The translations under genes were made by a program, and so were the position numbers. A model generated the notes under the pieces. The model saw only the letters and a list, made by a program, of their open reading frames with translations. It was not told the origin of the DNA and did not search any database. A stretch of DNA of 64,000 nucleotides from Corynebacterium pseudotuberculosis. Lineage in GTDB: Bacteria; Actinomycetota; Actinomycetes; Mycobacteriales; Mycobacteriaceae. Shown piece after piece: positions 1 through 64,000 of this stretch (position 1 is the stretch's first letter; every line of letters begins with the position of its first letter). The stretch spans positions 248,001 through 312,000 of the forward strand of contig NZ_CP021251.1 in assembly GCF_002155265.1 (NCBI RefSeq), written 5' to 3'.

Positions 1-1129
1 CCTTTGGGCCCGGATCCGCGAGAAGTAGATCTTGGGGAAGCGCAGCAAGCTGATCATAGTGAAAGCGTGCAGATTCGTGAGCGGTTGGACCACGGCCAGA
101 ATACTCAAACCATAACCATTCCGAATAACACGCAAAGCCCTCGTTCAGCCAGATATCGTTCCATTGTGCAAGGCCTAGAGAATTGCCAAACCATTGGTGC
201 GAGAGCTCATGGGCTATGAGCCGTTCCCATTGGCCGTGGCCCCGCGCATGGTTTGCGCCAAAGATGGAGAGCCCCTGGGCTTCCAAAGGAATTTCCAACT
301 CGTCTTCCGTTACCACTACTGAATAGGAGTCAAAGGGGTAGCTGCCAAACAGCTTACTGAATATGGCCAGCATCTCTTCCTGCTGCGCAAAGTCATTGCG
401 AAAGCCGGAGATCATGTGAGGAGGAACGTAACCCCTAATAGGCACAGTGGTGATCGGAGGAGTGTGATTGAGGGATTCTTCCTGATATTGGCCTACCTGG
501 ATGGTGGACAAATAAGTAGCCAACGGGTGCTCAGAGCGATAACGCCAGGTAGTACGGGCTCCACTTGTGTTTTTGCTTATTAGTCCGCCATTGGCAATGA
601 CAGAGTAATCGGAATCGCACGTGAATGTGATGTCAAAGAGCGCCTTTTCATCAGGGGTATCGTCGCAGGGCAGCCATGAGCGTGAACCGCACGGCTGGCT
701 GGCCACCAGCGAACCATTGGTGAGTTCTTCCCAGCCGATAAGACCCCAGAAAGTACGGATAGGATGCGGATTTCCGGCATAGCTGATACTGAGCGCAAAC
801 TCCGCGTCAGCAGGTATTGGGTCAGTAAAAGAAATACGGAGTTTATTATCTGACTGCCGGAATCGCTTCACATCGGTGCGCACACCGCCTGCTGTTGTGA
901 TATCTACCGACGTAGCCCGGAGGTTATCGGCAAAGTCAAGGGTCAGATGAGAAAGCGGCAGATAGTTATCCATATATAAGGTTGCCTCTGCCGCCAGCCG
1001 GTTGGGGCCTACCGCATAGTCCATGATGAGCTCATAGCAACGTACGTGGAATCCGAGGTTAAAATCCACACCTGTGTAGGAGTCCCGGGTACCTGGAACG
1101 GGTGTAGAACGCAACCGTGGCCTAGTCAT
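1..1129 (-). CDS. M1 family zinc aminopeptidase, N-terminal part (runs off left edge)
   Basis: The reading frame is open from an ATG at 1129 to base 1, giving about 376 residues of the N-terminal side. It begins MTRPRLRSTPVPGTRDSY and contains the zinc-binding HELSHQW (HExxH) followed by WLNEGFA, which carries the third zinc-ligand Glu. This is the gluzincin signature of M1 aminopeptidases, which remove N-terminal residues from peptides in the cytoplasm. The start overlaps the stop of the upstream prolyl oligopeptidase by 8 bases, so the two are translationally coupled and probably work together in peptide breakdown. No signal peptide is visible. The C-terminal domain lies outside the window, so family length cannot be checked. 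Confidence 0.88.
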   Translation of the reverse strand, partial: MTRPRLRSTPVPGTRDSYTGVDFNLGFHVRCYELIMDYAVGPNRLAAEATLYMDNYLPLSHLTLDFADNLRATSVDITTAGGVRTDVKRFRQSDNKLRISFTDPIPADAEFALSISYAGNPHPIRTFWGLIGWEELTNGSLVASQPCGSRSWLPCDDTPDEKALFDITFTCDSDYSVIANGGLISKNTSGARTTWRYRSEHPLATYLSTIQVGQYQEESLNHTPPITTVPIRGYVPPHMISGFRNDFAQQEEMLAIFSKLFGSYPFDSYSVVVTEDELEIPLEAQGLSIFGANHARGHGQWERLIAHELSHQWFGNSLGLAQWNDIWLNEGFACYSEWLWFEYSGRGPTAHESARFHYDQLAALPQDLLLADPGPK

Positions 1130-3215
1130 GATGAGAACCTTCCTCAGTAAAGATCGAGCGAGAAGGGGAAGCTTGGTCTGCATGTTTCTGCAACCATGTG
1201 AAAATCAAGGCCTCCATGAAAGCTACCTGCTCATTATCGGCAGCTCCTGCGTGGCCACCTTCAACATTCTCGTAGTAATCAACCGGTTGCCCGCAATCGG
1301 CTAGCGCCGCAGCGAATAACCGAGCATGCGCGGGGTGGACGCGATCGTCCCTGGTAGAAGTGGTAACCAGCGCCGGTGGATAAGAAACTTCCGAGTGCTC
1401 GCGGATGTTATGCAGCGGGGAGTAGCTTTCCAAGACTTCACGTTCTTGTGGATCTGAAGGGTCGCCATATTCCGCAATCCACGATGACCCAGCGGACCAC
1501 TGGTGATACCGCAGCATATCAGTCAACGGCACTTGAACAACAGCCCCTTGAATAAGCTCAGGGTAGGAAGTGAGCGCCACTGACGTGAGCAAACCACCAT
1601 TAGAACCTCCTCGTACAAAGATAGAGGAAGCGTATCCGCGGGAGAGGACGTCTTTAAGCACAGCTTGATGATCCTGATAAATAAGCGGTCGGTTCATCCT
1701 GATAACGCTTTCATGCCATGCGGGACCGAACTCGCCACCGCCACGGAGATTGGGTTGGACATAAAAATTACCTTGTTCTAGCCACCCTAAGCCTCTCGTA
1801 GCTGAATAGCCGGGGACCAGGGAGACCTCAAATCCTCCGTAGCCGCCCACGAGCGTGGGGCGCGGCCCTTGGGAAAAATCGCCGACGATAAAGTACGGGA
1901 TCTTTGTCCCATCCGCAGAGATCGCCCAGTGCTGTCGAGTCTCCATGCCATGGGCGTTGAAAAGTGCTGGGGCATGACGGACTTCAACAGGAATAAGAGA
2001 ATCATTCACATCAACGCGGAATAACGTATCAGGCTGTGTGAAAGAGGACGCGCCAAGCCACACCTCATCACTATCATCACAGGTAGCGACGACGCGTGCC
2101 GTTGTGAGCGGCGGTAATTGAATTGTTGCGTCCTCGGGCTCAAGAGAATCCAGCCTGAGCACCTCTAACCTGGAGCTGACGTTATCCAGTACGGTCAAAA
2201 TGATTCGGGTCTTGGTAAAAGAAATATCTTGAATGCTCGTTGTGGGAGTGGGCGTGAACACTCTACGGAAGTCGCGGTCGCCGTCTAAGAAGCGCTGAAA
2301 AACAATGGCTCCGACTCCGCCAGCTGGAACACCCGCGTAATCCTCACGCGGAAAAACAAACATCCATTGCCGATGAAAAGCAAGCTCGCAGTCCTCGGGA
2401 ACTTCCACTATTTGCAACGCTTCGTCACGCTCGATAAAGGTGTGTGAACGATAAAAATCTAGTGCGCGACGAATAAATTTTCGCTCAAACCCAGGAGTAG
2501 AATCTGCCCACGCTGAAACCGCCAGGTCGCTGGTCTTACCAGCAAAAAACTCTTTGGCGGATTGAAGAGGAGTACCACGCTGCCATGTGTAAGCCCGCGC
2601 CGGGTATCCAGAATCCGTTAGTGTTCCTGGGCCTAGATCTGTTCCGATAAGGAGAGTGTCTCTATCCACCCAACTGACGCGAGTCTTGGCCTCTGGAATA
2701 TGAAAAGGGTCAGCGGTGACAAAGTCGTTAGCGCATAGATCGAACTCGCGAATTTCTACGGCATCGGCGCCACCCCGGGAAAGCTGGACGAGAGCCCGGT
2801 CAAAGTGATGGGGGCGAACATGCGCGCCCTTCCACACCCAACTTTCATTTTCCTCATGCGCAAGCTTGTCTACGTCTATGAGGGTTTGCCATTCCTCTGT
2901 TCCTGAGAGGAAAGCATCCAAGGTAGTTCTGCGCCACAGGCCCCTGGGATGATCCGCGTCCTGCCAGAAGTTATAGAGGTAGGAACCGCGACGAAGCACA
3001 TAAGGAATCTTGGTGTCTACATTGAGAGCGGATCGCATCCTCTGCTGGAGATCGGAAAAATCAAGAGCCGATTCGGTTGCATGCGACCAGCGTTTAGCCC
3101 AGTCGAGAGCCTCTGGGGCATCGATGGTTTCAAGCACATCAGCGTTAAACGGCAGGTCTGCTAACGAGTGGTGCTCCGAGCGGGGGAAAGGTGTAGTACT
3201 CATTGTCTCTGACAT
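1122..3215 (-). CDS. Prolyl oligopeptidase family serine peptidase (S9A)
   Basis: This 697-residue protein has the length and layout of S9A prolyl oligopeptidases: an N-terminal beta-propeller and a C-terminal alpha/beta hydrolase. The nucleophile Ser lies in RGGSNGG. The acid lies in the STRDDRVHPAHA segment and the catalytic His in EGGHAGA. It cleaves short peptides, usually after proline, in the cytoplasm; no signal peptide is seen. Met5 is an alternative start and neither start has a clear ribosome site. The stop overlaps the start of the M1 aminopeptidase gene. Substrate preference cannot be read from the sequence, and oligopeptidase B-like specificity is possible. Confidence 0.88.
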   Translation of the reverse strand: MSETMSTTPFPRSEHHSLADLPFNADVLETIDAPEALDWAKRWSHATESALDFSDLQQRMRSALNVDTKIPYVLRRGSYLYNFWQDADHPRGLWRRTTLDAFLSGTEEWQTLIDVDKLAHEENESWVWKGAHVRPHHFDRALVQLSRGGADAVEIREFDLCANDFVTADPFHIPEAKTRVSWVDRDTLLIGTDLGPGTLTDSGYPARAYTWQRGTPLQSAKEFFAGKTSDLAVSAWADSTPGFERKFIRRALDFYRSHTFIERDEALQIVEVPEDCELAFHRQWMFVFPREDYAGVPAGGVGAIVFQRFLDGDRDFRRVFTPTPTTSIQDISFTKTRIILTVLDNVSSRLEVLRLDSLEPEDATIQLPPLTTARVVATCDDSDEVWLGASSFTQPDTLFRVDVNDSLIPVEVRHAPALFNAHGMETRQHWAISADGTKIPYFIVGDFSQGPRPTLVGGYGGFEVSLVPGYSATRGLGWLEQGNFYVQPNLRGGGEFGPAWHESVIRMNRPLIYQDHQAVLKDVLSRGYASSIFVRGGSNGGLLTSVALTSYPELIQGAVVQVPLTDMLRYHQWSAGSSWIAEYGDPSDPQEREVLESYSPLHNIREHSEVSYPPALVTTSTRDDRVHPAHARLFAAALADCGQPVDYYENVEGGHAGAADNEQVAFMEALIFTWLQKHADQASPSRSIFTEEGSHHD

Positions 3216-3287
3216 TACTCATTCAAAGGGGACGCCCGCCGGCGAAAAATCGCTGACGGGCGGTGTGCCTAGAAAAAGAGCGTAGGT

Positions 3288-4367
3288 TTACTTATTAAAA
3301 GCGCGCTCCAATGTAGCCCAAGAAGCACGGAGGTCATCCTGCCAGTAGCTCCAGGAGTGGGTACCGGTGTTGCGCAAGTTGAAGTCAGCCGGGATGTTCA
3401 GGGACTGCAAACGAACCTTGAGGTCGTTGGTGCACATGTTGGTTCCTGCCTCGATGAGGCCGCCTTCTACGACTACTGCGGTAAGACCAGCGGAAGCGAT
3501 TGCCGGGTCGAGGCCAGCGAAGCGGGGGTTAGCCAAAATATCATGTCCGCCTGCGACGCCGCTGGCATTGGATACATAGACCTCCGTGCCACGGAGATCT
3601 TCAGCCATGACGACTGCGTCGTTGTAGCGGTTGTAGTCAGAACCCATGGGGCCCCACATCTGCTCAGGAGTTGCGTGTCCGCGCTGCAACGTCAGGCGCA
3701 GGAACTGATAAGCCATGGGGTTGGAGGTAGCTGCGCAACCAGAGAAAGAACCTACTGCGTCGTAGAAGCCCTTTGCATGCTCGGCGAGCAGCAGCGAGCT
3801 GGTGGCAGACATGGACATGCCGATGATGGCGCGCTTGTTGTTTGCCTTGAGCATGGATTCCATCGGGCCAGGAAGTTCTTTGGTAAGGAACGTTTCCCAC
3901 TTTTGCTTGCCGCCTAGGGCGGCGTTATCGGAAACCCAATCGGTGTAGTAGGAGAACTTACCTGCCATGGGGATGACAACGTTGACGTCTTTGCCCTTGT
4001 AGAAGTCCATCGCGTCAGTCTGCATGATCCAGTTAGCGCGGCCTTCTCCGCCGTCGCCACCGTTAAGGAGATAGACAGTTGGTCGGTCGGGGCTCGAGGC
4101 CTTGAGAACCACCATTGGGATGTTGCGGTTCATGGAAGGGGAGTGCGCCCACGCCTCCACCACACGATCGTTGTCGAGCTTCTCGCGCCATACCGGGCTT
4201 ATATCCGGGGTTGCACCAAAGTGAACATCTGCTAGCGCAGTGCCATTGCTGATCTGCGCGGGAGTCTTTTCAGCTGCGCCGGCAGCCGGTGCGACGGCGG
4301 CGCCAAGAAGACTGACAGTAGTTGCAGTAGCAACCGAGAAGGCTGCGATCGACCGAAGGAACTTCAT
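3288..4367 (-). CDS. Secreted mycolyltransferase (antigen 85 / Cmt family)
   Basis: This 359-residue secreted protein starts with a Sec signal peptide (MKFLRSIAAF, hydrophobic to about residue 23, AGA-A cleavage region near 29-32). It has the alpha/beta-hydrolase core of the antigen 85 family. The nucleophile is Ser185 in GMSMSA, the likely catalytic His is His337 in GTHSW, and Cys211/Cys312 could form a disulfide. Family members transfer mycolic acids between trehalose monomycolate, trehalose dimycolate, arabinogalactan or small envelope proteins outside the membrane. Single-domain length fits a Cmt-type enzyme rather than the longer Cop1/PS1. Which acceptor it uses cannot be told. It is transcribed divergently from the 44-residue peptide gene at 4764. 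Confidence 0.85.
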   Translation of the reverse strand: MKFLRSIAAFSVATATTVSLLGAAVAPAAGAAEKTPAQISNGTALADVHFGATPDISPVWREKLDNDRVVEAWAHSPSMNRNIPMVVLKASSPDRPTVYLLNGGDGGEGRANWIMQTDAMDFYKGKDVNVVIPMAGKFSYYTDWVSDNAALGGKQKWETFLTKELPGPMESMLKANNKRAIIGMSMSATSSLLLAEHAKGFYDAVGSFSGCAATSNPMAYQFLRLTLQRGHATPEQMWGPMGSDYNRYNDAVVMAEDLRGTEVYVSNASGVAGGHDILANPRFAGLDPAIASAGLTAVVVEGGLIEAGTNMCTNDLKVRLQSLNIPADFNLRNTGTHSWSYWQDDLRASWATLERAFNK

Positions 4368-4763
4368 ACTGCTTTTTCTTCCTTATTTTCTATCCAGTTA
4401 GTTGGGCAAATAGCAGGATATGCTTTTTGACGCTCGCCATTGCCCGAAAGCCTGCTGGCGTCAACATTTACATCGTTTTCTTCACTAGAACGTTAACAGG
4501 TTCCTGTGTAGTGGGGTAGTAGCCAGTCCTAAATAAAACCAGTTTTTCGCGCACGTACACGTGATAACCGTAACATTACATGTGCTTTTCTCAGTTTTGA
4601 ACAAGGTTTAACTATATGTCATATTATCCGCAAAGTGACTCTCAAAAGGGTTGTTTAATGTTATTTTCACTAATTTAAAGGCTACGGAAACGAGTCTTTA
4701 GGCTTACACTCTGTTTGTCACTTTGTTCTTCCAGACTTTTTACAGCGAAAAGGATGTAATTTT
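4368..4763. promoter_or_regulatory. Divergent intergenic region, mycolyltransferase / small peptide gene
   Basis: About 400 bases lie between two divergent starts and carry no reading frame I can support. It is AT-rich from about 4480 to 4700. A short palindromic stretch sits near 4550-4565 (ACGTACACGTG), but no full GlxR or DtxR consensus is present. An AAAGGA ribosome site lies about ten bases before the ATG at 4764. The region must hold the promoters of both flanking genes. Confidence 0.45.
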
Positions 4764-4898
4764 ATGGACAAGATTGCTGCTTTTTTTAGTAATCCACTCG
4801 GTTCGATCCACGCCTTTATCAACGAGGCTATCGGTGCCACTGTTCAGGCGGGCTCCGCAGGTTTGAGTAACTTCTGGCACCTAATCGGGTTGCTTTAA
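4764..4898 (+). CDS. 44-residue amphipathic helical peptide, possible PorA/PorH-type envelope protein
   Basis: ATG at 4764, TAA at 4896-4898. The product starts MDKIAAFFSNPLGS and ends SNFWHLIGLL. An AAAGGA ribosome site precedes the start, and a perfect 12-bp terminator stem begins 17 bases after the stop, so this looks like a real single-gene transcript. The peptide has no signal sequence, no Cys, and is rich in small and hydrophobic residues with several Ser. These are traits of corynebacterial PorA/PorH porin peptides, and the LIGLL ending recalls the end of C. glutamicum PorA. A mycolyltransferase gene lies next door, and PorA/PorH are O-mycoloylated. The porin assignment is inference; a toxin-like or signalling peptide is also possible. 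Confidence 0.6.
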   Translation: MDKIAAFFSNPLGSIHAFINEAIGATVQAGSAGLSNFWHLIGLL

Positions 4899-4914
4899 TA
4901 AGAACTCATATGTG

Positions 4915-4965
4915 ATAACGCAAGCCGGGCGCTGCATAGCGGAGCTCAAGGCTTGCGTTATTTTT
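4915..4965 (+). terminator. Rho-independent terminator of the 44-residue peptide gene
   Basis: A perfect 12-bp inverted repeat (ATAACGCAAGCC at 4915-4926, complement at 4950-4961) encloses a loop that can form a small inner stem (CGCT/AGCG). It runs straight into TTTTT at 4961-4965. It isolates the small gene from lpd. Confidence 0.85.
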
Positions 4966-5187
4966 GTGTGTAGGGCGGGTTCCGGTGCTTGCTCATACAG
5001 TGTTTTCTCCAGTATCGCGTGGGTGAGATTACGTAGGAAGGGGAAAATGAGGGCTCCATTTTGGGGGAGGGAAAGCGGGGCGTTATAGCCTCCCAAATGT
5101 GGTTTTTTATTTGTTGGTGGATTCCGAATTGGGCACAGATACACTGCTGCACGACATTTTGGGTAGAGACACGTATCCTAGGGACTT

Positions 5188-6597
5188 GTGACTGAACATT
5201 ATGACGTTGTAGTACTCGGCGCTGGCCCTGGTGGCTATGTCGCCGCCATCCGCGCAGCCCAGCTCGGTAAGAAAGTCGCCGTAGTTGAAAAGCAGTACTG
5301 GGGAGGTGTCTGCCTCAACGTTGGATGTATCCCGTCCAAAGCTTTGCTCAAGAACGCTGAGGTCGCACACATCTTTAACCATGAGGCAAAGACCTTTGGC
5401 ATCTCCGGTGATGTTTCTTTTGACTTCGGCGTTGCGCACAAGCGTTCCCGCAAGGTTTCTTCGGGAATTGTCAAGGGCGTTCACTATTTGATGAAGAAGA
5501 ACAAGATCACTGAGATCGATGGGCTTGGTAGTTTCAAAGACGCTAAAACGATTGAAATTTCCGAGGGCAAAGATGCAGGAAAGACCGTTACTTTTGACGA
5601 CTGCATCATTGCTACAGGGTCCGTTGTTCGCTCTCTCCCCGGTGTAGAGATCGGTGGAAACATCGTTTCTTTTGAGGAACAAATTCTCAAGGAAGAAGCA
5701 CCTAAGTCTATGGTGATCGTTGGCGCAGGCGCCATCGGCATGGAGTTTGCTTATGTTCTTGCCAATTATGGCGTAGAGATCACCATTGTGGAGTTCATGG
5801 ATCGTGTACTTCCCAACGAGGACGCGGATGTTTCCAAGGAGATCGCTAAGCAGTACAAGAAGCTCGGCGTGAAGCTCCTCACCGGCCACAAGACCACCGC
5901 TATCCGCGACAACGGTCAGGGCGTAGAGGTAGACGTGGAGTCTAAGGATGGCTCCAAGTCAGAGACCATCAAGGCAGAGCGTGTCATGGTATCCATCGGT
6001 TTTGCACCACGCGTGGAAGGCTATGGCCTGGAGAACACTGGTGTAAAGCTCACCGACCGTGGCGCTATTCAAATTGACGACTTCATGCGGACAAACGTCG
6101 ACCACATCTACGCTATTGGTGATGTCACTGCGAAACTGCAGTTGGCGCATGTTGCGGAAGCACAAGGCGTTGTGGCAGCTGAGACCATCGCTGGAGCAGA
6201 AACCCAAGAGCTGGGCGATTACATGATGATGCCTCGCGCCACCTTCTGTAACCCGCAGGTGGCTTCCTTCGGATACACCGAAGAACAAGCCAAGGAGAAG
6301 TTCGCCGGCCGGGAGATCAAGTCCGCTACGTTCCCATTCTCTGCTAATGGCAAGGCGCAAGGCCTCGGCGAGTCCGCTGGATTTGTCAAGATCGTTGCAG
6401 ATGCTGAGTTCGGAGAGCTCCTCGGTGCTCACATGGTGGGCGCAAACGTCTCTGAGCTTCTGCCAGAGCTGACTTTGGCACAACGCTTTGACCTTACGGC
6501 GGAGGAAATCGGACGTAACGTTCACACTCATCCGACCCTGTCTGAGGCTATGAAAGAGGCAGCAGAAGGCATCATGGGACACATGATTAACCTATAA
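5188..6597 (+). CDS. lpd: Dihydrolipoamide dehydrogenase (E3)
   Basis: This 469-residue flavoprotein oxidises dihydrolipoyl groups with NAD+ in the pyruvate and 2-oxoglutarate dehydrogenase complexes. It has the N-terminal FAD motif [10 protein letters not shown], the redox disulfide in [13 protein letters not shown] (about residues 40-52), the NAD-binding [10 protein letters not shown] (about 178), the second FAD motif AIGDV, and the C-terminal dimer-interface [14 protein letters not shown] with the active-site His-Glu pair. The start is GTG at 5188, giving [11 protein letters not shown] as in other corynebacterial E3 proteins. It stands alone, with terminators on both sides, and faces ramB convergently. 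Length is normal for the family. Confidence 0.97.
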
Positions 6598-6610
6598 AAC
6601 CTCATAGCTT

Positions 6611-6650
6611 TAAACCCCAGGTAGAAAAATTATTTTCTACCTGGGGTTTA
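6611..6650. terminator. Bidirectional terminator between lpd and ramB
   Basis: A perfect 18-bp inverted repeat (6611-6628 and 6633-6650, starting TAAACCCCAGG) has a four-base loop. A-runs and T-runs inside the stem give U-rich ends in both directions. It lies between two convergent genes. Confidence 0.9.
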
Positions 6651-6665
6651 GCTACGGGATTTGTA

Positions 6666-8093
6666 TTAGTAAGGCGCCACAGAGGACATGTGGGCGTCAA
6701 TAGCAATGAGCTTATTTACTGCGGGGAAGGCCCGTTGGGCGCAATCCTCACGAGTGCATACGCGACACCCCGCCCCGATGGGGACGGCGTTGGCAAAAGT
6801 TTTTACATCGAGTCCATGTGCATATACCGTTCGCGCCGCATGACGTGCCTCGCAACCCAGGCCAATGGAGAACATTTTTCCAGTTTCCCCAAAGCGCCCC
6901 TGATGGTGCCGCACCGTTCGGGCCACCCAAAGGTAGTTGCGGCCATCAGGCATTTGAGCGAGTTGCCGCATGATGGTGCCGGGGCTGGTGAACGTTTCGT
7001 AGACATTCCATAATGGGCAAGTTCCGCCTGCATGGGTGAAATGGAACCCCGTGGCTGATTGGCGCTTAGAGATGTTGCCGGCGCGATCGACGCGGACAAA
7101 AGTGAAGGGGATGCCTCGTAAATTAGGGCGCTGCAAGGTTGAAAGCCGATGGCATATGGTCTCATATCCCACCCCAAACATCTGACATAAATATTCAATG
7201 TCGTAGCCGGAGCGCTCCGCCTCAGCATGAAAAAGCCGATAGGGAAGCATAACGGCAGCTGCAAAATAAGAAGCGATGCCGCGCCGTGCCAGGGTACGTG
7301 CCTCCTTGGAAGTGAAGTAGGCGTCGGCGAGGTAGGCGTCGATACGCTCATTGGCCTCCAAAAAAGCAAGCTCTGTGGCGAGTCGAAAAGCGCGCTGACC
7401 GGTAATGAGTCTGGTGGATAAAGTAAGCACCCGGGTCTGTGTATCAAAGTGGTGCAAAGTGCTGCCGATGTCTCTTCCAGCCTTAATGGTCACCCCGTGC
7501 CGTGATTCCAATCGATCTATGAGCGCTGCCTCGTTAGCGCGGATATTAAACGTGGTAATGCCCAACTCGGCGGAGATGGCCTCGGCTGTGTGGTCGAGGT
7601 CGTCTAGATAGTTTTGGCGCGCGTAGAAGAAATCACGAACTTCATCGTGAGGCATAGAAAGCGCCCCCGAGATTGTCCGTGTCTCGTCGAGGCTGTTAAC
7701 TAAACGGGCATCTGTGGCCGCTGAGAGCTTGTCTCGAACATTGCGATAACGACGATGCATTTCTACGACGGCGCGAGCGATATCAGGATGATGATCTACC
7801 AGGTCGGAGAGTTCTTGCAGGTCTATGTCCTCGGGACAGAGTTCTTTGTCCAGCATGACATCGTGGACTTCTGCTAGAAGCCGTGAAGCATCGTCTTTGG
7901 AGAAAAAAGTGGCGTCGACGCCAAAGACTTCGGTGATTCGGTGAAGCACGGGAAGAGTGAGAGGTCTGACATCGTGCTCGATTTGATTGACATAACTTGC
8001 CGAAAGCTCAAGCGTGCCGGCTAAATTGGCCTGGCTAAGGCCACGCTCTTTGCGCAGCTGCCGCAGCCGCGAACCAACGTATGTCTTGCTCAT
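6666..8093 (-). CDS. ramB: RamB-type regulator of acetate/central metabolism
   Basis: This 475-residue protein has an N-terminal XRE-type helix-turn-helix ([20 protein letters not shown], then [14 protein letters not shown], about residues 8-45). An IrrE/ImmA-like middle region and a C-terminal short-chain-fatty-acyl regulator domain with several Cys follow ([11 protein letters not shown] near the end). It matches RamB, which in C. glutamicum controls acetate, glyoxylate and TCA genes. The start is set at the ATG at 8093 ([15 protein letters not shown]), because a longer GTG start at 8162 would add a 23-residue tail not seen in RamB. It is divergent from sdhC across a 475-bp control region, as in C. 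glutamicum. Confidence 0.92.
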
Positions 8094-8324
8094 GAACTTA
8101 AAGAATACGTGAGCAAGTTCACCAATGAGGTGTATTTGTAGGTTTTTGATACCACCAGACACTTGTGTTTACGCGGGTAACAAATTCAGGGGCTCGTATG
8201 TACGCTCAAATGTGTGGAACTTTAACGGCTGTAATGTGGCACTGGCCTTGCTAAATGACTATTAAAAGGGCGCTCTCACGGTTGATGAAAGTACGCATTT
8301 TGGTTGACACCGAATAGGTGTGAG

Positions 8325-8336
8325 CTGGGGTGGGGT
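8325..8336 (+). promoter_or_regulatory. Tandem RamA-like binding motif
   Basis: CTGGGGTGGGGT contains two overlapping copies of the G4-T core recognised by RamA, the activator that pairs with RamB in corynebacterial carbon control. It lies about 230 bases upstream of sdhC. The motif is short and would occur by chance, so the call rests on its tandem form and place. Confidence 0.4.
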
Positions 8337-8438
8337 AAAAGTTAAAAAACTAATGCGATATATCTCATAGGTGTCGCCTTGCGCTCGGAAGAAAGGGCCG
8401 GTAGAAGTGTCCTTTCGTGAAGGACGAGGGGGGATATT

Positions 8439-8457
8439 TTAAGTCAGGCTATCCTAA
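8439..8457 (+). promoter_or_regulatory. DtxR-like iron box upstream of sdhC
   Basis: TTAAGTCAGGCTATCCTAA agrees with the 19-bp DtxR palindrome (TTAGGTTAG-C/G-CTAACCTAA) at 16 of 19 positions, counting the central C/G as matched. It lies about 110 bases upstream of sdhC, whose products contain three iron-sulfur clusters and heme. Iron control of succinate dehydrogenase is known in corynebacteria. Direct DtxR binding here is inferred. Confidence 0.6.
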
Positions 8458-8486
8458 ATTGCAGGTAAGTGGGTATTTTTATCCGC

Positions 8487-8502
8487 TGTGAGGGGGATCA
8501 CC
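8487..8502 (+). promoter_or_regulatory. GlxR (CRP-family) site upstream of sdhC
   Basis: TGTGAGGGGGATCACC matches nine of ten half-site bases in the GlxR consensus TGTGA-N6-TCACA, though the centre lacks the usual TA. It ends 66 bases before the sdhC ATG, a position fit for repression of the promoter. GlxR control of sdhCAB is established in C. glutamicum. Confidence 0.6.
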
Positions 8503-8568
8503 ATAGGCTGTGGTAAGTGGTTTATCCATGGTGATGGGTCGTAAAGTTAATACGACACTGGAGGTGCC

Positions 8569-9327
8569 ATGACTGTAAATAACATCGACCGTGACGCAAT
8601 CGCGCACGGCAAAATCACTGAAAAGCCGCTACGTGAGCGGCCAAAGTTCCCGACCTGGGCACTGAAGCTCACTATGGCCGTCACTGGCCTGATCTTCTGC
8701 TTCTTTGTGGTCTTCCATATGGTCGGAAACCTTAAGGTTTTCTTACCGTTCTATGAGGACGGTACGCATCCGATCGACGTCTATGGCGAATGGTTGCGCA
8801 ACCTTCTTTATCCGCTCTTCCCGCACGGTGCATTCCTGTGGCTGTTCCGCATCACGCTGCTTCTCTGCATCGTTTTGCACATCTACGGCGCTTTTGCACT
8901 CATCGGCCGCTCGAGCCGTTCACGTGGTAAGTTCCGCCGCACCAACCTCATGGGTGGCATGAATTCCTTTACCACCCGCACGATGCTAGTGACTGGCGTT
9001 ATTTTGCTTGCCTTCATCGTCTTCCACATCTTGGACCTGACTGTTGGTGCAACACCAGCCGCCTCTGAGGTATTCGAGCACGGCCATATTTACGCCAACA
9101 TGGTGGCAAGCTTTAGCCGTTGGCCCGTCACTATCTTCTACATCATCGCGATGGTGACACTCTTCATGCACCTGTCGCACGGCATTTGGCTTGCTGCAAG
9201 CGACTTGGGCATCACCGGTAAGCGTTGGCGTGCAATCATTCTCTTCCTCGCTTACCTTGTTCCCGCAATCGTAATGATTGGCAACATCGCAATTCCGCTG
9301 TCTATCGCATGCGGCTGGATCAGCTAG
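8569..9327 (+). CDS. sdhC: Succinate dehydrogenase cytochrome b subunit
   Basis: This 252-residue membrane anchor of succinate:menaquinone oxidoreductase has five hydrophobic segments. Conserved His residues are placed to hold two b hemes (VVFHMVGN, CIVLHIYG, IVFHILDL, LFMHLSHGIW), as in the Bacillus-type enzyme with one fused anchor subunit. It starts at ATG 8569 behind GGAGGT. It is followed after 18 bases by sdhA and then sdhB, and the three form an operon. There is no separate sdhD, which is normal for this enzyme type. Confidence 0.95.
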   Translation: MTVNNIDRDAIAHGKITEKPLRERPKFPTWALKLTMAVTGLIFCFFVVFHMVGNLKVFLPFYEDGTHPIDVYGEWLRNLLYPLFPHGAFLWLFRITLLLCIVLHIYGAFALIGRSSRSRGKFRRTNLMGGMNSFTTRTMLVTGVILLAFIVFHILDLTVGATPAASEVFEHGHIYANMVASFSRWPVTIFYIIAMVTLFMHLSHGIWLAASDLGITGKRWRAIILFLAYLVPAIVMIGNIAIPLSIACGWIS

Positions 9328-9345
9328 GACGAAAAGGTAATAACA

Positions 9346-11361
9346 ATGAGCTTTAACTCTGAAACCGCTACTCGCCCTGAGTTCACCCAGCCAGCTTCCA
9401 TCGTCGATGGCGTAAAGCTGGGCAGCATCCTTGAATCCAACGAGCCCAAGGGCGTTCCTACCAAGGACATGTGGGAGTACCAAAAAGACCACATGAACCT
9501 GGTTTCCCCACTGAACCGTCGTAAGTTTACGGTCCTTGTTGTGGGAACCGGACTTTCCGGTGGCGGCGCTGCTGCTGCCCTCGGTGAACTGGGATACAAC
9601 GTGAAGGTCTTCACGTACCATGACGCTCCTCGTCGTGCGCACTCCATTGCTGCGCAGGGTGGTGTGAACTCCGCTCGCGGTAAGAAAGTGGACAACGACG
9701 GTGCTTACCGCCACGTGAAGGACACTGTGAAGGGGGGCGACTACCGCTGCCGCGAGTCCGATTGTTGGCGCTTAGCGTATGAATCCGTACGCGTCATCGA
9801 CCACATGAACGCCATTGGTGCTCCTTTCGCTCGCGAATACGGTGGAACCTTGGCTACTCGTTCCTTCGGTGGCGTGCAGGTTTCCCGTACGTATTACACG
9901 CGTGGTCAAACAGGCCAGCAGCTGCAATTGTCCGGTGCTGCAGCATTGCAGCGTCAGATTGGCCTCGGGACTGTGGAGATCTTTACGCATGCAGACATGC
10001 ATGATCTGATCCTTACAGATGAAAACGGCAAGAAAGCCTGCCGCGGTATTGTCACCCGTAACCTGATCACAGGCGAGCTCACTCCTCATACGGGCCATGC
10101 AGTCATCCTGGCTACTGGCGGTTACGGCAACGTCTATCACATGTCTACGCTGGCTAAGAACTCCAACGCATCGGCAATGATGAGGGCGTATGAGCTCGGC
10201 GCTTATTTGGCTTCTCCGTCTTTCATTCAGTTCCACCCGACAGGCCTTCCGGTTAACTCGGAATGGCAGTCGAAGACGATCCTGATGTCCGAGTCTTTGC
10301 GTAACGACGGCCGCATCTGGTCCCCACTCGAGCCCAAAGACGATCGCGATCCCAACACGATCCCTGAAGAAGAGCGCGACTACTTCCTTGAGCGCCGCTA
10401 CCCGGCATTCGGTAATCTCGTGCCTCGCGACGTAGCATCGCGTGCTATTTCTCAGCAGATCAACAAGGGACTCGGCGTTGGGCCTCTGCACAACTCCGCT
10501 TACCTGGACTTCCGCGATTCCATTGAGCGTCTTGGTGAGAACACAATCCGTGAGCGTTATTCCAACCTCTTCCAGATGTATGAAGAGGCAATTGGTGAGA
10601 ACCCATTCAAGGCTCCGATGCGTATTGCCCCGACTTGCCACTTCACCATGGGCGGCTTGTGGACGGACTTTAATGAGATGACCTCTATCGACGGTCTCTT
10701 TGCCGCAGGTGAGTGCTCCTGGACCTATCACGGTGCAAACCGTCTGGGCGCTAACTCCCTGCTTTCTGCCTCTGTCGATGGCTGGTTTACCTTGCCGTTT
10801 ACTATTCCGAACTACTTGGCTAACCACCTTGGAGAGGCCAAGCTAGCTGAGGATGCTCCTGAAGCAGTTGCTGCCGTGGCACGAGCTCAGGCTCGCATAG
10901 ACAAGCTCATGAACATTAAGGGCGATGATCCTCATGGTCCTGAGCATTATCACCGCCAGCTGGGCGATATCCTCTACTTCTCTTGTGGCGTTGCCCGTAA
11001 CGTTGAAGATCTGAAGACCGGTATTGAGAAGATTCGGAAACTCCGTAAGGAATTCTGGTCCAACCTCCGCATTACCGGTGAGGCAGAAGAGATGAACCAG
11101 GTTCTTGAGTACGCATGCCGCGTAGCTGACTACATCGACCTCGGCGAGCTCATGTGCGTTGACGCGCTCGACCGCGATGAGTCCTGTGGTGCGCACTTCC
11201 GTGAAGATCATCTCTCTTCTGAGGGTGAGGCAGAGCGTGACGACGAAAACTGGTGCTTTGTTTCCGCTTGGGAGCCAGGCGCACAGGAACACGAGTTCAT
11301 TCGCCATGCTGAGCCACTCACATTCGAATCGATCCCGCTGATGACAAGGAACTACAAGTAA
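9346..11361 (+). CDS. sdhA: Succinate dehydrogenase flavoprotein subunit
   Basis: This 671-residue catalytic subunit oxidises succinate to fumarate. The FAD-binding motif VVGTGLSGGGAAAALG lies near residue 65. The His for covalent FAD attachment is in RRAHSIAAQGG, substrate-site residues are in FHPTGLP and ARTCHFTMGG-like segments, and HGANRLGANSLL follows. The length is that of the large epsilon-proteobacterial/Bacillus-type SdhA. The gene lies between sdhC and sdhB and shares one base with the sdhB start, so expression is coupled. Regulation should follow the sites upstream of sdhC. Confidence 0.96.
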   Translation: MSFNSETATRPEFTQPASIVDGVKLGSILESNEPKGVPTKDMWEYQKDHMNLVSPLNRRKFTVLVVGTGLSGGGAAAALGELGYNVKVFTYHDAPRRAHSIAAQGGVNSARGKKVDNDGAYRHVKDTVKGGDYRCRESDCWRLAYESVRVIDHMNAIGAPFAREYGGTLATRSFGGVQVSRTYYTRGQTGQQLQLSGAAALQRQIGLGTVEIFTHADMHDLILTDENGKKACRGIVTRNLITGELTPHTGHAVILATGGYGNVYHMSTLAKNSNASAMMRAYELGAYLASPSFIQFHPTGLPVNSEWQSKTILMSESLRNDGRIWSPLEPKDDRDPNTIPEEERDYFLERRYPAFGNLVPRDVASRAISQQINKGLGVGPLHNSAYLDFRDSIERLGENTIRERYSNLFQMYEEAIGENPFKAPMRIAPTCHFTMGGLWTDFNEMTSIDGLFAAGECSWTYHGANRLGANSLLSASVDGWFTLPFTIPNYLANHLGEAKLAEDAPEAVAAVARAQARIDKLMNIKGDDPHGPEHYHRQLGDILYFSCGVARNVEDLKTGIEKIRKLRKEFWSNLRITGEAEEMNQVLEYACRVADYIDLGELMCVDALDRDESCGAHFREDHLSSEGEAERDDENWCFVSAWEPGAQEHEFIRHAEPLTFESIPLMTRNYK

Positions 11362-12110
11362 TGAAACTCCATCTTGAAATTTGGCGTCAGGCCGGTCCTC
11401 ACAGCGAAGGTCATTTCGAGTCCATCGACGTCGAGGACGCCGTAGCGCAGATGTCTATCCTTGAGCTGCTGGACCACGTCAACACTGGCCTGGTTGAGGA
11501 GGGCAAAGAGCCCTTTGTCTTTGCTTCGGACTGTCGTGAAGGCATCTGTGGCACCTGTGGCCTGTTGGTTAACGGACGTCCGCATGGCCTGGACAAGAAC
11601 AAGCCTTCCTGCCAGCAGCGCCTTGATCACGTGGCAGATGGTTCGACCCTCAAGATCGAGCCTTTCCGTTCTGCTGCTTACCCAGTGATCAAGGACCTCG
11701 CTGTTGATCGCTCGGCTCTTGACCGAGTGATGCAAAAGGGTGGCTACGTTTCAATCAATGCCGGCACGGCTCCGGACGCAGACACCATTTACCAGAACCA
11801 CGAGAAAGCTGAGCTTGCTCTTGACCATGCTGCATGCATCGGTTGTGGCGCCTGTGTAGCTGCGTGCCCCAACGGTGCAGCGCACCTGTTCACGGGAGCA
11901 AAGCTTGTGCATCTCGCTCTTATGCCTTTGGGTCGTGAAGAGCGTGGCAAGCGTGCCCGCAATATGATTGATGAGCTTGAGACCAACTTTGGTCACTGCT
12001 CGCTGTATGGCGAGTGCGCAGATGTCTGCCCGGCAGGCATTCCGCTTTCCGCCGTCGCAGCTATCAACAAAGAGCGGGCCCGCGCTTTCTTCCGTGGTAA
12101 GGACGACTAA
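11361..12110 (+). CDS. sdhB: Succinate dehydrogenase iron-sulfur subunit
   Basis: This 249-residue subunit passes electrons from FAD to the quinone. Cys motifs for three clusters are visible in order: CREGICGTCG with a further Cys in KPSCQ for [2Fe-2S] (about residues 58-94), CIGCGACVAACPNG for the [4Fe-4S] cluster (about 153-166), and HCSLYGECADVCPAG near 212-225, contributing ligands to the remaining clusters. Its ATG overlaps the last base of the sdhA stop. A small membrane protein gene follows 61 bases later. Confidence 0.96.
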   Translation: MKLHLEIWRQAGPHSEGHFESIDVEDAVAQMSILELLDHVNTGLVEEGKEPFVFASDCREGICGTCGLLVNGRPHGLDKNKPSCQQRLDHVADGSTLKIEPFRSAAYPVIKDLAVDRSALDRVMQKGGYVSINAGTAPDADTIYQNHEKAELALDHAACIGCGACVAACPNGAAHLFTGAKLVHLALMPLGREERGKRARNMIDELETNFGHCSLYGECADVCPAGIPLSAVAAINKERARAFFRGKDD

Positions 12111-12171
12111 GCTAAGGTTTAACGCAACGAGCTGACTCACTCAAAAGGGAAAATTTTTAGAAAGGCACATT

Positions 12172-12522
12172 ATGTCTCATTCAGCACCTGCAACGCAGGA
12201 GACTGCGGGATACCCAGTTTTCGAGGGGCGCATGCACTACATCGATGGCTATGACCCCGCGAGCCTTTGGGCACCGCATTCGTCGCTACAGCGTACGAGT
12301 ACGTGGGTGGGCATGGGTGCCATTCTTGTTTCCCTTGCAGGTTTCGGCGCGCTGATCTTTGGCTTGGGTGCTGCTTCTGTAGGAAGCCAAGATGCCTGGG
12401 CTACCTACGTTATTATTGGCGCGGTTCTAGGTTTTGCTCTGCTCATTGGTGGTTTTCTTTTGGTCCACCATGGTCGCCGCAACTACCGTCAGTATCGTGC
12501 TGAAACCGGTCGCATGAATTAG
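12172..12522 (+). CDS. Small membrane protein following sdhCAB
   Basis: This 116-residue protein has a hydrophilic N-terminal 40 residues (EGRMHYIDGYDPASLW) and two transmembrane helices (about 43-65 and 76-100), ending in a basic cytoplasmic tail. A clear AGAAAGG site lies before the ATG. It sits between sdhB and a terminator, so it probably shares the sdh transcript. I do not recognise a characterised family. A role in assembly or stability of the succinate dehydrogenase complex is only a guess from position. Confidence 0.75.
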   Translation: MSHSAPATQETAGYPVFEGRMHYIDGYDPASLWAPHSSLQRTSTWVGMGAILVSLAGFGALIFGLGAASVGSQDAWATYVIIGAVLGFALLIGGFLLVHHGRRNYRQYRAETGRMN

Positions 12523-12543
12523 GTTTTGCGACACCTCCACTCA

Positions 12544-12581
12544 CAAAGGCCCCGATATTCCTCAGGAAATCGGGGCCTTTG
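12544..12581 (+). terminator. Terminator of the sdh operon
   Basis: A 13-bp perfect inverted repeat (CAAAGGCCCCGAT at 12544-12556, complement at 12569-12581) lies just after the small membrane gene. The T-run on the plus side is short, and the stem can work in both directions. Confidence 0.75.
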
Positions 12582-12606
12582 TTCATGCACGATTAGCATC
12601 AAAGCT

Positions 12607-12705
12607 ATGAATGACAAAAGGGGAAAATTGTTATGGGTGCTTATGACCTTGGCTGCGACGCTAATCGGTATTAATTACATAGTGGCAGGATGGAATGCGT
12701 TGTAA
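12607..12705 (+). CDS. Possible 32-residue single-helix membrane peptide
   Basis: ATG at 12607, TAA at 12703-12705. The product starts MNDKRGKLLWVLMTLAA and ends AGWNAL. It has a positively charged start and one hydrophobic helix of about 18 residues, as small bacterial membrane proteins do. There is no good ribosome site; a leaderless transcript would be needed. It lies alone between the sdh terminator and the DUF445 gene. It may be a chance frame, so confidence is low. Confidence 0.35.
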   Translation: MNDKRGKLLWVLMTLAATLIGINYIVAGWNAL

Positions 12706-12771
12706 CTGCCCGGGCGTGTTTAATGTGCTCTGGGCGAACTGGCTACCGACTGTCGCGGGACGTACGGGATA

Positions 12772-14088
12772 ATGAGTGTTATGGCACAACATGCAGCTCC
12801 ACGCGGACTCGCGGTTCCTGGTCCCCCTCCTGAAGCGGAGGCTGAAAAGAGACGTGCGCTACGGAAGCACAAGACTATTGCTACGGGCTTACTTTTTGTT
12901 GCTGCGGCGATTTTTTTGAGCTGTCAGTGGTATACCTCGGTGACTGATCCCACCCCTGCATGGGTGGGCTTTGTCCGGGCGGCCGCTGAGGCCGGAATGG
13001 TCGGAGGCTTGGCCGATTGGTTTGCGGTAACTGCTTTGTTCCGATATCCCTTAGGCATCAAGATCCCTCATACGGCGATTGTGCGTCGGAAGAAGGATCA
13101 AGTGGGAGTAGCCCTGAGCGGATTTGTAAGCGAGAACTTTCTCAACGCAGAACAAATCACAGAGAAAGTGTCCCAAGCACATGTAGCTAGTCGCATCGGT
13201 GAGTGGTTATCTGAGCCGGATAATGCTGAGACCGTGTCGCGCGAAGTCGGTGCTTTTACCGCGAAGGCGGTCCGAGCGCTGGATCCTCAGGACGCAGAGG
13301 CGGTTATTAAGAAAGCAATTGTGGAAAAGCTCGCTGAGCCGGAGTGGGGACCACCCCTTGGCCGACTCTTACAGCAGCTCAATCAGGGCGGCCAGACGGA
13401 ACCAATAGTGGATCAGCTGGTTTCTTGGCTGCATAAGAAGGCGCTGACGTCGGAAAGCTTAATCCTCAAGATTTTGGGAGAGCGCGCGCCTTCTTGGGCG
13501 CCAAAGTTTGTCAATGAGCTGGTGGGCGAGCGCGTGTATCGGGAGCTTATTCAGTGGACGGCTGCGGTGAAGAGCGATAAAAATCATGAGGCTCGGCAGG
13601 CAATCAGGCGTTTTCTGGAAAAATTCGCTGATGATCTGCAGACGGATCCGGTTCTGATCCAAAAAGTGGAAGACGTCAAGCACGATGTGATGGGCTCGGC
13701 GCCAGTGCAGGATGCTGCCTCGACCATCTGGGCTCATGTGTCTAAGAACGTGATCCTTGCTGTGGAAGACGCGGACTCCCTGCTGCGCCAAAAGATTAAA
13801 GAATATGCGCTGGAGTGGGGTAACCGGATTCACTCCGATGATGCACTGCGTGCAGACCTTGGCGCGCGCATCACCAAGGCTGCAGCTTTCCTTGCGGACA
13901 ATTATGCGGATCAGGTGACGTCGATTATTTCGGAGACCATCGAGCGCTGGGACGCGGATGAGGCCAGCGACAAGATTGAGTTGATGGTGGGTAAGGACCT
14001 GCAATACATTCGTCTTAATGGAACAGTCGTGGGTGCTCTTGCCGGCTTGGCCATCTACACTGTTTCATATTCACTCTTTGGGGTGTAA
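12772..14088 (+). CDS. DUF445 family membrane protein
   Basis: This 438-residue protein fits the DUF445 family. An N-terminal hydrophobic helix (about residues 36-55) is followed by the family signature AAEAGMVGGLADWFAVTALFRYPLGIKIPHTAIV. A long helical region follows (about 110-400), and a C-terminal hydrophobic segment (GTVVGALAGLAIYTVSYSL) closes it. The family is associated with envelopes, but its role is unknown. The 5' end starts MSVMAQHAAPRGL, and Met4 is an alternative start. The next gene, DUF2516, begins 61 bases downstream. Confidence 0.85.
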   Translation: MSVMAQHAAPRGLAVPGPPPEAEAEKRRALRKHKTIATGLLFVAAAIFLSCQWYTSVTDPTPAWVGFVRAAAEAGMVGGLADWFAVTALFRYPLGIKIPHTAIVRRKKDQVGVALSGFVSENFLNAEQITEKVSQAHVASRIGEWLSEPDNAETVSREVGAFTAKAVRALDPQDAEAVIKKAIVEKLAEPEWGPPLGRLLQQLNQGGQTEPIVDQLVSWLHKKALTSESLILKILGERAPSWAPKFVNELVGERVYRELIQWTAAVKSDKNHEARQAIRRFLEKFADDLQTDPVLIQKVEDVKHDVMGSAPVQDAASTIWAHVSKNVILAVEDADSLLRQKIKEYALEWGNRIHSDDALRADLGARITKAAAFLADNYADQVTSIISETIERWDADEASDKIELMVGKDLQYIRLNGTVVGALAGLAIYTVSYSLFGV

Positions 14089-14149
14089 GCGGGGTTTAAA
14101 CACTGTAGACACTGCTGATCCTCATGTATACATTCAAGGAATTCTCTTC

Positions 14150-14440
14150 ATGACCTTTGTTTTCCTGATTTTTGGTTACCTTCTTAAGGCGGCAGTTTAT
14201 CTTGCAGTGGCTGCTGCCCTGATTGGCGCGGGATTAGCAGCTGCAACGCGAGCCGATGCTTTTGAAGCAGGAGACCGACAGAACAAGTGGATCTGGGTGG
14301 GGCTGCTTCTGCTAGCGGCCCTCATGGTGTATCTAAAAGTCCAGTTCCTTTCTTGGATTGGATTGGTGATCATTGGCCTGTATTGGTTTGATGTTCGCCC
14401 TCAAATCAAGAACATCCTTAATGGTAACTATGGCTGGTGA
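14150..14440 (+). CDS. DUF2516 family membrane protein
   Basis: This 96-residue protein has about three hydrophobic segments and the DUF2516-like ending GLVIIGLYWFDVRPQIKNI. The start is placed at ATG 14150 (MTFVFLIFGYLLK), because AAGGA lies ten bases ahead. The longer frame from 14018 would only extend into the end of DUF445. Its end overlaps the likely start of the DeoC-like gene, so the two are coupled. The function is unknown. Confidence 0.75.
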   Translation: MTFVFLIFGYLLKAAVYLAVAAALIGAGLAAATRADAFEAGDRQNKWIWVGLLLLAALMVYLKVQFLSWIGLVIIGLYWFDVRPQIKNILNGNYGW

Positions 14441-15023
14441 CCGAGGTATGGCTAGCGATAAGACGGTGGTGGTCACGCTACTGGATCCGCTGGCAACAGC
14501 TGATGATGTGAAACAGCTTGCGGCAACCGCCAGGCAACAGGGGATGGGAATCTGCGTGGAGCCCTCGCTATTGCACGCAATCGATGCAGCAACGAAGCAC
14601 GCTGAACAATTCCCCGTGGTCTCCTGGGCGGGATACCCCACAGGTAAGCATCATGTGCTGATTAAGGCGTCTGAGGCTCGGCTCGCAGTGCAATCTGGGG
14701 CAACGATGGTGATTTATGTCCCTGATCCGGCTTCGCTTATCCACACCACCGGTGCAGCCTTTATCGGAGAGATCGTGGCAGCACGCGAGGCCGTGCCTCA
14801 TCCTGCCCAGCTCGCGGTGCTTGTCGACGACACCCTTCTAGGTGAAGAGCTACGTGCCCGTGCACATGAGTGGTTGGCAAAAGTAGGCGTGGACGCGGTG
14901 GTCTCCTATAGCGTGGGTGATCACGAAAAGAGCGGAATCCCGCTGTACGTTTTATGCGATATAAGTGAAGCCCCCGTGCACAAGGCAGCGGGAGCTCATG
15001 GAGTTCTGGTAACCGGGCTTTAA
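14430..15023 (+). CDS. DeoC-like protein with degenerate active site
   Basis: This protein of about 197 residues follows the deoxyribose-phosphate aldolase fold: a first strand TVVVTLLDPLATADDVKQL, VSWAGYPTGKHHVLIKASEARLAVQSGATMVIYV, and AHGVLVTGL at the end. DeoC cleaves deoxyribose-5-phosphate through a Schiff-base Lys in a VKTSTG motif, with an Asp in the GADEID/N segment. Here GADEID is replaced by GATMVIYV, and the Lys motif by VDAVVSYSVGD, so the catalytic Lys and Asp appear lost. It is probably a non-catalytic relative. The start is uncertain (14430 or 14448). Its end overlaps the convergent DUF2993 gene by four bases. Confidence 0.65.
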   Translation: MAGDRGMASDKTVVVTLLDPLATADDVKQLAATARQQGMGICVEPSLLHAIDAATKHAEQFPVVSWAGYPTGKHHVLIKASEARLAVQSGATMVIYVPDPASLIHTTGAAFIGEIVAAREAVPHPAQLAVLVDDTLLGEELRARAHEWLAKVGVDAVVSYSVGDHEKSGIPLYVLCDISEAPVHKAAGAHGVLVTGL

Positions 15024-15868
15024 CGCGTGGGGGCTACCGGTTGCTGGTCCTTCTCTTTGCCTAGCTCGTTGAGATTGACATTCTCTCCGTCAACTTCAAT
15101 TGTGACGCCATGCTCTACTACCTTAACGCTTTTAATCTTAAGATTTCCGGCCATCGTGCTGGCCTGATCGCGTAGACCCTTGGTCAGGGCGTCAGAAACT
15201 GTAGAAGGCAGCTCAACTCCGAGGAAGCTGGCGTTGGTGGCGGTGAAGGACAGCCGGCCGTCGACAGCCTCCGGTTTAAGCGTAAGTTTGGCTGCTCCAC
15301 CTGTGATATCCACCTTCACCGTGCCATCTGCAGGGTTAGAGGTGATCCCAGTTACCTGAATAAGCTGTTGGAGGAAAGTACCTGCGAGTGCGCCCAGCTC
15401 GTTATCCTTTCCTTCGGTCGGAGCAGGTTGATGTGTCTGATTTTCGGCGATGCTTTTTTGGAGTACGGCTAGGAGGTAGTCGTCTGCCAGCGTGGTCCGA
15501 AGTGAGAGCGAAGCCGCGACTGGGTTATCGGGATCGGAAATATTTAAAGAATCCACGTTAATAAAGGCCTGAGGCGTGCCGGTGACCTCTGGGACGGCGT
15601 TGGCGCCGCCGGGGTGCTTAATATTGACAGTCGAAGGCGACTCAATAGTAACGCTAGGGATGTTTTGAGTTACGGCTGAAAAAAGTAAAGGAGTTGGCCC
15701 GAAGGAGATGCTGGCTTCTTGACCAGTGGAATTGGAACCCACAGCATCTTTGAGTTGTTTGCTGATGCTCCAGCGTACGCCGAACTCGGCCAGCAGCAGG
15801 AGGACCATCAGTACAACGATGATTGTGAGGATAAGTTTACTAATGCGAGAACCAATAGTTTTAGACAC
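15020..15868 (-). CDS. DUF2993 / LmeA-like envelope lipid-binding protein
   Basis: This 282-residue protein has an N-terminal transmembrane or signal helix (about 12-30, LILTIIVVLMVLLLLAEFGV) and an exported beta-rich region typical of DUF2993. That family includes mycobacterial LmeA, a periplasmic phosphoinositide-binding protein needed for lipomannan maturation. No catalytic motif is visible. The C-terminus is hydrophilic (LGKEKDQQPVAPTR). It stands alone on the minus strand, convergent with the DeoC-like gene. The LmeA-type role is inferred from the family only. Confidence 0.75.
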   Translation of the reverse strand: MSKTIGSRISKLILTIIVVLMVLLLLAEFGVRWSISKQLKDAVGSNSTGQEASISFGPTPLLFSAVTQNIPSVTIESPSTVNIKHPGGANAVPEVTGTPQAFINVDSLNISDPDNPVAASLSLRTTLADDYLLAVLQKSIAENQTHQPAPTEGKDNELGALAGTFLQQLIQVTGITSNPADGTVKVDITGGAAKLTLKPEAVDGRLSFTATNASFLGVELPSTVSDALTKGLRDQASTMAGNLKIKSVKVVEHGVTIEVDGENVNLNELGKEKDQQPVAPTR

Positions 15869-15920
15869 GAGTTCTAGTGTCGCCTATTTTTCATGGTATC
15901 GCCACTAGTGGAAAGAGCAC

Positions 15921-15951
15921 TGGCCCGAATCCTCTGTGAGGATCCAGGCCA
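15921..15951. terminator. Stem-loop after pflA
   Basis: TGGCC-ATCCTC and its complement GAGGAT-GGCCA (15921-15934 and 15938-15951) form an 11-bp stem with a small internal loop. It lies nine bases past the pflA stop. There is no clear U-run, so terminator strength is uncertain. Confidence 0.5.
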
Positions 15952-15959
15952 GAAGCTAG

Positions 15960-16829
15960 TTAAGGGACTAGCAACCCGCGAGAACGAAAAACGTTCTTAG
16001 TAAAAGCAACCGACTCTTCTGTCGGAGGCTTGACGTCTTCAAGATCGTACTGAAGGTTAAGCTCATGCCACTTATCCGCACCCATATTGTGGAAGGGAAG
16101 TACCTCGACGCGTTCTACGTTGTCTTTCCACTGCTCAACGATGTCCGCGACCTTATTGATGTTTTCTGGAGAATCGGTGAGCCCAGGAACGAGTACAAAA
16201 CGAATCCATACGGGTTTGCCCACGGCGTGGAGACGATTGCCAAAATCAATAGTTGGTTGTAACTCGCGGCCAGTAACGCGGCGATAAGTTTCCTCGTCGC
16301 CTGCTTTGACGTCGAGAAGCACAAGATCGATGTTTTCTAAGTCCTCATCGCTGAGACGAGCACCCAGATACCCCGAGGTGTCTATGGTGGTATGGATCCC
16401 TGCGTCGTGTACTTCTTTGAGTACTCTGCGTGTGAAGGCTATCTGAAAGAGCGGCTCGCCGCCGGAGATTGTGAGTCCGCCGCCGGAGGCTTTGAAGACC
16501 CTGCGATAGCGCTTGATCTTCTTAATGATGTCTTCCACCCGTTCGAGCGTTCCCTTTTTCATCTGCATGGTATCGGGGTTGTGGCAGTACAAGCAACGCA
16601 GAGGGCAGCCCGCCATGAACATGGTCATGCGAGTGCCTGGGCCATCGACGGCGGTGACTAGCTCCCACGAATGCACCAGAGCGATATCGCCGGTCCGACG
16701 GGCTTCAATCAGCTCCTTGTGGGAGACATCCTCAAGCTCAAGATCTGTTCCGATGCCTGCGGCTGTGCCACGAAGACGCGGGCCATCTGAGCGTTCGACC
16801 GTAACTGTGGAGTTAATTCCATCGGCCAT
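15960..16829 (-). CDS. pflA: Pyruvate formate-lyase activating enzyme (radical SAM)
   Basis: This 289-residue radical SAM enzyme places the glycyl radical on pyruvate formate-lyase. The cluster motif CPLRCLYC (CxxxCxxC) is followed by HNPD, and GGGLTISGGEPL is the SAM-binding GGE motif. VALVHSWELVTAVDGPG near the N-terminus is the usual first strand, except for an extension of about 45 residues before it. The start is taken at ATG 16829 (MADGINSTVTV), with AAGGAA seven bases ahead; the longer frame to 16952 lacks a ribosome site. It is the third gene of the pfl locus, 181 bases after the glycyl-radical subunit, with a hairpin in the gap. Confidence 0.93.
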   Translation of the reverse strand: MADGINSTVTVERSDGPRLRGTAAGIGTDLELEDVSHKELIEARRTGDIALVHSWELVTAVDGPGTRMTMFMAGCPLRCLYCHNPDTMQMKKGTLERVEDIIKKIKRYRRVFKASGGGLTISGGEPLFQIAFTRRVLKEVHDAGIHTTIDTSGYLGARLSDEDLENIDLVLLDVKAGDEETYRRVTGRELQPTIDFGNRLHAVGKPVWIRFVLVPGLTDSPENINKVADIVEQWKDNVERVEVLPFHNMGADKWHELNLQYDLEDVKPPTEESVAFTKNVFRSRGLLVP

Positions 16830-16947
16830 GAGGATTCCTTTCGATCGCGACGTACGCGGGCGGTAGATCTGCGGAGAACTAAAACTATGGGTGGTTGCTA
16901 GAACAGTGGCTGCCGCTGAAGTACAACAAAATTCTGGGCAAAAGTAT

Positions 16948-16979
16948 GCCACCGTCTCAAGCGAACTCGAGGCGGTGGC
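16948..16979 (-). terminator. UUCG-capped hairpin between the PFL glycyl subunit and pflA
   Basis: On the transcript (minus strand), a stem of 14 pairs with one mismatch and one G-U pair (GCCACCGCCTCGAG against CTTGAGACGGTGGC) is closed by the very stable UUCG tetraloop. It is followed by ATACTTTTG. It may act as a partial terminator or a 3' stabiliser, keeping enzyme subunits more abundant than the activase. Confidence 0.6.
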
Positions 16980-17010
16980 AGCTAAAGATGCACGCTGAGC
17001 GCGCTACTCC

Positions 17011-17262
17011 TTATGCGGAGTGGTGGAAGGTACGCGAGAGAACGTCGAGCTGCTGCTCACGGGTGAGCTTGACAAAGTTCACGGCGTAGCCGGAGACGCG
17101 AACGGTGAGGTTCGGGTACTTGTCAGGATTCTCCATGGCATCCTCAAGCGTCTTCTGATCGAGGACGTTGATGTTTGCATGATAGAGACCTGCATTTGCA
17201 TTGTTCTCGTTGCGCTGGGTCTTCATGTCGTTGAGGCGCTCTTCAAAAGTCTTGGAAGACAT
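17011..17262 (-). CDS. Separate glycyl-radical subunit of pyruvate formate-lyase (GrcA/YfiD-like)
   Basis: This 83-residue protein corresponds to the C-terminal domain of pyruvate formate-lyase. Residues from about 28 ([20 protein letters not shown]) align with the end of E. coli Pfl[10 protein letters not shown] carries the radical Gly, here Gly58 (codon 17089-17091), and [14 protein letters not shown] closes the domain. A GGAGAA ribosome site lies six bases before the ATG. It starts 51 bases after the pflB stop, in the same frame. E. coli GrcA (YfiD) is a spare copy of this domain that repairs damaged PFL. Here the main enzyme lacks the domain, so this protein should be an essential subunit, not a spare. 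Confidence 0.88.
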
Positions 17263-17313
17263 AAGTTTCTCCGATTTCTTATGGGAATGAATTGTTAGGG
17301 ATGGTGCGAAGAT

Positions 17314-19410
17314 TTACTCTTCATCCATGATAAACCCGGCATCGAGGATGCCGACCAGGTTCTTGACCTGCTCATCAGCCGTACGGCCAAGACCGGAAGG
17401 AGTGATGGTGTTGGTCAAGGAGATGCCGTCGAGAGCATCCTGATAATCCAACTTGCCTACCGAGAGCATGGAAGCGACCATGCCATGGGTATCTGCGCCA
17501 TTCTCTGGGTTTGCGCCGGGGCTGAACGGGGTACCAGCTTTGTGTCCGGATGGGAATGCGCCGGTTGCCTTGCCGTACACCACGTTTGAGGTGATTGTGA
17601 GCACAGACTGTGTCGGGATGGCGTCGCGGTAGAGCGGGATCTCTTTAATCTTGGACATCACTGTGTGAACAATGGTTGCGGCAATGTCGTCGACGCGGTC
17701 GTCGTCGTTGCCATAACGTGGGAAGTCGCCTTCAGTGATGTAATCCACAATGAGGCCGGTCTCATCGCGTACAGGGGTGACCTTTGCGTACTTGATGGCA
17801 GAAAGCGAATCGGCGACGATAGCCAGACCTGCGATGCCACATCCCATGGTGCGGACGATGTTGGAATCATGCAGAGCCATCTCGATGGACTCATAGGCGT
17901 AGCGGTCATGGCAGAAGTGGATGATGTTGAGTGCCTCAATATAGGTGCCTACGACCCAATCGAGCATGTTCTCGTATTTTTCCCAGACTTCATCGAAGTC
18001 CAATGGGCCATCACCCTGGATGGGGGCGAACAAACCTGGTTCGGTGATTTGCTTGCCAGAGACCTCATCACGGCCGCCGTTCATTGCATAGAGCAGTGAC
18101 TTTGCACTGTTGACGCGGGCGCCAAAGAACTGCATTTGCTTGCCAATAGCCATGGGTGACACACAGCAAGCGATGGCGGCGTCATCGCCCCATTGATCGC
18201 GAATCTGCTTGTCAGACTCGTACTGGATCGAGGAGGTCTCAATAGAGATTGCAGCGCAGAAGTCCTTGTAACCTTCGGGCAGCTCGGGGTCCCAGAAGAT
18301 GGTGATATTTGGCTCTGGTGCAGGACCCAGGTTGCGCAGGGTCTGTAGCAGTCGGAAGGAGGTCTTGGTCACCATGGAGCGGCCGTCTTCTGCAAAGCCA
18401 GCGTCGGACCAGGTTGCCCAGTAAGGATCTCCGGAGAAGATCTGGTCATAATCGATGGTGCGCAAGAAACGGACGATGCGCAGTTTAATCACGAGAGCAT
18501 CGATCATTTCCTGGGCGTCTTCCTCGGTGATCAGCCCTGAGGCGAGATCGCGCTCGAAGTAGATATCCAAGAATGCTGAGAGACGACCGATGGACATGGC
18601 GGCGCCATCTTGGGATTTAACTGATGCTAGGTAAGCAAAGTATGTCCACTGAACAGCTTCTTGAGCCGTCTTGGCTGGGCGAGAGATATCAAAACCATAG
18701 GCAGCGGCCATGATCTTCAGCTTCTTGAGGGCCTTGATCTGCTCGGAGTGCTCTTCGCGGTAACGAGCCCAGTGCTCAGAGAAGTTCTCAGTTGCTACAG
18801 CGTCTTTGGCGCGGTTCTTTTCCTCGATGAGGAAATCAACTCCGTATAGCGCCACGCGACGATAATCGCCGATGATGCGACCGCGGCCATATGCGTCGGG
18901 AAGGCCTGTGATGATGTGGGAAGAACGCGCTGCACGGATACGAGGGGTGTAGATGTCAAAGACTGCCTCGTTATGGGTCTTGCGGTACTTGGTAAAGATA
19001 TTCTTAATATCTTCGTTTGCTTCTTTGCCGGCTTCTTTAATGGCGGTCTCAACCATGCGCCAGCCACCGAAAGGCATCATCGCACGTTTCAGCGGAACGT
19101 CTGTCTGCAGGCCAACGATGACGTTGTCGTCTTCAGAGATGTACCCGGCAGGGAATGCGTCGATGTCCGCAGGGGTGTCGGTGTCTACGTCAAAAACGCG
19201 CTTCTTACGCTCTACGGAAAGGTAATTCTTTTCCAAGGTGTCCCATACACGGAGCGTTTTCTCTGTGGGGCCTGCCAAGAAGCTGGCGTCGTCATCGTAG
19301 GGAGTGTAGTTGCGCTGAATAAAGTCCCGAACATCGATGTCTTCCTGCCATGGTCCTGCGGCAAAGCCTTCCCAAGCAGATACGTTCGTTTCTTGTTGGG
19401 CGGTGGTCAT
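17314..19410 (-). CDS. pflB: Pyruvate formate-lyase catalytic subunit lacking the glycyl-radical domain
   Basis: This 698-residue protein covers nearly all of pyruvate formate-lyase, which turns pyruvate and CoA into acetyl-CoA and formate without oxygen. The paired active-site Cys415-Cys416 are in IACCVSPM. GLPDAYGRGRIIGDYRRVALYG and TQSVLTITSNVVYGKATG are typical. E. coli PflB is 760 residues; this one stops at a TAA after NLVGILDAGFIMDEE, about where the glycyl domain should begin. That domain is the next gene. The start is taken at ATG 19410 (MTTAQQETNVSAWEGF); the frame extends to 19560 but lacks a ribosome site there. Oxygen sensitivity and anaerobic induction are expected from the family. 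Confidence 0.92.
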   Translation of the reverse strand: MTTAQQETNVSAWEGFAAGPWQEDIDVRDFIQRNYTPYDDDASFLAGPTEKTLRVWDTLEKNYLSVERKKRVFDVDTDTPADIDAFPAGYISEDDNVIVGLQTDVPLKRAMMPFGGWRMVETAIKEAGKEANEDIKNIFTKYRKTHNEAVFDIYTPRIRAARSSHIITGLPDAYGRGRIIGDYRRVALYGVDFLIEEKNRAKDAVATENFSEHWARYREEHSEQIKALKKLKIMAAAYGFDISRPAKTAQEAVQWTYFAYLASVKSQDGAAMSIGRLSAFLDIYFERDLASGLITEEDAQEMIDALVIKLRIVRFLRTIDYDQIFSGDPYWATWSDAGFAEDGRSMVTKTSFRLLQTLRNLGPAPEPNITIFWDPELPEGYKDFCAAISIETSSIQYESDKQIRDQWGDDAAIACCVSPMAIGKQMQFFGARVNSAKSLLYAMNGGRDEVSGKQITEPGLFAPIQGDGPLDFDEVWEKYENMLDWVVGTYIEALNIIHFCHDRYAYESIEMALHDSNIVRTMGCGIAGLAIVADSLSAIKYAKVTPVRDETGLIVDYITEGDFPRYGNDDDRVDDIAATIVHTVMSKIKEIPLYRDAIPTQSVLTITSNVVYGKATGAFPSGHKAGTPFSPGANPENGADTHGMVASMLSVGKLDYQDALDGISLTNTITPSGLGRTADEQVKNLVGILDAGFIMDEE

Positions 19411-19605
19411 CGAGTAAGTGCCCTCTCTAAAATCGAGTGACTGTGATCCTTGTAGTTCAGGGATACGGAGATTCCTAGATGGCATAGCCGCTAGTTTTAC
19501 TCGGTCCTGGGCGCGTACGTCGGGGGCTGAGCTATTTTTGACGGCTTTTGCCATGAACAAATCCGAGTGTAGTAAGAGTGACCCATCTCTACCTAAACGA
19601 AATTG

Positions 19606-19621
19606 GGTGAGTTATCTCACT
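19606..19621. promoter_or_regulatory. GlxR-like site upstream of pflB
   Basis: GGTGAGTTATCTCACT contains GTGA-N6-TCAC with the TA centre of the GlxR consensus, missing only the outermost base on each side. It lies about 195 bases upstream of the chosen pflB start. Cyclic-AMP-linked control of pfl is inferred from this. Confidence 0.5.
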
Positions 19622-19869
19622 CTAATTCGTTTTTACTTGCGGTACTTGGCGGCGTAAAGGGAGTGGGGCGTGCCGGGTAATTTTCCCGTCTTGAGCATGT
19701 GGGGGACGGGCGAAAATCCGTGTCCCCCTCGGAAATAATGATGCGCTAGCTGCTTAAATTGATGCTTGGGTTTTAGTATGCGTGGCGTAGGGGGTGGCGC
19801 GGGACGCATGTTTTCTGATCTCTTTTAAGAAGGCCTATTTATTAGGCCCGTCGCCCAAATAGGAACAGA

Positions 19870-19884
19870 TGAAAATCATTTTGA
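19870..19884. promoter_or_regulatory. Zur/Fur-like palindrome in the pfl upstream region
   Basis: TGAAAATCATTTTGA differs from a perfect 15-bp TGAAAAT-N-ATTTTCA palindrome, typical of actinobacterial Zur boxes, at one base. It lies 3' of the methyltransferase gene and about 460 bases from pflB, so its target is unclear. Confidence 0.35.
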
Positions 19885-19956
19885 CTGGAATCACAGAATA
19901 AAACTCGTGACAGTTATAGAACGCATAATGTATACGCGCCTTATCTAGGTGGTGGC

Positions 19957-20784
19957 TCAGGACTTCTCTGGGTCTACGAGGGACCAGGGGACAGTGATTA
20001 GGTTGTCACGCACTGGGCGACGAATAGGCATCAAAGAGATTCCCTGCTCTACTAGGGAGGCGCGGGCTGCTCGCCAGCGCACGCGGGGCCCATAAGAGGC
20101 CCAGGGGGCGCTGCGGTTCCAGGCGGCGTCGGCAAGCGAAAGTAGCTGGTGGATCTTCTCACCAGGGACATTCCTGTGGATGAGTGCTTTGGGGAGTCGC
20201 TCGGCAATGTCGGAGGGGCGCTCTACGTCAAAGGGATCCCATGCAAGGGTGAGCGATAGGGGGCCTGAGCTATCAAGCAAAACCCAGGTGGAACGTCGAC
20301 CAAGCTCGTCGCAGGTGCCTTCGATGAAAAAGCCGCCAGGTTGAAGTCGCGAGGTAACCATGTCCCATGCGGCGTGTACTTGGTCAACGTCGTACTGGCG
20401 TAGGACATTGAAAGCTCGGACAATCGTGGGCCGATATCCTGCTAATTCAAAACCTCCGAGCTCAAAGGTGACTCCATCGCGTGGTGGCAGAACCCGTTCG
20501 GGATCGATTTCTAATCCCGTTACCTGGGTATTAAGACGTATTGTGCGCAACCAGCGGGCCCACTCCACCGTGGTGGTGAAACTGGCGCCATAGCCTACAT
20601 CCAGGGCCAGCGGGTTTTGGGCTCTACGCAGAGCTGTACGTATATCCGGGTGGTGCGCCATCCACCGATCGCATCTTCGGAGGCGGTTGTACCCCGTTGT
20701 TCCGCGGGTTATTACTCCTACAGGACGCGACGATGGCCGACCTTGCCCAAAGGAAGCTCGGAGATTATGGGCATGATCGGCCAT
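19957..20784 (-). CDS. Class I SAM-dependent methyltransferase-like protein
   Basis: This 275-residue protein has a Rossmann-type start ALDVGYGASFTTTVEWARWLR (about residues 60-80), an acidic strand VTGLEIDPERV and a later AFNVLRQYD segment, which suggests SAM binding. LQPGGFFIEGTCDELGR fits the strand-4/5 region of class I methyltransferases. The glycine motif is non-canonical (DVGYGAS). Substrate is unknown. It follows the DUF2505 gene by 22 bases on the same strand, and together they form a small operon divergent from murB. Confidence 0.7.
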   Translation of the reverse strand: MADHAHNLRASFGQGRPSSRPVGVITRGTTGYNRLRRCDRWMAHHPDIRTALRRAQNPLALDVGYGASFTTTVEWARWLRTIRLNTQVTGLEIDPERVLPPRDGVTFELGGFELAGYRPTIVRAFNVLRQYDVDQVHAAWDMVTSRLQPGGFFIEGTCDELGRRSTWVLLDSSGPLSLTLAWDPFDVERPSDIAERLPKALIHRNVPGEKIHQLLSLADAAWNRSAPWASYGPRVRWRAARASLVEQGISLMPIRRPVRDNLITVPWSLVDPEKS

Positions 20785-20806
20785 CGGTCAAATATTAAAA
20801 AACGAG

Positions 20807-21310
20807 TTAGAGGTTCTCGGAGATCCACTGTGCGGTGAGGTTGCCTTCATTTTGGAAGAGCTCGCCGAGGGCCTCGCCGATCTTGGGCTCGATAGCTGCA
20901 CCCATGAATGGAATGTTTACGGTGACTTCGTTTGCATAAGACAGTGTGGTGGATTGACCTGCACCGGTCAGGGAAATCTCACCATTGAAGTCCACAGGGG
21001 TGCCTTTTACGTCGGCAGTGTAGCTGATGGGGGCGGTGTCTCCATTGAGACCACCGACGGTTACTACACGCTTAACTTTCAGGGCCTGGCTGATCATTGC
21101 ACGGACAGCCTCAGGAAGTATCTCGAGGGGGAGAACTTCAAAGAGCGTTGCCACAGCGCCACCGTTGGCGTCTGCGAACTCGTGAACCTGGCCGGGTTCT
21201 GGGCTCAAGTTTTCCACGACGAACGCCCAGTAATCGGGGTTGGTGAGGGCTGCATGCACCTTTTCAGCTGGCTGATTTATGGTGACAGTGTTTTCGCTAC
21301 GCGTTGTCAT
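20807..21310 (-). CDS. DUF2505 family protein (START-like fold)
   Basis: This 167-residue protein fits DUF2505. It opens with MTTRSENTVTINQPAEKVHAALTNPDYW, the start of a SRPBCC/START-like hydrophobic-pocket fold, and ends with a long amphipathic helix (IEPKIGEALGELFQNEGNLTAQWI). The family is actinobacterial with no assigned ligand. It is followed by the methyltransferase gene and lies back to back with murB, with about 23 bases between the chosen starts. Confidence 0.75.
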   Translation of the reverse strand: MTTRSENTVTINQPAEKVHAALTNPDYWAFVVENLSPEPGQVHEFADANGGAVATLFEVLPLEILPEAVRAMISQALKVKRVVTVGGLNGDTAPISYTADVKGTPVDFNGEISLTGAGQSTTLSYANEVTVNIPFMGAAIEPKIGEALGELFQNEGNLTAQWISENL

Positions 21311-21333
21311 GCATACAGACTACCCTTAACGGG

Positions 21334-22473
21334 GTGACGGATACATCGCTGGCCCAAACATTCGCCGAAATTCGCCCCGCGATCGAGCAGCATGCCGATA
21401 TTCGCGTGGACTCTCTTTCCTTTTCTGAACTCACCACTCTCCATCTCGGCGGCACGCCTATCGCCGCTGTTCGTTGCGGCTCACGCGCGTCCGTGGTGCA
21501 TGCGGTGAAGCTTCTCGACGCCCACCGTATTCCTCTTCTCATCGTAGGCGGTGGCTCTAATCTGGTGATCGCTGATGGCGATATTCCAGTCGTTGCTGTG
21601 ATTGTGGAATGCAAAGAGATGTCAGCAGACATGCACACGGGAAAGCTTGTGGCAGATGCCGGTGTGGTGTGGGATGAGGTCGTCGCTTTTGCCGTTGAGG
21701 CGGGGCTTGGGGGGATCGAATGCCTTTCCGGAATACCCGGCTCTGCTGGAGCTACTCCTGTGCAAAATGTTGGGGCATATGGTGTAGAAATAGCAGACGT
21801 CTTGGTAAGCGTTGAACTTTTGGATCGTGCTACTGGTGAGGTCTCTGAGGTTCCTGCTGCGGAATTAGACCTGGCCTACCGGTACTCCAATCTAAAATTC
21901 ACGGGGCGGGGCGTAGTGCTGGGCATCACGCTGCAGCTAGCGTTGGATGGTCTTTCAGCACCATTGCGCTTTGGGGAATTAGCGCGTCTGTTGGGCGTAA
22001 CGGCCACTGGTGGAGAGCAGATCCGTTGGAACTCTAGGGAGGTTCGGGAGGCCGTCCTGCAATTGCGCCGGGGGAAAGGCATGGTCTACGACCCCGATGA
22101 TCATGACACCTGGTCCGCCGGATCGTTTTTTACCAACCCGATTATTAGCGATGCGCTTCTGGCTAGCGTACGCACTCGGGTGGCGGAACTCTGCACTCCA
22201 GAGGATGCCGCAGCGATGCCGTGCTATGCGGCGGGATCTGGAGCATGGAAGCTTTCTGCAGCCTGGCTTATAGATAGGGCAGGCTATAAGAAAGGGTATC
22301 CCGAAGGTGCGGTGGCTCGTCTTTCCACCAAGCACACCCTGGCGCTGACCAATCGGGGTAACGCGAACACCGCAGATCTGGTGGCGTTGGCACGCGATAT
22401 CCGTGATGGGGTCCAAGAAACTTTTGGGGTGGCTTTGGAACCAGAACCAGTATGGATTGGTGTCGAGTTTTAG
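21334..22473 (+). CDS. murB: UDP-N-acetylenolpyruvoylglucosamine reductase
   Basis: This protein of about 379 residues catalyses the NADPH- and FAD-dependent second step of UDP-MurNAc synthesis for peptidoglycan. The FAD-binding signature TTLHLGGTPIAAV and LLIVGGGSNLVI is followed by LSGIPGSAGATPVQNVGAYG, and the C-terminal part has AGSFFTNPII with the catalytic Ser, SAAWLIDRAGYKKGY and NRGNANTADL. Length and motifs are those of type I MurB. The start is set at GTG 21334 (VTDTSLAQTF), as the frame before it overlaps the divergent gene. Confidence 0.95.
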   Translation: MTDTSLAQTFAEIRPAIEQHADIRVDSLSFSELTTLHLGGTPIAAVRCGSRASVVHAVKLLDAHRIPLLIVGGGSNLVIADGDIPVVAVIVECKEMSADMHTGKLVADAGVVWDEVVAFAVEAGLGGIECLSGIPGSAGATPVQNVGAYGVEIADVLVSVELLDRATGEVSEVPAAELDLAYRYSNLKFTGRGVVLGITLQLALDGLSAPLRFGELARLLGVTATGGEQIRWNSREVREAVLQLRRGKGMVYDPDDHDTWSAGSFFTNPIISDALLASVRTRVAELCTPEDAAAMPCYAAGSGAWKLSAAWLIDRAGYKKGYPEGAVARLSTKHTLALTNRGNANTADLVALARDIRDGVQETFGVALEPEPVWIGVEF

Positions 22474-22497
22474 CGGAAAAGCGGCAAAGTTAAACAG

Positions 22498-22537
22498 AAC
22501 CCCTGCTTTCCCTATTGTCTCTGGAAAGCAGGGGGTT
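22498..22537. terminator. Bidirectional terminator between murB and fadD
   Basis: AACCCCTGCTTTCC (22498-22511) pairs with GGAAAGCAGGGGGTT (22523-22537) with one bulged base. It lies between two convergent genes. Confidence 0.8.
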
Positions 22538-22567
22538 ACACAGCAAGCTGTAATTCTGTAGTTTCTG

Positions 22568-24274
22568 TTACTTTTTAAGCTTCCGAATTAGTTCTGCCTG
22601 TACCTCACGGCGGCGGATCTTCCCTAGCTGATCCTTGGCAAGCTCTTCAAAGTGATAGAAGGTGCGCGGAACTTTGTAGCGAGTGAGGTTCTCACGGCAA
22701 TAATCTTTGAGCCCCTCAGGGTCAAGAGCTGCGCCTTCATTGAGGGTGATTGCGGCGACAACAGACTCAGAACCATCACTACGCGGAAGACCCACTACGG
22801 CGGCGTCGAGGACGTCAGGATGCTGCCGGAGAACGTCTTCCACTTCCGCCGGATATACGTTAAATCCTCCGGTAATGATGACTTCCTTGATGCGGGCAAC
22901 CAGGCGGATAAAACCATCTTCTTCCATGATGCCGACGTCGCCCGTGCGGTACCAATCATTGTGGAAGCTGTTTGCGGTGGCCTCGGGTTGGTTGAGGTAA
23001 CCGGCGAACACCTGGGGGCCACGAACAAGAATTTCGCCTTCTTGCCCGTCGGGCATCGTCTCATCGAGGTTTTCAGGGTTAGCAATCCGAACTTCAGTGT
23101 CAGGGAATGGGATTCCTACATACCCGGGACGACGGTCTGAAGTCATGGGGTTGCCGACGATAACGGGGGAAGTCTCTGTGAGGCCATAGCCCTCCACGAG
23201 GAGGCCACTAGTGAGTTTTTCCCAGTATGCAACGGTATCCACGGGCAAGGCGGAGGCGCCGGAGAAAGAATTACGAACGCTGGATATGGATATACCGGAT
23301 TTCTCGGCGGCTTCGGCGATCTTTTGGTACAAGGTGGGAACCCCGGGAACCCAGGTGACGGGTTCTTTCTTCATGGTTTTCATGATGAGTGGGATCTGTG
23401 GGGCAGGAAGCAACACCATCTCTCCGCCGATATAAATCGCCAGGTTGAGGACGATGGTAACACCGTAGGCGTGGAACATTGGGATGGCTCCGAGGAGGCG
23501 TTCATCTTGGTCTCCTAATCCCTGGATCCAGGCCTTTCCTTGTAGAAGGTTGGCAAAGAGGCCGCCGTGGGTAAGCTGAGCCCCCTTGGGGGCTCCCGTA
23601 GTGCCAGAGGTGTAGAGAATGAGGGCTACGGAGGCTTTGGTTACTTCGGGGCAAGAGACGATGTCTTCACCCTGGCCTCCAAGTGCACTACCAGTGAGGA
23701 TCTGCCATGGGATGGTATTTGGCGCTGGTGCGGTAAGGGCATCGCGCTTTTTCATCAAGGTGGGGATAGGCAGCTTGAGTGCATATTTTTGCAGTGGAGG
23801 CATCGCATCGATCATGTTGACAGAGACGATGGTTTCTAGGGGGGTGGTGCGTCGCAGCTTCTCCAGAGTAGGGGCGGCTTTATCCCATACAATGGCCACT
23901 CGTGCGCCATGGTCAGTGAAGGGCGCTTCAAGTTCATGTGCCGTGTAGAGAGGATTATGCTCAACGACGATCGCCCCAAGCTTGAGTACCGCATAATGAG
24001 CGGCGACGTGCTGGGGGCAGTTGGGCAGACAGATGGCTACCCGGTCTCCAGCGCGGACGCCGAGAGCTCGAAGGCCTGCAGCCGCGCTGCGTACCTGCTT
24101 ATCCAGTTCCGCATAGCTTTGACGTTTCCCAAAGAAATAGGTGGCTGGCTTGTCTGCGTTGATGGCCAAGTTATTGTCATAAATATCAAGGAGAGTGGTG
24201 TCTCCGTAATCAAGGCTGTGAGGTGTCCAGCTTGGGTAGTACTGCAGCCATGCTTTGGTCTCAAATGCTGACAT
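22568..24274 (-). CDS. Long-chain fatty acid-CoA ligase (FadD family)
   Basis: This 568-residue member of the ANL superfamily activates a fatty acid with ATP and CoA. The AMP-binding motif LILYTSGTTGAPKGAQLTH, the VEGYGLTETSP segment, the YRTGDVG hinge region and IKEVIITGGFNVYPAEVEDV are all present. The C-terminal catalytic Lys region reads KDQLGKIRRREVQ. GAAGGAAT lies five bases before the ATG. It stands alone on the minus strand, divergent from mshA. The chain-length preference cannot be read; FadD15-like long-chain acyl-CoA synthetase is most likely. Confidence 0.9.
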   Translation of the reverse strand: MSAFETKAWLQYYPSWTPHSLDYGDTTLLDIYDNNLAINADKPATYFFGKRQSYAELDKQVRSAAAGLRALGVRAGDRVAICLPNCPQHVAAHYAVLKLGAIVVEHNPLYTAHELEAPFTDHGARVAIVWDKAAPTLEKLRRTTPLETIVSVNMIDAMPPLQKYALKLPIPTLMKKRDALTAPAPNTIPWQILTGSALGGQGEDIVSCPEVTKASVALILYTSGTTGAPKGAQLTHGGLFANLLQGKAWIQGLGDQDERLLGAIPMFHAYGVTIVLNLAIYIGGEMVLLPAPQIPLIMKTMKKEPVTWVPGVPTLYQKIAEAAEKSGISISSVRNSFSGASALPVDTVAYWEKLTSGLLVEGYGLTETSPVIVGNPMTSDRRPGYVGIPFPDTEVRIANPENLDETMPDGQEGEILVRGPQVFAGYLNQPEATANSFHNDWYRTGDVGIMEEDGFIRLVARIKEVIITGGFNVYPAEVEDVLRQHPDVLDAAVVGLPRSDGSESVVAAITLNEGAALDPEGLKDYCRENLTRYKVPRTFYHFEELAKDQLGKIRRREVQAELIRKLKK

Positions 24275-24601
24275 GGTATTCCTTCGAGGTTGAATTAACT
24301 TTACGCACCGGTAAGTTTTAATACGAGCATAGCCTCATGTTTGAGTGCTGAGGGAATCTATAAGCTGGCGATTTTGGAAAAGTTATGGATTTGTGAGGCG
24401 AAGAGGGGTGTCGCTGCCTGGGTAAAATATGGTTAAAACAAATGGCTGGGGTCACGATAGCGCCTATCTGGTGACACCCCCGCATGTCACATGAGAAAGT
24501 GATTTAAACAATACAAAATGGCGTAAGGAGACAGGGCAAGGCATTCATATCTTGCCAACAAAACAAAACACGGATGCCCTTCTCCTCTTAGAATGGCGTA
24601 T
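24275..24601. promoter_or_regulatory. Divergent fadD-mshA intergenic region
   Basis: These 327 bases hold no supported gene. Two inverted repeats are visible: GGGGTCAC (24448-24455) with GTGACACCCC (24471-24480), bulged, and GGCAAG with CTTGCC near 24536-24557. No clear known regulator consensus was found. Confidence 0.35.
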
Positions 24602-25864
24602 ATGCGTATAGCCATGATTTCGATGCATACATCTCCGCTGCAACAGCCGGGTAGCGGCGATGCCGGTGGGATGAACGTCTATGTTTTATCGATGGCGAGG
24701 GAGCTTGCGCGTCGTGGCCTGGAAGTAGATGTTTTTACACGAGCGACGCGCCTTAGTCACGGTGAGACCGTCGATGTAGAGCCGGGGCTTCGGGTCATTA
24801 ATATCGTGGCGGGCCCCTATGAGGGGCTGTCCAAGGAGGAGCTGCCCACCCAACTGGCAGCATTCGCGGGCGGGATAGTGCAGTTTGTTAAGTGCAATGC
24901 GCTGGCCTATGACGTAGTCCATAGTCATTATTGGCTGTCCGGACAGGTGGGGTGGCTTCTGCGTGATCTTTGGGAAATTCCGCTGGTTCACACCTCTCAC
25001 ACGCTGGCAGCGGTGAAAAATTTCCATAGCTCAACCTCGGACATGCGAGAGTCGGAGGCCCGCAGAATCTGTGAGCAGCAACTGGTGGATAATGCGGATA
25101 TTTTAGTGGTAAATACTCCTGAGGAAACTAGTGACCTTGTCCATCATTACGATGCGTTGCCGGATAAGGTGGCGGTGATCGCGCCGGGCACAGACATTTC
25201 CCTCTTTACGCCGGGCACGCAACGCAATACGGAGGTCTCCCGACGCTGCCTGGGAATCCCCTTGCATATCAAGGTCATTGCTTTTGTGGGGAGACTGCAG
25301 GAGTTTAAGGGTCCACAGGTGCTGCTCGCTGCTGTGGCGGAACTGCTACGCCGCGATCCTGACCGTGAGCTTAGGGTTATCTTTTGCGGAGGTCCTTCTG
25401 GCGCCGCGGCTACTGTCGAGCACTACATTGAACTAAGCCGGCGTTTGGGGCTGGGTAAGCAGGTGAGGTTCCTTGATCCGCGTCCCCCAGAGGAATTGGT
25501 TTCCATCTACCAGGCGGCGGATATTGTTGCGGTCCCCTCTTATAACGAGTCTTTTGGTCTTGTTGCCATGGAAGCACAGGCAAGCGGCACACCAGTGGTT
25601 GCGGCACGGGTGGGGGGTCTGTCCATCGCCGTATCCGACGGGGAGACCGGATTGCTTGTCGACGGCCACGCGCCGGAAGCATGGGCCGATGCTTTGGCAC
25701 AGCTGCTGGACGATGACGCATTGCGGATCCAGATGGGGGAGGATGCCGTTGGGCATGCAGCGAACTTTACGTGGGCCGCCTCTGCGGAAAAGCTAGAGGA
25801 GGTATACGAGGCTGCACTCGACATTGATGTTGATGAATGCAAAGAGCGCCATGCGGAAGGCTAA
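24602..25864 (+). CDS. mshA: D-inositol-3-phosphate glycosyltransferase (mycothiol synthesis)
   Basis: This GT4 enzyme of about 420 residues joins UDP-GlcNAc to inositol-3-phosphate, the first step of mycothiol synthesis. The N-terminal stretch [20 protein letters not shown] and [18 protein letters not shown] are the MshA signature. [49 protein letters not shown] and the C-terminal EX7E region ([24 protein letters not shown]) follow. The start is set at ATG 24602 by family comparison; an ATG nine bases earlier is possible. Mycothiol is the main low-molecular-weight thiol of actinobacteria, so this links to the many thiol-redox genes in the window. Confidence 0.95.
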
Positions 25865-25987
25865 AGGATAAGGTTGCCTGAAGTACGCTTTTCGCCGTAC
25901 GAAAGCCCGTTCGGGCATAAATGTAAACAATCCCACATTTTAGTGTGGTAGCTGCCAGTGAGAAATTTTCGTGGCAAACTGAGCATT

Positions 25988-26734
25988 ATGACTATCGGAA
26001 AACTGATTCTTCTCCGCCACGGACAAAGCGAGTGGAACGCCTCCAACCAGTTCACGGGTTGGGTGGACGTTAACCTTACTGAGCAAGGCGAGGCCGAGGC
26101 CAAGCGCGGCGGCGAGATGCTGAAGCAACAAGATGTTTTGCCAACTGTTGTTTATACTTCTCTTCTTCGTCGCGCAATCCGCACCGCCAACATCGCACTC
26201 AACGCGGCGGATCGTCATTGGATCCCGGTCGTGCGCGATTGGCGCCTCAACGAGCGTCACTATGGTGCGTTGCAGGGTCTGAACAAGGCTGAGACCAAGG
26301 ATAAGTATGGCGCAGATCAGTTCATGGAATGGCGCCGTTCTTACGGCACCCCTCCTCCGGAGTTGGAAGACTCAAGTGAGTTTTCTCAGGCAAACGACCC
26401 CCGCTACGCCGATCTGTCTCAGGTTCCTCGCACGGAATGCCTCAAGGACGTTGTAGAACGTTTTGTGCCTTATTTTGAAGAGGAAATTTTGCCACGGGCG
26501 AAAAAGGGCGAGACTGTCCTCATCGCAGCGCATGGTAATTCCTTGCGTGCATTGGTCAAACACCTTGACAATATCTCGGATGCAGATATCGCGGAGCTGA
26601 ATATTCCTACCGGAATTCCGCTGGTATACGAGCTGGACCAGGAAGGAAAGGTTCTTAACCCGGGTGGTACCTACCTTGATCCAGAGGCAGCGGCAGCAGG
26701 AGCTGCGGCAGTTGCTGCGCAAGGCGGCAAATAA
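25988..26734 (+). CDS. gpmA: 2,3-bisphosphoglycerate-dependent phosphoglycerate mutase
   Basis: This 248-residue glycolytic enzyme interconverts 3- and 2-phosphoglycerate. The phospho-His motif [21 protein letters not shown], the [18 protein letters not shown] stretch and the second His in [11 protein letters not shown] identify the cofactor-dependent type. The start at ATG 25988 gives [12 protein letters not shown], as in the family; a longer frame from 25958 has no support. It is followed 20 bases later by senX3, in the actinobacterial order gpm-senX3-regX3. The C-terminus ends in an Ala-rich tail. Confidence 0.95.
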
Positions 26735-26754
26735 CAGGTTACGATGGTGGGCTA

Positions 26755-27993
26755 GTGAACGTTTTACTAGCTTTCGTATTGGGCGCGGCTCTCATGGGCC
26801 TCGCCCTACCCGCGTTTAAATGGGTTCAAGGTCGGTCTGGGCGCTACCGTCGGGCGCTTGCAGGTGCCCATGCTAATCAGGTGACCACCGTAGGCCAGAT
26901 GCTGCACTTGGCCGTGCAAGGATCACCCACGGGCGTTACCGTGGTGGATCGCACTGGCAGCGTCCTGTTGTCTAATGCGCGTGCGCATGACATGGGGATT
27001 GTGCATGAAAGAACCTTGAACCCTGATATTTGGGCGCTTTCCCAAGAGGTTTTTGAAGACCGAGAGACCCATTCCCTGGAGCTGGCTATTGCCGATAGGC
27101 GTACGCGTATCACGTCTGTGCGGGCGATGGTGAAACCTCTGACGTTGGTAGATGACCGATACGTGATCGTCTTTAGCACTGATGAATCGGAAAATCAGCG
27201 CATGGAGGCCGCCCGAAGGGACTTTGTGGCCAATGTTTCCCATGAGTTGAAAACTCCTGTAGGAGGCATGGCCCTACTGGCGGAAGCGATAACGCAGGGC
27301 TCGGATGACCAAGAGCAGGTTGAGTACTTTGGCAAGCGTCTGCAAAAAGAGGCGCACCGGCTCGCAGACATGATCAATGAGCTGATCTCACTGTCCAAGC
27401 TGCAGGGGGCTGAGGCGTTGCCTGATCTGCAGCCGGTTGCGGTGGACGAGATTATTGATGAGGCCCTGAGCCGGAACTATCTTGCCGCCGAAAATGCCGG
27501 CATCGAGCTAACGCGAGGGAAGAAGTGCGGCGTTGAGGTAATGGGGGATAGAAGCCTTTTGGTCACGGCGGTGTCCAACCTCATCAGCAATGCGATTAAT
27601 TATTCTCCGAATGCAATGCCAGTATCGGTGACTACCAAAGTGCTTTTTGACGAGCTCGTGCTCATCCGCGTCATCGACAGCGGCATTGGTATCTCCCCGG
27701 AGAATCAGGGCAGAGTTTTTGAACGGTTCTTCCGGGTAGACAAGGCGCGGTCGCGCTCTACCGGAGGAACCGGCTTGGGGCTGGCGATTGTTAAACACGT
27801 TGCTGCTAATCACGGGGGTGACGTGAAACTGTGGTCCCGACCAGGGACCGGATCGACGTTTACCATTGACTTGCCGATCTATCACCCCGAGGAACCTGCC
27901 CCCGTAGATTCCGTTGATACAGAATCGGATTCAGATTTGTTGCTTTACCCCAGTGCATCTCGTGGGGACTCTCGCCGAAAGGACAAGGCTTAA
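26755..27993 (+). CDS. senX3: Sensor histidine kinase of the phosphate-response system
   Basis: This 412-residue membrane sensor has one N-terminal hydrophobic helix (VLLAFVLGAALMGLALPAF), a PAS-like region (about 45-140), the H-box FVANVSHELKTPVGG with the phosphorylated His, and N, G1 and G2 ATP-binding boxes (NLISNAINYS, VIDSGIGIS, STGGTGLGLAIVKH). Gene order identifies it as SenX3, partner of RegX3, which senses phosphate limitation. It starts at GTG 26755. Its stop touches the regX3 start directly, so translation is coupled. The nearby exopolyphosphatase gene fits a phosphate theme. Confidence 0.93.
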   Translation: MNVLLAFVLGAALMGLALPAFKWVQGRSGRYRRALAGAHANQVTTVGQMLHLAVQGSPTGVTVVDRTGSVLLSNARAHDMGIVHERTLNPDIWALSQEVFEDRETHSLELAIADRRTRITSVRAMVKPLTLVDDRYVIVFSTDESENQRMEAARRDFVANVSHELKTPVGGMALLAEAITQGSDDQEQVEYFGKRLQKEAHRLADMINELISLSKLQGAEALPDLQPVAVDEIIDEALSRNYLAAENAGIELTRGKKCGVEVMGDRSLLVTAVSNLISNAINYSPNAMPVSVTTKVLFDELVLIRVIDSGIGISPENQGRVFERFFRVDKARSRSTGGTGLGLAIVKHVAANHGGDVKLWSRPGTGSTFTIDLPIYHPEEPAPVDSVDTESDSDLLLYPSASRGDSRRKDKA

Positions 27994-28689
27994 ATGATTA
28001 CTATTCTTCTGGTCGAAGATGAAGAGTCCCTTGCTGATCCACTGGCGTTTTTATTGCGCAAGGAAGGCTTTGAGGTAGTTGTTGCTGGCGACGGTCCCAC
28101 TGCCCTCGTGGAATTTGAAAAGAATGACATCGACATCGTTTTATTAGACCTCATGCTTCCTGGCATGTCGGGTACCGATGTGTGCAAGCGGTTACGCAAA
28201 GTATCAAGCGTTCCAGTGATCATGGTGACCGCCCGCGATTCTGAGATAGACAAAGTAGTAGGACTAGAACTCGGCGCAGACGATTATGTGACCAAGCCTT
28301 ATTCAGCGCGAGAACTCATTGCGCGAATCCGTGCAGTTTTAAGACGCGGCGGCGAACCGCAAGTAGCAGATTATGAGGAGGAAGGCGACGACATCCTCGG
28401 AGGTGGCCGCGTGCGAATGGACGTAGAACGCCATACCGTTACCGTGGCAGGAGAAAATATTTCTATGCCGCTGAAAGAGTTCGACCTGTTGGAATACCTC
28501 ATGCGTAACTCTGGGCGAGTCCTCACTAGGGGCCAACTTATCGACCGCATCTGGGGTGCAGATTACGTAGGAGACACCAAGACCCTGGACGTCCATGTCA
28601 AACGCCTGCGCTCCAAGATTGAAGAAGAGCCTTCTTCCCCTAAACACCTGGTTACAGTGCGAGGATTGGGTTACAAGTTTGAAGACTAA
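27994..28689 (+). CDS. regX3: Two-component response regulator, OmpR family
   Basis: This 231-residue regulator has a receiver domain (acidic pocket EDEE near residue 9, phospho-Asp in [13 protein letters not shown], Thr in VMVTAR, Lys in VTKPYS) and a C-terminal winged helix ([24 protein letters not shown] ... [15 protein letters not shown]). It is the partner of SenX3 and acts as a DNA-binding activator under phosphate limitation in mycobacteria; in corynebacteria phosphate control is shared with PhoRS. Its last four bases overlap the end of the convergent Cys-rich protein gene. Confidence 0.94.
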
Positions 28690-29618
28690 GACTCGGTTTG
28701 TGGGCGAGCAGCAGCCACACTAGCTGGATGCGGGCTAAAAATACTTGAGGGAACGCCGTTGCTTCGGGCGTTATCTCGAGTACGACATATGTGCGCTAAA
28801 AACTCGTATGAGGAGTCTCCCATGAGCGCTCTGAGCTCCGATTCATGAGTAACCCATAACGGATCGGCATTCTCGTGGCACCCCGGCGCAGTGGTGCAGT
28901 ACCAATCAAAGTCCTCGCCGCCGTTGCCCCACCCGCGTCGCTCGTATTCTGTGATGGTGGTGCGCAGGATCTCTACGCCGTCGGCACGCTCTTCATATGC
29001 TTCAAGTCTGCGTAATGGAAGTTGCCAACATACTTCTGGTTTGACCACTGTGAGGTCTTGGCCGGCATCGAGCGCCCATTGGTGGATAGCGCAGCCAGTG
29101 CCGGTGGCCCAGCCCTCACGGTTAGCAAAAATGCACGCGCCATCGACCACCGTGGTTTTCAGTGCTGGTTCCGGTTCGCCGTTGTCGTCGTCTAGCTCAT
29201 CCCACACCAACCACGGCTCTAGCTCTGCGGGATCGTCGGCGGAGAGGAATGCGTCCGTCTCTTCTGGGCGCAGCTGCCAGTAACGCGCAGGCATTTGTGT
29301 CACGGCATGTAGCAGCTGTTCGCGGTCCTCGTCGTCGGAGAGGAATGCCCCGTGCCCGCAGCAGCCTACGGAGGGGAGAGAGGCGTCGATGCCCTTGCAT
29401 GATTCAGTGCCAAAGGCACAGGAATATGTGGATTCGATCCAGGTGAGATCGATGCTGAATTGGTGCGTAGGATCTTCCGGGTTGGTGAACTCAAACCATT
29501 GGCGCGGAAAATCTGGCGGTAATTCATCGCCGCGTCGGATCGAGTCTGCAGCCGGAGAGAACTCGGGGAAACCAAGGTGCACTGGAGCAGATTCGGGAGT
29601 GGTTTTGGGGTCATTCAC
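28686..29618 (-). CDS. Cys-rich conserved actinobacterial protein (Rv0495c-like)
   Basis: This protein of about 310 residues lies, as Rv0495c does in M. tuberculosis, between regX3 and the exopolyphosphatase gene. Several Cys clusters suggest metal or thiol chemistry: [20 protein letters not shown] then [40 protein letters not shown] and [11 protein letters not shown]. No known catalytic motif was recognised. The start is placed at GTG 29618 ([10 protein letters not shown]), because a longer frame would overlap the divergent ppx start. Published work links Rv0495c with redox balance; I infer the same family from context and Cys pattern only. Confidence 0.8.
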
Positions 29619-29650
29619 AGTGGACAGGCTATACGGTCTACCCTGGAGTA

Positions 29651-30607
29651 GTGCGATTAGGTGTATTGGACGTGGGAAGCAACACAGTTCACTTGGTAGC
29701 GGTGGACGCCCAACAGGGTGGCCGTCCGACTCCGATGAGTGACTGGAAAACAACCTTAAAGCTGGTGGGTTATCTAGATAAAAAGGGGGCCATTACCGCC
29801 GCTGGTGTGGACAAACTTGTGGACTCGGTGGCGGAAGCTGCTGCGTTGGCCCAGCAGCTTGGGTGTGAAGAGCTTATGCCTTTTGCTACTTCGGCGGTGC
29901 GCTCAGCAACTAACTCTGATGAGGTGCTTGCGGAGGTTGCTAGGCATACAGGGATTAACCTTGAGGTACTCTCCGGCACAGACGAAGCAAAATTGACCTT
30001 CCTTGCCGTGCGACGCTGGTACGGATGGTCTGCCGGGCGGATTATCAACCTAGATATCGGCGGCGGATCGTTAGAAATGTCTACGGGGGAGAACGAGAAC
30101 CCGGATGCGGCTTTCTCTCTGGACCTTGGCGCCGCTCGACTTACCCACGATTGGTTTGATACAGATTCTCCAGAGCGTAGGAAGATTAATCTTCTGCGTG
30201 ACTTTATTGACGCTGAGTTGGTTGAAAGCGCAAAAATTCTTAGGACCTACGGCGAGGCGCGTCTGGCGGTAGGAACCTCTAAAACCTTCCGTACCTTGGG
30301 CCGACTCACTGGCGCGTCGCCTTCTCCCGCTGGGCTCTTTATCAAACGCGAACTTAGCGCTCCTGGCCTGCGGCAACTCATTGCTTTTATCTCTAGGATG
30401 ACGGCCGCGGATCGTGCGGAATTGGAAGGCGTGAGCGCGAATAGGTCGCAGCAGATTGTAGCGGGAGCACTTGTTGCAGAAGCCGCCATGAGAGCGCTAG
30501 GAATTGAACATTTAGAAATTTGCCCATGGGCACTCCGTGAGGGCGTCATACTTCGGCGTATGGAACAGGGTATTGTGCCAAAGGAAACCCCTTTAGGAGA
30601 GAAGTAG
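29651..30607 (+). CDS. Exopolyphosphatase (Ppx/GppA family)
   Basis: This 318-residue enzyme of the actin-like ATPase fold hydrolyses inorganic polyphosphate. The phosphate-1 motif [12 protein letters not shown] is at the N-terminus. [18 protein letters not shown], the phosphate-2 motif [13 protein letters not shown] and [14 protein letters not shown] are characteristic. It is the short actinobacterial form (Ppx1-like, about 310-340 residues) without the C-terminal HD domain. It starts at GTG 29651. The next gene starts five bases after its stop, so they form an operon. Its neighbourhood with senX3-regX3 fits phosphate storage control. Confidence 0.9.
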
Positions 30608-30612
30608 GAGAG

Positions 30613-31719
30613 ATGAGCGAGAAACAACTCACCGTTGCGGAACTACTGGCGCGTTCCGGTAAAAACGGCGGTAGCTCCGAAACTTCGCGACGTCGACGCC
30701 GCAACCTGGAAGATGGTGGCATTTCCGTTGCGGAGTTGACGGGCAGCATCCCCAAGGTGAACTCTAAGCCCACGGAGTCGAAGCACTCCAGCCAGCCTAT
30801 AGACGTCCCTGCTGCCGCTGCCGCGTCGTCGAATACTCGAGAATCCGATAGCGCTGCGCAAGGTCCTCACTCACATCCTGAATCTTTTGTGGATTCTGCC
30901 TCCGCTGCTCCGTTCGCGGATGCGTTTCCTACTACTTCCCGCACCCAGGCACTCAAGCGTGATGCTGCCTTTACCGCGGTAAAAGAACAGGCAGAGAAGA
31001 CTCAAGAGCGACAAGCCGCCGATAAGGCTGAAGAGCTGCTTGCTGCCGATAGCGCTGAGACTTCTACTACACCAGAAAATACTGCGGCAGCGATTCCCAG
31101 CAAGGAACAGACCATCGTTCTTAGCGTTGTGGATGAGAAGGACCCGGTTCGCCTGACCACTGATTTTTTCCCTGCCGTATCGCAGAACTCTCAACGTGAA
31201 GAAGTTCAGGTTGCGGCTGATTCCCTTGGTATGCCAGCCGTGGCTTCTGCCGAGCCCACAGACGCTCCCTCCTCGGAGACCCTCAACGCTGCTGAAGAGA
31301 CCAGCACGTTCGCGGTGGTGGAGGACGAGGAGCCTTATGGCAGAGAAGATGATTATGAAGCCTACGAGGACTACGCGGCCTACGAGGAGTACGAAGACTA
31401 CGAAGGCGCGGAAGAATTTAATGATGAGTACGACGACTATGACGAATACTACGAGGAGGACGAGGAGGAGCGAGTCTCTGCCATGGGGGTAATCCTCATG
31501 GCTTTGGCAGGAATCGTACTCGGCGTTGTTATTTTCCTCGGTTTCCAACAGCTCTGGGGTGCCCTGGGCAAAGCGATCGTGGCAGTGCTGGCTGTGGCGG
31601 TGACTGGAGCTATCGTGGGCGTGGTCCATGCGTTGCGTACTGAGCGGGATCGTGAATCCATGATTCTGGCAGGCGTTGCTGGTTTGATCATGACGTTTGG
31701 CCCTTTGCTCTTGTCTTAA
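30613..31719 (+). CDS. Membrane protein with long acidic Tyr-rich region (Rv0497-like)
   Basis: This 368-residue protein has an N-terminal [14 protein letters not shown] motif, a basic SRRRRRN patch and [13 protein letters not shown], a repeated motif shared with the mycobacterial Rv0497-type protein at this locus. A long disordered middle follows. Residues about 236-288 are almost only Glu, Asp and Tyr, with Ala, in repeats such as YEDY and YEEY. Three C-terminal hydrophobic helices close it ([54 protein letters not shown]). The acidic part would face the cytoplasm or the envelope and may bind basic partners or metal. Function unknown. Confidence 0.8.
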
Positions 31720-31739
31720 TCCCTGTAGAGAGGCTGTTC

Positions 31740-31774
31740 AAGGGCCGGCGGAGAGTAATCTTCCGCTGGCCCTT
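31740..31774 (+). terminator. Terminator before proC
   Basis: AAGGGCC-GCGGA (31740-31752) pairs with TCCGC-GGCCCTT (31762-31774), with one mismatch. CGCTTTTGCT follows. It ends the ppx operon. Confidence 0.75.
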
Positions 31775-31816
31775 CGCTTTTGCTGTTGGCGTGATGAGCG
31801 TGGCAGAGTGGTCGCC

Positions 31817-32620
31817 ATGACTTCAATTGCAGTGATTGGCGGCGGAAAGATCGGCGAAGCCCTTATCTCAGGGCTTATTGCCGCGGGTATGAACCCTAAA
31901 AATATCAACGTCACCAACAGGAACGCAGAGCACGGTCAGGCTCTTAAAGAAAAGTATGGCGTTGTATCTTTTACGGAGAACATCCCTGCCGTTGATGAGG
32001 TTGACGTTGTGTTTTTATGCGTCAAACCAAAGCAGATTATTAAGGTGGTCGAGGAGATCGCAGATGCGGTTGATAATAACTCCAACACCACCGTGGTATC
32101 TATGGCGGCGGGTGTAAATACAGCTGCCATCGAAGAAATTTTGGCAGCGGGATCGCCCGTGATTCGTGTTATGCCTAACACTCCGATGCTGGTGGGTAAA
32201 GGAAATTCTGCGGTCGCCCCTGGTCGTTTTGCTGATCAATCCGCGGTGGAACAGGTGCGCAAGCTACTTGAGACCGTGGGTAACGTCACGTTAATAGAAG
32301 AGTCTGATTTGGATGCTGTTGTAGCACTATCGGGTTCCTCACCAGCCTATCTATTTCTCTTTGCCGAGGCGCTTATCGACGCCGGCGTGAACCTGGGGCT
32401 GAACCGAGAGCAGTCAAAGGAACTGGCAGTCAATGCGTTCTATGGCGCGGCTGCAATGCTCAAGGAGACTGGGGAAGAGCCTGCACAATTGCGGGCCAAC
32501 GTCTGTTCGCCAGCAGGCACCACGATTGCGGCTATCCGGGAGATGGAGGAAAGCGGCTTGCGTGGGATGGTGTATCGTGCGGCCGAAGCTGCCGCGAAGA
32601 GAAACGGTGAGCTTGGGTAA
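31817..32620 (+). CDS. proC: Pyrroline-5-carboxylate reductase
   Basis: This 267-residue enzyme reduces pyrroline-5-carboxylate with NADPH to proline. The N-terminal nucleotide-binding motif [26 protein letters not shown], the [15 protein letters not shown] segment and the C-terminal signature around [35 protein letters not shown] are all typical. The start is taken at ATG 31817 ([10 protein letters not shown]); a longer frame from 31697 overlaps the upstream gene and terminator. It is followed by a strong terminator. Confidence 0.95.
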
Positions 32621-32627
32621 TTTGTTA

Positions 32628-32669
32628 AAAGCTAAAGGGGTAGAAGAAAACTTCTACCCCTTTAGCTTT
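32628..32669 (+). terminator. Terminator of proC
   Basis: A perfect 19-bp inverted repeat (AAAGCTAAAGGGGTAGAAG at 32628-32646, complement at 32651-32669) with an AAAA loop follows the proC stop. CCCCTTTTT lies just beyond. Confidence 0.88.
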
Positions 32670-32906
32670 CCCCTTTTTATTGAACCTGTACTTGAGGGTT
32701 GAGACTTTAGTGTTTTCTCTGTGACCAGTTGTTTCTACTGAGAAGGCGAAGGTATTTGCGTGACTTATGTTGCGTGTGGGGAAATAAATTAACAGGTGGG
32801 TCGCAAGTGCCACACGTTTCACGCTAAGCTTTGTTAAGCACGTGCATGTTCGTTCTGTAGGAGGGGAAGCCTGCAGCGCGCGACTTGCTGAAGGGTTAGA
32901 TAAATT

Positions 32907-33098
32907 ATGGCTAGAGAAGATAATGGGACTTTTTTAACAGTCGCCGAGGTCGCGGAGATTATGCGCGTATCTAAGATGACCGTTTATCGGTTGGTTCACT
33001 CTGGTGAACTTCCGGCGGTTCGCGTGGGACGTAGCTTCCGCGTGCATGAAAAGGCTGTTAATGAGTACCTGGATGCCTCCTACTACGACGTGGGATAA
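32907..33098 (+). CDS. BldC/excisionase-type helix-turn-helix protein
   Basis: This 63-residue protein is essentially one MerR-like winged helix: FLTVAEVAEIMRVSKMTVYRLVHSGELPAVRVGRSFRVHEKAVNEYL. The excisionase/BldC family binds DNA directly. It is not next to a prophage or integrase, so a BldC-like regulator rather than an excisionase is likely. The same small HTH gene lies beside the bS22 gene in many actinobacteria. AAGGG lies about ten bases before the ATG, and a strong terminator follows. Confidence 0.88.
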   Translation: MAREDNGTFLTVAEVAEIMRVSKMTVYRLVHSGELPAVRVGRSFRVHEKAVNEYLDASYYDVG

Positions 33099-33116
33099 GC
33101 ATCTTTAGAGCTTTAC

Positions 33117-33168
33117 CGAGGGGCAGTTCCCACCAGTATTTCTGGGGTGACTGCCCCTCGTTATTTTT
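33117..33168 (+). terminator. Terminator of the HTH gene
   Basis: CGAGGGGCAGT (33117-33127) pairs with ACTGCCCCTCG (33150-33160), followed by TTATTTTT. It is a typical Rho-independent terminator. Confidence 0.88.
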
Positions 33169-33409
33169 GTGACTCATGGGGGCGTTTTTGGTCTCTGGTG
33201 TGAGCGTCGGTATTATTGTGACCATTCGTGTCAGACAACAGCCCCAACCGGCGGTTGCCGCATGTCTAATGAAGGTCACTGCCTTTGAGGACAAGTAGTA
33301 ACCCTGCGCGGGCGGATGTGCACTTCGGCCGCGTATGCATTGCAAAAGAGACCGTGGGGCTTCTGGCAGGGAAGTACGTACACCGATCAATAAAGCGAGG
33401 GAAACCGTT
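33169..33409 (+). promoter_or_regulatory. Upstream region of the bS22 gene
   Basis: This is the remainder of the 311-base gap between the HTH and bS22 genes. It should hold the bS22 promoter. I found no known operator and no supported reading frame, and the long frame crossing it is the out-of-context extension of the DsbA-like gene. Confidence 0.35.
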
Positions 33410-33511
33410 ATGGGTTCTGTCATCAAGAAGCGCCGCAAGCGCATGTCCAAGAAGAAGCACCGCAAGTTGCTGCGCCGTACTCGCGTTCAGCGTAGAAAGC
33501 TCGGTAAATAA
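33410..33511 (+). CDS. Small ribosomal subunit protein bS22 (AURKAIP1/COX24 domain)
   Basis: This 33-residue protein starts [20 protein letters not shown] and ends RRKLGK, with almost half its residues Lys or Arg. It matches the tiny actinobacterial ribosomal protein bS22, related to the mitochondrial AURKAIP1/COX24 domain, which binds rRNA near the decoding region. GAGGGA lies about eight bases before the ATG. A strong terminator follows directly. Such short genes are often missed in annotation. Confidence 0.93.
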
Positions 33512-33518
33512 AGCATTC

Positions 33519-33550
33519 ACCGCCCAGGGATTACCCTGGGCGGTTTTGTT
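33519..33550 (+). terminator. Terminator of the bS22 gene
   Basis: ACCGCCCAGGG (33519-33529) pairs perfectly with CCCTGGGCGGT (33534-33544), followed by TTTGTT. Confidence 0.9.
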
Positions 33551-33593
33551 ATGGTGGAACAAGGTTTTTCATAACAAAAGGAGCCCTAACTTT

Positions 33594-34475
33594 ATGTTCT
33601 CAATAAAGCGTCCAGCGGTGTTGGCACTGCTTATCGTTATCCTTCTCATCGTGGGTATTGGTGCTTATACCTTGGGTCGTGGTTCTGCTGCGAAAGATGG
33701 AGATACCTCTGCAAATAGCGCCGGATCCTCACAAGGGGCAGGGCCTTCCTTGCCGCCAGGCTTTACTGGTAAGACCGGTTCCTCACGGGTGTCGCCTGGA
33801 ACAAAAACCGATGGGCCTGTTGCGCTGGCAAATGGTTCTTATGACGCGATGATCTACGGCCCCGGAAAAGAACTGAAATCAGCCGAAGATATCCTTAACG
33901 TGCATCGTCGAAACGCAAAGGATCCTTTTGCGTTAGGCGCTCTGGATGCGCCAGTAGTGATCTCGGAATTCTCTGATTTTGAGTGCCCCTTCTGCGCAAA
34001 GTGGTCTAATGAGACTGAGCCGACGATTATCAAGGAATACGTGGAAAAGGGATTTGTCCGCATTGAGTGGAATGATCTTCCGATCAACGGCCCCGATGCT
34101 GTTTCGGCTGCTAAGGCGGGACGAGCTGCTGCCGCTCAGGGTAAATTCAATGAGTTCCGCAGCGCGCTTTTCCAAGCTAGTAAAACGATCAAGGGGCATC
34201 CTGAAAATAAATTGACCAACTTTGAGGAGTTCGCTCGGGAGGCAGGTGTGAAAGACATGGCACGCTTTAGTCGAGAAGCCTCAGATGCTACGTATGACTC
34301 CGTGGTCGATAAGGCTCGTGAATACGCCGGCTCTTTGGGGATCAACGGAACTCCCGGCTTTGTTGTGGGTACCCAGTACGTCTCTGGTGCGCAGCCCACT
34401 GAGGTCTTTATCCGCGCTATTGAAGCGGAACTAGCTAAGGTCGCGGATGGAAAGGTCGCCGTTCCTAGTGTCTGA
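33594..34475 (+). CDS. Membrane-anchored DsbA-like thiol oxidoreductase
   Basis: This 293-residue protein has an N-terminal membrane anchor (about residues 7-28, VLALLIVILLIVGIGAYTLG), a Ser/Gly-rich linker, and a DsbA/thioredoxin fold outside the membrane. The redox pair is CPFC in ISEFSDFECPFCAKW, and the cis-Pro is in INGTPGFVVG. It probably makes or isomerises disulfides in exported proteins. The start is ATG 33594, behind AAAGGAG; the frame extends upstream to 33285, but that part overlaps the bS22 gene. Its stop overlaps the start of a CcdA-like membrane protein, a likely electron partner. Confidence 0.88.
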   Translation: MFSIKRPAVLALLIVILLIVGIGAYTLGRGSAAKDGDTSANSAGSSQGAGPSLPPGFTGKTGSSRVSPGTKTDGPVALANGSYDAMIYGPGKELKSAEDILNVHRRNAKDPFALGALDAPVVISEFSDFECPFCAKWSNETEPTIIKEYVEKGFVRIEWNDLPINGPDAVSAAKAGRAAAAQGKFNEFRSALFQASKTIKGHPENKLTNFEEFAREAGVKDMARFSREASDATYDSVVDKAREYAGSLGINGTPGFVVGTQYVSGAQPTEVFIRAIEAELAKVADGKVAVPSV

Positions 34476-35292
34476 TATTGGATTACTTGGCGCATTCCTC
34501 GGCGGGATTCTGGCGCTGCTTAGCCCGTGTTCTGCGTTACTGCTTCCGGCGTTCTTTGCCTACGCATTCCAGCGTTCGTCGCAGATCATGGCACGGACGG
34601 GTGTGTTCTTCCTTGGGCTAGCGGCGGTGCTAGTGCCAGTGGGTACCGCGGCAGGCCGCCTTGGAGGGTTTCTGGCGCTGCACCGTGAAACCTTGATTAT
34701 TGGCGGCGGAATCGTGATTGTTGCCCTGGGTATTTTTACCTTTTTTGGCGGCGGGATAACTCTCCCAGGTCTGTCAGGATTGGCGGGTCGGGTGCGCGGA
34801 CGGGGATGGCTTTCTGTCTTTTTACTAGGCGCGGCTTATGGCTTTTCGGGATTCTGCGCTGGCCCATTGCTAGGGGCGGTGCTTACCACGGCCGTTGTAA
34901 GCGCCTCCAGTGCGTATGGGGCGCTCGTCTTAGGCTGCTATGCCTTGGGGATGGTTGTTCCCCTGGTGGTCTTGGCGCTGTTCTGGGAACGCATTCCGCA
35001 TGGGGCGCTCGGAGGCAAGGTTGTTCATATAGGCCGGTTAAAACTGAATACTATGTCGATGATCTCTGGCGTGATTTTTGTGATCATCGGATTAGTTTTT
35101 ATTTTCACACATGCTACGACTGGACTACCGGGGCTGCTTGGCATTGAGACTCAGTCCAAAATTCAAGCATGGGCACTCGACGTAGCAGCTAACGTGAGCA
35201 ATCTAACGTCTGTATTGATAGCGCTAGGAATTATTGCGGTCGGACTCGTGATCTATATTCTTCGGACCCCGGAGAAAGGGAAACGAGATTAG
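34468..35292 (+). CDS. CcdA/DsbD-like membrane thiol transporter
   Basis: This protein of about 274 residues has six or more hydrophobic helices and the two family Cys: SPCSALLLPAF in helix 1 and SGFCAGPLLGAV in helix 4. CcdA proteins carry reducing equivalents from cytoplasmic thioredoxin across the membrane. It is a second CcdA, besides the one in the cytochrome c cluster at 51.4 kb. It overlaps the DsbA-like gene by eight bases, and GTG 34468 has GGAAAGG upstream. Its partner is most likely the DsbA-like protein, not cytochrome c. Its end overlaps the convergent HAD gene by four bases. Confidence 0.82.
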   Translation: MSDIGLLGAFLGGILALLSPCSALLLPAFFAYAFQRSSQIMARTGVFFLGLAAVLVPVGTAAGRLGGFLALHRETLIIGGGIVIVALGIFTFFGGGITLPGLSGLAGRVRGRGWLSVFLLGAAYGFSGFCAGPLLGAVLTTAVVSASSAYGALVLGCYALGMVVPLVVLALFWERIPHGALGGKVVHIGRLKLNTMSMISGVIFVIIGLVFIFTHATTGLPGLLGIETQSKIQAWALDVAANVSNLTSVLIALGIIAVGLVIYILRTPEKGKRD

Positions 35293-36332
35293 CGTCGCCA
35301 CGCTTTCCAGCCGCCGAGGCTGAAAGCCGCCGTGATCAGCGCGGGCAGGCCGTAGGTTCGCATGGCTTTGCGCAGGCTGCGGTAGTCGTGCATCTCCCAG
35401 CCGTGTTGTTTGGCTACCTTAGCCAGCGGACGGTCTGGGTTGATGGCCACTGCGGTGCCCACCATGGAGAGCATCGGCACATCATTGACGGAGTCGGAGT
35501 ACGCGGTGCACCGGCTCAGATCGAGTCGCTCAATGGTTGCAAGTGCCGCAACTGCATGTAATTTGCCGGGGCCATGCAGAATATCGCCGACCAGTCTTCC
35601 GGTGAAAACACCGTCTTTGACTTCAGCGACAGTGCCCAAAGCTCCGGTAAAGCCAAGTCGCTTGGCCAGCGATTGAGCCAGCTGCACGGGAGTGGCACTC
35701 ACAAGCCACACTTGCTGGCCCGCGGCAATATGTTGATCCGCGAGGGATTTGGTCCCCGGCCAGAGCTTTTCGCTCATATTATTGCCCACGATTTCTTCGC
35801 AGAGCTCCACAAGCTCGTCCACACGGCGGCCTTTAATAAACTCAAGCGCCTGTTTGCGCCCTTCTGCCACGTCTGCTGCGTTTTCTGCGCCAGTGACCCG
35901 GAATTTGATCTGTTTCCACGCGACAGGAAGGATCTCGCTGAGCTTAAAGTAACGTTTTTTGGCCAACCCCAAGGCAAAGACAACCAGAGACGAACCTTGA
36001 ATCAAGGTGTTATCGATGTCAAAGAATGCGGCAGCGCCGAGGTCTTGGGGTATGTCTGGGTCTGGACTAGTGACATGGGTAGCGCCGGCAGCTTCGAATG
36101 ATCCTGATACGGACTCTAACCCAGAAGTGTACTGGTCGAGCTCAATCCCGTAGATTTCAGCGGCGGCGAGTGCTGCAGCGGCTTCTCCAGCTTCGCGCTG
36201 TGCTTGGGCGTCGATAGGGGGTAGAGCGTGTTCCTCAAAGAAACGGCGGAGGTTGCCACGGGAGGTGGACCAGCCGGCCAAGAATTCTTGTGGGGTTTGG
36301 GGCCACGTGGGATCGGGTTGGGAGATGCTCAC
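35289..36332 (-). CDS. HAD-IB family phosphatase (SerB1-like)
   Basis: This 347-residue protein has HAD motif I in FFDIDNTLIQGSS (about residues 103-115), motif II in VWLVSATP, and motif III/IV in CTAYSDSVNDVPML. The C-terminal hydrophobic segment (LPALITAAFSLGGW) may touch the membrane. The HAD-IB subfamily includes phosphoserine phosphatase and actinobacterial SerB1-like proteins, found at this locus near hemA in mycobacteria. The substrate is not proven; phosphoserine or a lipid/sugar phosphate is possible. It is convergent with the CcdA-like gene and divergent from the glutaredoxin-like gene. Confidence 0.85.
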   Translation of the reverse strand: MSISQPDPTWPQTPQEFLAGWSTSRGNLRRFFEEHALPPIDAQAQREAGEAAAALAAAEIYGIELDQYTSGLESVSGSFEAAGATHVTSPDPDIPQDLGAAAFFDIDNTLIQGSSLVVFALGLAKKRYFKLSEILPVAWKQIKFRVTGAENAADVAEGRKQALEFIKGRRVDELVELCEEIVGNNMSEKLWPGTKSLADQHIAAGQQVWLVSATPVQLAQSLAKRLGFTGALGTVAEVKDGVFTGRLVGDILHGPGKLHAVAALATIERLDLSRCTAYSDSVNDVPMLSMVGTAVAINPDRPLAKVAKQHGWEMHDYRSLRKAMRTYGLPALITAAFSLGGWKAWRR

Positions 36333-36425
36333 GGCTGAAGATCGGGCCTTTCGACAGAGTAGAGCTTTAAGAGTAGTCTCAGTCCATCGTAGTGTCGAAC
36401 AGCAAAAAAGGCTGGTGATCTCTTT

Positions 36426-36680
36426 GTGTCTGGTGTAGCAAGCGCACGCGAAGTAGAGCTTATGACTCGTAAGACGTGTGGCTCATGCCAACGGGTGGCT
36501 GAACAGATCATTCCTGTGGTCGCTGCAGCTGGAGCGAAGTTAAGCATTGTCGACGTAGATATGGATCGCTTGTTAGCCGCTGAGTACGGCGATAGGGTTC
36601 CCGTCGTGGTTATCGATGGTGAGGAGTTTGCCTGTTGGGAAGTGGACAATGAGGAACTTGCTGCAGAGCTCGCTAGTTAG
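36426..36680 (+). CDS. Glutaredoxin-like thiol protein
   Basis: This 84-residue protein has a compact thioredoxin fold: CGSC redox motif in LMTRKTCGSCQRV, then VDVDMDRLL, and VPVVVIDGEEF with the cis-Pro. It is a DUF836/glutaredoxin-like protein that probably reduces small disulfides or mycothiol conjugates in the cytoplasm. It starts at GTG 36426 and lies just upstream of hemA. The link with HemA may be functional or only a conserved neighbourhood in actinobacteria. Confidence 0.82.
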   Translation: MSGVASAREVELMTRKTCGSCQRVAEQIIPVVAAAGAKLSIVDVDMDRLLAAEYGDRVPVVVIDGEEFACWEVDNEELAAELAS

Positions 36681-36759
36681 TCCATGCTTTCTTGTGACTT
36701 CCTTAACGCTTGACTAGCGTTGATGCATCAGAGGGGCGAAGGAACAGTCAATCTAAAGA

Positions 36760-36787
36760 TTGATAGCGTTGCCTTTCTAGCTAAGAT
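36760..36787 (+). promoter_or_regulatory. Candidate promoter of the heme operon
   Basis: TTGATA (36760-36765) and TAAGAT (36782-36787) are 16 bases apart, resembling SigA -35 and -10 elements. They lie about 55 bases before the hemA start. Confidence 0.45.
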
Positions 36788-36842
36788 TTAAAGAAACCGA
36801 TCAAATGATCCAGGTAGACGGTGTGAAAGCGGTGGTTTGTCC

Positions 36843-38207
36843 GTGAGTGTGCTGGTTGTTGGGATGTCTCACCGGTCGGCTCCAGTGACGCTCCTGGAAC
36901 GGCTGAGCATGAATGACGAGGTGCGTTCCCAGACGGCTACGGATCTTATTGCTCGTCCCTCGTTGACTGAGGCGATGATCATATCTACCTGTAATCGCCT
37001 AGAGGTCTATGCGATGACATCTAGTTTTCATACGGGTGTCAATGACGTGGTGGAAGTGCTGCATGCCGTGAGTGGCGTAGATATGGATACCCTTCGGGGG
37101 TATCTCTACGTGCGTTATGCGGATGCTGCTGCGGAGCACATGATGGTGGTGGCTTCGGGCATGGACTCGATGGTTACCGGAGAGCAACAGATCATCGGAC
37201 AGGTGCGTACGGCGTATCAGCAGGCTATCGAGTCGGGGACCGTGGGCCCGGCCCTGCATGGTTTGGTGCAGGCGTCCTTGCACACGGGGAAGCGCGTGCA
37301 CACTGAGACAGACATAGATGATGCCGGCGCTTCCATGGTTTCCTTTGCCCTTGATCAAGCAATGTCCGGGGCTGGTCTGAGTGACCTACGCGGTAAAAAA
37401 GCGCTTGTCCTTGGCGCAGGAGCTATGGCTTCTTTGGCCGCTACCCATCTGGGTAGGCTAGGTATAGAGGGGATTATCTTTTCTAACCGGACCCGCAATA
37501 GGGCAGAACGGCTGGCTGAGCATTCCCGTGAGGCCGGGGTGCCCGCGGAAGTCGTCGATTTTGCATCACGAGGAAATGCCCTGAGTGGGGTGCATATTGC
37601 GATCTCTGCGACAGGCGCCCATACCTACACGATTTCAGCTCAAGACGTGCCGGAAAAACACTTAGGGCTGATATTTGTTGATCTTTCCATGCCTCGAGAT
37701 ATCAACGATGACGTTGCGGAAATCGCGGGAGTGCAGCTGGTCAATATAGAGAAGCTGCATGAAGCCAAGGCGGAGGGGAAAGACGCTGATGAGGCTGCCC
37801 ACAAGATTGTTGCGGAAGAGCTCAGCGCATACACCTCCGCGCAGCGGGTTCGAGATGTGGCGCCAGCGGTATCGGCGTTACGTCGACACGCTTCTGGCTT
37901 GATAACCACCGAACTGGAACGTTTGAAAACTCGCACACCGAGCATGGGCGAAGAAGATTTTGAAGAAGTGCAGCGCACGATACGCCGGGTTGTGGATAAA
38001 CTCCTGCATCAGCCGACGGTTCGGGTAAAAGAACTCGCGGCAAGCTCTGGGGCGGTTTCCTATGAGACGGCTCTGCAAGATCTTTTCGGCCTCCCAGTAG
38101 AAGCAAAGAGCGTAAAGCTTGGCGTGCGTGACTTACCCGATGCTGAGGTCGTAGCCCTGGGGGTTAGCGATGCCAACAAGATTATCCGAGCCATCAAGGA
38201 AGACTGA
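36843..38207 (+). CDS. hemA: Glutamyl-tRNA reductase
   Basis: This protein of about 454 residues reduces glutamyl-tRNA to glutamate-1-semialdehyde with NADPH, the first step of C5-pathway heme synthesis. The catalytic Cys lies in [28 protein letters not shown], the NADPH-binding [15 protein letters not shown] and [15 protein letters not shown] follow, with a C-terminal dimerisation helix. The start is placed at GTG 36843 ([12 protein letters not shown]) by family comparison. hemC starts two bases after its stop, so they are coupled. Confidence 0.96.
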
Positions 38208-38209
38208 CC

Positions 38210-39100
38210 ATGACTTTTACTATCGGTACGCGCGGCAGCCTTTTAGCTACCACCCAATCGGGGCATGTGCGAGACGCCCTAATCTCTCAGGGGTATTCGG
38301 CGGAATTGAGTATTGTCACCACACCCGGTGACGTAAATATGGCCCCTGTGGAACGCATCGGAGTGGGCGTTTTTACTCAAGCACTGCGTGACGTGCTTGT
38401 TAAAGGCGGCTGCGATATCGCTGTACATTCTTTTAAGGACTTGCCTACGCAGCGCGACCCACGTTTTCACTTAATAGTTCCGGAGCGTGCCGACGCCCGC
38501 GATTGCCTTGTAGCCCGAGACGGCCTGACATTGGCGGAGCTGCCTCAGGGGGCGCGTATTGGTACGGGAGCGCCTCGAAGAATCTCACAGATCAAAGCTT
38601 TGCGCCCTGATGTGGAATGCGTACCGTTGCGTGGCAACATCGATACCCGGATGGGCAAGGTTTTTTCCGGAGAACTTGATGCGGTGGTTCTCGCTTATGC
38701 GGGTCTTTCTCGTGTGGGCCGTGGCGACGAGGCCACAGAGGTGTTTAATCCGGAGCGCTTCCTTCCCGCGCCTGCGCAAGGAGCTCTAGCTATCGAATGC
38801 CGCGTTGATGACGCTGCTGCTGTTGCGGCGATCAATGCAATCCGAAACGCAGAGGATGAGACCTGCGCGCTCGCTGAACGTGTAGTGCTCAACCGGTTAG
38901 AAGCGGGATGCACGGCACCCGTGGCCGCCCATTCTGTCATCATCGAGCAAGAGCTCCAGGTCACGGGAGCCGTTATCTCTCTTGACGGGAGCAAGGTCTT
39001 TCGCGCCACGATGACGGGGGGACTGTCTGAGGCTGTGGCTATTGGAGAAAAAGTTGCGGCAAAACTTATTCAGGATGGTGCCGCTGAGTTGCTGTCCTGA
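38210..39100 (+). CDS. hemC: Porphobilinogen deaminase (hydroxymethylbilane synthase)
   Basis: This 296-residue enzyme joins four porphobilinogens into hydroxymethylbilane. The N-terminal [44 protein letters not shown] and the dipyrromethane-cofactor Cys in [13 protein letters not shown] are present. It follows hemA after two bases. A 253-base gap without any evident terminator separates it from the hemD fusion. Confidence 0.96.
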
Positions 39101-39353
39101 GACACTTGTTCCCTCCCATTTTGGGCAATAACCGAGTCAAGTAGCCTACGGCAGTATTCTGCTGGTTTTTATTAAACGCCTTGCTCAATTATCCTCAAAG
39201 GTCGTTGTATTACCACACGCTTGACGTCGCTCGATCACGAGGCCCCTCTTAGTGATCTATAGCGGCGTGAATTTGTGTTTAGCAGTTCCTCTTATTTTCG
39301 CCCATTCCACAACTCGGAGCTTTTATGGCTCCTAGAAATACGGATACTTGTTC

Positions 39354-41042
39354 ATGAGTTCGACTCCGCAACCCACCCCGGTAACCCCTGCACCGGAGGG
39401 AAAAGTGATCTTTGTAGGAGCAGGACCAGGAAACCCTGATCTGCTCACCGTTCGCGCCCGCGAAGTTCTCAGCCATACCGCTTTTGCCGTAGTAGATGCA
39501 GAAGTTCTACCGGGGGTTCGCTCAGTGGTTGCACGTGAACTCGATGTGCCGATGGATAAAGTTCAGGCGGCTGAGGAAGAATACGAGCGGCTGTGCGCGG
39601 AAGCAAAAGAAGCTGGTGCGCGCCGTAAACCGCAGCGCCCGGACGCCCCGACTGCCGCTGAGATTACAGAAGTAGACGACGACGTTCCTGTAGTAGAGGT
39701 AGTGGAAAAGCTTAAGGAGCTTTTGTCCAGCGGGGAAGACGTTATTCGCCTGGTGCAGGGAAACCCCTTGTCATGTGACCGAACCCTGGAAGAAATTTCT
39801 GCGGTCAAGCAGGCCGGACTGGAGTTCCACGTGGTTCCCGGCATGTCCTTGCCGGCGACCGTTCCTGCTTTTGCGGGTATCGCTCTGGGCTCTTCTTATA
39901 CAGAAACCGATGTAACTGGGGAAGACGTAGATTGGGAACAGCTTGCTGCAGCACCTCAGCCGCTGGTTTTGCAGGCAACTAAAGAGGATCTGCCTACAAT
40001 AGCCGCAGAGTTAAAATCTCGTGGGATAGAGGCATCGACCCCGGTGACGGTGACAGCTCGCGGGACAACACGCTTGCAAAGAAGTTTTGATATTAGTTTG
40101 GGCGCCCTGCACAAGTTGGACGGGGACCTCGCCGGAACCCTCGTGGTTACTTTAGGCAAAGCAGCGGATGAACGTACCAAGTATTCTTGGTGGGAGAACC
40201 GTTCGCTCTTTGGTTGGAGAGTGCTGGTCCCCCGTGCAAAAGAACAAGCCGGATCAATGAGTGCATTGTTGGCTGCTCAGGGGGCAATCCCGCAAGAAGT
40301 TCCCACAATCTCTGTGGAGCCGCCACGTAATCCTGCGCAAATGGAGAAGGCCGTTAAAGGGATCGTGGAAGGCCGCTACCAATGGGTGATTTTTACCAGC
40401 GTCAACGCAGTGAAATCCGTGAGAGAGAAAATCGGTTCCTTCGGACTCGATGCTCGTGCCTTTGCTGGCGTGCGCATTGGAGCGGTAGGAACAAAAACTG
40501 CTAAGGCCATCCGTGAGCTTGGAATCACGCCGGAGTTGCTCCCTCCGAGAAATCGGCAAAACGCTGCAGGTTTAGTGTCAGTGTTCCCGGAGTATGTGGA
40601 AGACCTTGATCCAGTCGGACGGGTCCTCTTGCCCCGGGCGGATATTGCAACGGACGTCCTGGTGGAAGGCTTAGAAGGCCTTGGCTGGGAGGTCGACGAT
40701 GTGGTGGCGTATCGCACGGTACGGGCCGCCCCGCCGAGTGCAGAAGTGCGCGACATGATTAAAAGTGGCGGTTTTGACGCTGTGTGCTTTACCTCTGCAT
40801 CCACGGTAAAAAATCTGGTGGGCATTGCTGGGAAACCACATCAGCGCACAATCATTGCATGCATTGGTCCGATGGCGGCGGCAGCGGCAAAAGAATTAGG
40901 CCTGCGGGTGGACGTGATCCCCGAGGTAGCGGATGTTCCTCACTTGATTAATGGTCTTGCTACCCACGTGGCACAACTGCGCGCAGCTGGCCAGCTGCCG
41001 CCTCCTAGGAAGAAGCGGCGCGCCCGAAAAAATCGCGAGTAA
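39354..41042 (+). CDS. hemD: Uroporphyrinogen-III methyltransferase / synthase fusion
   Basis: This protein of about 562 residues has two domains. The N-terminal part (about 15-270) resembles uroporphyrinogen methyltransferase ([39 protein letters not shown]). The C-terminal part (about 285-540) is uroporphyrinogen-III synthase ([51 protein letters not shown]). In place of the usual glycine-rich GDPFVFGRG motif the first domain reads [14 protein letters not shown], so methyltransferase activity may be reduced. The C-terminus ends in a basic tail ([14 protein letters not shown]). The start is ATG 39354. The fusion is common in actinobacteria. Confidence 0.92.
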
Positions 41043-41088
41043 CGTTGTTACGGCGTTAGCCCCAACAATCTGGAAGAAGGCATTATTT

Positions 41089-42096
41089 ATGAGCAACGCA
41101 GATCTCCACCTTATTCGTCGCCCACGCAGGCTCCGAAGTACGCCAGTTATGCGCGAATTAGTGGCAGAGACGACGCTTCGTCCCGCCGACCTGATTCTTC
41201 CTATGTTTGTCGCAGACGGGATAGCTGAGCCACGCGAAATTTCTTCTATGCCCGGCGTATACCAGCACACTATTCCCTCCTTAATCGAGGCCGTTAGAGA
41301 AGCTATTTCCGTAGGGATTAAGTGCATTGACCTCTTCGGAGTGCCTCTCGACGCCGACAAGGACGCACAGGGTTCTCAATCTTGGGCACCAGACGGAATC
41401 CTCAACCGTGGCATTAGAGCGTTACGCCAAGAGTTTGGCAATGATGTGATCATCATGGCAGACACGTGTCTTGATGAGTTCACAGATCATGGGCACTGCG
41501 GCGTACTCGACACTGATCGCTTCGGCGAGGCAGTTGTGGATAACGATGCCACTATCCCGTTGTATCAAAAGATGGCGGTGGCGCAAGCGGAGGCAGGCGC
41601 GCACATGGTAAGCCCCTCCGGCATGATGGATGGGCAGATTTTGGCAATCCGCGACGCCCTCGATGCTCATGGCTTCCAAGACGTAGCCATTATGGCGTAT
41701 TCCGCTAAGTATGCTTCGGCCTTCTACGGCCCATTCCGTGACGCAGTGGGTTCTTCTTTGGACGGCGACCGTAGAACATACCAGCAGGATCCGGCTAATT
41801 GTAGGGAATCACTGATGGAAGTCGACCTAGATATTGAGGAGGGCGCGGACTTTGTTATGGTCAAACCAGCCATGCCTTACCTCGATGTCCTAGCAGAGGT
41901 AGCCTCAACATCGTCCGTGCCTGTCGCCGCGTATCAGGTATCAGGCGAATATGCCATGTTGCATGCGGCTGCCCGTAATAACTGGCTCGATCTGGAACGT
42001 GTGATGATGGAATCGTTGATTTCTATCAAACGCGCTGGGGCAGACCAGATTCTTACTTACTTTGCCGTCGACGCGGCGAAAAAACTACAGCACTAG
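41089..42096 (+). CDS. hemB: Delta-aminolevulinic acid dehydratase (porphobilinogen synthase)
   Basis: This 335-residue enzyme condenses two aminolevulinates to porphobilinogen. The start at ATG 41089 gives [40 protein letters not shown], the [15 protein letters not shown] region and [18 protein letters not shown] with the Schiff-base Lys are present, as is [12 protein letters not shown] with the second Lys. The Cys in [14 protein letters not shown] are at metal-site positions, though only some zinc ligands of the zinc-type enzymes remain. It is followed closely by a small membrane protein. Confidence 0.95.
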
Positions 42097-42103
42097 GGAA
42101 ACA

Positions 42104-42685
42104 ATGACCAACCACCAACAGCGACTCGAGCGATCACCATCTCAACAGACCACTCCCAACGCTAAGCGGGAGCGTCCCGACGCGATTCGCTGGGCGGTGC
42201 GCGCGTGGATTTTTGCCATCTGTGTGGAGGTAGTCCACCAGATCATCAATATCATTGTTGGTTTTGCCAACAAGCCAGAGTTGATCTCTAGGCTCAAAGA
42301 CTCGATGAAGGATGAGAATCTTTCTCCAGAGATCATGAACGTGGCAGCAAGCTTGAGTATTGTTCTGGCAGGACTTTTCGCCTTTATCATGCTGGGAATT
42401 ATTGCGTGGTTGGCTGCGCTTCTTTATAAAAGCAACAAATCCGCGACCCTAGCGCGCCGCATTCTTACATATTTTTCTATTTATTTTGGCGTGCGGTTGG
42501 TGACAGTCTTTCTGCTGACGCCAAGCTCGCCGTCTGTCCCCGTCGCAGTGTATGCCGTTGACGGTTGCATCCAGATCGGTATGGGCGTTGCTGCCATCGT
42601 CGCGCTCATTTTTAAGATGCGGCCCGAAAGCCTGATTTGGACTGGCGAGTGGGAGACATCGAGGGGGAAGAATGGGCGCGCCTAG
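42104..42685 (+). CDS. Membrane protein between hemB and the P-type ATPase homologue
   Basis: This 193-residue protein has a hydrophilic N-terminal 30 residues and four hydrophobic helices (about 32-52, 82-105, 126-145, 152-172). AGGGA precedes the ATG 42104. It starts seven bases after hemB and overlaps the next gene by 14 bases, so the three are translated together. I do not recognise a characterised family. Its tight coupling with the ATPase-like protein suggests a shared membrane role. Confidence 0.75.
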   Translation: MTNHQQRLERSPSQQTTPNAKRERPDAIRWAVRAWIFAICVEVVHQIINIIVGFANKPELISRLKDSMKDENLSPEIMNVAASLSIVLAGLFAFIMLGIIAWLAALLYKSNKSATLARRILTYFSIYFGVRLVTVFLLTPSSPSVPVAVYAVDGCIQIGMGVAAIVALIFKMRPESLIWTGEWETSRGKNGRA

Positions 42686-45308
42686 CGGTAGTCGAGACTC
42701 TCAAGAGGGCGGTGTTCCTGCACGTCCTCTGGGAACTCAGGAAGGGCTTGCCGACGCCATTGAAAAGGCGAAGCGGGCTGCTGCACAGGCTGGCATTAAC
42801 ACAGGAGCTTTCCACGCAATCGATCCGGAAGAAGTCGCTGCTGCTGCTATCCACGCAGGGAAGACCTCTTTTGCGTTTGAGTTAAAGGGACTGACCAGCG
42901 CTTCCTCAGTCGCGGAAGTGGAGGAGGCCCTAGGAGAGTTGGAAGGGGTGGAAGCAAAAATTGTTTACCCTTCCTCGATGGCCTGGGTGAGCGCAAGTCG
43001 CACTATTGACCCGATGATGTTTGTGGATGTATTCCAGAGATTCGGTATTAGCGCAACACTTACTGACTCGTCGTTGCGGCGTCGGCTTGCCTGGTCCGAC
43101 GTTGAGGAAGGGCGGTATAAGCGTTCGCGACGCCGCGATCGTAGGGTCAGCCGCTTTGGCTCGCGCGTGGATGAGGAGGAACGTCGCTTTGAGCTAGCTC
43201 GCAGGGCAGGCTTCTTGGAACGCCGCGAGGATGTCTCGCGTAAAGAGCCCAGCACTGCTGTTCTCTTCACCGCCCGCTCGCTGATGACCAAAACGCGTCT
43301 ATTTACCAGCGCGCTTTTTACAATTCCTGTCGTAGCCATCAGCTACTCCAGAGACCTCCAGTTTGATGGCTGGCAGTGGGTTTTGGCTGTGCTTTCTATC
43401 CCCGTCGTGTTTTATGGCGCGTGGCCTTTTCACAGGGCGACGCTGGGCGGAGCTCGCCGTGGTATGTCGGCGTTGGATAGTGCCTCGTCGGTAGCAATCC
43501 TGTTGGCCTGGCTGTGGTCGTTGAGCATGGTGTTATTTACCGCTGTGGGCGACCCAGGGTATCGGGCGCGGCCAAAGTGGGTAGCGATCGACCCTACGAT
43601 TTTTGAGTCTGGCGCGCTCTTTTTCGACGTAGCCTGCGGAATGACTCTGATCCTTCTTGCAGGAAAACTCGCTGCCCGAAGAGCTCGCAGCAGTCTCCAA
43701 GATGATCTTCTTAAATACAAGCCCAATCCCGCTTCTACGGTCACGGTGGTGTCTAAAAAACGGAAGTCGGGAGCTGTAGGAAAAGAAGATAAGGCGATCC
43801 AAAAACTGAACGTGGGGGATGACGTCATCGTTCCTGCTGGGGAGCTTGTTCCTGTCGACGGCATAGTGGTCGGCGGCGGAGGAACCCTGGACGGTACGGC
43901 TTTGGGCATCGGCTCATTTGACGTAAAAGTAAACGATCGGGTCTACGCAGGGTGTATCAACGGCAGTAAAAACCTGAAGGTGCGTGTATTGCAGACTGGG
44001 CATAGGACCTGGTTGGCTGCCATAAATCGGTGGGTGGTAGACGCTAATGTGCACCAGAATCGTTCGGATGCCATAGCCACCAAAGCAGCCTCGATGCTTG
44101 TTCCAGTGTCCTTTGTTATTGCGGCTACGGATTTTGCACTGTGGGCCTTGATCACCAATAACCTGAACCAGGCGTTTGCTACGGGTCTTGCAGTGCTAGG
44201 GTGCGTGGCCCCGGCAGCGCTGGCAACCTCTGCATCGCTGGCTATGCGGCAGGGCATCGAAGGCGCTGCCCGCCGTGGAACGCTCATTAAATCGGGCGAA
44301 ACTCTGCGCAACGTTGACGAGGTAGATACGGTTATTTTCAATCGCGTGGGCGCTATTTCACGCCCTGAGATGTCTGTAGAAACAGTTACTGCGGACCGTG
44401 GGGAAAATCCTGATCTGGTGCTTCGGGTTGCTGGCGCATTAGCCATGGAAAGTGGGCATCCGGTATCCCGCGCTCTGGTGCGCGCGGCACGGGAAGCTCG
44501 AGATGCTTCTACCGATGATTCAATTCCTGGTTGGATTGAAGTCAGCCACTCGGAGGTGGACGAGGAAGGAAGCTTCCGCGGACACGTGGAGTTGCCCGTA
44601 GTCAATAGCGATGGCGAGGAAGAATTGCGGAGCGTGGAAGCCGTATTATGGCGTCCGCGTAACCTTTCTGACCTGCATGGTCGTTTGGCCGCCGCCGCGG
44701 TTTCTGGCAGTAGTCCGTTGGTTGTGCGTTGGAAAAACAAAGATCGTGGTGTGATCACGCTGTACAACGGCGCCAAAGACGATGCCGTGGATGCCGTGGA
44801 TGCGCTTGAGGCGATGGGGTTGGAAACGATGATGCTTAGCCGGGATACGTACCCGGTGGCGCGTCGATACGGCGATATGGTCGGAGTATCCCATGTGTTG
44901 GCTGGCGTGCAGCCTGGGCGGAAACCTCAGACAGTTCGATCTGTGCGCTCTCATGGGGCGAATATCGCTATGGTCGGCGATGAATCGGTGGAGGAATGTT
45001 ATCGGGTTGCCAACGTTGGCATTATGATTAGCGCGATGTCGGGGCCCCAGGGGGCGCTTGCGCTTGAGCACCCCGCAGCAGACGTGGTCATGCTCAAACC
45101 AGATGTGGCGCCTATCCCTCGCTTGTTCCATTTTGCACGTCGCCTGAATCGTAGGATTCGGGGAAACCTGATCTTTGCGTGGACGTATAATCTGCTGGCT
45201 ATTGTGGCGGCGGTAGCGGGAGTACTGCATCCTATGATCGCTCCTCTTCTGATGTTAGGGTCGAGCGTGATCATCGAGGTTCGCTCTCATTGGCTGCGTA
45301 GCATGTAG
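42672..45308 (+). CDS. Catalytically degenerate P1B-type ATPase homologue in the heme operon
   Basis: This 878-residue protein has the complete length and order of a P1B metal ATPase: an N-terminal ferredoxin-like region (about 64-132, no CxxC), paired membrane helices (about 205-330), actuator (380-440), membrane helices (470-520), nucleotide/phosphorylation region (535-800) and closing helices (835-870). But the DKTGT motif reads FNRVGA, with Asn557 where the phosphorylated Asp must be; the membrane CPC reads GCVAP (510-514); the actuator TGES reads LGIGS (411-415); and GDGxND reads GDESVE (769-774). His596-Pro597 is kept. It cannot pump by the normal cycle. A GAGGGGGAAG ribosome site and intact frame argue for a working protein, perhaps a binding, scaffold or chaperone role. 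Confidence 0.88.
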   Translation: MGAPSGSRDSQEGGVPARPLGTQEGLADAIEKAKRAAAQAGINTGAFHAIDPEEVAAAAIHAGKTSFAFELKGLTSASSVAEVEEALGELEGVEAKIVYPSSMAWVSASRTIDPMMFVDVFQRFGISATLTDSSLRRRLAWSDVEEGRYKRSRRRDRRVSRFGSRVDEEERRFELARRAGFLERREDVSRKEPSTAVLFTARSLMTKTRLFTSALFTIPVVAISYSRDLQFDGWQWVLAVLSIPVVFYGAWPFHRATLGGARRGMSALDSASSVAILLAWLWSLSMVLFTAVGDPGYRARPKWVAIDPTIFESGALFFDVACGMTLILLAGKLAARRARSSLQDDLLKYKPNPASTVTVVSKKRKSGAVGKEDKAIQKLNVGDDVIVPAGELVPVDGIVVGGGGTLDGTALGIGSFDVKVNDRVYAGCINGSKNLKVRVLQTGHRTWLAAINRWVVDANVHQNRSDAIATKAASMLVPVSFVIAATDFALWALITNNLNQAFATGLAVLGCVAPAALATSASLAMRQGIEGAARRGTLIKSGETLRNVDEVDTVIFNRVGAISRPEMSVETVTADRGENPDLVLRVAGALAMESGHPVSRALVRAAREARDASTDDSIPGWIEVSHSEVDEEGSFRGHVELPVVNSDGEEELRSVEAVLWRPRNLSDLHGRLAAAAVSGSSPLVVRWKNKDRGVITLYNGAKDDAVDAVDALEAMGLETMMLSRDTYPVARRYGDMVGVSHVLAGVQPGRKPQTVRSVRSHGANIAMVGDESVEECYRVANVGIMISAMSGPQGALALEHPAADVVMLKPDVAPIPRLFHFARRLNRRIRGNLIFAWTYNLLAIVAAVAGVLHPMIAPLLMLGSSVIIEVRSHWLRSM

Positions 45309-45349
45309 GTAGCCGAAGGCTACTGCCGACGCTGGATAATGGAACGATA

Positions 45350-45381
45350 GAACCCCATCAATCAAATGGTTGATGGGGTTC
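45350..45381 (+). terminator. Stem-loop between the P-type ATPase homologue and hemE
   Basis: GAACCCCATCAA (45350-45361) pairs perfectly with TTGATGGGGTTC (45370-45381), loop eight bases. No U-run follows, so it may only weakly terminate or may process the transcript. Confidence 0.6.
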
Positions 45382-45441
45382 TCGCCTAAAATAGGGTCGG
45401 CTTGCTTTCTTTTGGCCGTTTTGTTGTGCATTATTAGTGGC

Positions 45442-46488
45442 ATGTCACAACCTTTCAACGCGCCAATTCTTGACGCTATTCAGGGAAAAACTCCCACGCG
45501 TCGTCCCGTATGGTTTATGCGCCAAGCCGGCCGCTCGCTACCTGAATATCGCAAGGTGCGGGAGGGTATTGGCATGCTGGACAGCTGTTTTATGCCAGAA
45601 CTTCTTGCGGAAATTACTCTGCAGCCGGTGCGGCGACATGACGTAGACGCTGCGATCCTATTCTCAGACATTGTGGTGCCGCTTAAAGCCGCCGGGGTAA
45701 AAGTGGAAATCATTCCTGGCCGTGGTCCTGTTATGGACCGTGCGATCCAAAGTCGTGCTGACGTGGATGCCTTGCCGATCCTTGAAGAGGACGTCCTTCA
45801 GGTAGCCCGAGGCATCGAGATTATCCGAGATGAGCTGACGGAACAGCAAACCCTGATTGGTTTTGCAGGCGCACCCTTTACACTGGCGAGCTACCTTGTC
45901 GAGGGCGGCCCCAGTAAGAACCATGAAAAGACTAAGTCCATGATGCATGGGGACCCAGAAACCTGGCATGCCCTTATGCAGCGTCTGGTTCCTACCATCG
46001 TGCGTTTCCTACGCACCCAGATCGATGCAGGCGTTCAGGCCATGCAGTTTTTCGACTCCTGGGCGGGATTCCTCACGGAGCGCGATTACCGTAATCACGT
46101 GCTTCCGTATTCCACTCAGATTTTGGAAGAGGTAGCGGATGTGCCGCGCATCCACTTCGGGGTAAGCACTGGTGAACTGCTCGCTACGATGAGCGAAGCT
46201 GGCTCTGAGGTAATGGGTGTGGATTGGCGTGTTCCCCTGGACGCTGCTGCCGAGCGCATTCACGCGCGTTCCGGGGCCAAGGTGCTGCAAGGAAACCTCG
46301 ATCCGGCGTTGCTTTTTGCGGGAGACGACGTACTAAAAGCTGAGATTGAGCGTATCTGCATGGAAGCCGATCGCGCCATCGCCGCAGGGCATGCCACAGG
46401 GCATATATTTAATCTCGGACACGGAGTATTGCCGCACACGGATCCTGAAGCAATCACTCGTGCGGTGGAACTCATTCATCGTTTTTAA
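45442..46488 (+). CDS. hemE: Uroporphyrinogen decarboxylase
   Basis: This 348-residue enzyme decarboxylates uroporphyrinogen III to coproporphyrinogen III. The N-terminal signature RPVWFMRQAGRSLPEYR, AILFSDIVVPL with its conserved Asp, GFAGAPFTLASYLVEGG and LQGNLDPALL are present. FNLGHGVLPHTDPEAITRAVELIH closes the protein. The start is ATG 45442 (MSQPFNAPILD). hemY follows after 67 bases on the same strand. Confidence 0.96.
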   Translation: MSQPFNAPILDAIQGKTPTRRPVWFMRQAGRSLPEYRKVREGIGMLDSCFMPELLAEITLQPVRRHDVDAAILFSDIVVPLKAAGVKVEIIPGRGPVMDRAIQSRADVDALPILEEDVLQVARGIEIIRDELTEQQTLIGFAGAPFTLASYLVEGGPSKNHEKTKSMMHGDPETWHALMQRLVPTIVRFLRTQIDAGVQAMQFFDSWAGFLTERDYRNHVLPYSTQILEEVADVPRIHFGVSTGELLATMSEAGSEVMGVDWRVPLDAAAERIHARSGAKVLQGNLDPALLFAGDDVLKAEIERICMEADRAIAAGHATGHIFNLGHGVLPHTDPEAITRAVELIHRF

Positions 46489-46555
46489 AAAGACTCGCTC
46501 GGTGTCTCTTTCACTCAATCCCTAACGAATGTAAGTTTCAAGGAAGGTTCTCCAC

Positions 46556-47941
46556 GTGCGCATTGCCATCATCGGTGCCGGTTTAGCGGGGCTAACGGCT
46601 GCTTATGAGATTCATAAACTCGCCCCTCACGCGGACGTAGAGGTGTTCGAGGCGACAGATCGAATTGGCGGCAAACTGTTCACGGTTCCGTTTGCCTCCG
46701 GTCCTACTGATATGGGCGCAGAAGCATATTTAGTTTTTCGGGAAGATACCACTGAATTTTTCAAAGAGCTAGGACTCGAGGAGAGTTTGCGTTCTCCCTC
46801 GGGGTTGCCTTCTTTGCTATACCAGGGAGGCAGCCTTCATAGCATGCCTTCCAACACGATCATGGGTATCCCCGGCACAAGTGAGGACCTAGGTAACCTG
46901 GTCAGCGAGGAAACTCGCAAACGCATTGACTCGGAAATAAACGCGGAGTCTATTGAGTGGCCTCAAGAAATAAGCCTGGGTGCACTCCTGCGGGAACGCT
47001 TGGGTGATGATGTTGTAGATCATGTGGTGTCGACGCTGCAAGGTGGCGTTTATTCTTCTACCTCGGATGATCTCAGCGTGCGCGCTACGGTACCGCAGCT
47101 AGCGCGGGCCTTAGACAAGCTCAAAGAAGAGGGAAAGCCCGTAACCATCACGGGTGCTGTTCAACGGCTTTTGTCTGAGCGAGAGGAACGTAACAAAAAA
47201 CGGGGATATACCCCGAGCGTTTTTGCGTCTTTCGCAGGCGGTTATGCGGAGATGTATGAGGCTCTTGCTGAGCGTAGCGAGGCAAAGATCCACATCGATG
47301 CCTTTATTACCGCAGTGGATAAAAAGCCTGAGGGTTTTGTGCTCAAGGGTGCTGAAGGGGTCTTTGATAAAGTCCTGTTGACGGTGCCGGCGCCCACGGC
47401 GGCTCTGCTGCTTAAGAACCTTGTTCCGGAGGCTGCACAACAGCTTAAAACTATCAAGCTAGCGAGCTCTGCCGTGGTAGGAATGAAGTTTGATAATTCC
47501 GCGGGACTCCCCGATAACTCTGGGATTCTTGTTGCCACTAATGCCCAAGATGTGAGGGCAAAAGCATTCACCTTCTCCTCTAAGAAGTGGCCTCACCTGG
47601 GGGAACGTGGCGGTGCTTTAGTGCGGGCCTCTTTCGGTAGGTTTGGTGAGGACGCTATCGCGCGCGCAGACGAAGACGAGCTTGTCGACGCAGCCCTCGA
47701 CGACCTACAGACCATTACGGGATTCGACGGACGTGCTGCTGGATTATCGGAGATCTTTGTCCAGCGATGGTTCGGCGGGTTGCCAGTGTATGGTCCTGGG
47801 CACTTGGACACGGTTGCAGCAATCAAGAAAGCACTGGCTCAGGTCGAGGGCATCGATGCTACTGGTGCGTGGGCCGATGGCGTCGGCGTTCCCGCAGTGA
47901 TCGATGCTGCGAAAGCAGCGGCCAAACGAGCACTTGCCTAA
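46556..47941 (+). CDS. hemY: Coproporphyrinogen III oxidase / protoporphyrinogen oxidase (HemY type)
   Basis: This 461-residue FAD enzyme has the N-terminal dinucleotide fold IAIIGAGLAGLTAAYEIH, a second FAD element in FEATDRIGGKL and the C-terminal WADGVGVPAVIDAAK region. In Gram-positive bacteria this family oxidises coproporphyrinogen III to coproporphyrin III in the coproporphyrin-dependent heme route. AAGGAAGG lies before the GTG start at 46556. It is followed by a convergent dehydrogenase gene. Confidence 0.92.
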   Translation: MRIAIIGAGLAGLTAAYEIHKLAPHADVEVFEATDRIGGKLFTVPFASGPTDMGAEAYLVFREDTTEFFKELGLEESLRSPSGLPSLLYQGGSLHSMPSNTIMGIPGTSEDLGNLVSEETRKRIDSEINAESIEWPQEISLGALLRERLGDDVVDHVVSTLQGGVYSSTSDDLSVRATVPQLARALDKLKEEGKPVTITGAVQRLLSEREERNKKRGYTPSVFASFAGGYAEMYEALAERSEAKIHIDAFITAVDKKPEGFVLKGAEGVFDKVLLTVPAPTAALLLKNLVPEAAQQLKTIKLASSAVVGMKFDNSAGLPDNSGILVATNAQDVRAKAFTFSSKKWPHLGERGGALVRASFGRFGEDAIARADEDELVDAALDDLQTITGFDGRAAGLSEIFVQRWFGGLPVYGPGHLDTVAAIKKALAQVEGIDATGAWADGVGVPAVIDAAKAAAKRALA

Positions 47942-47947
47942 AATGGT

Positions 47948-48784
47948 TTAGCTGTCTCGGCGTGTCAGCATCACGGAGAAATCCTCATCGCCATGCCCGG
48001 CCTGCTGTTGTTCTTCCAATGACTTTAGTGCTGAGGCGACTGCGGGAAGCGGTTGGTCCGCGGTGTTCAGCATCAGGCGAGCATCCTTTGCTATCGCATC
48101 TGCTGTGAAGTCTCCAGGTGCGGTGGGACGCTCGCCCACAACAAAGGGATGCTTCATCCCGGCGATAAAGGCCAGGCCGGTGGACCTAAGCATGGTGAGG
48201 GTTTCCTCCGGGGACAAACCGCTGGAGTCTCCGAGGAGCAGCGCCTCCTTAAGCCCCTGGGCGCTTACTGCAAGGGCGAGATTAGCCAGCAATTTTCCTA
48301 CGGCAGCTTTAGGGGCGGCGTCGACAAGCACAAGTCTTTCAGGATCTGCCCATGGGGCGACGAGCGCAGCAGCGGTATTGCGGTACTGCTCATCGGTGCC
48401 GCCCACATAAACTCCCAAAGAGCCGGCGCGAGCTGGGCCGAGGGTACCCACCACGGGGGCTGCGACATAGCTAGGCACTGCATGAGCAAACTCAATGCAG
48501 TCTTCCGGGCTGACGGTAGTCGTATCAATCCACAGCACCCCATCCGGGATAAGGCGAGGGGTAATAACTACGTCTCGCACTGTATCGGGGCCAAAAAGCG
48601 ATGTCACAACGATATCGGCAGCAGCGACCGCTTCCTCGGGGGAAGAAGCGAGCGTGGCACCTGCTGCCACCAAGCGCTCTGCTTTGCTTGGGGTGCGATT
48701 CCAGACCACGAGTTCGTGTTCTTTGAGCAGATGGAGTGCTAACTCTGTGCCCATTCGACCGGTTCCAAGAAATGCAATAGTCAT
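47948..48784 (-). CDS. Beta-hydroxyacid dehydrogenase family oxidoreductase
   Basis: This 278-residue NAD(P)-dependent enzyme has the N-terminal GxGxMG motif (FLGTGRMGTELALHLL), the VVWNRTPSK strand and DAAPKAAVGKLLANLAL, which carries the catalytic Lys of 3-hydroxyisobutyrate dehydrogenase-like enzymes. WIDTTTVSPEDC is the substrate-binding region. The physiological substrate is unknown. It is on the opposite strand to the heme genes around it, convergent with hemY and divergent from hemL, so it is inserted in the cluster. Confidence 0.87.
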   Translation of the reverse strand: MTIAFLGTGRMGTELALHLLKEHELVVWNRTPSKAERLVAAGATLASSPEEAVAAADIVVTSLFGPDTVRDVVITPRLIPDGVLWIDTTTVSPEDCIEFAHAVPSYVAAPVVGTLGPARAGSLGVYVGGTDEQYRNTAAALVAPWADPERLVLVDAAPKAAVGKLLANLALAVSAQGLKEALLLGDSSGLSPEETLTMLRSTGLAFIAGMKHPFVVGERPTAPGDFTADAIAKDARLMLNTADQPLPAVASALKSLEEQQQAGHGDEDFSVMLTRRDS

Positions 48785-48879
48785 GGCGCCATGATAGAGA
48801 AGGCGTGAAGGCTTTGCAGTGTGTAGAGAAAAGAGTGGCTCTAAAGTTTGTGAGCTAGTTACGTAATAGGATGGTACGC

Positions 48880-50196
48880 ATGACTGTTATCCCGACTTCC
48901 TCTAACGTTCAGCGTTCCCGTGAGCTTTTCGATCAAGCATGCAAAGTAACCCCAGGTGGTGTGAACTCACCGGTGCGCGCTTTTGGATCCGTGGGCGGTC
49001 AGGCGCGTTTTATCGCGTCGGCGCAGGGCTCCAAGCTTTATGACGTAGACGGCAATGAATACGTGGACCTAGTGTGCTCTTGGGGGCCGATGCTTTTGGG
49101 GCACGCCCACCCTGAAATCGTTGAAGCAGTGCAGAAGGCAGCGGAGAAGGGGCTATCTTTTGGCGCTCCTACTGAGGCTGAAGTGCGCATAGCTAACATG
49201 ATCGTTGAGCGTACCTCTGTGGAGGAGGTTCGCATGGTCAACTCGGGCACAGAGGCGACCATGTCTGCAGTTCGGCTGGCTCGGGGGTTCACTGGCCGCC
49301 CCAAGATTATTAAATTCGACGGGTGCTATCACGGACACGTTGATGCGCTGCTGGCATCCGCAGGATCCGGGGTAGCTACGTTCGCATTGCCGGATTCTCC
49401 AGGCGTGACGGGTGCTTCCGCCGCGGATACCATCGTGGTGCCGTATAACGACATCGAGGCGGTCGCGCAGGCTTTTGCAGAGAATGATGGGCAAATCGCC
49501 TGCATCATTGCAGAGGCCGCGGCAGGAAACATGGGCACGGTTGCCCCACGCAATGATTTTAATGCCAAGCTCAAAGAGTTGGCACATGCTCATGGCGCAT
49601 TGCTCATCTTGGATGAGGTGATGACGGGCTTCCGTACCTCCTACAACGGTTGGTTTGGCGTAGACCATGTGGCCGGAGACCTGACCACCTTTGGCAAGGT
49701 CATCTCGGGTGGTCTCCCAGCCGCGGCTTTTGGTGGACGTGCGGACATTATGAAGTACCTGGCCCCTGAGGGGCCGGTCTATCAGGCGGGGACTCTCTCA
49801 GGTAATCCGGTGGCTGTGGCCGCCGGCATGAAATCTCTTGAGCTTGCTACCCCTGAGGTCTATGACATAGTGCGTGCTAATGCTGATCGCCTGGCCGAGT
49901 TGCTGAGCAGCGCGCTAGAGCGTGAAGGGGTAGCTCACCATATTCAGAGGGCCGCTACGATGCTATCCATCCGCTTTGCAGAGGGCGAAGGCCACAACTT
50001 TGATCAGATGAAGTCGGCTGAGACATTCCGATTTTCTCCTTTCTTCCACGCTCTCATGGATAATGGCATCTATGCGCCGGCGAGTGTGTTTGAGACCTGG
50101 TTTGTGTCTGCGGCGCTTAGCGACGAAGATTTCGAGAAGATCGAGAACGCCCTACGCCCAGCGGCTCAGGCTGCAGCTGCCGCAAACAAGTACTGA
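48880..50196 (+). CDS. hemL: Glutamate-1-semialdehyde 2,1-aminomutase
   Basis: This 438-residue PLP enzyme turns glutamate-1-semialdehyde into 5-aminolevulinate. [50 protein letters not shown] and the PLP Lys in [18 protein letters not shown] are all typical. ATG 48880 is favoured by AGGA eight bases ahead; the frame extends three codons more. It is followed within nine bases by the histidine phosphatase gene and then the cytochrome c maturation genes, which ties heme synthesis to its use. Confidence 0.96.
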
Positions 50197-50204
50197 GAGG
50201 CCAC

Positions 50205-50813
50205 ATGAGTACCACCATCGTTCACCTCATCCGGCACGGAGAAGTCTTTAATCCAGAGCGCATTCTGTATGGGCGCATCCCTGATTACCACCTCTCCTCA
50301 CGCGGGCACAGCATGGCTGCTCGGACAGCTAGCTCCTTTGCCGGACACGACGTATCCGTTCTGATGTCCTCTCCTTTGGAGCGCGCGCAGGAGACAGCAG
50401 CGCCTTTTGCGGAGAAGCTAGGACTTGAAGTGCGTCTCGACGACCGTCTTCTGGAGTCCGGCAACCGTTTTGAAGGCCTGCGCGTCAAAGGCTTGAGGTC
50501 TCAATTGTGGAACCCCGTGAGGTGGCCGCTCATGGCCAACCCGCTGCTGCCCAGTTGGGGGGAGCACTATGTGGATCAACGCGATCGCATGATGGCAGTA
50601 GTAGAAGATGCTCGGCGCGCCGCTGAGGGACACGAGGCGATCTTGGTGAGTCATCAATTGCCTATTGTGTGCGTGCAACGGCATGTTCAAGGAAAACCTC
50701 TGGCGCATAATCCGGCGGCTCGACAGTGTAACTTGGCTAGCGTCAGCTCGCTGGTGTTTGAAGGCGACCAGCTCGTTGACTATATTTACACGGAACCAGC
50801 ACAGGAGATCTAA
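50205..50813 (+). CDS. Histidine phosphatase family protein
   Basis: This 202-residue protein has the phosphoglycerate-mutase-like motif HLIRHGEVFNPERILYGR, a central Arg in SSPLERAQETA and the second His in LVSHQLPIV. The length and family fit a phosphatase with an unknown small substrate rather than glycolytic mutase, which is encoded at 25988. It starts eight bases after the hemL stop and two bases before the TlpA-like gene, so it is part of a continuous operon. A similar gene follows hemL in other actinobacteria. Confidence 0.88.
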   Translation: MSTTIVHLIRHGEVFNPERILYGRIPDYHLSSRGHSMAARTASSFAGHDVSVLMSSPLERAQETAAPFAEKLGLEVRLDDRLLESGNRFEGLRVKGLRSQLWNPVRWPLMANPLLPSWGEHYVDQRDRMMAVVEDARRAAEGHEAILVSHQLPIVCVQRHVQGKPLAHNPAARQCNLASVSSLVFEGDQLVDYIYTEPAQEI

Positions 50814-50815
50814 GA

Positions 50816-51400
50816 GTGAAGAGAACTCTCGCTGCGACGATGATATCGAGCCTGCTTGTGCTTAGTGCGTGCAGCTCTGAGGACACTGCAGGAACGGACG
50901 CAGTGGCTATCGGTGGGACGTTCCAATTCCATTCACCAGGTGGGCAAACGGAGATTTTCTATGAGGAAGCAGACCGAGCTCCTGTTAAGAACATCTCTGG
51001 CGAGTCTTTGTCCTCGGACGCAAAGATCAGCCTTGATGATTACAAAGATCAGGTTGTTGTTTTGAACGCATGGGGTCAGTGGTGCGCGCCTTGCCGCAGC
51101 GAGTCCGATGACTTGCAAACCGTGCAGGAGTACCTGGAAAAGGAGCAGCGCGGTACAGTGCTGGGGATCAACGTGCGTGATTATTCCAAGCAGATTGCCC
51201 AAGATTTTGTCAAAGATAACGGGTTAACCTATCCCAGTCTGTATGATCCACCATTTAAATCTGCTGCACAGCTCGGAGGGGTCCCCGCTGCCGTGGTTCC
51301 TACGACTATTATCCTGGACAAGCAGCACCGTCCAGCAGCGGTTTTCCTAAGAGAAATTACCGCTAAGGACGTTATTGACGTGGTTGAAAGAATTGTATGA
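50816..51400 (+). CDS. TlpA/ResA-like thiol-disulfide lipoprotein
   Basis: This 194-residue lipoprotein has a signal peptide ending in the lipobox LSAC (Cys19). A TlpA-like thioredoxin fold follows, with WCAPCRSE as the redox motif, GTVLGINVRD, and VPTTIIL with the cis-Pro. In Gram-positive bacteria ResA reduces the heme-binding CxxCH of apocytochrome c outside the membrane. It starts at GTG 50816 and its last four bases overlap ccdA, its likely electron donor. Confidence 0.9.
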   Translation: MKRTLAATMISSLLVLSACSSEDTAGTDAVAIGGTFQFHSPGGQTEIFYEEADRAPVKNISGESLSSDAKISLDDYKDQVVVLNAWGQWCAPCRSESDDLQTVQEYLEKEQRGTVLGINVRDYSKQIAQDFVKDNGLTYPSLYDPPFKSAAQLGGVPAAVVPTTIILDKQHRPAAVFLREITAKDVIDVVERIV

Positions 51401-52203
51401 CTGACGTTTTAGCTAGTGGTATTGGCGAGCAGATCGCAGACGTTGCGGCCACAGGGCCACTACTGCTTGGCCTAGCGGCCGCAGCGCTTGCCGGTTTAGC
51501 CTCTTTTGCCAGCCCTTGTGTGATTCCATTGGTTCCGGGGTATATGTCTTACCTGGCGGGAGTAGTAGGCGCAGAGATGGAGCTCGGTGAACAAGGCCCG
51601 CAAGTAGCAAAGAAGGGGCGTTGGCGGGTAACCGGGGCGGCCCTACTGTTTGTTCTTGGGTTTACCGTGATTTTTACCCTGGCCACGGCAACCGTTTTTG
51701 GTGCCATTAGCGCCCTCACTCTCAACGCGGAAACCTTGATGCGTATCGGCGGGGTGGTCACGCTGCTCATGGGCGTGGTGTTTTTAGGCTGGGTGCCCTT
51801 CTTGCAAGAAGATAAACGAATGGCCCCTAAACGCTGGTCTACCTGGTTGGGTGCGCCGCTGCTCGGAGGAGTTTTTGCCCTGGGGTGGACTCCCTGCTTA
51901 GGGCCTACCCTAGCAGCTATTATTTCTATTTCTGCTGGTACAGAAGGAACAACCGCAGCTAGGGGAGTGGCCCTCATCCTGGCGTACTGCGTGGGATTGG
52001 GATTTCCCTTTGTGGCGGTTGCACTGGGTTCTGCGCGGGCAATGCATGGCATAGGGGTGCTGCGGCGGCACTCTCGTACTATCCAGATCGTGGGTGGTGT
52101 GGCATTGATCGCAGTCGGCACGGCGTTAGTCTCTGGAACGTGGGGGATATTTATTAACTGGGTGCGTCAGTGGACCGTCGAGTATGGTGCAACTTTTATT
52201 TAG
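51397..52203 (+). CDS. ccdA: Cytochrome c biogenesis protein CcdA
   Basis: This 268-residue membrane protein has six hydrophobic helices and the two CcdA Cys: ASPCVIPLVPGYMSYLAG in helix 1 and GWTPCLGPTLAAI in helix 4. It carries electrons from cytoplasmic thioredoxin to the TlpA-like lipoprotein. The ATGA overlap with the gene before, and resB 13 bases after, form the cytochrome c maturation operon. It is distinct from the CcdA-like protein at 34468, which has different partners. Confidence 0.92.
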   Translation: MTDVLASGIGEQIADVAATGPLLLGLAAAALAGLASFASPCVIPLVPGYMSYLAGVVGAEMELGEQGPQVAKKGRWRVTGAALLFVLGFTVIFTLATATVFGAISALTLNAETLMRIGGVVTLLMGVVFLGWVPFLQEDKRMAPKRWSTWLGAPLLGGVFALGWTPCLGPTLAAIISISAGTEGTTAARGVALILAYCVGLGFPFVAVALGSARAMHGIGVLRRHSRTIQIVGGVALIAVGTALVSGTWGIFINWVRQWTVEYGATFI

Positions 52204-52216
52204 AAAGAGCATGTGA

Positions 52217-53824
52217 ATGAGTAAGCGGACGAGGAAGCTGCTGAGCTACCCATTAAAGGCATGGCACTGGCTCACGAGCATGCGCACGGCGTTGGCCCTG
52301 CTATTTCTTCTAGCATTAGCCTCCATCCCAGGCGCATTGTTGCCGCAGCGTTCCCTTAACCAGTCAAAGGTTACGGAGTACATCGCTAATAATGGCCGGA
52401 CTGCTGAAATTTATGACAAACTGCAGCTTTTCGACGTCTTTAGCTCTACCTGGTTCACTGCGATCTTTGCCCTGCTGTTCCTTTCACTCATCGGATGTAT
52501 CATCCCGCGCTCGTGGGATCACTACAAGGCCATGAAGACACCCCCGGTTCGGGCTCCAAAAAATCTGAGCCGGTTGCCGCTGCACGGCGAGGGCAGTGTG
52601 GAAAAACCGCTGAGCCAGGTAGAAGAAGACATACGAGCGCAACTCAAAGGGTGGAAGCTGGCAGAGTACACCCCAGAGGAAGACCGAGCCGGGATGCGGT
52701 CGTTTTCCGCTGAGCGGGGGTATCTGCGAGAATTTTTCAACTTAACATTCCACCTTGGTCTGGTGGGTATGTTGGTTGCGATTGCAATGGGCAAGCTGTT
52801 CTTCTACGAGGGACAGGTGATCATCGTTGCCAGCGACGATAAGACAAAAAGCACGGAGTTCTGCAACACTGCGACGGCAAACTACGATTCCTTCCGGGCC
52901 GGCTCGCTTTTCGACGGCACTGGCTTAAACCCTTTTTGTTTTATCGCACACAACTTTTCTGCTGATTATCTTCCCAATGGGCAGGCGAAGATGTTTAGCT
53001 CTTTGGTCTCCTACGCAGCGGGAGAAAAGATCTTTAATGATACCGAGACGTGGCAGCAATACACCCTTAAAGTCAATCATCCCCTGCGCATTGCCGGCGA
53101 CCGCGTTTATCTGCAAGGACACGGCTACGCACCGACCTTTAGCGTCACGTGGCCCAACGGGGAAAAGAGAACCCAGACCGTTCAGTGGCAGCCGACTGAC
53201 CTTATGAACTTCCTCTCGGACGGTGTGGTTCGTTTTGACCCGCCGGCCGGAATGTACAAAGACGCCTTTGAGAAGCGTCAAAACCAGCTGGCCATTCAAG
53301 GCTTGTTTGCGCCGACTGCCTCCTGGGAAGGCGAAAACAAAGCCTTGCTGACTTCCCGGTATCCAGCTATGACCAACCCCGCGGTAGCCATTGACATCTA
53401 TCGGGGAGACAACGGCTTGGATTCCGGCAGAGGACAAAACCTCTTTAGCTTGGACAGTGCCCTGACCCACTCTGGTCAGCTGCAGAAGCTGGAACGCGTT
53501 AACCTGAGCGTTGGGCAGTCCGTGACCCTGGATAACGGAACAGTGGTCTCGTTTGACGGTGCCGAACAATTTGCTAACTATCAGATCAGCCATGATCCCG
53601 CACAGCTCTGGGTGCTCTTTTTCACCGTCATAGCGCTGTGCTCTCTCGCCGGTTCATTATTGATCCGACGCCGACGGATCTGGGTGCGCGTGCGCCCTGT
53701 TTCCAGCACCGTTACCTGTGTAGAGACCGCAGGACTCGCCCGAACTGACCGCGCCGGGTGGGGAAGGGAATACGAGCGGATTCATCGACGCATCCTTGGG
53801 CTTCCCGATCCCGACGAGGACTAG
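52217..53824 (+). CDS. resB: Cytochrome c biogenesis protein ResB
   Basis: This 535-residue protein is the ResB (Ccs1) half of system II cytochrome c synthase. The N-terminal WHWLTSMRTALALLFLLALA, the next helix IFALLFLSLIGCIIPR and FNLTFHLGLVGMLVAIAMGK span the membrane. A large outside domain follows (about 195-470), and a last helix (LWVLFFTVIALCSLAGSLLI) ends in a basic tail. ResB works with CcsB, which here is encoded at 57713 rather than directly after resB. Its end is three bases from the convergent methyltransferase gene. Confidence 0.93.
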   Translation: MSKRTRKLLSYPLKAWHWLTSMRTALALLFLLALASIPGALLPQRSLNQSKVTEYIANNGRTAEIYDKLQLFDVFSSTWFTAIFALLFLSLIGCIIPRSWDHYKAMKTPPVRAPKNLSRLPLHGEGSVEKPLSQVEEDIRAQLKGWKLAEYTPEEDRAGMRSFSAERGYLREFFNLTFHLGLVGMLVAIAMGKLFFYEGQVIIVASDDKTKSTEFCNTATANYDSFRAGSLFDGTGLNPFCFIAHNFSADYLPNGQAKMFSSLVSYAAGEKIFNDTETWQQYTLKVNHPLRIAGDRVYLQGHGYAPTFSVTWPNGEKRTQTVQWQPTDLMNFLSDGVVRFDPPAGMYKDAFEKRQNQLAIQGLFAPTASWEGENKALLTSRYPAMTNPAVAIDIYRGDNGLDSGRGQNLFSLDSALTHSGQLQKLERVNLSVGQSVTLDNGTVVSFDGAEQFANYQISHDPAQLWVLFFTVIALCSLAGSLLIRRRRIWVRVRPVSSTVTCVETAGLARTDRAGWGREYERIHRRILGLPDPDED

Positions 53825-53827
53825 AAA

Positions 53828-54589
53828 TCATGAGGCTGTGGGCCAGATTCCGTAGATGAGATAGTCATCGAGCCACTGATATAGGTGGCCCGTTTCTGAG
53901 CATCCCGCGGAACGCAGTGCCGCGAGGTGGTAGGTGCTATCTACTTTTACCGTGGCAGACTTGTTGGCCCAGCGCTGATGCCATAGATCTGCTTCTTTCT
54001 CCCAGCCTGGCATTTGGAAGGCTGCATCCCACCAGGCCTCCCACGTAAAAACTCCCGAGGAAACTGTGCGGGCGCGGAAGTCCTCCCGGATTGTTTCAGA
54101 AAGAGAGGCTAAGACTGGATTGTGGTGGGCGTCGTAAAGCAAATGGTCGGCATTCATAAAGATCGCACCGGGTTTAACCACCCGAGTGAGGTCCTGATAG
54201 AGCTGAGATAACTGGTCGGGTGCGAACCAGTGCAAAGCGGTGGCACTGATAACGGCATCAAAGTTTGTAGCGGGGAGTTGTTCTACCCAAGCGGAGTCGG
54301 TGAGGTTGGCGTCGACAAAGCGGAGACGCTCACCGAATTGGTTTGTTTCTGCCCCTAGCCGTAGCAATACCGGGTCCCGGTCCACACCAACGACCGTGGC
54401 GTTAGGTAACTCCTGAAGGATCTCTGTGCCGAGGCTGCCTGGGCCACATGCAAGATCGAGCACAGAGATGGGAGCATCCCCATACCGTGCTTTAAGGACC
54501 TCGATGAGCGTGCGGGTCCTGAGCGCTCGATGTTCTATGAAAGCCGTCTGCTGTTCATGCCAAGCCATAAGCAGTTCTTGGGGTGTCAT
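53828..54589 (-). CDS. SAM-dependent methyltransferase (class I) in the ABC transporter operon
   Basis: This 253-residue methyltransferase has the SAM motif VLDLACGPGSLG (about residues 42-53), TVVGVDRDPVLL and the FDAVISATALHWF segment typical of trans-aconitate methyltransferase-like enzymes. The start at ATG 54589 has AAAGGA upstream; the longer frame to 54700 only overlaps the transporter ATPase gene. It follows the ATPase by 19 bases and so belongs to that operon. It might modify a siderophore or metallophore, but that is only inference. Confidence 0.85.
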   Translation of the reverse strand: MTPQELLMAWHEQQTAFIEHRALRTRTLIEVLKARYGDAPISVLDLACGPGSLGTEILQELPNATVVGVDRDPVLLRLGAETNQFGERLRFVDANLTDSAWVEQLPATNFDAVISATALHWFAPDQLSQLYQDLTRVVKPGAIFMNADHLLYDAHHNPVLASLSETIREDFRARTVSSGVFTWEAWWDAAFQMPGWEKEADLWHQRWANKSATVKVDSTYHLAALRSAGCSETGHLYQWLDDYLIYGIWPTAS

Positions 54590-54608
54590 TGCGTCTGTCC
54601 TTTCGGCG

Positions 54609-55379
54609 CTAGGAAGCACGAGAAGATAGTGGTGAAAAAAGAAATTGGGGAGATCCTCTGTGCTGAAGGATCTGCGCGTGGAGTCCGAAGACCTCAGCAA
54701 ACATCTCTGCGTTAAAAACGTGATCAGGCTTGCCTTGAGCTACGACCATGCCATGGTTAAGAACGATGACCTCGGTGCAAAAACGTGCTGCGAGGTTGAG
54801 ATCATGGAGTACAACCACAGACGTTGATCTGAGGGTGGTGACAAGTTCCATGATGGCAAATTGATGCGCGAGGTCGAGATGATTGGTGGGTTCGTCGAGA
54901 AGCACATGGTCAGCTTGTTGCGCGATGGCGCGAGCTATGAGCACACGCTGTCTCTCGCCGCCGGAAAGCTCTGAGATCAACCGGCTACCAAATCCAGAGA
55001 GCCCTACTTGTTCCAACGCCGACGCCACAATCATGTGATTGTGTGCGTTGGAGTAGGACAATAACGTGCTTTGCGCCAACCGCCCCAAGCCCACGCAATC
55101 GGAAACGCGTAGAGGTAGGGAAGAATCGCGTTCCTGCGCTACCACCGCAACCTTTTGCGCGATCCGGCGCGGGGTGAGTGAAGACAAATCTTCAGTATCT
55201 ATTTCTATTCGCCCGCTCTGAGGCGATAAGGACTTGTAAAGGGCGCGCAACAGGGTGGTTTTTCCACTCCCGTTTGGTCCCACGATGCCGATCGTGTGCC
55301 CACCCTGTGCACTCAGATTTACCCCCTGAAGTATGGGGGTGCCTTGGAAAGTGATGTTGAGGTCGGTAGCCGTAATCAT
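54609..55379 (-). CDS. FepC-type ABC transporter ATPase (metal-chelate uptake)
   Basis: This 256-residue ATPase has Walker A (GPNGSGKTT, residues 34-42), the ABC signature LSGGERQRVLIARA, Walker B HVLLDEPTNHLD, and the H-loop VVLHDLN. It is of the FepC/BtuD class that drives uptake of iron-siderophore, heme or cobalamin. It follows the binding-protein gene by six bases. Together with the permease it completes a three-part importer. Confidence 0.92.
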   Translation of the reverse strand: MITATDLNITFQGTPILQGVNLSAQGGHTIGIVGPNGSGKTTLLRALYKSLSPQSGRIEIDTEDLSSLTPRRIAQKVAVVAQERDSSLPLRVSDCVGLGRLAQSTLLSYSNAHNHMIVASALEQVGLSGFGSRLISELSGGERQRVLIARAIAQQADHVLLDEPTNHLDLAHQFAIMELVTTLRSTSVVVLHDLNLAARFCTEVIVLNHGMVVAQGKPDHVFNAEMFAEVFGLHAQILQHRGSPQFLFSPLSSRAS

Positions 55380-55385
55380 ACAATG

Positions 55386-56372
55386 CTATTTGATTAGATT
55401 GTGCAGGTAGGACGCGCCTTCTACAGACAGCGTGGTGGGAGGATCTGTCAGGATGAAAGGCATGTGTGCAACGTGATTATTCTGGACAGCCTTGAGATCT
55501 TTCGCTCCCGGGAAATTTAAGAAAGTCTTCATGGCAGCGTCGGAGTCTGAGGATTCAGAGAGCAGGACAATCCGATCAGGGTTCTTAGCCAGTATCTCTT
55601 CCATAGAGGAATCAAAGACTCGCTCTGGGTTGTCTGCGTAGACGTTCTTGAGTCCATTGGCCTCCAAAATAGGTTGCACCATCGAAGTGTTGCCATAGGC
55701 ATAAAACTCATCCGAACCGGGGGTGATATAGAGCATGACGGCAGACGTATCCCCTTGGGTGCTGCCTTGCTGCTTGAGCTTGTCTTGGACGGACTTCTTA
55801 AGCTCTTCCCCTTTGCCTTTCACATCAAAGATCGTGGCAAGCTTGTCTATCTCATTGTTCACTAAGCCCCAATCGGCTTTTTTAGCGGAGGCATTGGGAC
55901 AGAACGCGTCTGGAGAATATAAGGGGATTCCAGCGTCCTTTAATGCTTGTCGGTCTGCCCCTGTGTCAAAGCCGATAACAAGGTCAGGCTTGAGCTCAAG
56001 AATGGCTTCCGTGGAAACCTTTGCGCCGCCGGTGTCTAATTCGCCGGCTGCGATAGTGGGAATGTTTGCTATTGCCTTCTCTAGACTCGGACTAATGCCT
56101 TCTACCCGCTTGGCGCCAGCTTTTGCCACGACTTTGTCTATCACGTCAAGGTCGTGGAGGATCGAAATGTCTGTTTCTGACATGACCAGGACTTTCTCGG
56201 GGGCCTTGTTAAAGCTCAGTGTTTCATCACAACTAGCCACTTGTATTTTGGCTTCCGATGCAGCGGTCTTATCGTGAGCGGCCTGTTTATCCGCCGCGCT
56301 TTCGCCGCAGGCAGTGAGTGCTAAGGCCGCAACGGACACTAGGGCTAAATATTGAGCAGTTGTCTTCTTCAT
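55386..56372 (-). CDS. FecB/FhuD-type substrate-binding lipoprotein
   Basis: This 328-residue lipoprotein has a signal peptide with lipobox LTAC (Cys22) and the two-lobed fold of siderophore/heme binding proteins (VLVMSETDISILHDLDV, ILELKPDLVIGFD, ILAKNPDRIVLL). AGGAGA six bases before the start is a strong ribosome site. It lies 48 bases after the permease. The ligand cannot be told from the sequence; it may be a siderophore, heme or a zinc chelate, the last suggested by the Zur-like operator. Confidence 0.9.
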   Translation of the reverse strand: MKKTTAQYLALVSVAALALTACGESAADKQAAHDKTAASEAKIQVASCDETLSFNKAPEKVLVMSETDISILHDLDVIDKVVAKAGAKRVEGISPSLEKAIANIPTIAAGELDTGGAKVSTEAILELKPDLVIGFDTGADRQALKDAGIPLYSPDAFCPNASAKKADWGLVNNEIDKLATIFDVKGKGEELKKSVQDKLKQQGSTQGDTSAVMLYITPGSDEFYAYGNTSMVQPILEANGLKNVYADNPERVFDSSMEEILAKNPDRIVLLSESSDSDAAMKTFLNFPGAKDLKAVQNNHVAHMPFILTDPPTTLSVEGASYLHNLIK

Positions 56373-56420
56373 AAGGTCTCCTCGTAGGAATTGAATAGGA
56401 ATTGGATCAGGACAGGGAAG

Positions 56421-57443
56421 CTATACGTTTGTAGTTCGTCGAATAAGGATTGCTAGAACCGGTGCGCCAATCAGGCCGGTGAGCACTCCGATAGGAAGCT
56501 CTTGCGGGCTAATCAGCACCCGCGCCAAGGCATCTGCAAGTACAAGAAATAACGCAGAGGCCAAAGCGGTATTGATTACCAACATGCGGTGACTATAACC
56601 AGAGACTATGCGCATTATGTGGGGGACAATAAGACCAACAAAACCGATACCGCCGGAGCTACTCACGGCTATTGCCACGGCGGCAGATACCACGATGAGA
56701 ACGAGTAACCGAGTAATTTCAGGGGGCACGCCTACAGCCCGTGCGGTCTCATCGCCACTGGCCAGAGCATCCAAGAGCGGTCCGATTATGGCCATAAGCA
56801 GAGTCAAAAAGATGGCGACAATAATTGTTGCAACCACCGCTTGCCAGCGCGCTCGGCCTAGGGAACCCAACATCCAGAACATCACTGCTTGGTTTGTCTC
56901 CGGAGAGCCGTTGGTAAAGATGATGAAGTTGGTAAAAGCCTGTGCGCCAAATCCGATTGCTAATCCAGAAAGTATGAGCTTGAGTGGGGATGAGCTGCGA
57001 CCTGCAATGATTAGAACAGCACATGTAGCAATGACAGAACCGGCAAAGGCAAAGAATCCCATGGCCCACGCGGAGCTTAAACCGAGGATAATCAAGGAAA
57101 ACGCCGCGCCGGTGGAAGCCCCAGAGCTTACTCCCAGGACGTAGGGCTCCGCTAAAGAATTCCGGATTACGGCCTGGAAGACTACTCCAGAGACGCCCAA
57201 TATTGCGCCGACTGCAAGTCCCAGTAGCACTCGCGGAAAACGGTTGTGCCAGATAATCGCATCGGTGGCTCTATCCCAGCTGATATCGACGGGTACATGC
57301 GGGATGTGGCTTAAAATGACGCCAAACACATGGGAAGGCGCGACTCCCGCAGCTCCGATGCATACGCTTAATGCCGGGATAAAAAGCACCATGATACTGA
57401 GCACCAGCGTGGTTATCGTGGTGCGCTGCCCTGTGTATTGCAC
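56421..57443 (-). CDS. FecCD-family ABC transporter permease
   Basis: This protein of about 340 residues belongs to the FecCD/BtuC permeases. It has about nine to ten hydrophobic helices, the RVLLGLAVGAILGVSGVVFQAVIRNSLAEPYVLGVSSGAS motif region and GFVGLIVPHIMRIV that contacts the ATPase. It is a single permease, so it should form a homodimer. The start is placed at GTG 57443, because the frame to 57491 would include the operator-like palindrome and lacks a ribosome site. It is the first gene of the operon. Confidence 0.9.
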   Translation of the reverse strand: MQYTGQRTTITTLVLSIMVLFIPALSVCIGAAGVAPSHVFGVILSHIPHVPVDISWDRATDAIIWHNRFPRVLLGLAVGAILGVSGVVFQAVIRNSLAEPYVLGVSSGASTGAAFSLIILGLSSAWAMGFFAFAGSVIATCAVLIIAGRSSSPLKLILSGLAIGFGAQAFTNFIIFTNGSPETNQAVMFWMLGSLGRARWQAVVATIIVAIFLTLLMAIIGPLLDALASGDETARAVGVPPEITRLLVLIVVSAAVAIAVSSSGGIGFVGLIVPHIMRIVSGYSHRMLVINTALASALFLVLADALARVLISPQELPIGVLTGLIGAPVLAILIRRTTNV

Positions 57444-57474
57444 TGTGAGTTGGTGCCCCTGACTGATAAACAAA

Positions 57475-57491
57475 TTGAAAATGATTTCCAA
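57475..57491. promoter_or_regulatory. Zur-like operator of the FecCD transporter operon
   Basis: TTGAAAATGATTTCCAA is a 17-bp palindrome with one mismatched pair. It is one base from the TGAAAAT-N-ATTTTCA pattern of actinobacterial Zur boxes. It lies 32 bases before the chosen start of the permease gene and just after a TAATAT (-10-like) element. A half match to a DtxR box (TTAGATTAG) lies just beside it. Confidence 0.55.
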
Positions 57492-57601
57492 TATTAGATT
57501 AGTGGGCCTGAGCGTTCATTGAAAAATAACTGGTGCAGGCATGAGTCGGCACAAGTATGTACTAAGGAAAACTGGTGTAGAAGAAGAGTGCAAAGGTTAA
57601 C

Positions 57602-57628
57602 GTCTTTTGGGGTTAAAACTCCTAAGAC
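57602..57628. promoter_or_regulatory. Inverted repeat upstream of ccsB
   Basis: A 27-bp imperfect dyad runs from GTCTT to AAGAC with a GTTAAAAC core. It lies about 85 bases before ccsB. No known regulator consensus fits it well. Confidence 0.35.
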
Positions 57629-57712
57629 AAAAGGAACATGTGCTGGTGTGGTAGACATCAAATTTTTTGCGGGTATTCTGTTCCGAGATCACTAACTCTG
57701 ATTAGAGGTACC

Positions 57713-58714
57713 ATGAACGTCAACCCGAATCTTGCGTCGCTATCCGATATGGCATTTGCGTCGAGCTTCGTCATCTATTTTATTGCTCTTGTACTCTCGA
57801 TTGTCTTTTATATGAAAACGAGAACGTTCATTGACCTGGAACGGGAAAGAGTCAATGAACGGGCGCTCGTGACCGTGGGGAGCGAATCCGATAGTACCGA
57901 GGGGATGGGCACCGAGCTGGATTCTGCGGATGATCAAATCTCTAAGGTGGGAGCATCTGCAGAAAAGTTTGCTGGTATGACCCAGATGATCGTGTGGTTG
58001 GGCGTTGTTGTTCACGCCGCCTCTGTGATCTTGCGCGGTCTATCCGCTTCGCGGTTCCCCTTTGGCAATCTTTATGAATATGTCTTGGTGATCAGCTGTT
58101 TCGCGGTAGCGATTGCGGCGTTCTTCTTGCAACGGCGAGAAATGCGCGTGTTGTGGCCATGGGTTCTCACCCCTATCTTGGCTCTGCTCTTTTTTGGTGG
58201 GACCAAGCTCTATGCTGATTCCGCTCCGGTAGTACCTGCTTTGCAGTCGTTCTGGTTCCCGATCCATGTATCTACAGTGTCTATAGGCGCTTCTATCGGC
58301 ATGATCTCTGGCGTTGCTTCCGTGCTTTATCTGCTGCGTTTATACCAGGAGCAAGGCAAGGAAAAGGGCGTGCTAGGGGCACTGGCCAAGCCGTTGCCCT
58401 CTGCAAAGCTTCTCGACGCCATCGCGTATCGCACAGCGATTATCACTGTGCCGGTCTTTGGTCTAGGCATTATTTTAGGAGCAATTTGGGCAGAAAGTGC
58501 GTGGGGGCGCTTCTGGGGATGGGATCCTAAAGAGACCGTGGCTTTTGCTACTTGGATCCTTTATGCGGCTTATCTGCACGCACGTGCTACCTCAGGATGG
58601 CGGGACTCCCGGGCTGCGTGGATCAATATTGTAGCGCTTTGCACCATGGTATTTAATCTCTTTTTTATTAATATGGTGGTCTCCGGTTTGCACTCATATG
58701 CGGGTCTGAACTAA
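57713..58714 (+). CDS. ccsB: Cytochrome c biogenesis protein CcsB (heme handling)
   Basis: This 333-residue protein has about eight membrane helices and the WWD-type heme-binding motif WAESAWGRFWGWDPKET, with His in FWFPIHVSTVS and HSYAGLN. With ResB it exports heme and attaches it to apocytochrome c. The start is ATG 57713 (MNVNPNLASLSD), with AGAGG five bases ahead. It lies 3.9 kb away from resB because the transporter operon sits between them. Confidence 0.93.
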   Translation: MNVNPNLASLSDMAFASSFVIYFIALVLSIVFYMKTRTFIDLERERVNERALVTVGSESDSTEGMGTELDSADDQISKVGASAEKFAGMTQMIVWLGVVVHAASVILRGLSASRFPFGNLYEYVLVISCFAVAIAAFFLQRREMRVLWPWVLTPILALLFFGGTKLYADSAPVVPALQSFWFPIHVSTVSIGASIGMISGVASVLYLLRLYQEQGKEKGVLGALAKPLPSAKLLDAIAYRTAIITVPVFGLGIILGAIWAESAWGRFWGWDPKETVAFATWILYAAYLHARATSGWRDSRAAWINIVALCTMVFNLFFINMVVSGLHSYAGLN

Positions 58715-58767
58715 TCAAACATGAGCCCGAGAGTTCCTTTTCCTATATTGATCGGGGCATGAAAAAG

Positions 58768-58807
58768 ACGCTGTGCTTTTATTCCAAGGGGAATCTAAGC
58801 ACAGCGT
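58768..58807. terminator. Terminator between ccsB and the small convergent gene
   Basis: ACGCTGTGCTT (58768-58778) pairs with AAGCACAGCGT (58797-58807), with an inner ATTCC/GGAAT stem. An A-run at 58762-58766 gives a U-run to the minus transcript. Confidence 0.8.
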
Positions 58808-58843
58808 TGTCATAACAACTGCGTATTACGCTAAAGCGCGATG

Positions 58844-59134
58844 TTAGGCGCTTGGGGTCCCATCGTCTTGCGACTTCTCCCGATCACCATGGGAAGTATC
58901 TTCTGTGGCTTCGCGCTTCTTTTGCTCAGCTGCTTTGCGCTTGGCTTCCTCCGCGGCGCGACGCTTTTTAAATTGATCTCTTTCCAAACGCCACAAGAAT
59001 TCTTCATCGTCATCTGGGCCTTTGATACGAGGAGGCTCGGGGATGGCGCTCTTCTGCCAAGTTTTAGGGCCAAACGCCTTCCACACCAACACGATGGCTG
59101 CGATAAGCAGGAGAAGAAGAATAAGACGGCCCAC
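58844..59134 (-). CDS. Small single-helix membrane protein with charged tail
   Basis: This 96-residue protein has one N-terminal helix (GRLILLLLLIAAIVLVWKAF) and a long charged tail (EFLWRLERDQFKKRRAAEEA and on) that may form a coiled coil. The GTG start at 59134 has AAAGGA upstream at six bases. Such proteins are common in corynebacterial genomes between ccsB and men genes. The function is unknown. Confidence 0.75.
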   Translation of the reverse strand: MGRLILLLLLIAAIVLVWKAFGPKTWQKSAIPEPPRIKGPDDDEEFLWRLERDQFKKRRAAEEAKRKAAEQKKREATEDTSHGDREKSQDDGTPSA

Positions 59135-59226
59135 GGAAGATCCTTTCAAAAAGATGAATTTATGGGATTATGTGACTGTGAGCCTAGATTACCCCGAAAG
59201 AAGAACTGTTGAGTAGGGTGCTGAAT

Positions 59227-59553
59227 GTGAGCGAAACTGCAATGTCAGAGAATTCTCGTCCGATCGTCGATCCGCAGGTAAGAACTGCTGCCCGGAAAGC
59301 CGTCATCGTGTACGGTATCGCACGATGCGCACTTTTTATCGTGCTGACCGCCATCATTCAGGGGATTGCGGTAGCCATCGGCGCCCCAGTGCCAATCCTT
59401 ATTTCAGCCACGCTGGCATTAATCCTGGCCATGCCTCTATCCATGTTTGTGTTTAAAGGGATCAGGGTTCAAGCTACTCAGGCCGTAGCGTTATGGAGTG
59501 CACAACGCAAGGCCGAGAAGGATTGGGTTAAAAGCGAATTATCCAGCCGCTAA
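59227..59553 (+). CDS. DUF4229 family membrane protein
   Basis: This protein of about 108 residues has two hydrophobic helices (about 32-54 and 58-78) and a basic C-terminus with AQRKAEKDW, matching DUF4229. The start is uncertain (GTG 59227 or ATG 59242). It is convergent with menA and overlaps its end by 15 bases. It lies beside menaquinone genes in many actinobacteria; its role is unknown. Confidence 0.75.
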   Translation: MSETAMSENSRPIVDPQVRTAARKAVIVYGIARCALFIVLTAIIQGIAVAIGAPVPILISATLALILAMPLSMFVFKGIRVQATQAVALWSAQRKAEKDWVKSELSSR

Positions 59554-60414
59554 TGCTATGGCAGTTGCTACGGCCCATACCGCCATGGACTTTCCAGTAG
59601 CGCCGAGTACCGGGATAAGATCCTGAGCGTGGCGTCCTTTCACCACAGGTTGTGCTGCTTTTATCACAAGCGGAAGGGCGATAATGCCGATGCCAGCCCA
59701 GGGTGAAACTGCAAAGAACGCAAGGGAAACCGCAAACGGTATGGCTACGAGGACGCAATACAAGCGGCGGGTTGCGGTATCGCCAAGAATAACCGCAAGG
59801 GTAGTTTTCCCTGCGGCAGAATCGGTGGGAATATCGCGGAGGTTATTTACAAGGTTTACCCCGGCGGACATTGCTCCTACCGCTACGGCACAACCGAAAC
59901 CAACCCACGTGACTCTGCCGAGCTGAGTGAACTGAGTTCCTAGTACTGCAACAAGGCCAAAGAATACAAAGACTGAGACTTCGCCGAGTCCACGGTACCC
60001 ATAGGGATTTTTCCCGCCGGTATAAAACCAGGCCCCGAGGATGCAAAGAGCGCCCACGGCAATAAGCCACCATGCGCTTGCTAAACACAAGGCGATGCCG
60101 GCGATCGCTGCTACTCCGAAAGCTAGAAAAGCAGCTCGTTTAACGTCCTCCGGTTGCGCCAATCCAGATCCCGTTAGCCGTAGTGGGCCAGTGCGGTCAT
60201 CATCTGTACCGCGGATTCCATCTGAATAATCGTTTGCGTAGTTCACTCCTACGATGAGTGCCCATGCGACAACGAGCGCCAACAGGGCCCGCCACCAGCT
60301 AAAACCATGGGCTTGGGCTGCGGCGCCAGAACCGATGATGACGGGGGCAAAGGCATTGGCCCACGTGTGAGGACGGGCGCCTTCTTTCCAATCGGCAAAA
60401 GTAGCTTTTGACAT
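59539..60414 (-). CDS. menA: 1,4-dihydroxy-2-naphthoate polyprenyltransferase
   Basis: This 291-residue membrane prenyltransferase attaches the isoprenoid chain to 1,4-dihydroxy-2-naphthoate in menaquinone synthesis. The first Asp-rich motif NYANDYSDGIRGTDDDRTGP and second NLVNNLRDIPTDSAAGKTTLA are both present, with about eight helices. The start is ATG 60414 (MSKATFADWKEG); the frame before it is an extension into menE. It lies 13 bases after the menE stop. Confidence 0.95.
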   Translation of the reverse strand: MSKATFADWKEGARPHTWANAFAPVIIGSGAAAQAHGFSWWRALLALVVAWALIVGVNYANDYSDGIRGTDDDRTGPLRLTGSGLAQPEDVKRAAFLAFGVAAIAGIALCLASAWWLIAVGALCILGAWFYTGGKNPYGYRGLGEVSVFVFFGLVAVLGTQFTQLGRVTWVGFGCAVAVGAMSAGVNLVNNLRDIPTDSAAGKTTLAVILGDTATRRLYCVLVAIPFAVSLAFFAVSPWAGIGIIALPLVIKAAQPVVKGRHAQDLIPVLGATGKSMAVWAVATAIALAAG

Positions 60415-60427
60415 GCTGTCTATTGTC

Positions 60428-61555
60428 TCACTGTTGTGTGAAAAGGGCGGTGACACCCCTACGATCAATTTTTCCGGGGCCGATAAGTGGCAGAGATTCC
60501 ACTCGACGGATGTCCTTGGGCAACTGCCAACGAGGGAGATCATCAAGCGCGGAAATGATAGTTGTAGGATGTGCATTGCCCTCATAAGCTGCGACAATAA
60601 TGTGGCCGAATCGCCTGTCGGGTAGCCCCACTACGCAAGCCGCCGTGACTCCAGGGACATCGCAAAGTTTGCGCTCCAAAACTTCGGGGTGAATCTTTAA
60701 GCCACCAGAGTCGATAACGTTATCGAGCCTGCCTACAACTTCAAGTATTCCGTCATTGAGGATGCCCGCGTCGGAGGTAATAAACCAGCCGGGTTGAGAA
60801 AACGCATGGTGATCGGGGATATTACGGTATCCCTGCGCTATCATAGGGCCGCCAAGGTGAATGCGCTCGTTGATAACGCGTATCGTCGCGCCAGGCACCG
60901 GGCGGCCGTTATATACGCAGCCTCCGGATGTCTCTGAGGCGCCGTAAGTGGTCACCACGTTGATGCCGAGTTCTTTGGCCGCGCGGCGGTCGTCGGCACG
61001 CAAAGGAGCGCCGCCCACCAGGATCGCCGTGAAGACTCGAAGAGCCTCGATGCCCACCAAAGTATCCATTGCTTTAAGCAATTGCAGGGGCGTCAATGAT
61101 GTGTAAACCCGTTCGCCTTCGACGCTTGCTGCGGCAGCGGCAAAAGCAGCCACGTTAAAGCCGCGTGAAACATCGACAACAATGGGATCATAACCAGCAA
61201 TGATCGAGCGAACCAGTATCTGCATTCCCGCGATGTGATGAGCCGGCATAGCCAGCAGCCACTGGGCCTCGCCACCGAGAAACTGGTGCGTAGCGTCTGC
61301 AGAAGACACAAGGTTGCCCGCGGTGAGCATAGCGCCTTTGGGGATCCCGGTGGAGCCGGAAGTACTCATGACCAGAGCAATATCTGGATCGATGGGGTGA
61401 CCCACGCGTTGGGTTCTGCGCAGTAGTTCGGCCCGATCTTTATCGTCGGACGGAAGGGGGAGGAAGCTACGCTGCCCCACGATGGCCTGTTCCAAGCGGT
61501 CGAGGATGCTGGCAGGATTATGCGTGGGGACAACGAGGGGCTCAAGTACATGCAC
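60428..61555 (-). CDS. menE: o-Succinylbenzoate-CoA ligase
   Basis: This 375-residue ANL-family ligase activates o-succinylbenzoate with CoA. The AMP-binding motif MSTSGSTGIPKGAMLTA, VVTTYGASETSGGCVYNG and the C-terminal LDNVIDSGGLKIHPEVLE are present. The length is that of the short actinobacterial MenE. The start is GTG 61555 without a clear ribosome site. menA follows after 13 bases; menB lies just upstream on the same strand. Confidence 0.92.
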   Translation of the reverse strand: MHVLEPLVVPTHNPASILDRLEQAIVGQRSFLPLPSDDKDRAELLRRTQRVGHPIDPDIALVMSTSGSTGIPKGAMLTAGNLVSSADATHQFLGGEAQWLLAMPAHHIAGMQILVRSIIAGYDPIVVDVSRGFNVAAFAAAAASVEGERVYTSLTPLQLLKAMDTLVGIEALRVFTAILVGGAPLRADDRRAAKELGINVVTTYGASETSGGCVYNGRPVPGATIRVINERIHLGGPMIAQGYRNIPDHHAFSQPGWFITSDAGILNDGILEVVGRLDNVIDSGGLKIHPEVLERKLCDVPGVTAACVVGLPDRRFGHIIVAAYEGNAHPTTIISALDDLPRWQLPKDIRRVESLPLIGPGKIDRRGVTALFTQQ

Positions 61556-61617
61556 AATTAAAGTTTAGTGCTAATAGTCATGAGGTCTGGAGTCCCTGTC
61601 TCGGATTGAGACGTTGC

Positions 61618-62586
61618 TTAGTAGTAATAAGGAAAGTCATTCCAATCAGGAGCGCGTTTTTGCAGGAAGGCTTCTTTGCCTTCCACCGCTTCATCCGTCA
61701 TATATGCCAGGCGAGTGGCTTCACCGGCAAAAACTTGCTGCCCCATGAGGCCGTCGTCGGTGAGGTTAAAAGCAAACTTGAGCATGCGTTGGGCGGTAGG
61801 GGACTTGCCGTTGATTTCGCGGGCCATCTGAATGGCCTCGTCCTCTAGATTCTTGTGATCTGCAACGATATTTACAGCACCCATGCGTTGCATCGTCTCG
61901 GCGTCGTATGTACGCCCAAGGAAAAAGATTTCACGAGCAAATTTCTGCCCTACCATTTTTGCTAGATATGCGGAACCATAGCCGGCATCAAAGGATCCCA
62001 CATCGGCATCGGTCTGCTTGAATCGAGCCTCCTGGCGGGAAGCGATTGTCATGTCACACACAACGTGTAAAGAGTGCCCGCCACCTGCGGCCCAGCCGTT
62101 GACTACCGCTATAACCACTTTGGGCATGGTGCGGATGAGTCGTTGTACCTCAAGAATGTGCAGCCTGCCACCTTCGACCTTTTCCCTGGCAGTGTCCACT
62201 GTTGATTCGTCTGCGGTGGCGTCGTCGTGAGCGTGCTCAGTGGCGTACCTATATCCGGAACGTCCGCGGATACGTTGATCGCCGCCGGAACAGAAGGCCC
62301 AGCCACCATCTTTTTCGCTCGGCCCATTTCCGGTAAGCAGTACGGTGCCCACATCGGGTGTGCGGCGAGCGTGGTCGAGTGCGCGATAGAGCTCGTCGAC
62401 AGTGTGGGGTCGGAAAGCATTACGGACTTCAGGGCGGTCAAAAGCTATGCGCACAATTCCGTTTTCTCGTCCTTCACCTACGTGACGGTGGTACGTGATA
62501 TCAGTAAGATCCTGGAACCCCGCGACGGTCTCCCACTGGGAAGCATCAAAAGGATTATCGGTACTGTATGTTTTCTGCTCATCCAT
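61618..62586 (-). CDS. menB: 1,4-Dihydroxy-2-naphthoyl-CoA synthase
   Basis: This protein of about 322 residues is a crotonase-family enzyme that closes the naphthoquinone ring. IVRIAFDRPEVRNAFRPHTVDEL, the oxyanion-hole region FCSGGDQRIRGRSGY, VNGWAAGGGHSLHVVCDMTIAS and DVGSFDAGYGSAYLA are typical. The start at ATG 62586 (MDEQKTYSTDNPF) is chosen over a TTG at 62625 by family length. It begins the menB-menE-menA operon. Confidence 0.94.
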   Translation of the reverse strand: MDEQKTYSTDNPFDASQWETVAGFQDLTDITYHRHVGEGRENGIVRIAFDRPEVRNAFRPHTVDELYRALDHARRTPDVGTVLLTGNGPSEKDGGWAFCSGGDQRIRGRSGYRYATEHAHDDATADESTVDTAREKVEGGRLHILEVQRLIRTMPKVVIAVVNGWAAGGGHSLHVVCDMTIASRQEARFKQTDADVGSFDAGYGSAYLAKMVGQKFAREIFFLGRTYDAETMQRMGAVNIVADHKNLEDEAIQMAREINGKSPTAQRMLKFAFNLTDDGLMGQQVFAGEATRLAYMTDEAVEGKEAFLQKRAPDWNDFPYYY

Positions 62587-62717
62587 AATTAAAGAATCTA
62601 GTCTTTCAACCTGAGCCCCTTCCAAGAACTGCCTTTCTGAGGCGTATGCTGCCAGCTTCTTTGCTGGCTGCGACTTGGTAGTGCGATGCGATTGGACAGG
62701 GGCGAGGTCAAGGTAGG

Positions 62718-64000
62718 TTAACCGATAAATAAGAACGCAAACAGTGTGTTGAGAACTGTTGCAACAACCATGGGAACAAGGGTGCGTTTGACCAGTCGAA
62801 TCGGGTTGACTTTGATGGCGCCGGCGACGATAAGCACTGCCGCGTTGACCGGAGAGATCTGGCGCATCAGATTAGACGTGCCCCAGATTGCAGTGAGCAT
62901 TTGCGGTGCGTGGATGGAAGACTGTGTCGCTAAAGAGGGGACTACCTCGGAGAACGCAAAATAGGGGGCAGTTCCGGAGCCGGTGAGAGTGGCCATGGCG
63001 GCGGTAGCGACCACAAAAATGAGAACGATGAGTATGGCTGCGCCGGAAGAACCTTCGGCTGCTTGGATGAGCATGTCGATCACGCCCATCTGGGTAATAC
63101 CTTCGACTAAAACGGCAGCGGCTACGAGTAGGGAGACTACGCCTGCTGCGCCTTCACCCATGCCTTTGAAAAAACTTGCTACCGAGTCGATGGCGCCCGT
63201 GATTGTGCGTTTACGCAAGGATTCGATGATGAGCGCAACAAAAAGAGATACCACGGTAACAGGTAGGATTCCGGCTTCAAAGGGGAGCACACTAAGGCGC
63301 TTTAAAAGGGCTGAAACGACGATCAAAAGAAGGGGCATGAGCGGGAGGACCGCGTAAATAGCCGGGTAGCCCAGACGCGCGCTCAAGGGCGTCTCTGGTA
63401 GCTGCATCGGAGTCGCTTATTTCTCGGTTTTCTGCGTTGTGCTGCGTTCCCTCGTGGGCATGGCGCGTATCGACGATATCGCAATGGCGTTGCCACCACA
63501 TGTGTACAAAAGCGGTGATTATCAACGCCGGCACGGTTGCCCATGCGACATGGCCGTAGACAAATTCTGTGACGGTCATGCCGGTAAGGTCAGCACCTTG
63601 AATGAGCCCCGCCTCTAGCGGGGTAGGGATGATCGTGGAAGACGTGACCACGATGGCTCCTACTGTCAAAGGGGTGAGTCCGGCGGCTATGAGCGCGGGT
63701 AGGAGCGTTGCCACGAGGAGTAGTGAGAGCGCGGAAGCTGAGGGAATAACCAGTGACAAAAGGTTTCCTATTAAAAATCCCACTGGGACGAGCCAATATG
63801 ATCCCTTAAAACGGCGTAATGGTGTGGAAAGTATCACCACGGTTTTGGCATCGGCACCAATATGGCGCATATAGGAAACAAAACCAAAAAGCACCATAAT
63901 GGCCATGCCGATTCCAGAGAAACGACTCTTAAAAAGAGCTTCTACCACGAGTAGTTGGTCATAGAGCGCGTTCCCGGAAGAAGTGATGTCCGTGGAACGG
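62718..64000 (-). pseudogene. DcuC-type C4-dicarboxylate transporter, frameshifted and cut by the right edge
   Basis: Two overlapping frames together make one membrane transporter of about 425 visible residues. The N-terminal part (from the right edge to about 63400, RFSGIGMAIMVLFGF, LVIPSASALSLLLVATLLPAL, STIIPTPLEAGLIQGADLTG) and the C-terminal part (from about 63410 to 62718, RLGYPAIYAVLPLMPLLLIV, GTSNLMRQISPVNAAVLIVAGAIK) fit the anaerobic C4-dicarboxylate transporter family. The second frame has a TAA at 63417-63419, so the shift lies below that, in the hydrophilic loop. An extra base, or a two-base loss, near 63380-63416 is needed. It could be a sequencing error or a true null. Confidence 0.75.

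Follow-up and report, generated by a model that had tools for sequence, protein, structure and literature searches.

A P1B-type ATPase homologue without its catalytic motifs lies beside the heme genes of most Corynebacterium genomes examined and is probably a non-pumping membrane protein

Results

Gene content and organization of the locus

We analyzed a window of 64,000 nucleotides (the whole stretch of DNA studied here) from Corynebacterium pseudotuberculosis, in which a gene related to P1B-type ATPases lies among heme biosynthesis genes. Coordinates are those of the window, and all features are on the forward strand. The series comprises hemA (glutamyl-tRNA reductase, 36837..38207), hemC (hydroxymethylbilane synthase, 38210..39100), hemD (uroporphyrinogen-III synthase with a methyltransferase-like part, 39348..41042), hemB (porphobilinogen synthase, 41089..42096), TM1 (a small membrane protein of 193 amino acids counted from the given ATG, 42104..42685), the pseudo-P1B-ATPase gene itself (878 codons, 42672..45308), hemE (uroporphyrinogen decarboxylase, 45442..46488), hemY (protoporphyrinogen oxidase, 46556..47941) and hemL (glutamate-1-semialdehyde aminomutase, 48871..50196). 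NCBIfam models identify hemA, hemC, hemY and hemL; hemB and hemE score above the cut-offs of NF006762 and TIGR01464, respectively, and the hemD matches lie below curated cut-offs. Further downstream are presumably gpm, a thioredoxin-like resA and ccdA, the last two having no NCBIfam match.

The original prediction placed the gene inside the heme operon. Its position between hemB and hemE stands, as does its coupling to TM1, whose frame overlaps its start by 14 nucleotides; a single operon shared with hemE is doubtful, on account of a hairpin that separates the two genes (45349..45382; 15 pairs, -28.9 kcal/mol, z -6.27). This hairpin has no T run, and recurs in two siblings (L001, L063), where one pair differs at both of its bases. 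A consensus scan for promoters and terminators gave no signal (8 and 16 sites, versus 8.5 and 15.1 in shuffled sequences), and the hairpin was not among its terminators. In C. glutamicum, according to PMC7337898, hemE (cg0516) is a listed target of HrrA, whose peak lies 17 from a transcription start, and is repressed by it. Since hemE thus has its own listed start under HrrA in that species, it need not be co-expressed with the hemB block, and because the 15-pair hairpin precedes hemE, the pseudo-ATPase gene may be the last member of a hemB-side block rather than part of one operon with hemE.

A recurrent gene order was found across loci, with variations: hemA-hemC-hemD-hemB-TM1-TM2-pseudo-ATPase-hemE-hemY-hemL, where TM2 is a second membrane protein gene that is absent from the window. 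Among 59 loci compared, a set that counts at least one species (C. silvaticum) twice, the nearest recognized upstream gene was TM2 in 30, TM1 in 20 and hemB in 4, with none in the available flank of 5. Downstream, where hemE, hemY, hemL, gpm and CopA served as queries, the first recognized gene was hemE in 42, hemL in 11, hemY in 1 and an active-type P-type ATPase in 1, with none in the available flank of 4. Replacement of TM2 by the pseudo-ATPase gene was considered and rejected, as many loci carry both.

TM1 and TM2 are unrelated to P-type ATPases, and occupy the same slot as the small membrane proteins that follow hemB in Mycobacteriales, a slot which we take to be the position of Rv0513/Rv0514. 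TM1-like matches, some of them weak and often accompanied by TM2-like genes, were present at 37 of 40 loci from genomes lacking a full pseudo-ATPase match, and weak TM1/TM2 matches occurred in 7 of 18 other genera. TM1/TM2 are probably older in the post-hemB slot than the pseudo-ATPase.

Domain make-up of the pseudo-ATPase

As predicted, the 878-codon frame is unbroken and the domain order of a P1B ATPase is kept, a conclusion based on HMM matches, solved-structure matches and alignment. A degenerate HMA-like domain (residues ~65-140) is followed by an Arg-rich linker, the membrane helices, and the A, P and N domains. Pfam recognizes the E1-E2_ATPase/A domain (PF00122, 8.3e-24) and the HAD/P domain (PF00702, 2.4e-8), and leaves the N-terminal HMA domain below threshold; the NCBIfam heavy-metal P-type model TIGR01525 scores 269, for a cut-off of 346. 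The closest solved structure is that of the copper ATPase LpCopA (3rfu, 4.5e-46 over residues 203-860); weaker matches are the pumps for cadmium (3.8e-36) and zinc (5.5e-22), and KdpB (1e-16). Hydropathy makes visible most of the eight expected helices (MA, MB, M1-M6), without resolving a clean eight. Descent from P-type ATPases and retention of their fold are indicated by E1-E2_ATPase and HAD matches across the whole length, and by the tree described below. The nearest relative among the matches listed is from C. silvaticum (95%). Databases name proteins of this family heavy-metal or copper P-type ATPases, or HAD hydrolases.

Catalytic and metal-binding motifs

Residues were counted in two samples. 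The protein set of 80 consists of the query and the best 79 of 195 matches (8000 candidates scored, the top 120 matches listed); its alignment holds 79 family proteins and 41 active relatives, the partial protein P0080 being left out. The locus set holds 167 family loci from 166 of the 185 full-match Corynebacterium genomes (G237 twice); the remaining 19 are not in it, and neither is G065 (locus L213), a full match that entered the gene-order comparison.

Codons 557-560 (44340..44351) read NRVG in place of DKTG, with Asn557 at the position of the phosphorylated Asp, a residue that all 41 active relatives in the alignment have. The predicted replacement of this Asp is confirmed: Asn is found in 80 of 80 family proteins (best 79 of 195 matches plus the query) and at 167 of 167 loci, and a search for close orthologues with an intact DKTGT returned none in either sample (0/80 and 0/167). 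Because the same Asn recurs at all 167 loci, its conservation is far beyond chance. Members with a working site were ruled out even among twelve hand-picked genome matches that were the weakest or oddest, all of which carry Asn557; on re-searching, seven of them proved split into pieces (one broken across several frames) and five were ordinary. Deamidation of Asn557 to Asp was also set aside, as TGE, CPC and GDGxND are lost too.

In M4, codons 513-515 (44208..44216) read APA in place of CPC. Alignment with LpCopA puts C382/C384 opposite A513/A515, D426 opposite N557, M148 opposite L268, and Y688/N689 opposite the retained Y839/N840. CPC occurs at 0 of 167 loci (a lone Cys at 513 in 2), and both CPC and TGE(S/P), whose position reads GIGS, are missing from all 80 family proteins, that is, the best 79 of 195 matches plus the query. 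Codons 723-728 (44838..44855) read SRDTYP in place of the TGDN region, SRD standing at the TGD position, with R724, D725 and Y727 at 167 of 167 loci. The GDGxND position reads GDESVE, and the motif is found in none of the 79 complete family proteins drawn from that same best 79 of 195 plus query; GD itself is retained in most of them, and P0003 reads GDDSIND, one residue longer. Several positions are fixed in the 41 active relatives and gone from the 79 aligned family proteins. Among them are the phosphorylated Asp (N557 in 79/79) with the Lys that follows it (R558), the HMA cysteines, the entry Met (L268) and both cysteines of CPC; TGE, the Gly of TGD (R724) and, in GDGxND, G, N and D are likewise gone, as are E591, G632, G634 and G660 of the N domain. 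A loss of every catalytic motif, as originally proposed, goes too far: the phosphorylated Asp, CPC, TGE and GDGxND are gone, but D770 (the Asp that opens GDGxND), D725 (the one in TGD) and K751 (a Lys of the P domain) survive.

The family thus compares in two ways with the Cu(+) P1B-1 ATPases (LpCopA, AfCopA, ATP7B). Domain order, membrane layout and A/P/N fold are alike, and so are P514, D396-G397, H596-P597 (the His-Pro pair that the prediction had listed as kept), D725, K751, Y839-N840 and M861, to which the alignment with active pumps adds S594 and G769-D770. Unlike them, it has Asn for Asp, Arg for the next Lys and Trp at an N-domain Gly, and is without CPC, TGE, GDGxND and the CxxC of the HMA domain.

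New residues have become fixed. N557, R558, G560, R724, D725, Y727, C322, W454, L268 and P514 are invariant at all 167 loci, and K751 (166), Y839 (166), W660 (163), N840 (162), M861 (162), H596 (156), D770 (148) and S865 (143) are found at most of them. Cys322, in M2, lies three residues from an acidic position, 319 (149 Asp, 18 Glu), and is Ala in 37 of the 41 active relatives; position 869, in M6, is acidic at 163 loci. The new and invariant NRxG, RDxY, Cys322 and Trp454 show continued selection on both the pocket and the membrane part.

The N domain and ATP binding

The residues that contact ATP in the N domain of P1B ATPases form a set (E, SxHP, GxGxxG, GN/GR) in which the Glu is counted. 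Here, SxHP alone is largely retained. Across the 167 loci, Glu is never found at 591 nor Gly at 660, and Gly is found at 632 in 11 and at 634 in 2; where the VGN/VGR motif has its Gly, Trp660 stands at 163 loci and in 75 of the 79 aligned proteins (from the best 79 of 195 plus the query). Positions 632, 634 and 660 were equated with G1099, G1101 and G1149 of ATP7B by motif position, without direct alignment. According to PMC3203118, two loop glycines and a Gly-Asn pair of the ATP7B N domain are close to ATP, and the H1069Q change leaves ATP affinity unchanged (76.5 versus 74.3 uM), which makes retention of His-Pro weak evidence for ATP binding. Because most of the N-domain ATP residues are lost, and one is now Trp, an ATP-driven cycle is judged very unlikely from these residue counts. 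A D-to-N change by itself can leave ATP binding intact; a pump locked in its ATP-bound state is countered by the same N-domain losses.

Selection

The possibility of relaxed selection or frequent truncation was not borne out. The pseudo-ATPase gene was compared with its counterparts in two siblings, L063 and L001 (the latter C. silvaticum): dN/dS is 0.033 and 0.035, versus 0.034 and 0.038 for hemE, 0.040 and 0.046 for hemB, and 0.131 and 0.126 for TM1. At the 40 inspected loci of genomes without a full match, a single contig-end fragment is the only truncated form seen between hemB and hemE. More distant comparisons (L065, L066) were not used, as dS is saturated. In the two sibling comparisons, the tightest segments are the N and P domains, M3-M4 and M5-M6, with dN/dS of 0.00-0.02; among the 79 family and 41 active proteins, conservation domain by domain is too even to single out one contact surface. 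The gene thus combines a catalytic loss conserved in orthologues with purifying selection, as pseudoenzymes do.

Distribution and history

Among 242 Corynebacterium genomes, 200 gave matches, which fall into family members (185 full matches, E-value <1e-110) and ordinary pumps (15, 1e-61 to 1e-74). The 57 genomes without a full match were inspected at the locus level (38 genomes, 40 loci) or by whole-genome search alone (19). One, with a piece of the family gene at the edge of a contig, was counted as present, one has a stretch partly made of N and was left unjudged, and 55 lack the gene, so that the family is present in 186 of 242 genomes. Matches to hemB and hemE were found in all 57; in one of these genomes the hemE match is split in two. 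At the 40 inspected loci, no recognizable remnant lies between hemB and hemE apart from the contig-end fragment, the next best match having an E-value of 0.02. Because the 55 genomes lacking the gene keep hemB and hemE, the pseudo-ATPase appears dispensable for heme synthesis in some species.

Outside Corynebacterium, no match of family strength is listed among 251 genomes sampled from 31 genera of the GTDB family, of which at least 22 are themselves Corynebacterium genomes. The top outside match among those listed, an ordinary pump with DKTGT and CPC, scores 278.6 bits, versus at least 603 for every family member in the same listing. A FastTree tree of 50 rows includes 19 of the 80 family proteins. 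In it, a single branch with the family on one side has support of 100 and is ~1.1 changes per column long (0.57 printed on either side of the root). By this tree, the family is a clade unless the root falls inside it, and tree and alignments together describe it as an old Corynebacterium lineage descended from Cu(+)-type P1B ATPases.

We mapped presence onto a quick tree of hemE with 37 rows that have the gene, 36 that lack it (the genome with the N stretch being counted as absent) and 16 outgroup rows. Presence changes at least 6 times, 2 of them forced by well-supported branches. One absent clade comprises 27 rows (support 100). Two absent genomes branch off as sister to the rest of the sampled Corynebacterium (support 87), so the gain may precede or follow the basal split of the genus. 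The simplest history is one early origin followed by several whole-gene losses.

Discussion

The P-type ATPases, a large superfamily, pump ions and lipids. The protein described here is, on present sequence evidence, probably a retained, non-pumping pseudoenzyme with a new membrane job, encoded beside the heme genes in most of the Corynebacterium examined. Like pseudoenzymes generally, pseudokinases for example (PMC7586955), it has lost catalytic residues and kept its fold under selection. The original prediction of a new non-pumping function holds in so far as Asn557 is conserved and dN/dS is low; of the roles that it offered, we give scaffold, sensor and pump regulator decreasing weight.

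Our preferred reading, to which we give a probability of about 0.4, is that of a scaffold in the membrane, or a regulatory subunit, serving heme synthesis. The protein would be unable to cycle between E1 and E2 and would be held in a single fixed conformation, its dead P-domain pocket being kept in place by the new invariant Asn557-Arg558 and Arg724, together with Asp725 and Lys751. It may then anchor the soluble heme enzymes, TM1/TM2, or both, at the membrane, and such docking would keep pathway intermediates, or the delivery of heme to the respiratory enzymes, together there. Strict conservation of the pocket fits a ligand site equally well as a locked structure. The former phosphorylation pocket could bind an anionic ligand, such as phosphate, a porphyrin precursor rich in carboxylates or a nucleotide bound in a new way, and signal through the membrane domain; this would account for a pocket fixed without catalysis (N557, R558, R724 and D725 at 167/167 loci, K751 at 166/167) and for the N and P domains being, with M3-M6, the most constrained parts between siblings. 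However, the first Asp of GDGxND is kept at only 148/167 loci, and canonical Mg-ATP binding is unlikely because most of the glycine loop is gone and a Gly has given way to Trp660 (163/167). We regard such a sensor as unlikely, if still a serious candidate. The membrane domain invites a different proposal, namely that it was remodeled to bind or conduct copper, iron or porphyrin without ATP, as a passive conduit or as a metal or heme chaperone. The YN of M5 and MxxSS of M6 are kept (of 167 loci, Y839 in 166, N840 in 162, M861 in 162, S865 in 143), and the new Cys322 (167/167), near acidic 319 in M2, and acidic 869 in M6 (163/167) could serve it, but the entry Met is Leu at 167/167 loci and CPC is found at 0/167. 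The AfCopA cysteines most important for Cu(+) are those lost here: according to PMC9433437, mutations of CPC especially, and also of YN and MxxSS, impaired Cu(+) binding. We consider this proposal improbable.

We give little credit to a role as regulator of a true copper pump, for example by tying up CopA in a dead complex. The same genome does encode a CopA that has DKTGT and CPC (L059), and two genomes (L205, L207) have an active-type P-type ATPase between the pseudo-ATPase gene and hemE; against this, the gene tracks the heme cluster, the CopA of the same genome is far away, and no P1B pump is known to us to act as a heteromer. That the protein is itself a transporter with unusual chemistry is hard to credit at all: the full domain order and the conserved Lys751 and Asp725 speak for it, but the phosphorylated Asp, TGE, the ND of GDGxND and the N-domain ATP residues are lost jointly. 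As for a decaying pseudogene or a sequencing artefact, the gene is indeed missing from 55 of 242 genomes, but purifying selection on a par with that on core heme enzymes and the same state in 166 genomes lead us to reject both, and decay is further contradicted by the lack of recognizable hemB-hemE remnants in the 38 genomes inspected at the locus level.

Surveys of functionally uncharacterized P-type ATPase (FUPA) families exist and may hold an earlier mention of this family. Among the open-access literature matches listed, we found no description of an inactive or pseudo P-type ATPase family, nor any long-lived P-type ATPase family that has fully abandoned catalysis, and the relevant passages of a review of open P-type ATPase questions (PMC10654040) mention no pseudo-P-type ATPase family. 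In its broadest form, our proposal is that these genus-wide pseudo-P-type ATPases went from a pump to a non-transporting membrane part of the heme pathway, the dead site having been reshaped as a fixed contact or ligand site, a claim to which we would give slightly less than even odds. The family is as strictly conserved as the adjoining heme enzymes, in a genus that includes a workhorse of laboratory and industry, and offers a clean test of what the P-type ATPase fold can do without ATP. It points to an unrecognized membrane component of Corynebacterium heme metabolism.

Surroundings of the pseudo-ATPase gene

The interval between the gene for the pseudo-ATPase, the P1B-type ATPase homologue that has lost its catalytic motifs, and hemE contains a predicted RNA hairpin of 15 pairs (45349-45382; -28.9 kcal/mol, z -6.27), which is retained in two siblings with one pair altered on both sides. 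The hairpin lacks a T run, and could be either a terminator or a palindromic site bound by a regulator.

The same interval is occupied by additional genes in some other genomes. At loci L205 and L207, each from a different genome, the pseudo-ATPase and hemE flank an active-type P-type ATPase that begins with a His-rich segment; at L205 this ATPase is followed by a small protein whose start resembles that of a lipoprotein. At L206, the pseudo-ATPase and hemE are separated by an ABC-transporter-like pair, composed of an ATPase and a membrane protein. hemE itself is split at L155 (genome G075) between one frame of 186 residues and another of 192, reflecting either a real break or a sequencing error.

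On the upstream side, the pseudo-ATPase has TM2, a second small membrane protein, as its nearest neighbor at 30 of 59 loci; the window has no TM2 in the stretch from hemB to the pseudo-ATPase (42096-42672). Weak matches to TM2 were found after hemB in 6 of 18 other genera.

Elsewhere in the C. pseudotuberculosis genome (L060, C1:1010591-1014112), a second P-type ATPase with the DKTGT motif looks truncated or frame-shifted, because its open frame comprises only 416 residues.

A family-wide cysteine in helix M2

In helix M2 of the pseudo-ATPase (residues 319-322; 43626-43637), an acidic residue is followed three residues on by a Cys, Cys322. This Cys, which lies on the former metal exit side, is invariant across the family (167/167 loci), and may act as a ligand for metal or heme.
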